Shown here in pieces: positions 1 to 30,691 of a DNA stretch of 30,691 nt. Origin of the DNA: a virus; the IMG/VR virus record IMGVR_UViG_3300030012_002028, positions 1 to 30,691 of that record; one strand, given 5' to 3'. A model generated the notes under the pieces. The model was given only the letters and a program-made list of their open reading frames with translations. It made no database searches and was not told the origin of the DNA. Numbering within the stretch: the stretch's first letter is position 1; the number at the start of each line of letters is the position of its first letter. The position numbers were made by a program, and so were the translations under genes.

Positions 1-40
1 GGCCGCCGAAAAATAAAAGAAAAAAAACGAGGTTTTGGGC

Positions 41-367
41 ATGAGGTCAGAAGAAGCAAAAATGTTGAGTTTGAGGTTCAAGGACACAATCCTTGGAATG
101 CGGGACTACAACCCGGCTGAAAAGGCGTTGGTGGATCAACTAGCCCAGCAGTTCAGTGATTGGTTTGAAGCGAGTTTGATTCTCGACAAAGAGGGTCTAA
201 TCACGGTCGGCAGTCAGGGTCAACCCAGAACTCATCCAGCACTTGACATCAAAAACAGTGCGTCTGACCGAATGGAAAGATGGCTACGCAGGCTTGGCTT
301 GCTGGACGAAACACCAGAAGCGGTCGATGCGTTGGACGAGTTGAAGAAGGAATTGTTGGCTGGATAA
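41..367 (+). CDS. terS: Terminase small subunit, P27-like
   Basis: Probable small terminase subunit, which recognises phage DNA and hands it to the large subunit at the portal. The 108-residue product is charged and helical, with a C-terminal part (a run of 'MERWLRRLGL' then 'PEAVDALDELKKEL') like the tail of P27-family small terminases. It sits directly before the large subunit, the expected place. The ATG at 41 is chosen because GAGG at 29-32 is 8 bases upstream; an in-frame TTG at 35 would leave only 2 bases. Its 3' end overlaps the proposed start of the next gene. Family assignment rests on context plus weak sequence likeness. Confidence 0.75.
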   Translation: MRSEEAKMLSLRFKDTILGMRDYNPAEKALVDQLAQQFSDWFEASLILDKEGLITVGSQGQPRTHPALDIKNSASDRMERWLRRLGLLDETPEAVDALDELKKELLAG

Positions 368-1976
368 ACCACCCACTGATCTTGCTGGATTCGACCCAAC
401 CCAAAACGCTGATGGGTATATGTTTGACCCGGACAAAGCAGACAGGGCAATGAGATTCTTTGGCCTGTGTTTGCAGCACCAAAAAGGCAAGTTCGCTGGT
501 CAACAGTTTGAGTTGCTGGAATGGCAGAAAAATCTGATTGCAACGATCTTTGGTTGGGTTGATAGGGATGGGCTTCGCAGGTTCAAGCGTGTCTGGTTAG
601 AAGTACCCCGCAAGAATGGCAAAAGCACATTGAGCAGTGGGCTTGGTCTTTACATGCTGTTTGCTGATGGCGAAAAAGGGGCAGAAGTTGTTAGTGCTGC
701 ATCTGACCGGGAGCAGGCCAGAATTGTGTTTGATGTCGCTGCGGGGATGGTCCGAGCTGACCCACTGCTTGCCAAGTCATCGAAGGTACTACACAACACA
801 ATCAGAAACACACTAACTGGCGGCACGTTCAAAGTTCTGTCTGCTGATGCTGGAACCAAGCACGGTATGAACCTATCTGGTCTGGTCTTTGATGAAGTTC
901 ACACCCAGAAAAACCGTGACTTGTGGGACACCTTGCATACCAGCCAGGGTAGTAGAGAGCAACCATTGAGCGTTGCCATCACGACAGCCGGACACGATAG
1001 AAACAGTATTGCCTATGAGCAGCATGACTATGCCGAGAAGGTTCGGGATGGTGTCATTCAAGATCCAAAGTTCCTGCCAGTGATCTATGCAGCCAAGTCA
1101 GGTATGGATTGGACAAGCCCAGACACCTGGAAACATGCGAATCCAAGCATAGGAACAGCGATATCAGAGGAATACTTGGCGGAAGAATGCAAGCGTGGCA
1201 TTGATGTGCCTGCGTTTGCTAACTCATTCATGCGTTTGCACCTGAACATCTGGACTGAGACAGAGACAAGATGGCTTCCGATTGAGAAGTACGACGATCT
1301 TTGCGGGGCTGAAATCAACGAAGCCGAGCTGATGAATCAACCATGTTGGGTTGGAATTGACTTGGGGGCTACCCAAGATATGACTGCTGCGGTTGCTGTC
1401 TTTGCAACTGAGGGTGGTTCAGTGACAGTGTTGCCGAAGTTCTATTTGCCTGCTGATGGTGTTATTGAGCGGGAACGCCGGTATAGGCAACCGTTTCGGC
1501 AGTGGGCCGATCAGGGCAAACTTCGATTAACACCGGGAGCCGTCACTGATTATGACTACATCTTCAATGACATCTTGGAAATGCGGGAGAAGTTTGACCT
1601 GCAAGAGTGCGCACTTGACCGTTGGAATGCAACCGACTTCGCAATCAGGATGGATCGTGAAAGCATCCCGGTCGCCTTCTTTGGACAGGGGTATGTGAGC
1701 ATGAGTGCGCCAGCAAAACGATTGGAAGCATTGGTGGTCAGTGGCAAGCTCAGGCACGGCAATCACCCGGTCATGCGGCAACATGCTTCCGTGGCCTGCA
1801 TCGAGACTGATCCCGCTGGCAACATCAAGCCATCCAAGAAAAGCAGCAGGCATCACAGGGAACATATTGATGGAGTCGTAGCCATGTGCATGGGACTAGG
1901 CCGAATGATGGCACATCAAGGGTCAGAAGAAACAGCATCAGACATCTATGAACAAGGGGGGTTGCGTTGCCTCTAA
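360..1976 (+). CDS. terL: Terminase large subunit (probable CTG start)
   Basis: DNA-packaging motor ATPase and nuclease, HK97/P27-type. Numbered from the ATG at 420, a Walker A 'PRKNGKST' lies at residues 63-70, Walker B 'SGLVFDEV' at about 153-160, a coupling-like 'ITTAGHD' at about 187-193, and the RNase H-like nuclease begins with 'VGIDLG' at 311-316 and ends near 'HIDGVVA'. The reading frame is open upstream of ATG 420 and encodes 'AGFDPTQNADGY', which matches the usual N-terminus of this family just before 'FDPDKADRA'. No ATG, GTG or TTG lies in that extension, but CTG 360 has AAGGAA 7 bases upstream and overlaps the terS stop. I therefore favour CTG; ATG 420 (518 residues) is the conservative alternative and lacks a good ribosome site. 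Confidence 0.95.
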   Translation: MDKPPTDLAGFDPTQNADGYMFDPDKADRAMRFFGLCLQHQKGKFAGQQFELLEWQKNLIATIFGWVDRDGLRRFKRVWLEVPRKNGKSTLSSGLGLYMLFADGEKGAEVVSAASDREQARIVFDVAAGMVRADPLLAKSSKVLHNTIRNTLTGGTFKVLSADAGTKHGMNLSGLVFDEVHTQKNRDLWDTLHTSQGSREQPLSVAITTAGHDRNSIAYEQHDYAEKVRDGVIQDPKFLPVIYAAKSGMDWTSPDTWKHANPSIGTAISEEYLAEECKRGIDVPAFANSFMRLHLNIWTETETRWLPIEKYDDLCGAEINEAELMNQPCWVGIDLGATQDMTAAVAVFATEGGSVTVLPKFYLPADGVIERERRYRQPFRQWADQGKLRLTPGAVTDYDYIFNDILEMREKFDLQECALDRWNATDFAIRMDRESIPVAFFGQGYVSMSAPAKRLEALVVSGKLRHGNHPVMRQHASVACIETDPAGNIKPSKKSSRHHREHIDGVVAMCMGLGRMMAHQGSEETASDIYEQGGLRCL

Positions 1977-3853
1977 CTGATTGGTTTAGACGGAAGCCGG
2001 AGACAGAAGAACGGCATCTTGGTACGAGCAGCAATGTGGGTCTGTTTGGACTCCCATCGACAGCAGGTGTGAGGGTTGATGAAACTTCTGCCTTGCAGTT
2101 GTCAACTGTGTACGCCTGCGTTCGCATCATCTCAGAGTCAATCGCCAGCCTTCCGGTTCATGTCCATCGCAAGACACCAAACGGAGTGCGGGAAGCAAGA
2201 GAGTTGCCACTGACCAACGTGCTTGGTCAACAGGTCAACCCTGACTTGACTGCGTTCATGTTCTTTGAACTGATGGTGTCTCATGCTTGCCTTTATGGAA
2301 ACGCTTACGCGATCATTGAGCGTAACGCTCGCGGTCAGGTGACTGGGCTTGCTCCGATTGAACCCGCGTATGTCCAGGTTAACTTGACGGAATCAGGCCG
2401 CGTGGCTTACCGCATCACATCAAACAACACTGATGTTGCATTGCCCTCAGAGGACATCCTGCACATTCGTGGCCTTGGCCCTAACGGTTTGAAAGGTTAT
2501 TCACCCGTTGCTCTTGCGAGAGAAGCCATTGGTCTTGGCCTTGCATCTGAAAGATATGGTGCTGCCTACTTTGGTAATGCCGCGATGCCATCGGGTGTGT
2601 TGAGTGTGCCGGGCAAGTTGAGTGATGAGGCTTTCAACAACCTTCGTCAGTCTTGGGAAAACCTGCACCGTGGTGCATCAAACTCAGCTCGTGTTGCCTT
2701 GCTCGAAGGTGGGATTGAGTTCAAGCCACTGAGCCTGCCACCTAACGAAAGCCAGTTCCTACAGACTCGTAAGTTCCAGACGCTTGAGATTGCAAGGATG
2801 TATCGGGTTCCACCGACCCTGCTTGCTGAGTTGGATGGCTCTTCTTCCTACGGCTCGATTTACGAGTTGAACCGTGGCTTTGTCACTCACACCCTAACGC
2901 CTTGGGCTAGACGGATTGAGAACGAGCTGGAGAGCAAACTGCTTCCAAATGCTGACTACAAGATCACGTTCCATTTTGAAGAGATGTTGCGTGGTGACTT
3001 GGAGAGCAGATTCCGTGCGTATCAGTTGGCACGACAGGCTGGCTTCTTGTCGATCAATGATATCCGTAGAGCAGAACAACTAGATCCAATTGGCGAGAAT
3101 GGTGATGACTATCTCAGCCCATTGAATATGGAGAGATTGCAGCCTGGTCGGGCTACGTCTGAAAGAAGCATTGAACACCGTTCATTTGATCCTGCTGACC
3201 GTCAACGCATTGTTGATTCATTTAAACCTGCCCTGCTTGATTCACTCTCCGAAATGGTCGAACTTGAGATTGATGCAGTCGAGCAATATCGGGAAAAAGG
3301 GAATGAGCCTATTTTGAGATGGGCCAGCCGTTACTTCGCGTCTGAGTATCAACGTCAACTATTCACAATCATCTTGCCTGCTATTCGCAAATTCGCTTCA
3401 CAACTCCATTCAAGTGCGATTGCAGAAGTGGGTGAGATGGATGCGATCAAAGACGAAGTTCTGCGGAACATTGCTGACAGATTCACAATCAGACGGTCTG
3501 TGCGTGCTAGAAGCAATCTCCAGTCAGAGGACATTGATCGTGTTCTTGAAATCTGGAAAGAAGAGAAGGCTGAGACAATTCTGGACTCCGAAATGCGCAG
3601 GCTCGAAGGTGCTTTGATGCTTGAGTTCTACCGCAACGCTGGGGTAGAAGAAGTTCAGTGGGTCAACGGTCCAGGTCAAAAGTGGTCATCTCTCGAAGGT
3701 AGGCGTGTCCCAACTGGTGAGCCTTTTGTTCTGCGGGGAGAAACTGTCGTGTCTGATGATGGGGAAGAGTACGAAGCCCGAACTGATATTCGACATAGCC
3801 CACTAAACAGCAGTGACAACAGCACGATTAGGGCGGTTCGTAATGGCGACTGA
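1967..3853 (+). CDS. Portal protein (HK97 family) with MuF-like C-terminal extension
   Basis: Portal forming the dodecameric channel at the capsid vertex. The first 400 residues are a standard HK97 portal: 'TSALQLSTVYACVRIISES' near residue 40, 'ILHIRG', and 'RMYRVPPTLLAELDGSSSYG' in the clip/wing region. About 200 further residues follow, mostly charged helix, ending in 'WVNGPGQKWSSLEGRRV..GEPF'. That ending resembles the C-terminal motif of Mu gpF/SPP1 gp7 head-morphogenesis proteins but lacks their usual cysteines. No separate MuF gene exists nearby, so a portal-MuF fusion is inferred. The start is TTG 1967, with a strong AAGGGGGG at 1953-1960, overlapping the terL stop. Confidence 0.93.
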   Translation: MPLTDWFRRKPETEERHLGTSSNVGLFGLPSTAGVRVDETSALQLSTVYACVRIISESIASLPVHVHRKTPNGVREARELPLTNVLGQQVNPDLTAFMFFELMVSHACLYGNAYAIIERNARGQVTGLAPIEPAYVQVNLTESGRVAYRITSNNTDVALPSEDILHIRGLGPNGLKGYSPVALAREAIGLGLASERYGAAYFGNAAMPSGVLSVPGKLSDEAFNNLRQSWENLHRGASNSARVALLEGGIEFKPLSLPPNESQFLQTRKFQTLEIARMYRVPPTLLAELDGSSSYGSIYELNRGFVTHTLTPWARRIENELESKLLPNADYKITFHFEEMLRGDLESRFRAYQLARQAGFLSINDIRRAEQLDPIGENGDDYLSPLNMERLQPGRATSERSIEHRSFDPADRQRIVDSFKPALLDSLSEMVELEIDAVEQYREKGNEPILRWASRYFASEYQRQLFTIILPAIRKFASQLHSSAIAEVGEMDAIKDEVLRNIADRFTIRRSVRARSNLQSEDIDRVLEIWKEEKAETILDSEMRRLEGALMLEFYRNAGVEEVQWVNGPGQKWSSLEGRRVPTGEPFVLRGETVVSDDGEEYEARTDIRHSPLNSSDNSTIRAVRNGD

Positions 3854-5384
3854 CTTTCCAAACAAGGGTGATGACAAAAAGATTTCGCTTCGCAACTCGG
3901 AGCATCCACAGTTTGATCGTGCTTGGGCTGAAAGATTGAAGTCCGACCACCCAGATGTGTGGCGAGCTGGTGGCAACATCCGTGGGAATGAGGCTTTCAA
4001 CCTGTGGGGCAAAGCCCGTGATGGGTCTGAGACAGATGCAGTTCTTGATTGGATCAAAGAGCGAGAAGCGTGGATTGCAAGGCACTTTCAAGATGGTGCG
4101 CAGTTCAAGAGTGGCAAATCGCCAACCCTCTCGTCAATCGCAGGCGTTGTAGCCCAAATCAAATGGGGAACCATTGGGACGCTGGGCGAAGGCAAGATGA
4201 AAGAAGTGGTCAACGAAGTCATTGCTAAGCGTGAAAACCGAGCAGAAGTGTCGGCCAGGATTGAAAAGGCACTGAAACGCAAGGTGGAAGAACATAACGA
4301 AGAGTACGGAGACGATCCACGCAAGCGGGCCACTTACCGCATGTTGGAAGCCTGTTTCAAACGTGGTGTTGGTGCTTACAAGACCAATCCGCAGAGCGTC
4401 AGACCCAGCGTAACCAGTGCAGATCAATGGGCTTTGGCCCGTGTCAATGGCTTGCTTTACGCACTGCGAAACCTGAGATTCCGAAGAACTAAGTACGACA
4501 CCGATTTATTGCCAAAAGAACACCCACTTTCGTCTAAAGGGAAAAACAGTATGCCTGAAAATATGAACGATGAAGTAAGAGAACGGGTTGGTGAAAACAA
4601 ATACACCACCAAAGAAGAAGCTATTGATCGTGCTGAAGCAATCGGTTGTAGTGGATTCCACACTATGACTGAGGATGGTGAAGAATTTTTTATGCCCTGC
4701 GACTCGCATGAGGCATACATGAAAACACAGTCTGAAGATTCTGAATCTGATAAACCTGCTGATTCACAACCTGCCAGCTCAGGTTACAACAGATCAGAAG
4801 ATAGATTCTATGAATCACGGGCTTTGCAGAACATCGAGTTGAACGATGAGGATGATGACGATGACAAGTTGCCAACCATTGTTGGTTATGCAGCAAAGTT
4901 CGACTCTGACTCGCAAGACTTGGGTGGGTTCATTGAGCGTATTGACCGCAACGCCTTTGACCGGGCGTTGGAAGAACGACACGATGTTCGTGCGTTGGTC
5001 GATCACGACTCAAGCAAAATCATTGGTCGTAGTGCTTCTGGAACGCTCCGCATGTCTACTGACGATGTTGGGTTGCGGGTTGAGATCGACCCTGCAAACA
5101 CTCAGGCCGGACGGGATGTGGTCGAATCTATCAAGCGTGGTGACATTGATGGAATGTCATTTGGCTTCCAAGTCATTCGTGATGCCTGGGCCGAGCGGGA
5201 TGGCAAAGCACTGCGAACTATCCACGATCTGAGTCTCAAAGACGTATCGACCGTGAGTTTCCCTGCCTACCCAGCAACAGAAGTTGCATTGCGTTCACTT
5301 GACCGACAACTCAACCGTAAGGATGGGAATGGCTTGAGCGTGGGTATTTTGAAGGCCCGACTGCGACTCCAAGAACTTGAATGA
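3843..5384 (+). CDS. Prohead protease (HK97 family) with large N-terminal extension
   Basis: Maturation protease that trims the capsid scaffold region before DNA packaging. The protease domain is the last 180 or so of 513 residues: 'GYAAKFDS', catalytic His in 'VDHDSSKIIGR' (about residue 388) and catalytic Ser in 'GMSFGF' (about 439). The first 330 residues are extra. Residues 1-235 end in 'RRTKYDTDLLPKEHPL', a segment seen in other phage head proteins, and 240-300 carry a small module 'RAEAIGCSGFHTM..FMPC'. An acidic linker (EDDDDD) joins them to the protease. ATG 3843 overlaps the portal stop by 11 bases; GTG 3813 is an alternative. An internal ATG at 4551 preceded by AAAGGG could give a shorter protease. 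Confidence 0.92.
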   Translation: MATDFPNKGDDKKISLRNSEHPQFDRAWAERLKSDHPDVWRAGGNIRGNEAFNLWGKARDGSETDAVLDWIKEREAWIARHFQDGAQFKSGKSPTLSSIAGVVAQIKWGTIGTLGEGKMKEVVNEVIAKRENRAEVSARIEKALKRKVEEHNEEYGDDPRKRATYRMLEACFKRGVGAYKTNPQSVRPSVTSADQWALARVNGLLYALRNLRFRRTKYDTDLLPKEHPLSSKGKNSMPENMNDEVRERVGENKYTTKEEAIDRAEAIGCSGFHTMTEDGEEFFMPCDSHEAYMKTQSEDSESDKPADSQPASSGYNRSEDRFYESRALQNIELNDEDDDDDKLPTIVGYAAKFDSDSQDLGGFIERIDRNAFDRALEERHDVRALVDHDSSKIIGRSASGTLRMSTDDVGLRVEIDPANTQAGRDVVESIKRGDIDGMSFGFQVIRDAWAERDGKALRTIHDLSLKDVSTVSFPAYPATEVALRSLDRQLNRKDGNGLSVGILKARLRLQELE

Positions 5385-5480
5385 CCGAAAACAATTCAGC
5401 CGACTGGCTACGCAACTGCGTGGGGCGACTGCCCAAGTTTTCTTTCCACACACATAAAACTCCAAATAAGGGGAATTGTC
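5385..5480 (+). promoter_or_regulatory. Leader before capsid gene with two tandem small hairpins
   Basis: This is the largest gap in the head module. It holds two adjacent 4-bp hairpins, ACGC-AACT-GCGT (5410-5421) and GGGC-GACT-GCCC (5423-5434), then a pyrimidine-rich stretch, then AAGGGGAA (5468-5475) as ribosome site for the TTG start. A weak terminator, processing site or stabilising leader is possible. I see no convincing promoter. Confidence 0.35.
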
Positions 5481-6671
5481 TTGAAAATCAATGAATTGAA
5501 AGAACAGCGCGCAGGGCTAATCGCCAAATCGCGTGCAATCCTTGATGGTGCTGACCAAGAAGGTCGCTCCGTCCTGAACGCTGACGAGCAAACTCGGTTT
5601 GAAAATCTCGAAGGTGAGATTGAACAACTGGGTCGTTCTATCGAGCAACGTGAGTCACTCGACAAGATGGAAGCAGCTCAAGCCGCTGTTGAAGTCACAG
5701 CAGAAGTGCATAACCGAGAAGTCACCCGTGACTCTGGTGAGTACCGCAGTGCTTTCTTGAAGGCTATGGCTGGTAACGGATTGTCTGCTGATGAATCTCG
5801 TGCTTTGTCCATTGGAACCAACTCCGCTGGTGGCTTCTTGGCTACCACCACGATTGAGCAACAAATTGTTGAACTCCGTCAAGAGTTGAACTGGATGCGT
5901 CAAGCAGCAACCACGATGACCGTTGGCAACCAAACTGCCTTCGCTGTCGAGTCTGATGTTGGCACTGCAACCTACGCTGCTGAAAATGCTGCGATTGCGG
6001 ACGATGACCACGCTTTTGCACAAACTTCATTCTTCCCACGCCGACTCGGACGGATTATGAAGATCAGCAACCAGTTGCTCCGATTCAACGGCACGTTCTC
6101 AGAGAGCCAACTTGAGTCCTACATTTCCAACTCTTTCGCTAAGCAGTTCGCTTCTATCGAACTCCAGAAGTTCTTGGTTGGTTCGGGTTCAGGTTCCAAT
6201 GAGCCAACTGGTCTTTTCAACGGTGCTACAAGTGCCTTTGACGCTGCTAGTGCAACAACCTTTACTGCTGACGAGATCATTGATCTCTTCTACTCCGTGG
6301 CTAAGGAATATCGTGCTGCACCGGGAGCCGGTTGGGTCTTCTCACCAGAAGCAACCAAAATCCTGCGTAAGTTGAAGGACGGCAACAATCAGTACCTCTT
6401 GACTCCAGGTTTGGGTATGGCTCCTGACACCCTGCTTGGCAAGCCAATGTACGAGTCCGACTACGTTGCGGCAGTTGCGGCTGATGCTACTCCTGTTGGA
6501 TTTGGCGATTTGTCGTACTATTACATCGTGGACTTTGGTGGGTTTGAATTTACTTCACTCCCAGAACTCTACGCTGCCAACGACCAAGTTGGTGTGAAGG
6601 GTATTGCCTACAACGATGGCAACCGAATGCTCGACGCAGCATTCAGAGTTATGACGATGGCTTCTTCCTAA
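5481..6671 (+). CDS. Major capsid protein, HK97 gp5 family
   Basis: Forms the icosahedral shell. The first 70-90 residues are a charged coiled coil ('INELKEQRAGLIAKSRAIL', 'FENLEGEIEQLGRSIEQRE'), the delta/scaffolding domain removed by the protease. The mature fold starts near 'TNSAGGFLATTTIEQQIVE' (about residue 111) and contains typical HK97 segments such as 'AENAAIADDD', 'LGRIMKISNQLLRF' and the C-terminal 'FRVMTMAS'. Length 396 is normal. There is no separate scaffold gene, as expected with a fused delta domain. The TTG start at 5481 is set by AAGGGGAA 5 bases upstream. A hairpin terminator follows directly, as is common after capsid genes. Confidence 0.96.
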   Translation: MKINELKEQRAGLIAKSRAILDGADQEGRSVLNADEQTRFENLEGEIEQLGRSIEQRESLDKMEAAQAAVEVTAEVHNREVTRDSGEYRSAFLKAMAGNGLSADESRALSIGTNSAGGFLATTTIEQQIVELRQELNWMRQAATTMTVGNQTAFAVESDVGTATYAAENAAIADDDHAFAQTSFFPRRLGRIMKISNQLLRFNGTFSESQLESYISNSFAKQFASIELQKFLVGSGSGSNEPTGLFNGATSAFDAASATTFTADEIIDLFYSVAKEYRAAPGAGWVFSPEATKILRKLKDGNNQYLLTPGLGMAPDTLLGKPMYESDYVAAVAADATPVGFGDLSYYYIVDFGGFEFTSLPELYAANDQVGVKGIAYNDGNRMLDAAFRVMTMASS

Positions 6672-6687
6672 AGCCATACAAGTTCCG

Positions 6688-6720
6688 GAGTCTAGGGGGG
6701 AAACCCTCTAGGCTCTTTTA
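6688..6720 (+). terminator. Rho-independent terminator with GAAA loop after capsid gene
   Basis: A 12-bp stem (6688-6699 with 6704-6715, two G-T wobbles) is closed by a GAAA tetraloop (6700-6703) and followed by TTTTA. Its last base is the first base of the next gene's ATG, so the hairpin also hides the only G-rich stretch that could bind the ribosome for that gene. Confidence 0.8.
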
Positions 6721-7385
6721 TGTCTCCATTAGAACCAAATGTGTTGAACGACCTGTTCTTTCAGCAACAGGTTCAAACGCTATACACCCTGACAGAAGCC
6801 AGCACTGAGGCTGGTCCCTTTGTCGCTACTAGCGATTTGAAGGATTGGTCGCGTGTTGACCTGAGTGATGATGATAGTTTGATTGCTGGCCTGCAAACCG
6901 CTGCGGTTAGGTATGTTGAAAACGTGACCAAGCTCAGGATGCTTCGCACCACCCTAACGGTTCGTTACAACATGGTTCCTACTTGGGATTCGCTGGCGTT
7001 GCCTTTTGGCCCGTTCTATTACGGAAGTTCTTCTGACTTGACTGTGAGTTACACAGACTCGGATGGGGCAAGCCAGACTTTCGCTGCCACTAACTATGTT
7101 GTGCCAGCATCAGGAACACTGATTCCGCGTTTGGGTTTGAAGCAGGGCAAAGAGTGGCCCACCCTGGCGGATCAAGACGGTGCTGTAGTGGTTGAATACA
7201 AAGCAGGCATCGGTGTCGCCAGCCCAATTACTGGGATAGAAGTTGAGCCTTTGAAGTTGGCGGTCAAGATGTTGGTTGCCCACTGGTATGAGCATCGAGA
7301 AGCGGTAGATCCTGTCAAGATGCAGATTGTTCCTCATGGCGTAGACCGAATCTTGGCTCAGTACCAGACACAAAGGGCTTTCTAA
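6720..7385 (+). CDS. Head-tail connector, gp6-like (phiE125 gp8 type)
   Basis: Probable connector ring that docks under the portal (HK97 gp6/lambda gpW position). The 221-residue product has the family pattern: an N-terminal helical part ('DLKDWSRVDLSDDDSLIAGLQTAAVRYVENVT'-like, residues 38-70, shown here in paraphrase as DLKDW...RYVENVT), a beta-rich middle, then 'VEYKAGIG', 'PLKLAVKMLVAHWYEHREAV' and a C-terminal 'QIVPHGVDRILAQY'. The start is uncertain: ATG 6720 abuts the terminator hairpin, and GTG 6741 is the next option. The terminator presumably sets a lower level than capsid. It overlaps the next gene by one base. Confidence 0.85.
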   Translation: MSPLEPNVLNDLFFQQQVQTLYTLTEASTEAGPFVATSDLKDWSRVDLSDDDSLIAGLQTAAVRYVENVTKLRMLRTTLTVRYNMVPTWDSLALPFGPFYYGSSSDLTVSYTDSDGASQTFAATNYVVPASGTLIPRLGLKQGKEWPTLADQDGAVVVEYKAGIGVASPITGIEVEPLKLAVKMLVAHWYEHREAVDPVKMQIVPHGVDRILAQYQTQRAF

Positions 7386-7702
7386 TGCGTTCAGGGATGC
7401 TTAGACATCGAATAACCGTGCAGAACTCATCTGTGACGGTAGATGCAATGGGTGAACGTGACCACTCATACAGCGATGGTTTGTCCTGCTGGGCTAGGGT
7501 TGTTCCTACCAAAGAGACTGAGTTGCAAGATGCAAACCAGACCAAAGCAAGAATCAGTCACAAGATCAGCGTTCGTTACAGAACTGATATCACCCCAACC
7601 ACTCGCATCAAGTTTGGATCACGCATTTTTGAAGTGGTTCAGGTATTGAATCGTGACGAGCTTGATGAACAGTTGGACATCATGGCACTGGAGATCGTCT
7701 AA
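7385..7702 (+). CDS. Head-tail joining protein (SPP1 gp16/lambda FII-like)
   Basis: A 105-residue head-closure protein (Phage_H_T_join type). It starts 'MRSGMLRHRITVQ', has a central 'CWARVVP' and ends in beta strands 'IKFGSRIFEVVQVLN' and 'DIMALEIV', the standard layout. It seals the portal-connector channel after packaging and receives the tail. It overlaps its neighbours by one base on both sides (TAATG-type junctions), so translation is coupled with the connector and the gp10-like gene. Confidence 0.88.
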   Translation: MRSGMLRHRITVQNSSVTVDAMGERDHSYSDGLSCWARVVPTKETELQDANQTKARISHKISVRYRTDITPTTRIKFGSRIFEVVQVLNRDELDEQLDIMALEIV

Positions 7703-8217
7703 TGGGAAAAGCGGCTGATCTTGGTATCAATGTCGATATGCGGGACTTTGATCGTCTTGCTAGAGCAATAGCCAAGGTCGAGAACATTGACCGCGACAAG
7801 GCTTTGAAGCGTGCCTTGCAAAAAGTTGCTTTGACTCCAGTACGGAAAGAGGCTCAGAGGCGTGCGCCGAGTCCAGGCGGTGGTGCGAGGGGTGAACTCA
7901 AAAAGGCAATCAATACTTCCAAACCTGTTCACAAACTCAGCAAACAAATTGTTGGCATGGTTGGTGTTGCTATCGGTAGGCCGAAAAATCCCAGATTCAA
8001 ACTTGCAGCAATTATGGAGTTTGGTCGTAGATCATTTTTGATGAGGGTAAAAGGGTTCAACGGTCGTAAATACTCTGTGAGAATCGGTGCAACACAACCT
8101 GGTCACTACCTTACAGGTGCGATCAACAAACTCGAAAAACACATTCCAAAGCGGTTCGCAAACGAGATGGCAAAAGTAGTCAAAAAATCTATCAAGATGG
8201 GTCTGGGTGGTGTCTGA
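7702..8217 (+). CDS. Tail completion/neck protein, HK97 gp10-like
   Basis: A 171-residue basic protein with the HK97 gp10 pattern: 'MRDFDRLARAIAKV' near the N-terminus, 'KALKRALQKVALTPVRKEAQ', a glycine/proline turn 'RRAPSPGGG', and 'KLAAIMEFGRRSF' in the middle. This family sits at the head-tail interface and takes part in tail completion. Order between the head-closure gene and the DUF3168 gene is canonical. Confidence 0.88.
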   Translation: MGKAADLGINVDMRDFDRLARAIAKVENIDRDKALKRALQKVALTPVRKEAQRRAPSPGGGARGELKKAINTSKPVHKLSKQIVGMVGVAIGRPKNPRFKLAAIMEFGRRSFLMRVKGFNGRKYSVRIGATQPGHYLTGAINKLEKHIPKRFANEMAKVVKKSIKMGLGGV

Positions 8218-8663
8218 TGTCAATCGAAGTACGATTAGAACCTGCCCTGTTCACGAAGCTGAAAAATGATTCAGACATAAATGGCATGGTTTCCACCCGG
8301 ATTAGTCCTGTTGCTTTGGATCAGGAGTTGGCACTTCCCGCGATCATGTACGAGATCACTGGGTCTGATCCCAAGCGGAATCTCGACGGCAGAAATAACC
8401 TGATTCAGTCAGATGTAGACATTTACTGCATTGCTGAAAGTTACTCAGATGCAACCAAACTGGGCGAATACGTCCGCAGGACGCTTTCCGGGGGTCGTGG
8501 AGATGTAACCATTACTGATGGGGGTTCGGTAACTGTCAAAATTCTGGGGGTTAGTCATACCGATGACCGAATTGAATACAGCCCACCTGTCGATGGCGGC
8601 AGAACTGGCACATACACGAGACGTTTTTCATTCCTGATTTCATACAGGCCAGAGGATTCATAA
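8217..8663 (+). CDS. Tail terminator protein, DUF3168 family
   Basis: A 148-residue product of the DUF3168/gp17 tail-terminator group. 'MSIEVRLEPALFTKLKND' matches the usual opening, 'LALPAIMYEITGSDP' the first strand-turn, 'VDIYCIAESYSDATKLGEYV' the central strand-helix, and 'YTRRFSFLISYRPED' the last strand. It caps the tail tube and joins it to the head. The ATG overlaps the previous stop. Confidence 0.87.
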   Translation: MSIEVRLEPALFTKLKNDSDINGMVSTRISPVALDQELALPAIMYEITGSDPKRNLDGRNNLIQSDVDIYCIAESYSDATKLGEYVRRTLSGGRGDVTITDGGSVTVKILGVSHTDDRIEYSPPVDGGRTGTYTRRFSFLISYRPEDS

Positions 8664-8664
8664 T

Positions 8665-9111
8665 ATGACAGCAACACTTGGCAATGGAGCCACGTTCACT
8701 TGGGGGTCAAACGTGATTGGGCAAATAATGTCCATCAGTGGCCCGTCACAAGAGCGAAATATCGTGGATGTCACCACCTTGGGTAGCACTCAAACCCATA
8801 ATGTCACTGGTGGCAACACTCAAGCCACACCAACCCGCGCATTTCTTGGTGGTTTTGCAGATTCGGGCGAAGTCACAGTTGAACTTCAAATGGGGTTGAC
8901 TGATGGTGGTGGCGATGACCAGAAGCACGAAGGACTTGTAGATGACATGGTTGCCGGTACTCTTCGTTCAGCAACGATTGTTTTGGGTGCTACCGACACC
9001 ATAACCTTCTCGGCTTTCATTACCAGCTTGGGCATCAACAATGCAGTGGATGAAGTTGTAACCATGTCCGTTACCTTTAAGGTAAGCGGTGACGTAACAT
9101 TGAGCGCATAA
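8665..9111 (+). CDS. Major tail tube protein, copy 1
   Basis: Tail tube subunit (lambda gpV/TP901-1 type) of 148 residues. It has the tube-fold landmarks 'GQIMSISGPSQERNIVDVTT', 'FADSGEVTVELQM', 'ITFSAFITSLGINNAVDEVV' and 'MSVTFKVSGDV'. It polymerises as stacked hexamers around the tape measure. The next gene is clearly homologous. This copy has an extra loop 'STQTHNVTGGNTQATP' absent from the other. Confidence 0.85.
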   Translation: MTATLGNGATFTWGSNVIGQIMSISGPSQERNIVDVTTLGSTQTHNVTGGNTQATPTRAFLGGFADSGEVTVELQMGLTDGGGDDQKHEGLVDDMVAGTLRSATIVLGATDTITFSAFITSLGINNAVDEVVTMSVTFKVSGDVTLSA

Positions 9112-9121
9112 AGGAAATCTG

Positions 9122-9550
9122 ATGGCTATTAGAATTGGTAATGGTGCAAAATTTAAATTTGGTTCGACCCCAACGGTTGTAGGAGAAGTAATCTCTATCT
9201 CTGGGCCAAACTTTGAACGAAGTTCGGTTGACACTACAAACCTTGCAACGACTACTGCTCGCACTTTCGTTGCGGGGATGTTTGATCCGGGTGAAATTAC
9301 CCTAGAATTGAACTTCGACAACAACGATGCTGGTCAGGTTTTGGTTGAAGCGGCTGTTGCAACTGGGGCAGAAAACAATTGGGAAATCGAGTTTGCGGCT
9401 ACAACGGCAGAAGGTGCAGATCCGTTGACATTCTCAGGAACCTGCATTGTCCAAAGTTTCAGCAATAATATTGCTATGGATGAAGCGGAAACCGCAAGCG
9501 TTACCTTGAAGGTTGTTAAGGCAATCAGCACGGATGCGGACGCTTCCTGA
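9122..9550 (+). CDS. Major tail tube protein, copy 2 (tandem paralogue)
   Basis: A 142-residue paralogue of the preceding gene, aligning almost end to end: 'IGNGAKFKFGS', 'VISISGPNFERSSVDTTNL', 'MFDPGEITLELNF', 'LTFSGTCIVQSFSNNIAMDE' and 'ASVTLKVVKAI' each match copy 1. The ribosome site AAAGGAAA at 9112 is strong, so this copy may be the more abundant subunit. Phages with two tail-tube genes may alternate or use one as a minor or tip form; which applies here is unknown. Confidence 0.85.
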   Translation: MAIRIGNGAKFKFGSTPTVVGEVISISGPNFERSSVDTTNLATTTARTFVAGMFDPGEITLELNFDNNDAGQVLVEAAVATGAENNWEIEFAATTAEGADPLTFSGTCIVQSFSNNIAMDEAETASVTLKVVKAISTDADAS

Positions 9551-9894
9551 TGCTTGACCGAGATGCAATCCTCAATGTCGTTGACCTGAAACCAGAAGTG
9601 GTCGAAGTCCCTGAATGGGGTGGGTCACTTTACATCCGAATGCTGACAGCATCTGAACGTGACAAGTTTGAGGCGAGTTGCGTAGGCACTGGCAAAAAGC
9701 AGAATCTCACCAACATCCGTGCGCGGCTGGTCGTGCTTTGTGCGTGCGATGAGGCTGGTGAAAGACTGTTCACCGATGCTGATGCAGAGGCTCTGGGTCG
9801 CAAGTCTGCTGCTGCGGTGGACAAAGTATTCGGTGCTTGCTCCAAACTCAATGGATTCAGTAGCCAAGATATTGAGGATCTTGAGGGGGAATAA
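9550..9894 (+). CDS. Tail assembly chaperone, short form (gpG-like)
   Basis: A 114-residue chaperone that coats the tape measure during tail assembly. The sequence 'VVDLKPEVVEVPEWGGSLYIRMLTASERD' and onward (written here only in part: 'VEVPEWGGSLYIRML') is typical of the TAC family, and it lies between tail tube and tape measure as gpG does. It ends GAG GGG GAA TAA, overlapping an in-register -1 shift site. The following frame encodes the gpT-like part, so both gpG-like and gpGT-like products are expected. Confidence 0.87.
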   Translation: MLDRDAILNVVDLKPEVVEVPEWGGSLYIRMLTASERDKFEASCVGTGKKQNLTNIRARLVVLCACDEAGERLFTDADAEALGRKSAAAVDKVFGACSKLNGFSSQDIEDLEGE

Positions 9895-9937
9895 AAGCCA
9901 GGCCAACACTTCTGTTCATGCTCAAGTTGGCACTGGC
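9885..9937 (+). promoter_or_regulatory. -1 programmed ribosomal frameshift signal
   Basis: The slip site is GGGGGAA at 9885-9891, read as GGG GAA before TAA 9892-9894. After a 5-base spacer comes a hairpin: 9897-9907 pairs with 9926-9937 over 11 bp with one bulged A at 9932, and the loop is 18 bases. The -1 frame has a TGA at 9882, so the shift can only occur between 9885 and 9891, exactly the G run. GGG-on-GGG re-pairing is perfect for the P-site; the A-site GAA re-pairs poorly on GGA, so the heptamer is not fully canonical. Confidence 0.85.
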
Positions 9938-10202
9938 ACTAGGACAACCCCTCTCTCAAATCCGTAGCATGAGTAGCCATGATCTTGCACTGTTCATGGC
10001 TTACGACAGAATCAGTCCCATTGGGCCTGAGCGTATTGATGCTGGACTAGCCATCCAGACATCTGTCATTGCAAATGCCCATAGGGCCAAGAACTCAACT
10101 GCTTTCAAGCCGGAACAGTTCATGCCGTGGTTGCCGAAGAAAGAACAGACGCTTGATGAGATGAAAGCGATTCTTATGGGCATGGCAAAATCCAAAGGCT
10201 AG
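9888..10202 (+). CDS. Tail assembly chaperone, frameshift extension (gpT-like part of GT)
   Basis: The -1 frame continuing the chaperone; the fused product would be about 217 residues. It reads 'GIKARPTLLFMLKLALALGQ', then 'MSSHDLALFMAYDRISPIGP', 'RIDAGLAIQTSVIANAHR' and 'FKPEQFMPWLP', matching the minor tail T/GT domain that binds the tape measure and the tube. A separate start at ATG 9918 has no good ribosome site, which favours frameshifting. It ends 3 bases before the tape measure start. Confidence 0.85.
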   Translation, partial: GIKARPTLLFMLKLALALGQPLSQIRSMSSHDLALFMAYDRISPIGPERIDAGLAIQTSVIANAHRAKNSTAFKPEQFMPWLPKKEQTLDEMKAILMGMAKSKG

Positions 10203-10205
10203 ACC

Positions 10206-12533
10206 GTGGCAAGCATCAAAGCACTACATATTGAGATCGGCGCGCGTGTATCGGGCTTCACCCGCAAAATGCGAAAGATTCGTCGTGATCTGAGACGCAT
10301 GCGAAGAGATGCCAAACGCATGGCAAGCAGTTTCGTCCAAATGGGCAAACGAGCAGCAGTTGGCGTTGGTCTGATTGGTGCAGGCATGGTGGCAGCAACC
10401 AAAAGATTTGCAACATTTGAAGCCAACCTATTACGGGTACAGGCACTGACGAACGGCACAGAAAAAGACTTCAACGCTCTGAAAGCAACTGCGGAGCGGA
10501 TGGGTATTACCACTGCATTTACCGCATCAGAAGCGGCAGAAGCAATGGTGAAGTTGGCCCAGCAGGGTCGGACAACCAGTCAAACCATGTTCATGCTCCC
10601 GAAGGTTTTGGACTTGGCTGTAGTCGGTGTTTTGGATTTGGATGAGGCAGCTCGTCTTGCTGGTGTGACACTCAACCAGTTTGGGCTTGGTGTAGATGAG
10701 ACAGAGCGAGCGGCTGATGTTCTTGCTAAGGGTGCTTCTGTATCTGCTACAACTGTACGAGAGTTGGGGGAAGCACTGACCTACGCTGGTCCACTTGCCA
10801 AGAACATGGGCTTCTCCCTGGAAGAAACGGTTGCTGTTCTTGCTGCGTTTGCAAATGTTGGTGTTGTGTCTGGTCGTTCTGGTCGTGCGTTTGCTGCGGT
10901 CATTGCAGAACTTGGTACTGAGATTAGGGAGCAAGGTCTGATCGGTGCTTTGGACAAACTGGCAAAGTCCGGCAAAACTGCTGACCAACTTATGACAGAA
11001 CTGAACCGGATTGCCGGTCGTTCTGTTGGTTCACTCCGAGAAGTGACAGGCGAGATCCTAGAGATCAATGACAGACTTGTTCAGGCCGCTGGAACGTCTA
11101 AGAACTTTGCAGAGAAAGTCCTGTCTAAGACAGAGGGTGCTTTTGTTCGTCTGCGTTCTGCTGCTGACGGTCTGATTAACTCTTTGGGTGAAACATTTGC
11201 CCCGTTTGTAATTGGTGCGTTTGAAGAAATCACAAACTCGCTCAAAACGAGTGTTGAGTTTATGAAAGAATTCAGACAAGAAATGGGCTTTACAGAAGAA
11301 GCTGGTGCTGCGATGGCACAAAGCATGCTTGCCGGGGTTGCTGGCGTGCTTGATGCTTCTGCCGCCATAATGAAAAATGTTAATCAGGTAACTGGAACGA
11401 TTGACATTTTCTTATCTGCATTCAGAGTTGTTGGAGTGATACTTGCTGGCATCACCTTTGCAATATCCAAAGCACTTGCAGCAATAGTTAATACTGCAAA
11501 CACTCTACTCAACGGACCATTGTTTAGGGTTGGCGACATGAGCGGGTTCGTCAACGAGATGGAAATCGAAGCAGATGCAATGGAAATAATGATGGATGAA
11601 TTGCTGACTGATATCGGCAAGTCTTTCGATCATATGGCGGAAGGGGCTGGTAGTGCAACAACCGACTTCATTGAGAACTTAGGTAGTAATTTTGAGCGTA
11701 TTCGTGCGAAGTTTGAGGATTTCAAACCGCCAGAAGCACCAGAAGATCCAAGCAGAACTGGTACACCAGACTTAGGTGGTGGTTTGGTTGTAGATCCCCA
11801 GATCAAGACTTTGTTTAACCAATTCCCTGACTTGCACGAAGAGTTGATGAAGATTCCTGCTGTTCTGCATGAGGCGGAAGCAGCACTTGGCGGGTTCCTG
11901 ACCCCAGATTTGATTCGAGATTTGGTGGATCAGGGCATCACAATAGAAGGTCTGAATGACTTAGAAAAGAAGTTTGGTGAGATTCACGCTGCTATGGATG
12001 CTGGTTTCTTAAGCAAAGATTTTGGGGAAGCAGCCTTCACAAACATTCTCAAGGGTGAGGGACTGACATTTGAACCACCTGAGTTCACTGAGCTTCAAGG
12101 TTTGCTTGGCGAGATGGCAGCGACCCAAAGTCAAAGGCTTGAACTTGCGAATCTTGCAGGTGCGTTCGGTACTGACTTTGATCAGATTATGAACTCTGAC
12201 AAGATCACAGGTCAGGTTGTAGATGAGTTCACGACACTCTTTGAACAAATGTCTCTGGCTCTTCAAGAAGGTGTGATTGACCCTGCTAGGTTTGCAGATA
12301 TCAACCTAGAGTTGCAGCGTCAAATCATTGAAACCGCCAAGGGTGAGGCGGAAGAGTTAGACGATCCCACAAAGGGGTTCACCGATTCATTGCAAACTGC
12401 TCTTGGTGCAGTGAAGGTTGATCCATTTGCTGAAACCAGTCAGAAGCGTACAATGAAGGCATCAGAAGAGACTGCAAAAGCAACCCAGGAAATCGCTAAA
12501 AACACCAAAGGTTTGGGAAGCATTTTGACATGA
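10206..12533 (+). CDS. Tail tape measure protein
   Basis: Sets tail length and may pass into the cell with the DNA. The N-terminus is a basic helix (residues 15-45, many Arg/Lys) followed by a hydrophobic stretch 'AAVGVGLIGAGMVAA'. Residues 65-330 match the TP901-type phage tail minor domain: 'TAFTASEAAEAMVKLAQQG', 'AARLAGVTLNQFGL', 'ELGEALTYAGPLAKNMGFSL'. A second hydrophobic region lies near 405-435 ('FRVVGVILAGITFAISKALA'). At about 0.15 nm per residue, 775 residues predicts a tail near 115 nm. The GTG start at 10206 has AAAGG 7 bases upstream. Confidence 0.93.
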   Translation: MASIKALHIEIGARVSGFTRKMRKIRRDLRRMRRDAKRMASSFVQMGKRAAVGVGLIGAGMVAATKRFATFEANLLRVQALTNGTEKDFNALKATAERMGITTAFTASEAAEAMVKLAQQGRTTSQTMFMLPKVLDLAVVGVLDLDEAARLAGVTLNQFGLGVDETERAADVLAKGASVSATTVRELGEALTYAGPLAKNMGFSLEETVAVLAAFANVGVVSGRSGRAFAAVIAELGTEIREQGLIGALDKLAKSGKTADQLMTELNRIAGRSVGSLREVTGEILEINDRLVQAAGTSKNFAEKVLSKTEGAFVRLRSAADGLINSLGETFAPFVIGAFEEITNSLKTSVEFMKEFRQEMGFTEEAGAAMAQSMLAGVAGVLDASAAIMKNVNQVTGTIDIFLSAFRVVGVILAGITFAISKALAAIVNTANTLLNGPLFRVGDMSGFVNEMEIEADAMEIMMDELLTDIGKSFDHMAEGAGSATTDFIENLGSNFERIRAKFEDFKPPEAPEDPSRTGTPDLGGGLVVDPQIKTLFNQFPDLHEELMKIPAVLHEAEAALGGFLTPDLIRDLVDQGITIEGLNDLEKKFGEIHAAMDAGFLSKDFGEAAFTNILKGEGLTFEPPEFTELQGLLGEMAATQSQRLELANLAGAFGTDFDQIMNSDKITGQVVDEFTTLFEQMSLALQEGVIDPARFADINLELQRQIIETAKGEAEELDDPTKGFTDSLQTALGAVKVDPFAETSQKRTMKASEETAKATQEIAKNTKGLGSILT

Positions 12534-13387
12534 GCGACAAGGTTGAATACGACGTTTTTGAAAAGTCACGTTCTCTGAGCGTTACCTCTGAATCAAGAGA
12601 GTTGAGGCGAAATTTCATTGTGAAGCAAGTGCTTCCTGATGATGGATCAACCCCAGACTACCCAGTTGATTTTACCGGCATCTTTAACGCTACCGGCATG
12701 CAATACAACCAAGAGCTGCCTGATGAACCCGGTCTATATCTGACTACTTACAATGTCAACAGTTCAGACGAAGGTACATTCCAATGGGATGTCGAAGGCT
12801 GTTACAAGCCAGATCAAGTCATCAACGATGGTGGGGGGGAGACTGGTGGGCAGTTCGATCAAATCAACTCTGATATCGAAGTCCTGTTCTTGGACACTTG
12901 GCGTGTTGGGCCGTTTGACAATGAGAAGCCAGCAGAGGCTGATGATGGTGCGATCAGTGACAATGATGACATTGGTGGCGAACCTGTTGATGTTGCGGGT
13001 GAACCTGTAACCCGAGCCATTACAACTCAATCAACAGAGATCACTCGTAGATTCTCTTACTTTCCATCTTTTGAGTTGACGGTCGCTCGGTTCTTGGCTG
13101 GGACTCGGAACAGAGATTCCTACTTGGGTGTACCGCCCGGATTCATGCTGTTTGAAGGTGCAAACCTGTCGCGTGAAGGTTCTAACACCTACACCATGCG
13201 TTATAGATTCACCTACGACCCGATCAAGCACCAGCGACAAGTACCCAAACGACACGCAAATGGTGATGTGGTGACAGAAGAAGTTGGTGTTGGTATCTCA
13301 AAAAGCACTGTTGCTAAGACTGTGATTTGGAGACAACCCTTCCCGCAAGAATCCATGTTTGCGGTTCTTGGAGTTGCACCCTTCTAA
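12530..13387 (+). CDS. Tail-tip protein of unknown function
   Basis: A 285-residue protein not recognised from sequence. It begins 'MSDKVEYDVFEKSRSLSVTS', has an acidic low-complexity middle (residues 135-160: 'EADDGAISDNDDIGGE') and a beta-rich second half with 'TRRFSYFPSFELTVARFLA' and 'YTMRYRFTYDPIKHQ'. It follows the tape measure with an ATGA overlap, where distal tail or baseplate hub proteins normally lie. A virion role is inferred from position only. Confidence 0.7.
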   Translation: MSDKVEYDVFEKSRSLSVTSESRELRRNFIVKQVLPDDGSTPDYPVDFTGIFNATGMQYNQELPDEPGLYLTTYNVNSSDEGTFQWDVEGCYKPDQVINDGGGETGGQFDQINSDIEVLFLDTWRVGPFDNEKPAEADDGAISDNDDIGGEPVDVAGEPVTRAITTQSTEITRRFSYFPSFELTVARFLAGTRNRDSYLGVPPGFMLFEGANLSREGSNTYTMRYRFTYDPIKHQRQVPKRHANGDVVTEEVGVGISKSTVAKTVIWRQPFPQESMFAVLGVAPF

Positions 13388-13920
13388 TGCCACAGTATCC
13401 ATCCATCTCGAATGGGCTAGGCAAACTTACGCCGGGTTTGTGGAATCGTTTGATGACCATGCTCGCAGCGTTTGAGGGTTCCAACGCCAGCATCAATGGA
13501 CTCCGCAACGCAACCAAACTTGACCTGCGGCAGACCATTCTTCCAGGTCGGTTCTTCTTTGCAGAGATCAAAGGGAACACTTCTTTAGCAACCAACAGAT
13601 TCAAGTATGAGTTTGACCATGTTGATCCTATCGACTGGGCAACTCCGACAGATGGTGACTTTGAAGCAAGAGATACTGGTTGGGGGGCAGAAGAGGGTGG
13701 CGGTACTGTCTACGCATTCAATCTCATGGAAGTGAACAATACTGCTACCGAGATCAATCCGGGGGTTGGCGTTGGTTCAGGCAGTCCGTCAGGAAGTACG
13801 GTTTCAATCGTTCCAATCAGAGATGGAAGTATTGTGATTATGTGGCCTGCGATCTCTGACGATGGTGAACAGGTTTTCTTCTTTCAGGCTGAAAACGCCA
13901 TAGCCGTGTCCTGCACATGA
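13387..13920 (+). CDS. Virion-associated hypothetical protein near tail tip
   Basis: A 177-residue product. A short N-terminal helix ('GLWNRLMTMLAAFEG') is followed by a beta-rich domain with 'GRFFFAEIKGNT', 'VYAFNLMEVNNTATEINPG', 'VSIVPIRDGSIVIMWPA' and 'QVFFFQAENAIAVSC'. Similar 'NL.E.NN....G.G' proteins occur next to tail-fibre genes in aquatic phages, from memory and unnamed. ATG 13387 is chosen because it overlaps the previous TAA (TAATG); the longer frame would run inside the preceding gene. Confidence 0.7.
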   Translation: MPQYPSISNGLGKLTPGLWNRLMTMLAAFEGSNASINGLRNATKLDLRQTILPGRFFFAEIKGNTSLATNRFKYEFDHVDPIDWATPTDGDFEARDTGWGAEEGGGTVYAFNLMEVNNTATEINPGVGVGSGSPSGSTVSIVPIRDGSIVIMWPAISDDGEQVFFFQAENAIAVSCT

Positions 13921-16682
13921 CAAGTCTGATACAAAAAGCATGCTGTTGCGGGGAAGAAGATAGCGACTATGTAGAGTTTAAACTACCGCCCCGCTGCACT
14001 GATAAGTCATTGGGTTGTGAGTGTGGTTCAGACGATCCCTATGAATACAGGTCTACAGCTCATGGTTGCGGTGCGGTTGATCCAAGAAATTTTGAATGCG
14101 TTGCGACTGGTGAAACAGATTGTCCTGAGCCCGGATCAGACGATTGTTCTGCCTGCGGTGCTGTCTACATGGATAAGGAAGAATTCCTAGAAACAGTTTT
14201 GCACGTTTCAGACGGAGTTACTTGGAATCCTAGTCGATCAGAAATAATTGAACGGATACACGGTTGGTGGCAAGCCGGTGGTAGCCTTTTTACGACTGAA
14301 ACATGCACAGGCGACAACCCAGCAACAACAAGAATATCCCGATGGGATGACTCTAGTGCCTGCACCGCTACAAACAACTTAAACAGAGTCTCGTCTACCT
14401 GTTTTGCACCGGGAGAGATGATAAACACAGATTCACGGAACCCACTTGATAGTGGAACAATTCTTTCAACTGCTGCGGTCGGTGGTAATAACACTCTTCC
14501 AAAAGACATGAGTGCTGGGAATATTAGTGAGTTGAATGTCACTACAGGTGATGCTTGGTTTGCTATCACATTTAGGGTCGAGTCTGGGGCTACTACTGGT
14601 CGTAGGAGAATCTTCGATCAGGGTGACGCAAACTTTGGTCTTATTCTTGATGGAACAACACTAAAGGCTTGCTTTGGATCAGAAGCAAACAGCGCACAAG
14701 AAGCATCTCTTAGCACTGGTGTTTGGCATACCGTGGTGGCTCAAAGGTCGGGCGGCACAGTTACAGCAAGACTAAATGGCTCGGACTTTTCCACAAACAA
14801 TGTTTCCAACTCAGACAGTATCAGCACATCAGAACAATTCAAGATCAACACCATTGGTAGTGGCGATGCAAGGTTTCGTGGTCAGTATGGAGATTTGATT
14901 GTTGCTTCGGGTTTGTTAGACACTGACGATGTTGAAAGAATGGAAGGGTATCTAGCCCACAGATTCAATATTGAATCGAGTTTGCCATCATCACACCCCT
15001 ACAGGAATGAAGTACCACAAATCACGGACATGACCCCGAGGGCATTCAATTTCGCATTGTCGGGTCACATTTTTAAGATCAATCTCAATGGCAGCGTTGT
15101 GCCTTGTCAACTTAGTGGCACTAGTTGTGTCGGACCTGGTTTCTTCTCAATCAGTAACGATTGCAAAGTAGTTCGGCGAGATGATCTGATGAAAGATTGT
15201 GCCGGGAACATCATGTTCTACGGACCACAACACCCAAGTTCTGTTAACCATTTTCCGGGATCCCCTTTTGTTTTCCCTGGCAATCCCTTTGAATGGGCCT
15301 GCGCATTACGCTTTTGGACAGACACTACAGGTTGCCCAACTATCAACTTTTGCCCGCAAGACTGCACTGATCCTGATGCTGAATATGCAGACAATCTGCT
15401 GTTTGTCTCGTCGGAGTGGGCAAAGGGACTGTGGCATAGAGATTGTGACACATGCGAGAACTGTGATCCGATTAACGCGACAAGCAAAGTATTGCTGACG
15501 GACGAGACTGGTTGCCAGGGTGGTAAGTCTTACACAATGGGCAGTGGTGTTGAGTGGCAAGACCCTTTCAACGCATTGTTCGGTTTGTCAAACTACACCA
15601 ACCAGACGAGATGTAGTCAAGAACTTGATGGGATGGCTACAAGTGATTGTTGTGGGCAGGATGGTAATCGTAATGCACCATTCCTAAATCAAACACCAAA
15701 CTCTCTTGGACCCGACCCATCCTGTTCTGCAACCTGCTTTGATCTTAATGATCTTCAAAATGTTACGACCAATGCACCTTTTGACACTTGTTTGGAATCG
15801 GAGCCTGGTGGAGCAGGTAACTACTGCAACACTTCTGGCACTGTGAATTCATGTTGTTTGGATGAAGGCCAGAACGCACCAAGCACATACACAGTCAATA
15901 TCCCAGAGTTTTTTAGAGAGGACGAAGATTTCCCTTGTGGTGGTAGTAGTCAATGCTCTTGTGTGTTCCTACGCAAATGCAGCACAAACTCCGTATGCGG
16001 AGATACTTTTCGATGTCGGGCAGATCAAATTACCTGTCCCAATGGTGTGTCATCTCAATATTGTGGATGTAACGACTGTGGTGGTAGTGATCCAGATGAC
16101 TTCTGCCCGTGTTGTGAGTCTGGACCCAACCCGCCTGATGGATGCCCCGGATGTCCTGTGAGTGGTTACACATACATCTGTGATCTCACAGAACAAGGTT
16201 TAAATCGTGTGCCATCATTCTCCGTCGTGGTTGACAAGGTTGTGTCTGGCACTGGATATGTAGCACAAGGGGTTGTTGGTGTAGACCGTGGTTTTCTTGT
16301 GTCAACAGAATTTAGTGCTGCAACCATTGGAAGTGCTTGTGCGCCAGCAGGGTGTCCAGACCCGCAAAATTTGGGATGTCCTGAATTCGGGTTGCCAATC
16401 AGGAATGGAATCACACGGGTCACATTGGGTTGCTTTATAGACCAATCCGACATCGCAAACAACTGGCCTCGGTACTTTGAAGTAGGTTTGGCATACAATA
16501 TTTTCCAACGTGATCCTGACGAGCCTGAATACGTTGGTCCCTGTCAATCCGAGGCTGGCAGCTTTGTCTCGGTTAAGTATCGCAAACTTGCAACTAGTCT
16601 TGATCCGACCGGCACTTACACTTTGGTGACTAATTCAGGCAACGCTTCCCCCCCCTACCCAGCAACAGTAACGGTTAGTTAA
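13917..16682 (+). CDS. Large Cys-rich tail adhesin with LamG-like lectin domain
   Basis: A 921-residue probable receptor-binding fibre. Residues 1-85 hold 11 Cys, starting with a CCC triplet. A laminin-G/ConA-like jellyroll spans about 185-365: 'ITFRVES', 'RIFDQGDANFGLIL', 'VWHTVVAQRSGG', 'IVASGLLDTDDVERMEGYLA', closing with the 'GYLAHRF....LPSSHPY' signature. From about 445 to 820 it is dominated by Cys-Gly-Asn/Asp clusters such as 'CGCNDCGGSDPDDFCPCC'. I count about 57 Cys overall, suggesting disulfides or bound metal. The C-terminal 100 residues look beta-rich. The lectin module recurs in the gene at 17895. Confidence 0.78.
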   Translation: MTSLIQKACCCGEEDSDYVEFKLPPRCTDKSLGCECGSDDPYEYRSTAHGCGAVDPRNFECVATGETDCPEPGSDDCSACGAVYMDKEEFLETVLHVSDGVTWNPSRSEIIERIHGWWQAGGSLFTTETCTGDNPATTRISRWDDSSACTATNNLNRVSSTCFAPGEMINTDSRNPLDSGTILSTAAVGGNNTLPKDMSAGNISELNVTTGDAWFAITFRVESGATTGRRRIFDQGDANFGLILDGTTLKACFGSEANSAQEASLSTGVWHTVVAQRSGGTVTARLNGSDFSTNNVSNSDSISTSEQFKINTIGSGDARFRGQYGDLIVASGLLDTDDVERMEGYLAHRFNIESSLPSSHPYRNEVPQITDMTPRAFNFALSGHIFKINLNGSVVPCQLSGTSCVGPGFFSISNDCKVVRRDDLMKDCAGNIMFYGPQHPSSVNHFPGSPFVFPGNPFEWACALRFWTDTTGCPTINFCPQDCTDPDAEYADNLLFVSSEWAKGLWHRDCDTCENCDPINATSKVLLTDETGCQGGKSYTMGSGVEWQDPFNALFGLSNYTNQTRCSQELDGMATSDCCGQDGNRNAPFLNQTPNSLGPDPSCSATCFDLNDLQNVTTNAPFDTCLESEPGGAGNYCNTSGTVNSCCLDEGQNAPSTYTVNIPEFFREDEDFPCGGSSQCSCVFLRKCSTNSVCGDTFRCRADQITCPNGVSSQYCGCNDCGGSDPDDFCPCCESGPNPPDGCPGCPVSGYTYICDLTEQGLNRVPSFSVVVDKVVSGTGYVAQGVVGVDRGFLVSTEFSAATIGSACAPAGCPDPQNLGCPEFGLPIRNGITRVTLGCFIDQSDIANNWPRYFEVGLAYNIFQRDPDEPEYVGPCQSEAGSFVSVKYRKLATSLDPTGTYTLVTNSGNASPPYPATVTVS

Positions 16683-17062
16683 TGACAGAATTGAATAAAG
16701 TCAAATGCGAACACTGGTCAGAAGGCGAATGCAATATGGGCTTCTATGGGGGCAGACCTTCTTACGGTACTTGCACGACCCATTGCCCTGTGTATCTAAA
16801 AGCAAACGGCAAGACCATCAAATACCACACTCAGACTAAGGACCACAAACCAAGAAAAACTTGGGATCAAATAGTTGAAAGTGAAAAGAAGCGCAGGGCT
16901 ATGACCCAGACGGGTCTTGGTGACACAGTGAAGTGGCTGATAGAGACGGTTTCGTTTGGGCGTATCAAGCAGAAGAAGGGATGTGGGTGTGCCAAAAGGC
17001 AGTCTTGGCTGAACCGTCACTTCCCCTACCGATTACCGAAATGGTTGAAAAAGGGACAGTAA
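16682..17062 (+). CDS. Small Cys-containing protein between adhesins
   Basis: A 126-residue protein with four N-terminal cysteines (9, 17, 31, 35 approx.) in 'CEHWSEGECNMGFYGG' and 'TCTTHCPVY', then a basic linker, then 'GLGDTVKWLIETVSFGRIKQ' and 'GCGCAKRQSWLNRHFPY'. The last motif occurs as a free-standing or fused tail in many phage proteins near fibres (recollection). Metal binding is plausible. The function is unknown; an adhesin accessory or assembly factor fits the position. Confidence 0.7.
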   Translation: MTELNKVKCEHWSEGECNMGFYGGRPSYGTCTTHCPVYLKANGKTIKYHTQTKDHKPRKTWDQIVESEKKRRAMTQTGLGDTVKWLIETVSFGRIKQKKGCGCAKRQSWLNRHFPYRLPKWLKKGQ

Positions 17063-17893
17063 ATGGCAATTGTGACTTGGACTGGTACAACTAGCGCAGA
17101 TTGGAACACCGGCACAAACTGGTCAACTGGTTCAATTCCAGGGTCTTCTGACACCGTGATTTTCAACGGATCAAGCAAGACAATCAGCGGTACATCAATC
17201 CCGGCGGTCGCAGAAATCAAGATTCTTGATGGCTTCACCGGCTCATTTGGGGTCAAGGGTGGCAACCTTGATGTAGACGCTACCACTGTGTTTATCAAGT
17301 CGCCTACAGCTCCAGTTTTTATATCTGGCGACTTCACCACGGTCATCATCACTGACAACGACGGAACTGCGGATTCAATCAATATCGGTTCCAACTCGAA
17401 CATAACATCGTTGAGGTACTTGGGTGGGGCTGGCACAGTCACGCTAGAAGGTTCAACCCTGACAAACCTAGAAGTTATTGGAACGCCCAGAGGGATTGTC
17501 TCAATTCCATCTACAGGCCCAGCAGTAACTACAATCACTATTGACTCTGGACAAATAAACACTTCTGCAAATGTCACTACAGCCAACATCAGTGGTGGAG
17601 AAATAACAGTCAAGGGTTCTGCTAATCTGACCACTGCCAACATTCGTGGCAAGTCTGTCCTGTCGTTTGAATCTTCCGGCACACTGACTACTGCTAACGT
17701 ATTTGACAAGCCAAGTGTTTTGACCCTGGAAAACAATGTCTCTGCTGGGGCCACTTTGACTGATGTAAATCTCTACGACGGGACGCTAGATGACCGATCG
17801 GGTAGCGGGGCTACGACTTACACAAATGGTGTGAGCGTTCGTGGGCAAGGAATTGTCCGGGCTGATGTCAACAGAACTCTTGTGGTGACTTGA
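17063..17893 (+). CDS. Beta-solenoid tail spike/fibre protein
   Basis: A 276-residue protein composed of short Thr/Ser/Val/Ile strands, consistent with a right-handed beta-solenoid. It opens with 'WTGTTSADWNTGTNWSTG', a Trp-rich cap, then 'IPAVAEIKILDGFTGSFG' and repeated 'TTANI.G' rungs (residues 190-230). The last half of the protein at 17895 is homologous, including the 'L.GFTG..G' motif. Likely a trimeric adhesin or depolymerase-like spike; no catalytic residues were identified. Confidence 0.75.
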   Translation: MAIVTWTGTTSADWNTGTNWSTGSIPGSSDTVIFNGSSKTISGTSIPAVAEIKILDGFTGSFGVKGGNLDVDATTVFIKSPTAPVFISGDFTTVIITDNDGTADSINIGSNSNITSLRYLGGAGTVTLEGSTLTNLEVIGTPRGIVSIPSTGPAVTTITIDSGQINTSANVTTANISGGEITVKGSANLTTANIRGKSVLSFESSGTLTTANVFDKPSVLTLENNVSAGATLTDVNLYDGTLDDRSGSGATTYTNGVSVRGQGIVRADVNRTLVVT

Positions 17894-17894
17894 T

Positions 17895-19454
17895 ATGCCT
17901 TTGTGGACACCCAACGATCTTCCTAGCGGACATCTTTCTGGCTGGTATAAGGCTGACATAATCAAAGGGGTTGCTGATGGAGCAAACTTGAGTTCTTGGA
18001 GTGATTCTTCTGGCAATTCAAATACATTGACGCAAAGCACAGTTGCGGCACAACCAGCTTTCATTAAAAATGGCATCTACAACCGACCACTCGTAAGGTT
18101 TGACAAAGATGTGTTCCCCGGTGACAACTTGCTCGATGCTGATCTGGGTGGGGACTTTGAGCCAGGAACAGGCGACTTCTACATAGCGTTAGTTGCAAAG
18201 TTTACTTCTTCTGGAACTCAGTTCGTTATGACGAAGGCAACCAGTGGAACTAGGGGGCTGAACCTGTTCATCTCAGGGAGTAACTTGATATTCAGGCCAC
18301 AAACGCTTGGTATTACTACGAACAACATCAATCAAAGTTCTGTGGTTGATAGTGAATTTCATACCATTGTTTGCCGCAGAGTTACCGGTGTTCTTGGTTC
18401 TGCGTTTGATGGTTTAGCATTTACGACAGATGACGGATCAAAGATCAATAACGGTGATCTTGATAATGATGCAAACTTCAACATTGGTTCAACTTCTACT
18501 CAGGGACTAGATACTGACATGGATCTGGCAGAGGCTTTGATTGCTGTTGGCACATTGACTGATGCCGACATGCAACGAATCACTGGTTATCTGGCTCATA
18601 AATACGACTTGACAGCAAACCTACCCAGTGACCACCCCTACAAATCCTTACCACCAACAGTTAGCATCCCAACCGTTACATGGATTGGTGGCGGTAATCA
18701 GGCTGATATAACTGATCCAGATAACTGGAGTGATGGCCTTGAGCCAAACGCAAACAAGCGATGTCTGATTGCAGACCGTTCGGACTCAATTACATTTGGC
18801 AACCTAGTGTGCAAAGAATTGTGCGTGTTAGAAGGTTTTACCGGCAACATCGGCACTACATCTAGTGCGTTGAATGTGACGGCAGATAATGTGATTATCA
18901 AAGCACCACTGGCCCAGACCTATCTTGACTTGGATGTGGATGACACTACATATTTGGAAAACGCTGGACTCGGTTGCAAACTGGAAGGTGACTCCCTCAA
19001 CCTTCATTACAGCTCGCCAACAAAAGCAACGCTTGAGATGGACAGTCTGTCACGAGTGACTGTGGAAGGTGCTGGCAGGCTTGCGACTCTCCATCTTGAC
19101 AAGGGCTTGCAAATAAATGTTGGCCCATACGGATCAGTCAAGATCAATGGTGATGTGACAACCGTGAATGTCAGTGGGGGCAAGGTGTTCTGTGGAGATC
19201 ACGTTGTCAACACGATCAACCTGAACGGCGGTCATGTGGCATATGGGGGCAGCGATCTCACCACCCTGAATATTTACGCTGGCGAGTTTGACTTGGGGGG
19301 GAATGAAAATACTCAGGTCGATATCACGAACCTGAACCTGTATGGGGGCTTCGTTGATTTGCAAAACGCGATCTCTGCGGCAGAAGTCACAAGCCTCAAG
19401 ACTTTTGGAAATGGGCGGATCAGGCTTCCCCTTGGGACAACCACGGTAAGTTGA
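17895..19454 (+). CDS. Chimeric adhesin: LamG-like lectin plus beta-solenoid
   Basis: A 519-residue protein made of two modules also present in its neighbours. Residues 1-255 are a lectin-like jellyroll: 'GWYKADIIKGVADGANLSSW', 'FHTIVCRRVTG', 'RITGYLAHKYDLTANLPSDH'. The same closing signature is in the 921-residue protein. Residues 262-519 are a solenoid with the Trp cap 'WIGGGNQADITDPDNWSDG', then 'LCVLEGFTGNIGTTSSALNV' and rungs such as 'TTVNVSGGKV', 'NTINLNGGHV' and 'TTLNIYAGEF'. It is the last structural gene before the terminators, the usual place for a receptor-binding protein. Confidence 0.77.
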   Translation: MPLWTPNDLPSGHLSGWYKADIIKGVADGANLSSWSDSSGNSNTLTQSTVAAQPAFIKNGIYNRPLVRFDKDVFPGDNLLDADLGGDFEPGTGDFYIALVAKFTSSGTQFVMTKATSGTRGLNLFISGSNLIFRPQTLGITTNNINQSSVVDSEFHTIVCRRVTGVLGSAFDGLAFTTDDGSKINNGDLDNDANFNIGSTSTQGLDTDMDLAEALIAVGTLTDADMQRITGYLAHKYDLTANLPSDHPYKSLPPTVSIPTVTWIGGGNQADITDPDNWSDGLEPNANKRCLIADRSDSITFGNLVCKELCVLEGFTGNIGTTSSALNVTADNVIIKAPLAQTYLDLDVDDTTYLENAGLGCKLEGDSLNLHYSSPTKATLEMDSLSRVTVEGAGRLATLHLDKGLQINVGPYGSVKINGDVTTVNVSGGKVFCGDHVVNTINLNGGHVAYGGSDLTTLNIYAGEFDLGGNENTQVDITNLNLYGGFVDLQNAISAAEVTSLKTFGNGRIRLPLGTTTVS

Positions 19455-19505
19455 TTCAAGCCGATTACCTAAATATCCGATAGAATGGTATTAAGGAGAC
19501 TCACT

Positions 19506-19628
19506 ATGAACCTGATTAAGAAAATCCTTGCCATCTTCTCGCTTTCCCGCAAGTCCTGTCCTTGCAAAGTCCCGCTGGTTCGCTTGGGTCAGGGAGATTA
19601 TCAAAAAGATTATTGTTGCCAGGGTTGA
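19506..19628 (+). CDS. 40-residue Cys-containing small protein
   Basis: A short ORF with the strongest ribosome site of the region, TTAAGGAG at 19491-19498, 7 bases before ATG. The N-terminus is a short amphipathic or membrane-seeking stretch ('NLIKKILAIFSL'), followed by 'SCPCK' and ending 'DYCCQG'. The four Cys echo the small protein at 16682. It sits alone between the adhesins and the terminators. Function unknown; a lysis or host-takeover peptide is possible but unsupported. Confidence 0.6.
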   Translation: MNLIKKILAIFSLSRKSCPCKVPLVRLGQGDYQKDYCCQG

Positions 19629-19660
19629 ACACAATCCACCCACCCTGTACCATCTCGCGT

Positions 19661-19718
19661 GACCCTCCCTCCGCGACACTCTTGGATCGGCAAAATCGGA
19701 TGAGTGTCGGGGTCTTTT
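19661..19718 (+). terminator. Extended stem-loop followed by T tract
   Basis: CGACACTC (19674-19681) pairs with GAGTGTCG (19702-19709). The outer GACCC (19661-19665) can pair with GGGTC (19710-19714) across an 8-base bulge, and TTTT follows. The loop is long (20 bases), so this may be a weaker first terminator or an mRNA 3'-end structure. Confidence 0.55.
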
Positions 19719-19756
19719 CAGTAGGCTTTTTGTGTTTGGCCTACATCCTTTCTGGG

Positions 19757-19790
19757 CCGCTCGGTTGTTCTGCATCCGGGCGGTTTTTTT
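19757..19790 (+). terminator. Strong rho-independent terminator of the late operon
   Basis: CCGCTCGG (19757-19764) pairs with CCGGGCGG (19776-19783), 8 bp with one G-T wobble and an 11-base loop, followed at once by seven T (19784-19790). A further dyad, GTAGGC/GCCTAC (19721-19744), lies just before it. This closes the structural gene block. Confidence 0.88.
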
Positions 19791-19793
19791 ATT

Positions 19794-20144
19794 ATGAAAA
19801 CTGATCCTCAAAAACAATTAGCCAAGACCGTGTTCTTCTTCCTCCAGTTCAGCAGACAGCCAGAACTTGCGATGCAGACGCGGGCTGATGATGTGGCGGA
19901 AGTATTGTCAACATGGGCAATGCAACTGCCTGACATCTATAAGTTTCTATTGATGATGCACCAAGCCTGTGACAAGGCGATGGACAAGTATCCAGACACA
20001 CCACCTAACCAACTGCCTGTCGTGTTCACGCTTGACCAACTGCACAAAGCACTGGTTGAAGCCATGCCGCTTGAGAAAGTAGATAACCTGCTTACCCTGC
20101 TCAACGCAGCAAATAGGAATATGAACAAGGCAGATGACACATAA
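19794..20144 (+). CDS. Hypothetical helical protein, first gene after terminator
   Basis: A 116-residue, mostly helical protein ('QPELAMQTRADDVAEVLSTW', 'LLMMHQACDKAMDKYPDTPP', 'LEKVDNLLTLLNAANRN'). Not recognised. The ATG lies only three bases after the terminator's T tract and has no ribosome site other than the hairpin itself. It may be read by leak-through or from a promoter inside the hairpin region; ATG 19872 is a shorter alternative, also without a good site. It opens the recombination operon. Confidence 0.6.
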   Translation: MKTDPQKQLAKTVFFFLQFSRQPELAMQTRADDVAEVLSTWAMQLPDIYKFLLMMHQACDKAMDKYPDTPPNQLPVVFTLDQLHKALVEAMPLEKVDNLLTLLNAANRNMNKADDT

Positions 20145-20346
20145 TGTCAGTGTAGGTTTTTTTTACATCACAGACTCGCATGAATTTTGTTACACCATCC
20201 GTGCAATCGGCTGGTACTGGTGGATTGCAGAAGATTCAAGCCTGCCGGAAACTGATCCGATAGGACCGTTTGAATCATTCAATGATGCACAAGGAGATGC
20301 GAATGAAAAGTGTGATGGGTTTGAAATGTGGCGGACCATTTGTTGA
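20134..20346 (+). CDS. Small hypothetical protein
   Basis: A 70-residue protein with an aromatic beta-type core ('FCYTIRAIGWYWWIAEDS') and 'GPFESFNDAQGDANEKCDGF', the layout of small phage 'query-prefix' proteins that begin near DNA-metabolism genes. It overlaps the previous gene by 11 bases and shares its 3' end with the start of the exonuclease gene. Function unknown. Confidence 0.6.
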   Translation: MTHNVSVGFFYITDSHEFCYTIRAIGWYWWIAEDSSLPETDPIGPFESFNDAQGDANEKCDGFEMWRTIC

Positions 20347-21211
20347 AGAGGATGATGAATATCATTCCTACTGCAAGTCAGGTCAGGTCATTGCCAGTAG
20401 TGCGTTTAAGGTTTTCCGTGGCTCGCCTGCTGACTACAAAGCAAGATTCATTGACAAGATTGACCAGCAGACTGAATCGCCAGCAATGGCACTTGGCAAG
20501 ATGGCTCACTGTCTGATTCTTGAAGGCCGTGGTGCGTTTGATGATCGGTATGAGGTCGCAACGCCTGAGCTGCAAGAAGAAGTTGGTTTGGTCAATCCAA
20601 AGACCGGCAAGCCTTGGGGTGAATCTACTGCTGCTTATCAAAAGGCAATTGCAAACTTCCGTCAAAAGTCTGGCGGGCGTGAACTTTGCTCGATGGAGCA
20701 GTGGGGTCTTATCTCAAACATGCACCATGCCGTGTTTGAAAATGAAATTGCTGCACAGATGCTAGGTCAAGAGGGTATGCCGGAAGCAGTCTTTCGCTAT
20801 CCATCTGACCAACTTGGTATCACACTCCAGTGCAAGGCAGACAAACTGCTGCTGGATGGTGAAGGCAAAATCTGTGGGTTTATTGATTTGAAAACTTGCG
20901 AGTGTCTCCATGAGTTCAAACGCCGGGCAAGGATCTTCCAGTACCCCCAGCAGATGTGCTTCTACCGGGAGACAATCACCCGTGTTGGAAAAACTGGACT
21001 TTCCACCTTGGAAATGTCGAAGAACTTTGATGTGCATCTCATTGCTGTTGAAAAGCGTGTTCCGCACAAGGTAGGAGTGTGGGCGTTTAGCAGTGAGTTG
21101 CTTGATGAGATGGAAGAAACACTGCGAGCAGAACTGATTAGTTTTGCAAGATGCTTCCACTCAAACGAATGGCCTACCGGGTTTGAAGGAGTTCAAGAAT
21201 GGGACTGGTAA
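20303..21211 (+). CDS. PD-(D/E)XK exonuclease, RecE/DUF3799-like
   Basis: A 302-residue probable 5'-3' exonuclease supplying single strands for annealing. 'SSAFKVFRGSPADYKARFID' and 'TESPAMALGKMAHCLILEG' match the N-terminal part of the RecE/DUF3799 nuclease family, with His in 'MAHCLIL'. The catalytic core is 'ITLQCKADKLLL' followed by 'GFIDLKTCEC' (D-x-K). The ATG at 20303 is chosen because AAGGAG at 20291-20296 is 6 bases upstream; the frame is open to 20270. It is followed directly by annealing and SSB-like genes, forming a lambda-Red-type module. Confidence 0.85.
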   Translation: MKSVMGLKCGGPFVEEDDEYHSYCKSGQVIASSAFKVFRGSPADYKARFIDKIDQQTESPAMALGKMAHCLILEGRGAFDDRYEVATPELQEEVGLVNPKTGKPWGESTAAYQKAIANFRQKSGGRELCSMEQWGLISNMHHAVFENEIAAQMLGQEGMPEAVFRYPSDQLGITLQCKADKLLLDGEGKICGFIDLKTCECLHEFKRRARIFQYPQQMCFYRETITRVGKTGLSTLEMSKNFDVHLIAVEKRVPHKVGVWAFSSELLDEMEETLRAELISFARCFHSNEWPTGFEGVQEWDW

Positions 21212-21600
21212 AAGCAGAAACCATAAACTTGAAGGGCCAATCCTATGAATTGGTCAAATCAAGAGTGAAACGATTGCATACGCAATTTCCAGGGTCATCA
21301 ATCCAAACGGAAGTGATTGATAGCAAATACAATGAAGCCGGTTATCTGGCGAGTGTTGTTGTGCAGGCTACGATCACGGTCAGGCTTGAAGGCAATGAGA
21401 TACAAGTTGCACAAGGCATGTCGATGTCGGAGAGAAGTAGAGGCGGACAAATTGGCTTCCTAGAGAAGTGTGAAACCGCAGCAATTGGTAGGGCTTTAGC
21501 AAGCCTTGGGTTTATCTCAGACGGTACTGGATTCGCCAGTGGTGATGAGATGCAAAAGTTAGAAGCGCACGAAACTCGTGAGCAGAAGAAGGACTGGTAA
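21199..21600 (+). CDS. Single-strand annealing protein, Rad52/ERF-like
   Basis: A 133-residue protein with 'GFLEKCETAAIGRALASLGF' and 'FASGDEMQKLE', the signature of phage annealing proteins in which a cognate 'KTETSAIGRALA..G' helix precedes 'ASADE'. It partners with the upstream exonuclease and downstream SSB-like protein. An AAGGAG ribosome site lies 7 bases before ATG inside the exonuclease gene. The protein is short, so it may be a minimal core. Confidence 0.75.
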   Translation: MGLVKAETINLKGQSYELVKSRVKRLHTQFPGSSIQTEVIDSKYNEAGYLASVVVQATITVRLEGNEIQVAQGMSMSERSRGGQIGFLEKCETAAIGRALASLGFISDGTGFASGDEMQKLEAHETREQKKDW

Positions 21601-21956
21601 TGAACGACAATCAACAGTTTCAAGAAGTTGCTAAAGGTGGCTTGTTTATCAACAAGAGTAAACAGCCCGGATCAAATCAACCGGATTTCACGGGAAAGGT
21701 GACGTTACAAGATGGAACAGAACAAAGAATCAGTGGATGGAACGCAGTCGGGCAAAACTCTGGCCCGTACATCAACATCAAACTCTCTCAACAATCAGGC
21801 AGTACGAATGCAGGAAGCAAGCCCGCTGCTCAAGGCGATTCCATCTTCCCAACTAATCCAACTAATGAGCCAAGTGCATCCTTTGGGCAGCAGGTACAAC
21901 AGCAGCCAAACCAGCAGCAGTTGATGAGTCAGGGTCAGGATGAGATTCCATTTTGA
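21600..21956 (+). CDS. Single-stranded DNA-binding-like protein
   Basis: A 118-residue protein with an N-terminal beta domain ('GGLFINKSKQPGSNQPDFTG', 'ISGWNAVGQNSGPYINIKLS') like small phage SSB/DUF736-type folds, a Gln/Asn/Pro-rich linker (residues 85-110) and the terminal acidic tip 'QDEIPF'. That tip is the conserved partner-binding end of SSB proteins. The TAATG junction couples it to the annealing protein. Confidence 0.8.
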   Translation: MNDNQQFQEVAKGGLFINKSKQPGSNQPDFTGKVTLQDGTEQRISGWNAVGQNSGPYINIKLSQQSGSTNAGSKPAAQGDSIFPTNPTNEPSASFGQQVQQQPNQQQLMSQGQDEIPF

Positions 21957-22942
21957 CCCAAGCACAGGAGACAGTTGATTGTGTTAATCATCTATCCCTA
22001 TGTGCAGGAATCGCGGGCGTTGATCTCGGATTGCGTAAAGTGGTCCGAGGTCTGCGCACCGTGGCTATGGTGGAGAGGGAAGCCTTCTGCATCTCGCAGT
22101 TGGTGTCAAAGATGGAAACGGGTGAATTGGATTCGTGTCCTATCTACGCGGACCTACTCAGATTCCCTTGGCAAAAGTATTCAGGACTCGTGGACATCCT
22201 CTCTGCGGGATTCCCGTGCCAGCCATTTTCAAATGCAGGTCTACGTGAATCGACCGAGGATGAGCGACACCTCTGGCCCCACATCAAAACAGGGATCTCT
22301 ATTCTCGGATGCCCAGTCTGCTTCTTCGAGAACGTCGATGGAATCGCTTCCGCAAAGTCACCCGGATACCACTCAGTTCTCCACCATGTCCTCAGCGACT
22401 TGGAAGCAATGGGTTACAGAGCAACGGCAGGACAGTTCTCAGCGCAGGAAGTCGGCGCACCCCATCTCAGAAAGCGTTGGTTCATTCTTGGCTTGGCCCA
22501 CCCCAACTCCGATTCACGCAATCAGGGGGAATCACGACGAGCCAGTGGAGAAGTACCAGCAACGGGTCAGGGATTACGAAGAGGGCAGGGCGAAGGGCAA
22601 GCCGGGGAAAAGTCTTGGGGTTGCAGTGAACTGGCCTACGGCGAGTGCAAGGGACTGGAAGGATTCAGCCGGGATGAGTACGACTCGCTCGGATCGTCCG
22701 GGCCAAGCACGCAAAGCGGACCAGTTGCCGAGAGCGGTATTCAACGATGGCCCACAAGACCGGGACACAAACAACACGAGTGGGAGCCGCCAAGAGCAAT
22801 TGAACCCGGATTGGGTAGACATCCTGATGGGATTCCAGATCGGGTGGACAGACTTAGAGCCTTGGGGAACGCAGTAGTACCTCAAGTCGCAGCAAAAGCA
22901 TTCAGTGTGTTGTTCAGTCGTTTGAACACGCCAATTCTATAA
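21953..22942 (+). CDS. C5 cytosine-specific DNA methyltransferase
   Basis: A 329-residue Dcm-type enzyme transferring methyl from SAM to cytosine C5. Motif I is 'LSLCAGIAGVDLGL' (residues 13-26), motif IV 'GFPCQPFSNAG' with the catalytic Cys near residue 88, motif VI 'FFENVDG', motif VIII 'AQEVGAPHLRKRWFILG', and motifs IX/X 'RLRALGNAVVPQVA' near the end. The target-recognition region between VIII and IX (about residues 185-285) is Gly/Arg/Ser-rich and unusual. It starts at TTG 21953 with GGATGAG upstream, overlapping the SSB stop. A second frame across its 3' half also looks protein-like. Confidence 0.92.
   Translation: MTQAQETVDCVNHLSLCAGIAGVDLGLRKVVRGLRTVAMVEREAFCISQLVSKMETGELDSCPIYADLLRFPWQKYSGLVDILSAGFPCQPFSNAGLRESTEDERHLWPHIKTGISILGCPVCFFENVDGIASAKSPGYHSVLHHVLSDLEAMGYRATAGQFSAQEVGAPHLRKRWFILGLAHPNSDSRNQGESRRASGEVPATGQGLRRGQGEGQAGEKSWGCSELAYGECKGLEGFSRDEYDSLGSSGPSTQSGPVAESGIQRWPTRPGHKQHEWEPPRAIEPGLGRHPDGIPDRVDRLRALGNAVVPQVAAKAFSVLFSRLNTPIL
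22482..22877 (+). other. Overprinted +1 frame with methyltransferase-type C-terminal motifs
   Basis: Within the methyltransferase gene, the +1 frame is open from 21975 to the TAG at 22875. From about 22482 it reads 'LAWPTPTP' (22494 on), 'KYQQRVRDYEEGRAKGKPGK', 'NWPTASARDWK' (from 22632) and 'QLNPDWVDILMGFQIGWTDL' near 22797-22856. Repeated 'WPTPTA.D' and 'LNP.WVE.LMGFP.GWT' are the C-terminal hallmarks of another set of phage Dcm-like proteins. No good start lies inside; translation would need a +1 shift from the methyltransferase or an internal ATG such as 22386. Confidence 0.5.
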
Positions 22943-22963
22943 CTACCAAAGGAAAGGAATCCG

Positions 22964-23704
22964 ATGAGTGAAACGAAAGAGCGTAAAAGCAGAGTGCCTT
23001 GGGTCAAGTTCTACCCAGATGACTACATCGGCGGGACAAACTTTCTACCGCTTGAAGCAAGGGGGGCGTTCTGGCAACTCTGTGCTTTGCAGGCCGCAGG
23101 TCACAAGCTGCCAAACAACTTCGATCAACTTTGTATCGCATGTCCAGGGTTAAACAACTCGATTTGGAGTTTGATCCGCGACAAGTTTGAAGTGATGGAA
23201 GATGAATCTGGCGAGCAATACTTAGCCAACCCACGCATGTCAGACGAACGTGAAAAGGCTGAGAAAGAAGCACGGAACAATCGAGAAGCAGTCAGAAAGA
23301 GTCGTGCAAAGTCTCAAAAAAGTAAGGGTGACGTAATGGTTACGAAACCGGCCCAGAACCAGAACCAGAACCAGAACCAAATCCAGAACCAAAACCCTCT
23401 CCCCCCTGAGTCCCCCCAAGGGGACGAGAGTGAGGGGGTTCTTTCTCAGCAAGGTGTAAAACCGTCTGAGATCCTCTCTGAGTGGCTTGAATACTTTAGG
23501 AATGCTGGCGGTCGTTATAAGATCGGGAAAGCGTCAGAAGAGAAACTAGGTCGGTTACTGGGCAAGATGAACCCAGACGATGTGCAGCTCATGTTCTCAG
23601 CGTTGGAAGAAGAGCGAGTAGACAACTTGAACAAGGACAAAAGATGGGAACATCCGGTCGCAAGAATCATTGCAGAAGCAAGAACTTTCGCAGCCGCTCG
23701 GTAG
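22964..23704 (+). CDS. DUF1376/YdaU-like replication protein
   Basis: A 246-residue two-domain protein of the type that opens phage replication (replisome organiser/helicase loader-like). The N-terminal DUF1376 winged helix is 'WVKFYPDDYIGGTNFLPLEA' then 'GAFWQLCALQAAGHKLPNN'. A basic helix (residues 85-115) and an Asn/Gln linker coded by CCAGAA hexamers follow, and a C-terminal helical domain begins near 'PSEILSEWLEYFRNAGG'. The ribosome site AAAGGAAAGGA is strong. It is the only replication-initiation candidate in the window. Confidence 0.8.
   Translation: MSETKERKSRVPWVKFYPDDYIGGTNFLPLEARGAFWQLCALQAAGHKLPNNFDQLCIACPGLNNSIWSLIRDKFEVMEDESGEQYLANPRMSDEREKAEKEARNNREAVRKSRAKSQKSKGDVMVTKPAQNQNQNQNQIQNQNPLPPESPQGDESEGVLSQQGVKPSEILSEWLEYFRNAGGRYKIGKASEEKLGRLLGKMNPDDVQLMFSALEEERVDNLNKDKRWEHPVARIIAEARTFAAAR
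23353..23394 (+). repeat. CCAGAA hexamer repeat in DUF1376 linker
   Basis: Seven 6-bp units, five exactly CCAGAA and two variants (CCAAAT, CCAAAA), encode alternating Asn and Gln. It is an in-frame microsatellite that can vary in copy number without breaking the protein. Confidence 0.9.
23401..23438 (+). other. GC-rich hairpin inside coding sequence
   Basis: GTCCCC (23410-23415) pairs with GGGGAC (23420-23425) around CCAA, and an outer C5 (23401-23406) can pair with G5 (23434-23438). TTCTTTCT follows. It lies at the boundary between linker and C-terminal domain and could slow transcription or translation. Confidence 0.5.
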
Positions 23705-23721
23705 TCTGGGTTGCTTATGTG

Positions 23722-24009
23722 ATGAAACAAACTCATGCCACAAAAAAGCAGTTCAAGTTTTGGCGAAAAGACGGCTCTTTTGTGAGCGGTAAGCAACTTG
23801 AGACAAAATCACTTATGGTTCTGGGTGCGTATCACGCAGGAATTGAGAGAGATGCCCTGTGCTTTTTGTATCAACTAAGCCGAAGGGACTGGCAGAAGAT
23901 TGTTGATTGTTTCTACAAGCAACCGATAGATAAACAAGCGAAGGCTTGTATGACCGCAAGCAGGACGATTGCCAAATATGCCCAAAGATCCAGCAGACAA
24001 ATTGTTTGA
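23722..24009 (+). CDS. Hypothetical basic protein
   Basis: A 95-residue protein. 'QFKFWRKDGSFVSGKQLETK' looks like a small beta domain and is followed by helices ('DALCFLYQLSRRDWQKIVDC', 'ACMTASRTIAKYAQR'). Not recognised. ATG 23722 follows the DUF1376 stop by 17 bases; the ribosome site is weak. It overlaps the next gene, suggesting coupling. Confidence 0.55.
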   Translation: MKQTHATKKQFKFWRKDGSFVSGKQLETKSLMVLGAYHAGIERDALCFLYQLSRRDWQKIVDCFYKQPIDKQAKACMTASRTIAKYAQRSSRQIV

Positions 24010-24163
24010 AGATTTAGGGCAAAGGCTTCGCTGGTGGCACAACGAATGGTCGCTTACCCCATTTGAGATTATGGGTGTTATTTCACTGCTTCTTGCTTGG
24101 GTTCAAGAGGGGAACCTGGAACCGGATGATGAAGAAGAAATCATAGATCAGGACGATGAATGA
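23978..24163 (+). CDS. Small acidic-tailed hypothetical protein
   Basis: A 61-residue protein: a helical N-terminus, a hydrophobic helix 'EIMGVISLLLAWVQEG' and a strongly acidic end 'EPDDEEEIIDQDDE'. TTG 23969 is an alternative start. Not recognised. The hydrophobic helix could be a membrane segment or a packing helix. ATGA overlap with the next gene. Confidence 0.55.
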   Translation: MPKDPADKLFEDLGQRLRWWHNEWSLTPFEIMGVISLLLAWVQEGNLEPDDEEEIIDQDDE

Positions 24164-24534
24164 GTAATTTGAACTGCAATTGTGTTGGCCCTCTCACAGT
24201 TGCTACAGCAACCGAACTTGGTTACACGATTGAGATAGTCGAAAGACGCATACCCCATACTCGTATAACTAAGGACTTCTTAGGCTTTGCAGATTACATC
24301 GCCATTTCCTCGACTGAAACTCTCGCCATTCAAGCAACGTCGGGCAAGAACCACTCAACTCGCATTAAAAAGATATTCAATGATCGACAGGAGCAAGCAC
24401 TTGAATGGCTTGCTTGTCCACATCGAACGCTGGCGGTGTGGAGTTTTTCAAAGGTAGAGGACAGTTGGAAGCATAGAGAAACACGCATATCGACCGAAGA
24501 ACTGAGACATGGGGAACTTGCCAAACGAAAATGA
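24160..24534 (+). CDS. PD-(D/E)XK nuclease-like protein
   Basis: A 124-residue protein of a phage family with a restriction-endonuclease-like fold. 'HTRITKDFLGFADYIAI' supplies the conserved Asp, and 'LAIQATSGKNHSTRIKKI' has the equivalent of the E/Q-x-K/T strand, followed by 'ALEWLACPHRTLAVWSFSKV'. Several relatives carry Gln instead of Glu, and catalytic activity is not certain. It probably acts on DNA or recombination intermediates. Confidence 0.65.
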   Translation: MSNLNCNCVGPLTVATATELGYTIEIVERRIPHTRITKDFLGFADYIAISSTETLAIQATSGKNHSTRIKKIFNDRQEQALEWLACPHRTLAVWSFSKVEDSWKHRETRISTEELRHGELAKRK

Positions 24535-24928
24535 TGTGGTTCAGTTCCTACGGGAGTTTGCCGAGAGGACGAATCACACCAAGTTCCCGCTCTGGACGGT
24601 AGAAGATATCGTTTCAGAGGGCTGGCTCTTGTGGGCTAATGTTCGTACTAAATACGAAGATCGTATAGACCAAAGATGGCGTGGGCTTCTTACGGTTGTT
24701 ATGCAAAGACGGTTGCCTGAGATTTATCAGAAGAGTCTGGGTAAGAAGTGCCGTAGGGGAAAAGACCATTCCCGGTCGTATTACACGGATGCTCAACTCC
24801 ATGATCGTCCACGACAGACATTGCCAATCACCGAAGTAGGGAATGAGTGGATTTTCGCCATCGCAAGCGGAGTAATCCAAGGGATGTTTCTGGTTCAACT
24901 GTTAAGGCACTTTGATGGTGAAGATTGA
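24509..24928 (+). CDS. Hypothetical protein with faint sigma-region-2 likeness
   Basis: A 139-residue protein. Residues 27-75, 'FPLWTVEDIVSEGWLLWANV' then 'QRWRGLLTVVMQRRLPEI', resemble the core-binding and -10-melting helices of sigma-70 region 2, but no region 4 follows. A basic patch 'KKCRRGKDHSRSY' could bind nucleic acid. The likeness is weak and a role in transcription is conjecture. The C-terminal hydrophobic helix 'FAIASGVIQGMFLVQLLRHF' is noteworthy. Confidence 0.5.
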   Translation: MGNLPNENDVVQFLREFAERTNHTKFPLWTVEDIVSEGWLLWANVRTKYEDRIDQRWRGLLTVVMQRRLPEIYQKSLGKKCRRGKDHSRSYYTDAQLHDRPRQTLPITEVGNEWIFAIASGVIQGMFLVQLLRHFDGED

Positions 24929-25136
24929 AAACAAACAGAATGTGGCCCTATGTGGTCGAGATTGGCTAGGGATTATTTCCCTGGTCTTGACCCTTATGGC
25001 TGGTTTCTTTGCTGCATACAGCCGCCATGACCGTTTGTTGTCGGAAGTTTCAGTATCCCAAACCCTTCACTCTGAGCGTTTGAATCGTCTAGAAAACAAG
25101 ATCGACATGCTTGAAAGAGATTTGAGAAACAAATGA
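24915..25136 (+). CDS. Small membrane protein with coiled coil (XhlA/holin-accessory-like)
   Basis: A 73-residue protein with one transmembrane helix ('WLGIISLVLTLMAGFFAAYS', residues 18-37) and a heptad coiled coil ('LHSERLNRLENKIDMLERDL'). This plan resembles hemolysin XhlA-type holin-associated proteins. ATG 24915 is chosen with AAGG about 7 bases upstream. It overlaps its neighbours on both sides and opens a run of membrane proteins. Confidence 0.6.
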   Translation: MVKIENKQNVALCGRDWLGIISLVLTLMAGFFAAYSRHDRLLSEVSVSQTLHSERLNRLENKIDMLERDLRNK

Positions 25137-25531
25137 GATACTTGCCACTGGCTTTGCTTGCAGGTTGCCAGCAAAAGGTTGGTGGTATCACTGATAGTTT
25201 GAAGGGGGTGATGCCTTCCAGCCCAGCAGTATCACAAGCGACTGTGACTGCTGAACAAGCTCAGATTCATCAAAGTCTTTTCCCACTCTCTCTGGTCGGC
25301 GGCATTGCTGTTTTTGCAGGCATCATTGCGATGCTTTTTTTGCCATCTCGAACAGGTCAGAGAGCCTTGGTTATTGGTGTGGTTTTGTGTTTAATCCCAC
25401 CATCATTTCTTTTGCTCGGTCCTGAACTGCTCAAACCAGTGGCACAGGTCGTAGCAATCATTTCACTGGTTCTACTCGTGTTCTACACCGCCAGGGTGTG
25501 GGAGCGAAAGAGGTACAACAAAGATGCTTGA
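25133..25531 (+). CDS. Lipobox-containing membrane protein (possible lysis protein)
   Basis: A 132-residue protein starting 'MRYLPLALLAGC'; 'LLAGC' is a lipobox with Cys at 12, although an 11-residue signal is short. Three hydrophobic spans follow: 'LVGGIAVFAGIIAMLFL', 'ALVIGVVLCLIPPSFLLLG' and 'VVAIISLVLLVFYTA'. A holin or membrane accessory role fits its place, but no family was recognised. ATGA overlap with the previous gene. Confidence 0.6.
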   Translation: MRYLPLALLAGCQQKVGGITDSLKGVMPSSPAVSQATVTAEQAQIHQSLFPLSLVGGIAVFAGIIAMLFLPSRTGQRALVIGVVLCLIPPSFLLLGPELLKPVAQVVAIISLVLLVFYTARVWERKRYNKDA

Positions 25532-25637
25532 ATCAATTACAAATGACATTCTTGGCTCGGTTCTTATTTTTCTGGCTGGCAATATTGTCGGCATGTATCA
25601 GAAAGAATGGTTCATGCGGTGGCTCAATAAGCGATGA
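25524..25637 (+). CDS. 37-residue single-span membrane peptide
   Basis: A short ORF with one hydrophobic helix ('ILGSVLIFLAGNIVGMY') and a basic end 'WFMRWLNKR'. GAAAGAGG lies about 10 bases before ATG 25524. It overlaps both neighbours (stop of the lipobox gene, ATGA with the zinc ribbon). It could be a mini-holin or pinholin-like peptide, inferred from size and topology only. Confidence 0.55.
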   Translation: MLESITNDILGSVLIFLAGNIVGMYQKEWFMRWLNKR

Positions 25638-25795
25638 GATGCGGTCAATGCGATACCGAACTCATTCACGGTGGTAGCCATGATGGCGATGACTACGGGC
25701 GTGACTCATTCTTGATCGTCAATAATTACACATGCCCAGAGTGCCATGTGTTGGTTCTTGAACACATACCGAAAACAGAAGATGATGATGATTGA
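25634..25795 (+). CDS. Small zinc-ribbon protein
   Basis: A 53-residue protein with two knuckles, 'CGQC' (residues 3-6) and 'CPEC' (34-37), separated by 'IHGGSHDGDDYGRDSF' and ending in acidic 'TEDDDD'. It is typical of small phage zinc ribbons of unknown role. It starts in an ATGA overlap and its own last codons contain the starts of the next gene, so the three genes are coupled. Confidence 0.65.
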   Translation: MRCGQCDTELIHGGSHDGDDYGRDSFLIVNNYTCPECHVLVLEHIPKTEDDDD

Positions 25796-26813
25796 GTTTG
25801 TTGCTGCTGCACTTACTTTCAGCTCAGGCCCACCCACTGATCCTGATGCAGTGGCAATGTGGATTGATGACTTGGGGCGTTTGACACCGTTTGGTCGAAC
25901 ATTTGATGTTTACATCCAAACCGGGTTTGACCCGGACTTCTCATACCCCAACGGTGATCCACGCCGCCCGTACATGATCGGTAGTACCCGTGGGAGCGAA
26001 TCGCCAACTCGTGCATTTGGATGGGCTATCGAAGGGGACATATTCAAGAACAGCAGGCCAGACCACTTGTATCCGTGGCTAGAGAACTGCCAAGAGTGTA
26101 TTGACTACTGGACAATAGACACAGGGATTGAGTGTCCTGTTCCCGGTGCTTACTGGGACTGCATTCAAGCCAACCCCTACCAGCGTTGGATGTATCTGGG
26201 TATGAACTTCACCCCGATCAACTGGGTCTTTGAAGGCCCACAGGGATGCTGTCCCCGGACGGCTGATCTCGTTGATCTTGAGTACGCATGGTGTGACTCT
26301 TGGATTCTGCATGGCCCACTCGGCAAGAAATACGGCGACTCGCAGCAATACAAGTACCCGTTGGTTCAGCAGCAGCACAAGGATCTGATTGATTCACCCG
26401 TACTTAAGTTCTGGCCTCATCGTAAGGACATAGTAGGGGAACGATGCTGCTCTGCTCCATCGCAGAATGACTACGGTGATTTGATCCGTTGGAACGCCGA
26501 TGTTGATTGGATGAGTGAGAAATGGCCTGGTTCGTTTCACATCGCTAGGTTCACTGGTCCCAACTACTTCTCGTCTGGTGGCGTTGTTCGCTTTGCTTGT
26601 GGCAACAACCATCCGTGCGAGCCGTCGTATTACTCAGTGAACTACTACCCAGATAACTCCTGCCCATCTGACTTGAATGAGGATGGGATGGTTGGCTTCC
26701 AAGACTTGCTGCAAGTGCTTGGTGATGTTGCAGGATTCAAATATCACCCACAAACTAACAATGGCTTCAATGCCATTATCAAAGTTCTTTCTGAGTGGGG
26801 GGATTGTGGGTGA
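25788..26813 (+). CDS. Secreted-like protein with dockerin/EF-hand-like C-terminus
   Basis: A 341-residue protein rich in Trp, Tyr, Pro and paired Cys ('GCCPRT', 'ERCCSAPS'), suggesting an extracytoplasmic fold. The N-terminus has a short hydrophobic segment ('MIEFVAAALTFSSG') without basic residues, a poor signal peptide. The last 50 residues, 'CPSDLNEDGMVGFQDLLQVL' then 'NGFNAIIKVLSEWGDCG', match the two-helix dockerin type I/EF-hand ending widespread in Planctomycetota. Asp/Asn positions D-N-D (in 'DLNEDGMVGFQD') could hold calcium. Three in-frame ATGs (25782, 25785, 25788) compete as start. Confidence 0.65.
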   Translation: MIEFVAAALTFSSGPPTDPDAVAMWIDDLGRLTPFGRTFDVYIQTGFDPDFSYPNGDPRRPYMIGSTRGSESPTRAFGWAIEGDIFKNSRPDHLYPWLENCQECIDYWTIDTGIECPVPGAYWDCIQANPYQRWMYLGMNFTPINWVFEGPQGCCPRTADLVDLEYAWCDSWILHGPLGKKYGDSQQYKYPLVQQQHKDLIDSPVLKFWPHRKDIVGERCCSAPSQNDYGDLIRWNADVDWMSEKWPGSFHIARFTGPNYFSSGGVVRFACGNNHPCEPSYYSVNYYPDNSCPSDLNEDGMVGFQDLLQVLGDVAGFKYHPQTNNGFNAIIKVLSEWGDCG

Positions 26814-27271
26814 CAGACTGCCCAGTTTGCCAGAAGAGACAAGCCCAGGAAAGTAGAGAAGCGGAACAATGCAAGCAGCAAGTCAAAAAGCTGCAAGCAC
26901 AATCAAACGCTTTGATACTTATTCTTGCGGTGCTTACAGCACTTGTTGGGGCTGAACTTCTCGAACAGGCATTGTCTATTAGTGACACGGTTCAAAAAGC
27001 AGCCGAGCTTGCGGTAGAACCAAAGAGCAAGCCCAGTTCCTATGCAACTCAAGCCAACAGCAACAAACCAATCCCAAAGCGTCAGGTATTTCATGGCAGA
27101 GATATATTCGGATATGTGCCGCCTCTTTTGGCTGACCTGAGAGTTACGTCAGGACACCCAATCATCGACTTTCACGATTCGTTCCAGGGTGAAACGCTTG
27201 TGCCAGAAGTGGGTTCTGGGCTAGTTCTCATAGGGGGACTCATCGCCAACAACACCGGGAGAAAGAGATGA
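26810..27271 (+). CDS. Membrane protein with PEP-CTERM-like C-terminus
   Basis: A 153-residue protein. The N-terminus has a CPVC knuckle and a basic coiled region (residues 15-32), then a transmembrane helix 'ALILILAVLTALVGAELL' (34-51). The last 23 residues read 'VPEVGSGLVLIGGLI' then 'NNTGRKR', the order (VPE-x-G-S, hydrophobic span, Arg-rich end) of PEP-CTERM exosortase signals. GTG 26810 has GGGGGGA 7 bases upstream and overlaps the previous stop (GTGA). Two membrane spans would place residues 52-130 on one side. Confidence 0.6.
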   Translation: MTDCPVCQKRQAQESREAEQCKQQVKKLQAQSNALILILAVLTALVGAELLEQALSISDTVQKAAELAVEPKSKPSSYATQANSNKPIPKRQVFHGRDIFGYVPPLLADLRVTSGHPIIDFHDSFQGETLVPEVGSGLVLIGGLIANNTGRKR

Positions 27272-27603
27272 CGATCAAGGTGGTCAATGCTGATGGATCG
27301 CTCAGGGATCTGGGGGCTAGGAACAAGCGGTACTCACGCGAGAACGCCAACAACCCCAGAGGGCATCGCTGGCGCAAACTCAGAGCGTTTATCTTGAACC
27401 GTGACCCTATTTGTCAAGTGTGCCGGAATATGGCTTCTCAGCAGGTCGATCACATCAAGCCCATCCATTTAGGGGGCGACGATTCACACACCAATTTGCA
27501 GGGTATCTGCGAGAAGTGTCATAAAGAAAAGAGCGCCGATGAGATGACTCACCGACGCTCCGTGCAGCATCCAGCCCGCCGCATAGACAATATTATCCCT
27601 TAG
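27268..27603 (+). CDS. HNH endonuclease
   Basis: A 111-residue HNH nuclease. 'WRKLRAFILNRDPICQVC' is followed by 'QQVDHIKPIHLGGDDSHTNL', with the catalytic His in 'VDHIKP', and 'ICEKCHKEKSADE' holds the second Cys pair. Small HNH proteins of this kind often help terminase cut packaged DNA; if the genome is circular or concatemeric, it lies upstream of terS. ATGA overlap with the previous gene. It converges with the leftward gene and overlaps it by 11 bases. Confidence 0.9.
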   Translation: MTIKVVNADGSLRDLGARNKRYSRENANNPRGHRWRKLRAFILNRDPICQVCRNMASQQVDHIKPIHLGGDDSHTNLQGICEKCHKEKSADEMTHRRSVQHPARRIDNIIP

Positions 27604-27757
27604 ACTTGTTATCTCGAAGGATATTTTTGTTGATATGGAAGCAAGCAGCCTTGTGCATTGAGACTTCAATCGGCTGATTGGCAACCCATTCTGCCAACGC
27701 TTTGAGCGTTTTCTCGTCCCTGATTTGGACAGTCAATGGTTCAAATTTAGTTTTCAT
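27593..27757 (-). CDS. Small hypothetical protein, convergent to HNH gene
   Basis: A 54-residue protein beginning 'MKTKFEPLTVQIRDEKTLKA', a beta strand then helix, like small ribbon-helix-helix or toxin-antitoxin-type proteins, but not assignable. ATG 27757 has a GAAGGAA ribosome site 7 bases upstream. It overlaps the endolysin gene's 3' end and the HNH gene's last 11 bases, with no terminator between the convergent operons. Confidence 0.5.
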   Translation of the reverse strand: MKTKFEPLTVQIRDEKTLKALAEWVANQPIEVSMHKAACFHINKNILRDNKSKG

Positions 27758-28172
27758 TTTGCGATTCCTTCGCTTTCTCAAGTTCTGCCTTTACCTTTTT
27801 CCAGTAGGGCAATGATGATTTTCGATACGGACCCGATGGCCCACCGACGTGCATCCGTGCTTTGAATTCTTCCAAACTCATCCCTTTTGGAATGCGATGA
27901 GGCTTAGTGTACCGAGCCATAAATCTGCGGAAGCATTCAACACTTTGTTTAAGATCAAACACGGTTTCAGGCCACTGTCCCTGTACGCCTGAGTCTGAAA
28001 AATAGGCGGCCCCAATTTGAAATGGCCCAGCACTACGCGGTACTCCGTCCACATAGTCACCCCAGATTTCACCAGTCCGGCAGTTGGTTTCCACCTTCCA
28101 GATGGCTTGCTCCAGTGCGGTCATCTCAACGGTTAAAAGGACGGTCAAAAGTTCAAGTAGTGAAATGCTCAT
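27747..28172 (-). CDS. Endolysin, lysozyme/transglycosylase-like
   Basis: A 141-residue probable peptidoglycan hydrolase. Residues 4-20 are hydrophobic (signal or signal-anchor). The catalytic region is 'ALEQAIWKVETNCRTG', with Glu in 'KVET' near residue 28, then 'VPRSAGPFQIGAAYFSDSGV', the 'GP.QI' lysozyme motif. 'MHVGGPSGPYRKSSLPYWKK' matches the 'HNGGP' region of related phage lysozymes. ATG 28172 is chosen because GGAAGGA lies 8 bases upstream; ATG 28181 would have none. It is transcribed opposite to the membrane-protein cluster. Confidence 0.78.
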   Translation of the reverse strand: MSISLLELLTVLLTVEMTALEQAIWKVETNCRTGEIWGDYVDGVPRSAGPFQIGAAYFSDSGVQGQWPETVFDLKQSVECFRRFMARYTKPHRIPKGMSLEEFKARMHVGGPSGPYRKSSLPYWKKVKAELEKAKESQNEN

Positions 28173-28177
28173 GTCAC

Positions 28178-28477
28178 TCATCCTTCCCTGTGGATTTCTT
28201 TAGCAAGTCTAAGAAGTTCTTCCACGATTTCCTGCTCAGTTGCTTTCAACGCCCAGTCATGGAACTCAGGCAAGTAAAGTGCAGCACCTTCTTCATCCTC
28301 AACATCAATTCCAGTGATGATGTGAAAGTATTGGTAGCAGAGATAGTGATCGACACTTGAACACTCCGAGCCACCCCAAGAGTAATCGTCAAGTTTCTCA
28401 AACTTTTCAACCATTTTGTCAACGTGGCTTTCCATTGCCATCAGTGCAACTTCTGGTGTTGGTTGGACATCATTCAT
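28178..28477 (-). CDS. Hypothetical acidic protein
   Basis: A 99-residue acidic protein ('PEVALMAMESHVDKMVEKFE', 'YFHIITGIDVEDEEGAALYL', 'EQEIVEELLRLAKEIHREG'), mostly helical. Not recognised. ATG 28477 has GAAGGGAG upstream and overlaps the previous stop. It lies between the endolysin and the next leftward gene in one operon. Confidence 0.6.
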   Translation of the reverse strand: MNDVQPTPEVALMAMESHVDKMVEKFEKLDDYSWGGSECSSVDHYLCYQYFHIITGIDVEDEEGAALYLPEFHDWALKATEQEIVEELLRLAKEIHREG

Positions 28478-28956
28478 TTTGACCACTCTCCCTTCTTTTC
28501 TTGAAGTGGGGAAACTCTTTCCCAAGGCTTGGTAGGCCAAGACAAGTCAAGTTGGTGTAACCCAAGGCAAACTTGCTCTGCGCTCATGCGGTACACGTTG
28601 CCGGTTTTGCCATCGTCATAAATTTCCTGAACAAGAAATTCGTTTTTTCGTGCGCGTGGTTTCAGACCCTTCACCACGAAGGCCCTGCCACCCAGAACCA
28701 TTTGATGACCGCGAGGGCTTTTAATAAGACCAAAGTTTTGCCATGAGTTTTCAAGCAGCAACTCTTCTTGCGTCAACCCACCCTTGACCGTCAGTTCGAT
28801 CTTGAGGTTGCCGGTGCTTTCGTTGGAATACTGTCCACCATTGAATCTGAACTCGATGCCGAGATCGCTTTCAAGAGTTTCAGTGATGAGGTCTGAGATC
28901 ACTTGTTCGATTCGTGTCAGTTCAGACTTGGTGATGGTTTTTACTTTGTCAGGCAT
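28474..28956 (-). CDS. Phage protein of unknown function, first gene of leftward operon
   Basis: A 160-residue protein with 'ITETLESDLGIEFRFNGGQY', 'NLKIELTVKGG', 'GGRAFVVKGLKPRARKNEFL', 'GNVYRMSAEQV'. The 'G..F.VKGLKPRARK' strand-turn is found in a broad phage family of unknown function that I recognise only as such. ATG 28956 has AGAAGGAA upstream and lies about 40 bases downstream of the predicted start of the leftward promoter. Confidence 0.65.
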   Translation of the reverse strand: MPDKVKTITKSELTRIEQVISDLITETLESDLGIEFRFNGGQYSNESTGNLKIELTVKGGLTQEELLLENSWQNFGLIKSPRGHQMVLGGRAFVVKGLKPRARKNEFLVQEIYDDGKTGNVYRMSAEQVCLGLHQLDLSWPTKPWERVSPLQEKKGEWSK

Positions 28957-28979
28957 TTCAGATTCCTTCTGTTTGGATG

Positions 28980-28995
28980 GGGCCACCATTGGCCC
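28980..28995 (-). promoter_or_regulatory. Hairpin/dyad at +1 of leftward promoter 1
   Basis: The inverted repeat GGGCCA-CCAT-TGGCCC lies 7 bases below the -10 box. As DNA it is a dyad at the transcription start; as RNA it would be a 5'-end stem-loop in front of a 24-base leader. Confidence 0.55.
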
Positions 28996-29002
28996 GTGAA
29001 TC

Positions 29003-29031
29003 ATCTTACACCATATCGGATCATCCTGCAA
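29003..29031 (-). promoter_or_regulatory. Leftward sigma-70-like promoter 1
   Basis: On the minus strand TTGCAG is followed by 17 bases and TAAGAT. It would start transcription near 28996 for the genes at 28956 to 27593. The same TTGCA -35 core and spacing are used at 30491-30519. Confidence 0.6.
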
Positions 29032-29135
29032 CATGGCTTGAATGACGATTGAATCATTTGTTGCATTTGTTGCATTTGTCTCAAACGTATAGCAAACGTA
29101 GCAAACCAAATCGCACGAGCTGCATGCCAGGTTGC
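29032..29135. other. Intergenic stretch upstream of promoter 1, no gene seen
   Basis: No supported ORF. Short direct repeats TTGTTGCATTTG occur at about 29057-29078, and CAAACGTA-like and GCAAAC repeats around 29083-29108, giving a mildly repetitive, T-rich upstream region. Confidence 0.4.
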
Positions 29136-29223
29136 TTGAGATTTCTCAAAGAATATTTCTCAAAGAATATTTCTCAGCGATATTTCTCAGACGATATTTC
29201 TCAGAGGATATTTCTCAAAGAGT
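29136..29223. repeat. Six 14-bp iteron-like repeats
   Basis: ATTTCTCA starts at 29141, 29155, 29169, 29182, 29196 and 29210 (spacings 14, 14, 13, 14, 14), each followed by a purine and a GAT/GAAT-like end. The first unit is a dyad TTGAGA-TT-TCTCAA (29136-29149). The regular spacing and AT-rich flanks resemble a replication origin or a multi-site operator. Confidence 0.7.
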
Positions 29224-29239
29224 CTCCCATATGCAAAAT

Positions 29240-29312
29240 GGTCCGATAATGACAATTCGTTGCCATTTGGGCCTCTTATTGACAATCGGTTGTCATTAAG
29301 CGTTATCGGACC
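29240..29312. promoter_or_regulatory. Nested inverted repeats enclosing two similar operators
   Basis: GGTCCGATAA (29240-29249) and its exact reverse complement (29303-29312) flank two similar dyads, TGACAATTCGTTGCCA (29250-29265) and TGACAATCGGTTGTCA (29280-29295), whose starts are 30 bases apart. A perfect TTGACA is present at 29279-29284 but no good -10 follows at 17 bases. Confidence 0.6.
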
Positions 29313-29356
29313 AAAACCGGCAAAACTTGCACATATTGTGTCAGCCTGCGCCTTTA

Positions 29357-29371
29357 TGTCAGATTCTGACA
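29357..29371. promoter_or_regulatory. Perfect 7-bp dyad TGTCAGA-T-TCTGACA
   Basis: A 15-base operator-like palindrome with perfect arms, in an intergenic region. Its TGTCA core echoes the TTGTCA arms of the dyads at 29250-29295. AT-rich sequence with another TCCGATAAT and the palindrome ATAATATTAT follows to about 29415. Confidence 0.55.
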
Positions 29372-29458
29372 GCGCAATACCTGCGTCCGATAATATTATG
29401 TAACATTATAAGACCCTGGAATGTTGCGACCTGGAACGCCAAAAATGCTGCAGCTTTA

Positions 29459-29656
29459 AGCAGCAGCGAGCAGCGAGCAGCAGCAGGAGCAGCAGCAGCC
29501 AGCAGGAGCAGGAGCAGGAGCAGCGAGCAGGAGCAGCCAGCAGGAGCAGCCAGCAGGAGCAGCGAGCAGCGAGCAGGAGCAGCCAGCAGGAGCAGCAGCG
29601 GGAGCAGCGAGCAGGAGCAGCCAGCAGGAGCAGCCAGCAGGAGCAGCGAGCAGGGG
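29459..29656. repeat. AGC-rich 13-bp minisatellite, array 1
   Basis: Nearly 200 bases built of AGC, AGG and CAGC steps, with many recognisable 13-bp units AGCAGCCAGCAGG and AGCAGCGAGCAGG. It shows no G+C-rich coding signature beyond low complexity. It lies just beyond the end of the 29708-30444 operon. Confidence 0.9.
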
Positions 29657-29684
29657 CAATAAATAAGCCCGCTTTCGCGGGCTT
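29657..29684 (-). terminator. Terminator of the right-hand leftward operon
   Basis: Read on the minus strand: AAGCCCGC-GAAA-GCGGGCTT followed by ATTTATT. The stem is 8 bp with a GAAA tetraloop. It sits just downstream of the gene ending at 29708 and protects the minisatellite and regulatory region from read-through. Confidence 0.82.
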
Positions 29685-29707
29685 GTGGGTTTAGATTGTT
29701 TTGGTGG

Positions 29708-30073
29708 TTACGGGCATTCGTAGCCGTACTCGGAAGTCAGTTCTTTGCCCGTTTGGCAGCAGATGAGCGGCTCCCCTTCCCAGTGAACGAATAATTCAAC
29801 AATGCCCCAACCGTCGTCGCCTTGACTGTCCCGGATGAGTTCCCGGTTCTGCTTTACGCCTTCAAGGCTCATCACTTCGCCATCATCCATCCGAGCCAGC
29901 AGCCGGTAGCAGCCGGGGAACGTGTAAGGACGAGAAATCATTTCAAGCATCAGTTCTTCGGATCGGGTCATCTTGCTTCCTTTCTGTTTTGCAATTGCTT
30001 CGAGTTTTGCCTCGTGTTGCTCTTGAATCATTTCGTGAACGTCGTCCATGAACTCTTCGAACGTATCAAACAT
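29708..30073 (-). CDS. Hypothetical protein with two plausible starts
   Basis: The long form (121 residues) begins 'MFDTFEEFMDDVHEMIQEQH', and its ATG overlaps the upstream stop (TAATG). The short form (87 residues) begins 'MTRSEELMLEMISR' at 29971 with AGAAAGGAAG 5 bases upstream, the same leader type seen before other leftward genes. The core has beta-type segments 'CYRLLARMDDGEVMSLEG' and 'WGIVELFVHWEGEPLICCQ'. Function unknown. Confidence 0.6.
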   Translation of the reverse strand: MFDTFEEFMDDVHEMIQEQHEAKLEAIAKQKGSKMTRSEELMLEMISRPYTFPGCYRLLARMDDGEVMSLEGVKQNRELIRDSQGDDGWGIVELFVHWEGEPLICCQTGKELTSEYGYECP

Positions 30074-30444
30074 TACTCACCCCCTAAATCAAAAAACTTG
30101 CAAAGGTCGTCTTCGATCGCATAACCGCAGCCGCAGCGGATCCAAACCCAGCAGCCATCCTCCAACTCCATCAAGCCATCGCGCTTTAGGCCATGCCGCA
30201 GCATTCGGTTTGCGAGCCAGTCTGAAATAAAGAAATACTGCATCGGCTCGAAATATTCAATCGGTTCCCCGTCTTCGTCGCAGTCCCACTCCGGAAAGTG
30301 GATACGACCGTACTCCCTGTGATCGTCAGAGATGAAATCACCGCCCGCAGCCATGCTGAGCAGCATCTCGCCAACAATGTTGCAGCGGTTGTATACGTTT
30401 TGATCCGTCAAGCGGGCAATAAGTTGTTCTTGTTTGGTAGTCAT
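30073..30444 (-). CDS. Hypothetical protein, first gene of right-hand leftward operon
   Basis: A 123-residue protein beginning 'MTTKQEQLIARLTDQNVYNR', acidic and aromatic-rich ('FPEWDCDEDGEPIEYFEPMQ') with 'CWVWIRCGCGY' near the end. Not recognised. ATG 30444 has AGAAAGG upstream and lies about 40 bases below the promoter at 30491-30519, which favours it over the longer open frame reaching 30570. Confidence 0.65.
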   Translation of the reverse strand: MTTKQEQLIARLTDQNVYNRCNIVGEMLLSMAAGGDFISDDHREYGRIHFPEWDCDEDGEPIEYFEPMQYFFISDWLANRMLRHGLKRDGLMELEDGCWVWIRCGCGYAIEDDLCKFFDLGGE

Positions 30445-30467
30445 CTTTAAACCTTTCTGAGTGTTGA

Positions 30468-30484
30468 TGCACCGACGCGGTGCA
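30468..30484 (-). promoter_or_regulatory. Hairpin/dyad at +1 of leftward promoter 2
   Basis: Perfect TGCACCG-ACG-CGGTGCA, placed 6 bases below the -10 box, therefore at the predicted transcript start. The arrangement mirrors the one at 28980-28995. Confidence 0.6.
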
Positions 30485-30490
30485 GGTTGA

Positions 30491-30519
30491 ATCATACCCG
30501 GTATCGGCTCCCTGTGCAA
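30491..30519 (-). promoter_or_regulatory. Leftward sigma-70-like promoter 2
   Basis: On the minus strand TTGCAC, 17 bases, then TATGAT (5 of 6 to the -10 consensus). It would start near 30484 and drive the genes at 30444 and 30073. Confidence 0.75.
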
Positions 30520-30610
30520 CTTCTCTAGCGGTATTTCGCAACTTTCCCAAAACCGCGTTTTCAAGCTCAAAACCCCGAAATATCCAAAACCCGGCTACCT
30601 GGCACGCATA

Positions 30611-30691
30611 AAACGCAGCCAGCAGCAGCAGCCAGCGGAAGCAGCCAGCGGAAGCAGCCAGCGGAAGCAGCCAGCGGAAGCAGCCAGCAGC
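30611..30691. repeat. 13-bp minisatellite, array 2, running off the window edge
   Basis: Four exact copies of a 13-bp unit, GCCAGCGGAAGCA, start at 30631, 30644, 30657 and 30670, preceded by AGC repeats and continuing at the edge. The unit differs from array 1's AGCAGCCAGCAGG mainly by A/G changes. No gene lies between 30571 and 30691. Confidence 0.92.

Follow-up and report, generated by a model that had tools for sequence, protein, structure and literature searches.

Tail proteins, whether related or not, have homologous domains in common, and domains of receptor-binding proteins were recently exchanged across distant phages (Smug et al. 2023, PMC10684548). The distantly related Alteromonas phages A5 and V22 have tail-fibre modules in common (PMC10579305), and some tail fibres contain ConA-like domains, such as gp22 of the Acinetobacter siphophages fLiAba02/03 (PMC11058221). 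The locus described here resembles the first of these systems in the exchange of domains within phage receptor-binding proteins, the second in the transfer of a host-recognition module among marine phages that are only distant relatives, and the third, by description, in the presence of a ConA-like jelly roll on a siphophage tail-fibre protein. The differences are as follows: PMC10684548 is a broad survey, whereas we describe one slot, where the flanking solenoids are 83-94% and the lectins 42-45% identical, in uncultured phages without a close isolate. In A5 and V22, fibre and chaperone move as genes, whereas here about 200 residues are replaced inside a gene and the lectin also occurs as a separate gene.

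In sequence, the lectins of the proteins of 921 and 519 residues described below and of the phage contig L005 match positions ~380-674 of phrog_10356, a virion structural protein family of 852 positions; the lectin part alone matches, the solenoid does not. By profile, giant proteins of Verrucomicrobiota (Opitutales; L096 and others) belong to the same lectin family, which is marked by a GYLAH motif. Their lectins come in many tandem copies in open reading frames (ORFs) of up to ~4000 aa; these proteins differ in being cellular, their identity across the full domain does not exceed ~35%, and a solenoid of the window type was not found in their loci. In genome contigs of Opitutales and related organisms (L096, L161, L147) the ORFs with tandem lectin copies measure ~3700-4000 aa, with at least six to eight copies in L096 and L161. 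That receptor-binding proteins of phages exchange domains is known; new here is a lectin-solenoid family with an exchange slot. A lectin replaced in an otherwise nearly unchanged adhesin is a useful natural experiment: several close phage pairs differ mainly in the lectin, the same lectins recur in a second architecture, and the set is suited to testing whether the lectin alone fixes glycan or host specificity in uncultured phages. Since the module borders are defined, function can be tied to them.

Layout of the tail module

The stretch of DNA analysed, called the window in the following, comprises 30,691 of the 31,025 bases of IMG/VR virus record IMGVR_UViG_3300030012_002028. Terminase, portal, and HK97-type capsid genes were identified in it; the source is an uncultured tailed, siphovirus-like phage. 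The tape-measure gene is followed by genes for proteins of 285, ~177, 921, 126, 276, and 519 aa, which all lie on the same strand and nearly touch each other (Table 1). The 276 and 519 genes end the tail module, in an order that is conserved in relatives. The ORFs of 921, 276, and 519 aa lie where the first-pass annotation had placed them. No family was matched by the 285-aa protein in Pfam and PHROG scans. The 57 cysteines of the 921 protein are unusual in a phage tail protein. Elsewhere in the window, two adjoining, similar-looking genes of ~145 aa (8665-9550) may represent a duplicated major tail protein, where the family scan covered the first gene and assigned it to major tail protein families. 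CAGC-rich tandem arrays of low complexity (29450-29666 and 30582-30690) lie towards the right end of the contig.

Table 1. Features of the tail module, given in window coordinates, and the observations on which they are based
Feature	Position	Strand	Basis
Tail tape-measure protein	10206..12533	+	PhageMin_Tail 8.5e-33; PHROG tape measure 3.4e-58
285-aa tail-module gene in distal-tail position	12530..13387	+	adjoins tape measure; order kept in L014, L023, L033, L055
~177-aa tail-module gene preceding the 921 gene	13387..13920	+	order kept in L014, L033
921-aa Cys-rich (57 Cys) tail-module protein with lectin module	13917..16682	+	ORF; orthologues in relatives
Lectin module of the 921 protein, residues ~100-370	14214..15026	+	519-type profile; phrog_10356; Laminin_G_3 below cut-off
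Small Cys-containing protein of 126 aa, encoded between 921 and 276	16682..17062	+	ORF
276-aa stand-alone beta-solenoid with Trp-rich N-terminal cap	17063..17893	+	homologous to 519 residues 259-519
519-aa lectin-solenoid fusion protein	17895..19454	+	AlphaFold2 mean pLDDT 85, pTM 0.74
Lectin (jelly-roll) module of the 519 protein, residues 1-257	17895..18665	+	BLASTP, shuffles, AlphaFold2, Foldseek, profiles; phrog_10356 2.3e-22
Approximate exchanged block in the 519 lectin, residues ~40-240	18012..18614	+	drop in DNA identity to relatives B and C
Beta-solenoid module of the 519 protein, residues 258-519	18666..19451	+	BLASTP, AlphaFold2, profiles

Two modules and their predicted folds

The first-pass annotation had described the 519 protein as a lectin module resembling one in the 921 protein plus a solenoid resembling the whole 276 protein, and had suggested comparing the pairs with shuffled sequences, by profiles, and by structure prediction. 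The two-module composition was borne out by BLASTP, shuffles, and profiles. The lectins of the 921 and 519 proteins gave a BLASTP hit of 67.8 bits (E 6e-16, 25% identity over 186 aa) and a Smith-Waterman score of 196, compared with a mean of 41, a standard deviation of 6.0, and a maximum of 74 for 1000 shuffles (z ~26). For the solenoids of the 276 and 519 proteins, the corresponding values were E 3e-16, 28% identity over 269 aa, and a score of 221 (mean of 1000 shuffles 48, maximum 90, z ~21). Profiles built from one member of each pair recognized the other: a 519-type lectin profile containing no 921-type sequence matched residues 100-370 of the 921 protein with E 7.6e-34 (best of 1000 shuffled proteins 0.02), and a profile of 276-type sequences only matched residues 258-518 of the 519 protein with 2.7e-17; the best shuffle reached 0.004-0.02 for the two module profiles. 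The comparison of families by hhalign gave 3e-35 for the lectins (519-type versus 921-type) and 1.3e-17 for the solenoids (276-type versus 519 C-terminal). The negative controls (921 versus 276, 921 versus the 519 solenoid, and 276 versus the 519 lectin) scored at the level of shuffles. The shared signatures reported previously, GYLAH......LPS.HPY and a Trp cap with L.GFTG..G, were both found; the borders had to be corrected. Residues 185-365 are too short for the lectin of the 921 protein, which starts near ~100 and ends at ~370 (Smith-Waterman alignment from ~114 to 370), and the 519 protein divides at ~257/258 without remainder rather than into 1-255 and 262-519.

The AlphaFold2 model of the 519 protein, computed with 25 sequences (mean pLDDT 85, pTM 0.74), predicts a concanavalin-A/LamG-like jelly roll closed by a helix (residues 223-236), followed in the C-terminal half by a series of beta-strands consistent with a solenoid. 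This part of the structural comparison thus agrees with the module assignment; for the 921 protein the pLDDT was 32, and from that model nothing but a similar strand order was noted. GYLAH is located in the closing C-terminal helix and the linker LPSDHPY comes next, which is why the motif looks structural and not like a ligand site. With Foldseek, jelly-roll domains of lectin type were found among solved structures (E ~1e-6 to 1e-5), and also ConA-like phage proteins; these fold matches are at about 10-26% identity. Judged by the model, the 519 lectin has the beta jelly-roll fold of the Concanavalin A-like/LamG superfamily. The placement rests on the fold, the phrog_10356 matches (lectin region only; 519 2.3e-22, 921 1.4e-13, L005 lectin 4.5e-22), and the profile-profile link. 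As no curated model scored above its cut-off, the family is termed ConA/LamG-like and is not filed as a Pfam member: the 519 protein had no Pfam match, and Laminin_G_3 matched the 921 protein at 1.3e-5 and 25.9 bits, below the Pfam gathering cut-off of 27.6. The solenoid had no significant match in PHROG, Pfam, or NCBIfam, the lectin-solenoid family none of full length in 50,697 phage records, and sequence searches of solved structures with both module profiles gave nothing meaningful. Foldseek matches to the lectin-like subdomain in the binding region of clostridial neurotoxins reflect the shared jelly-roll fold only (9-16% identity) and carry no information on toxicity. A protein of this lectin family in Pseudanabaena phage Pam2 (ON014754.1, 57607-57693) is annotated as botulinum neurotoxin type A; this jelly-roll domain seems to have been misannotated because of its fold.

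Age of the copies and exchange of the lectin

Wider scans yielded more than 300 relatives of the lectin in viruses, and two architectures dominate near the lectin-solenoid family. In the fused one, a 276-type solenoid is followed by the lectin-solenoid fusion at the tail end (the window, L002, L003, L004, L014, L023, L024, L033, L037, L177, L241). In the split one, which occurs in distantly related phage backbones, three genes code for a lectin (265-274 aa), a middle protein of ~409 aa, and a solenoid (293-305 aa), and this set adjoins the packaging genes. Of the two split phages in which the tail-end region was covered, L191 contains a Cys-rich protein, a small Cys protein (2225-2563) in the place of the window's 126-aa gene, and a stand-alone solenoid; L185 contains a Cys-rich protein and a solenoid. 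The Cys-rich protein (L191, 465-3377; L185, 337-3058) differs in size from the 921 protein and has a CCC motif near its start. As split tail ends carry a solenoid of their own, fused and split phages each have one tail-end and one lectin-associated solenoid. The whole 921-126-276-519 arrangement is common to three contigs (L002; L003/L007; L004/L008). L002, L003, and L004 are named A, B, and C in the following; 921 orthologues in these and in L055 are 50-87% identical, 276 orthologues in three close relatives 88-97%.

In the solenoid tree, each positional class forms one side of a branch, with support values of 100/99 for the 276-type (11 rows), the 519 C-terminal (10 rows), and the split solenoids, and of 100/100 for the tail-end solenoids of split phages; this tree does not resolve how the four classes branch relative to one another. 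Because each paralogue groups by itself across at least 10 phages, the duplication must be ancient, and it did not take place in the window genome: the trees indicate that the 276-type and 519 C-terminal solenoids are paralogues which split before at least 10 related phages diverged. The lectins of 921 and 519 type go back at least as far as this pair. The 921-type lectins constitute one clade on a long branch (100/100), which is not nested with the window's 519 lectin; together with 519-type and third-type lectins they group apart from the lectins of cells and of other viruses (SH-aLRT 94), and the tree does not resolve the deep order among these three types. The 921/519 lectin pair may stem from an old duplication or from two separate acquisitions.

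Recent shuffling, as read from identities and trees, took place between phages: the lectin of the 519 gene was swapped and the solenoid kept. Given as identities of 276-type solenoid/lectin/C-terminal solenoid in percent, the window compares with B as 92/45/94 (contig 3300030372_002816 gives the same figures), with C as 88/44/87, with A as 97/75/90, and with L014 as 49/60/28; L014 and L033 compare as 83/42/83. Thus, the C-terminal solenoid of the 519 protein is 87-94% identical in the three relatives and the lectin 44-75%, while the window's lectin shares 75% identity with the one that stands free in L005, a phage of another backbone. At the DNA level, the identity to B and C drops to ~37-60% across the lectin core, to which the drop is confined; it is mostly 70-90% in the 276 gene and mostly 75-96% in the solenoid part. 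In the lectin tree, the window's lectin groups with those of the split phages L005 and L012 (99-100% support) and the lectins of B and C group with others. Constraining lectins to stay together was rejected for the window, A, B, and C (p-AU 4.1e-31), for L014, L033, and L037 (3.8e-8), and for all fused lectins (3.9e-58). Architecture (fused, split, or other) changes 13 times on the lectin tree; on the solenoid tree there are three label changes. The split pairs behave alike, with 95% identity in the middle protein, 86% in the solenoid, and 39% in the lectin for L018 and L185, and 96%, 55%, and 34% for L012 and L185. L185 and L186 were assembled from separate metagenome samples and do not differ from each other across the swapped slot; this argues against a chimeric assembly. 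The domain histories of the 519 protein are incongruent between phages, as in a modular receptor-binding protein with domain exchange.

According to the first-pass annotation, receptor-binding units had been duplicated and fused within one genome. The modular assembly and the duplication of the solenoid pair were retained; the origin within this genome was not. A scenario in which the 519 protein arose recently, the 921 lectin and 276 solenoid having been duplicated and fused, would suit the presence of all three homologous pieces within 5.5 kb; the trees would also allow the lectins of 921 and 519 to share an old origin inside one phage-restricted group, and a solenoid duplication inside the fused lineage was not rejected (p-AU 0.52). 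However, the copies within the genome are 25-28% identical, whereas each shares 75-97% identity with the corresponding copy of another phage, the 276-519 pair is present in at least 10 contigs, the nearest relatives of the window's 519 lectin are those of other phages and not the 921 lectin, and a group of 921-type with window and A lectins had a p-AU of 0.03. We regard such an origin as improbable, and as a recent event it is refuted by identities, contigs, and trees. Considerably less probable still is that the lectins diverged by fast diversifying evolution of one gene. The core does vary more than the ends, also in close relatives, and the window and A are only 50% identical at residues 121-180; yet fast diversification cannot by itself bring a lectin close to one from another phage backbone, as seen in the groupings with split phages and the rejected orthologue grouping (p-AU 4e-31). 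Exchange and unusually fast divergence are told apart by the trees only, though very strongly. Variable lectin domains are known targets of diversity-generating retroelements. We give this mechanism next to no credence here: the lectins differ in whole blocks and not in scattered codons, the window contains no template/variable repeat pair (its repeats are of low complexity only, at 29.4-30.7 kb), and no obvious reverse transcriptase stood out on inspection of the list of its ORFs; the retroelement reading was rejected.

Putative location and function

We think it likely that the proteins are tail-associated glycan-binding adhesins built from two reusable folds, with a slot for lectin exchange. 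The folds are a ConA/LamG-like jelly roll and a Trp-capped beta solenoid, which would act as a rigid stalk or platform. The 519 protein is a jelly roll on a solenoid, and the 276 protein a second solenoid alone; the 921 protein, Cys-rich and encoded at the tail end, has a jelly roll that is older and divergent. Both solenoids are ancient paralogues and were inherited together. We infer that the lectin's two ends, which are conserved (MPLWTP...WYKAD and GYLAH...LPSDHPY), supply the homology for recombination, so that the core, presumably with the binding loops, can be replaced by versions circulating in other phages, and the solenoid would remain as a constant stalk. The donor pool would include phages with the same lectin as a separate gene. 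The most probable effect would be a change in the surface glycan bound, and possibly in host range. The labels adhesin and receptor-binding derive from gene position and predicted fold only; sequence by itself is no proof of sugar binding, which is putative for the lectin modules.

A location in the virion other than the tail has to be weighed, since PHROGs assigns the lectin family (phrog_10356) to head and packaging and the lectin-middle-solenoid set of split phages lies next to packaging genes; capsid decoration is for these reasons a live rival. We nevertheless judge it unlikely that the lectin-solenoid proteins decorate the capsid or act as enzymes and are not tail adhesins: the window's cassette directly follows the tape-measure and tail-end genes, the 519 protein lacks the catalytic ExDxxE motif of GH16-type glucanases, a reading which was rejected, and the solenoid matched neither a solved structure nor an enzyme family.

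A further and more tentative proposal concerns the two architectures. Distant phages of one host group might share a pool of lectins which plug into two chassis, the fused tail-end one and the free-standing one with middle protein and solenoid; the lectin would predict host or receptor independently of lineage, and a 355-aa gene, confined to phages and common to many of those considered here, would belong to the same host-specific set. This 355-aa protein (window 25746-26813) has a hydrophobic leader, many cysteines, and two dockerin/EF-hand-like C-terminal loops. It is ~63-90% identical across some 80 viral loci of otherwise different backbones, and a lectin of this group is present in 40 of 95 loci with the 355-aa protein. 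It had no relative in the species-genome scan, no match in an isolated phage, and no family match. For the dockerin-like tail, a single weak match came from 149 genomes of L121's phylum and none from 145 genomes of L096's phylum; relatives of the solenoid in the former 149 genomes were mostly matches to the Trp cap only. In some contigs (L225, L231, L238, L239, L240), the 355-aa gene is directly followed by a shorter homologue of ~278 aa, a tandem duplication.

Follow-up and report, generated by a model that had tools for sequence, protein, structure and literature searches.

The window, as we call the whole stretch of DNA analyzed here, comprises 30,691 of the 31,025 bases of the virus record IMGVR_UViG_3300030012_002028 and contains tailed-phage genes for a terminase, a portal, a major head protein, a tape measure protein and an exonuclease VIII-like protein. 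It also contains a C5-cytosine methyltransferase gene, alpha, whose product matches Pfam DNA_methylase (E = 2e-26) and phrog_363 (2.7e-53) and whose TTG start codon overlaps the stop codon of an upstream ORF (21600-21956). Lying over alpha in the +1 frame is a second ORF, beta. This frame is open from stop to stop over 21957-22877, a run of 306 codons, and beta is 300 residues long when counted from TTG 21975, which bears out the long open +1 frame described in the initial annotation of this DNA. In PADLOC, alpha had methyltransferase matches of a general kind and beta had none. Scanning the window for Rfam families and tRNAs yielded no hits, and no promoter- or terminator-like site was found at 21500-23100. 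The genes and sequence features of the locus are as follows.

21953 to 22942, plus strand: alpha, C5-cytosine methyltransferase of 329 aa with a TTG start, frame 0, assigned from its Pfam and PHROG matches
21966 to 21970, plus strand: AGGAG, Shine-Dalgarno-like by sequence, 4 nt 5' of the beta TTG at 21975 and 10 nt 5' of the GTG at 21981
21975 to 22877, plus strand: beta, +1-frame ORF of 300 aa, start TTG 21975 or GTG 21981, stop TAG 22875-22877
22214 to 22222, plus strand: PCQ of alpha (Cys89), from the sequence, which we take to be motif IV
22328 to 22336, plus strand: ENV of alpha, from the sequence, which we take to be motif VI
22454 to 22477, plus strand: GAPHLRKR of alpha, from the sequence, presumably the motif VIII region
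22800 to 22847, plus strand: motif IX in the +1 frame, beta LNPDWVDILMGFQIGW, from the sequence, the motif pattern and profile alignment
22856 to 22885, plus strand: motif X of alpha, RALGNAVVPQ, frame 0, containing the beta stop codon, from the sequence and the constraint analysis

Motifs I-VIII and X are present in alpha and motif IX is absent; frame 0 across the bases that encode motif IX in beta reads as an unrelated peptide (around EPGLGRHPDGIPDRV). Every peptide quoted in the initial annotation was found in its place. WPTPTP, WPTASARDWK and LNPDWVDILMGFQIGWTDL lie within the last 131 codons of the +1 frame, and the same bases do encode GLAHPNSD in one frame and LAWPTPTP in the other, and likewise DGIPDRVDRLRALGNA and LMGFQIGWTDLEPWG. 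The overlap proposed at 22482-22877 is real, but these limits are too narrow, the conserved overlap taking in nearly the whole +1 ORF.

Beta matches phrog_1008 (3.4e-13) over residues 72-294 (223 residues) and phrog_26627 (5.9e-6). The +1 product has independent homologues, 72 of 74 beta members matching phrog_1008 at up to 2.4e-37, so the lack of such homologues, which would have spoken against a second product, is not seen. PHROGs therefore holds two separate 'DNA methyltransferase' families, phrog_363 for alpha and phrog_1008 for beta, for one DNA stretch. The end of the phrog_1008 profile also weakly matches motif X of alpha (E 0.022), and some phrog_1008 members thus probably hold motifs IX and X within one chain. 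An NCBIfam search with beta gave no match at E up to 1, and Pfam matches of the 74 beta members were weak and scattered, with no model found in more than 5 of the 74 and a best E of 0.0017. Metallophos was matched by 5 of the 74 members; in the window protein this match had an E of 0.018 and 16 bits, short of the cut-off of 21.5, and we regard it as a chance hit.

Conservation and constraint of the +1 frame

We collected relatives of the locus through alpha (15 close viral loci) and through an alpha profile (80 more), the +1 frame playing no part in the choice. With 6 named phages and the window locus, these 95 viral contigs make up a set of 102 loci. A beta profile built from 18 of the 102 found a match in the +1 frame of all 102, and in frame 0 or +2 of none. 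The motif IX pattern occurs in the +1 frame only in 72 loci, in no frame in 30 and never in frame 0, so the full set of methyltransferase motifs that the initial annotation attributed to frame 0 does not hold. In a further 88 loci, from 6 phages, 2 plasmids and 80 bacterial genome contigs (the contigs found with an alpha profile), beta is in the +1 frame alone in 83. Four others, from Streptomyces and Actinomadura (L165, L170, L179 and L180), have beta split between +1 and frame 0; here motif IX lies in frame 0 (4 of 88) and the +1 ORF ends just ahead of it. The fifth, L108, has beta in +2 relative to an alpha that itself switches frame. The 80 genome contigs are labeled as Pseudomonadota, Bacillota, Bacteroidota, Actinomycetota, Verrucomicrobia, Chloroflexi and others, and the double-coding arrangement is thus found in diverse phages and in bacterial contigs of several phyla.

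The openness of the +1 frame far exceeds that of shuffled sequences. None of 2000 shufflings of the frame-0 codons among synonymous positions kept the +1 frame of the window open for 306 codons (mean longest run 120). Of 183 loci (189 minus 6 with an alpha under 600 nt), 164 have an uninterrupted +1 run spanning 80% or more of alpha, as against 4-20% of synonymous shuffles, depending on the group; in +2 the longest run has a median of 0.16-0.24 of the alpha length. Frequent stops in related phages had been named in the initial annotation as evidence that would count against a second product. A +1 stop lying beyond codon 20 but short of motif IX or of 90% of alpha occurs in just 5 of 101 loci (L007, L018, L059, L085 and L097; the count covers L001-L102 minus one without an alpha gene in that set). 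The stops in L018 and L097 are close to the start, and a later beta start would account for both; those in L007 and L085 look like true interruptions of beta.

The raw +1 counts (102/102 and 83/88) overstate the independent evidence for beta, because the +1 profile also scores shuffled alpha genes, giving medians of ~126-140 bits even on synonymous shuffles of alpha from viral loci. We compared the real +1 frame of 189 of 190 loci with 20 synonymous shuffles of the same gene, stops being masked equally. With a 74-row profile, which was built partly from the viral loci it tests and so is not fully held out, the real frame beats all 20 of its own shuffles in 184 of the 189 loci. Median scores for real and shuffled frames are 296 and 126 bits in 16 close loci, 310 and 140 in 79 viral loci, 96 and 33 in 12 named phages, 86 and 29 in 2 plasmids, and 162 and 78 in 80 genome loci. 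The five loci that do not exceed all of their own shuffles are L165 and L180, which have motif IX in frame 0, L182, L190, and L108, whose alpha is frame-broken in its record. Held-out profiles give the same separation. One built from 11 close rows beats all 20 shuffles in 79/79 viral loci that are absent from it and were found by alpha alone (medians 147 and 44 bits), in 11/12 named phages, 2/2 plasmids and 69/80 genome loci. Another, built from 63 viral rows, does so in 16/16 close loci, 11/12 named phages, 2/2 plasmids and 77/80 genome loci. The motif IX pattern is found in 133 of 189 real +1 frames, in none of the 189 real +2 frames and in 0.26% of shuffles. Pairwise identity exceeds that of the shuffles in the +2 frame as well (mean +0.08, against +0.12 for +1), and is therefore by itself weak evidence for +1 coding.

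The initial annotation had proposed that synonymous constraint be measured frame by frame. This was done on 85 aligned alpha genes (17 of the 102 being dropped as near-duplicates or incomplete), using 1661 pairs at 45-75% identity; identity at the four-fold sites of conserved residues was set against the value that the codon usage of each gene would predict. The regions that define the pattern are these.

22034 to 22183, plus strand: N-terminal patch of beta; four-fold identity 0.59-0.65 against ~0.29; residues 21-50 modeled at pLDDT 78-86
22364 to 22453, plus strand: middle patch of beta (around TMSSATWKQWVTEQRQDSSQRRK); four-fold identity 0.72-0.80 against 0.30; predicted helix at residues 140-161 with pLDDT ~92-96
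22784 to 22843, plus strand: strongest constraint, over motif IX; four-fold identity 0.80 against 0.30
22874 to 22933, plus strand: alpha after the beta stop, an internal negative control; four-fold identity 0.32 against 0.28

Excess synonymous constraint is confined to the overlap and tracks the boundaries of beta, rising to 0.80 against 0.30 inside and returning to 0.32 against 0.28 past the beta stop. Within the overlap, four-fold identity is 0.54-0.65 (expected ~0.29) across 22034-22213, drops to 0.36 (0.30) at 22214-22273, where the beta model is disordered, and reaches 0.80 (0.30) at 22394-22453. Where motif IX is encoded, alpha codons differ by 0.53, 0.28 and 0.33 at positions 1, 2 and 3, so that the most variable position is position 1 of alpha, which is the wobble position of beta, and not position 3; beta is also more conserved than alpha here (0.56 against 0.46). 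The constrained patches correspond to three of the four confident parts of the beta AlphaFold model (residues ~20-58, 131-160 and 276-290), the fourth (190-210) sitting in a poorly conserved stretch. Comparison of alpha as a whole with neighboring genes, which were assigned by best-scoring frame, gives a modest and uneven contrast: in bands of rising identity, four-fold identity in alpha and control is 0.48/0.36, 0.51/0.48, 0.54/0.57, 0.56/0.47, 0.62/0.62, 0.73/0.65 and 0.87/0.70. The region-resolved test is the informative one, rather than this whole-gene contrast.

Paired start codons and the division of motifs

The start codons of the two frames are closely paired. The start could be aligned in 82 of 85 loci, and in 68 of these the closest alpha and beta start codons are no more than 5 bases apart, most commonly as ATGTG (37 loci, with ATG for beta and GTG for alpha), and otherwise as ATGAATG (7), ATGCATG (7), ATGACATG (5) and other types (12). 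A loose pattern detects a Shine-Dalgarno-like stretch no more than 18 bases upstream of 53 of these 68 close pairs, and a close pair is present in 29 of 39 upstream-sequence clusters. Shuffled upstream DNA has a close pair in 3.1% of cases, a figure that is low partly because many shuffles offer no usable start; 13.2% of the upstream shuffles had a start for each frame, and ~23% of those had a close pair. The window itself is one of the 14 of 82 loci without starts within 5 nt, its two TTG codons (21953 for alpha and 21975 for beta, for which GTG 21981 is the alternative) being 22 bases apart.

Some beta proteins seem not to start alongside alpha. Of the 80 bacterial genome loci, 32 have a beta match that starts no earlier than position 60 of the profile. 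Coliphage K1ind2, with an 'Mte8-like' ORF, and the Paenibacillus larvae phage Jacopo, with paired 'DNA methyltransferase' genes, belong to the window family by profile, and in both of these phages beta is annotated within alpha in the +1 frame, beginning well inside it and not at the alpha start. From these late match starts and internal gene starts, both 'coextensive' and 'nested' forms of beta seem to exist.

The AlphaFold model of alpha has a catalytic core (residues 11-182) mostly above pLDDT 90 and a motif X helix, with residues 193-261 and 284-302 unstructured. The model matches M.HhaI (Foldseek 1.6e-14, 173 columns). In M.HhaI the small domain binds the target (PMC3404938). Since the alpha profile match stops at HhaI residue 181 and alpha residues 193-261 and 284-302 are unstructured, a small domain of the M.HhaI type is not recognizable in alpha; motif IX is in beta. 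The beta monomer is poorly modeled (mean pLDDT 59.5, pTM 0.29), and a comparison of this model with PDB folds gave no match. In hhalign, motif IX of beta pairs with the one that the four actinobacterial chains carry in frame (92%, 7e-7, 22 columns); the motif IX-X region of these chains weakly matches plant DRM enzymes (PDB, E 0.56). In the MM1-type enzymes described below, LTPRECWRLQGFPDW is found in frame at the place equivalent to motif IX of beta.

Known two-chain enzymes and the MM1 type

A single chain with motifs I-X, as in M.HhaI, is seen neither in the window nor in any of the 102 loci, the motif IX pattern being absent from frame 0 throughout. The two chains of M.AquI are encoded by overlapping genes, and the small ORF of M.EcoHK31I sits inside the large ORF in a different frame, as beta does inside alpha. 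M.AquI is a split C5 methyltransferase with motif IX in the smaller of its two chains (PMC3404938). The small chain of M.AquI holds both IX and X, whereas in the window family X remains in alpha, in frame 0, and the beta stop codon falls within the stretch that encodes it. M.EcoHK31I (YGGCCR) is a two-polypeptide C5 methyltransferase with motifs I-VIII and X in the large subunit and IX in the small (PMC3404938). Judged by this description it is like alpha and beta in motif partition, alpha having I-VIII and X without IX, and beta having IX. The pair described here differs in that beta is nearly coextensive with alpha, with starts no more than 5 bases apart in most loci examined, in that beta has a conserved N-terminal part, and in its occurrence in phages and in bacteria of several phyla. 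The predicted TRD of M.EcoHK31I is assigned to the large subunit (PMC3404938), whereas in our system it would probably lie in beta.

C5 methyltransferase ORFs that overlap totally in different frames have been reported in streptococcal phages (the 5093 group and MM1) and in Tn5252, and section 19 of that report does not propose a subunit role for them (PMC5601072). The part of the phage 5093 record examined lists no methyltransferase gene. In MM1 the main ORF has an in-frame motif IX (LTPRECWRLQGFPDWAF) and the nested +1 ORF is without it, unlike the window family. We took MM1-type enzymes as an intended negative control and used 72 of 79, excluding sequences shorter than 250 codons or containing N. 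Of the 72, 61 have the motif IX pattern in frame 0 and 2 have it in +1. Four-fold identity is at background in codons 1-40 and 181-380 (0.27-0.39 against ~0.31), but codons 41-180, which lie under the nested +1 ORF, are constrained (0.47-0.88 against ~0.31), and over codons 161-180 the differences at positions 1, 2 and 3 are 0.36, 0.19 and 0.19. The MM1-type enzymes are therefore not a clean negative control, and a +1 companion is present even where the main chain carries motif IX. The consensus of 70 of these nested proteins ends in SLSDILEe.V.ekyFLS (capitals at least 80%). They align with the middle part of beta (hhalign 96%, 1e-9), some of which is alpha shadow. The window-family beta profile beats all of a gene's own shuffles in only 44 of 72 MM1-type loci (30 against 15 bits), so the relation to beta is weak. 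Because the MM1-type companion is without motif IX and coexists with a main-chain motif IX, supplying this motif cannot be the sole reason for a +1 protein, and we keep open that beta does more than bring it.

Alpha and beta as a probable two-subunit enzyme

We consider it very probable that the locus encodes a dual-coding pair, in which alpha and beta are started separately and join to form a single active m5C methyltransferase. Constraint that follows the limits of beta, the open +1 frame, the independent homologues and the conserved starts make it almost certain that both proteins are produced, each from an initiation of its own. The proposal of the initial annotation that both products are made is thus strongly supported by the sequence evidence. 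Of the two routes it offered to the second product, a separate start fits and frameshifting does not. Most likely alpha and beta form one two-subunit enzyme, with beta giving motif IX. We envisage that one mRNA segment would yield alpha when read in frame 0 and beta when read in +1, alpha contributing motifs I-VIII and X, which serve cofactor binding and catalysis, and beta contributing motif IX and probably the target-recognition segment. Each would initiate at its own codon, which in the window would be the TTG overlapping the upstream stop for alpha and the TTG or GTG behind AGGAG for beta, and the two chains would then assemble into the active m5C methyltransferase. The methylation would most simply shield phage DNA from host restriction. 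Beta would accordingly be a separate, nearly coextensive protein with a motif that alpha lacks, and so a partner of alpha rather than one of the alternative C-termini first suggested.

A rival reading is that the +1 frame is an untranslated shadow that looks conserved because frame 0 is conserved. The ~126-140 bits that the beta profile gives to synonymous shuffles do show that naive homology searches overstate beta, but the held-out profiles split real +1 frames from shuffles in 79/79 and 16/16 viral loci, constraint rises and falls with the limits of beta, variation over motif IX peaks at codon position 1, the pattern for this motif never occurs in +2 and hardly ever in shuffles, and the paired starts are conserved; we regard a mere shadow as extremely improbable. 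Scarcely more probable is that the two C-termini are frame relatives and nothing more, derived from a canonical enzyme by two frameshifts that compensated each other, so that in any given genome one frame is dead. The frame-0 motif IX of 4 of 88 loci, all actinobacterial, and of the MM1-type enzymes makes the proposal of the initial annotation, that the C-termini are frame relatives of one ancestral sequence, partly right. Yet 164 of 183 loci keep the two frames open side by side in one genome, and both are constrained. Such a history may have occurred, but it does not replace dual coding.

Programmed frameshifting, in which translation begun on alpha would slip to +1 near motif VIII and yield a fusion with the C-terminus of beta, draws on the shared DNA of the two frames and on the fact that a slip around 22480 would put motifs I-IX in one chain. 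We set it aside as very unlikely because beta has its own conserved start, adjoining that of alpha in 68 of 82 loci; in addition, the N-terminal half of beta (22034-22183) is constrained although needless for a slip product, and the fusion would lose motif X. Less remote, though still unlikely, is that both proteins are made but that alpha works alone and beta is a separate overprinted protein, such as a regulator, chaperone or counter-defence factor. The MM1-type enzymes speak for this, 61 of 72 having motif IX in frame and yet keeping a constrained +1 companion (up to 0.88 against 0.31) with the conserved SLSDILE...FLS end, as do the four Streptomyces and Actinomadura +1 ORFs that stop just before an in-frame motif IX. 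Set against it are the motif IX at the end of beta, an enzyme element missing from window-family alpha, the largely unstructured prediction for alpha between motifs VIII and X, and the report of M.EcoHK31I as two polypeptides with the same motif partition (PMC3404938).

The two-subunit reading can be joined to the MM1-type observations in a broader proposal, which we advance tentatively and rate at slightly below an even chance. Phage C5 methyltransferase genes in general may have had a +1 companion from early on, one that arose by overprinting of the catalytic domain and came to be indispensable for folding or regulation. In one large clade it would then have acquired motif IX, giving a two-frame heterodimer with paired, often overlapping starts, while in the MM1-type enzymes it would have persisted although motif IX is in the main chain.

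The principle of a methyltransferase divided between two reading frames is already known. What is new here is the near full-length overlap, the paired starts, the conserved N-terminal part of beta and the wide distribution, together with a related +1 companion in phage enzymes of the MM1 type, whose main chain has a motif IX of its own; among the matches listed from the open-licence literature, none describes the paired start codons or the breadth of the arrangement. If our reading is right, two conserved proteins of ~300 residues sharing nearly all of their DNA, and in many loci having overlapping start codons, constitute a long and widespread dual-coding pair. Such a pair would lend itself to the study of how overprinting of an ancient enzyme gives rise to a new protein, and of how two frames may be served by a single ribosome-binding site. 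A phage methyltransferase cloned without beta may lack activity for that reason. Dual coding would also account for the two 'DNA methyltransferase' families that PHROGs has for this one DNA segment, and for the choice of alpha, beta or both in different annotations. In the 12 loci from named phages that belong to the window family, annotation gives only alpha in 7 (ABMM1, ST101-KPC2phi6.1, C75C1, RcAqua, ShroomBoi, Mel-JY01 and R9.1), only beta in 2 (Cr-LKS3 and Ssp-JY39), both in 2 (Jacopo and K1ind2), and alpha in two pieces in Llama.

Companion frames beside an in-frame motif IX

The phage C5-cytosine methyltransferases of the MM1 type, fetched as a comparison set for the window family, hold motif IX in the main chain, yet a nested +1 ORF is still present. 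This ORF is under strong synonymous constraint, with identity at 4-fold sites reaching 0.88 against the 0.31 expected from codon usage. The loci concerned are:

L192:7480-8637 (phage MM1), C5 methyltransferase of the MM1 type; further loci of this type, L193-L271

Motif IX is likewise carried by the alpha (methyltransferase) frame in four Streptomyces and Actinomadura loci (L165, L170, L179 and L180), where the +1 ORF contains PTPRASDG-like and KGGPNQRGSKGDL-like stretches and ends immediately before this motif, so that the split lies at a different place.

Between motifs VIII and X

In L013 and L014 (about 2501-3817 of each locus), query residues 207-266 align at two places within the variable region separating motif VIII from motif X. 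The pattern looks as though a simultaneous duplication in both frames had doubled the target-recognition segment.

Interrupted, frame-changed and annotated genes

A single in-frame stop divides the beta (+1-frame) ORF in two in L007 (1691-1693, shortly upstream of motif IX) and in L085 (2117-2119). In Mycobacterium phage Llama (L108) the annotation splits the methyltransferase frame itself between two overlapping genes, 74 and 75, each named 'DNA methyltransferase'; the change of frame there may be genuine or may come from an error in the sequence. In the window itself, a 355-residue ORF at 25746-26813 had no PHROG match at 1e-5. In Synechococcus phage Ssp-JY39 (L105) and Cr-LKS3 (L019) beta is the annotated gene, and the methyltransferase frame carries no annotation.
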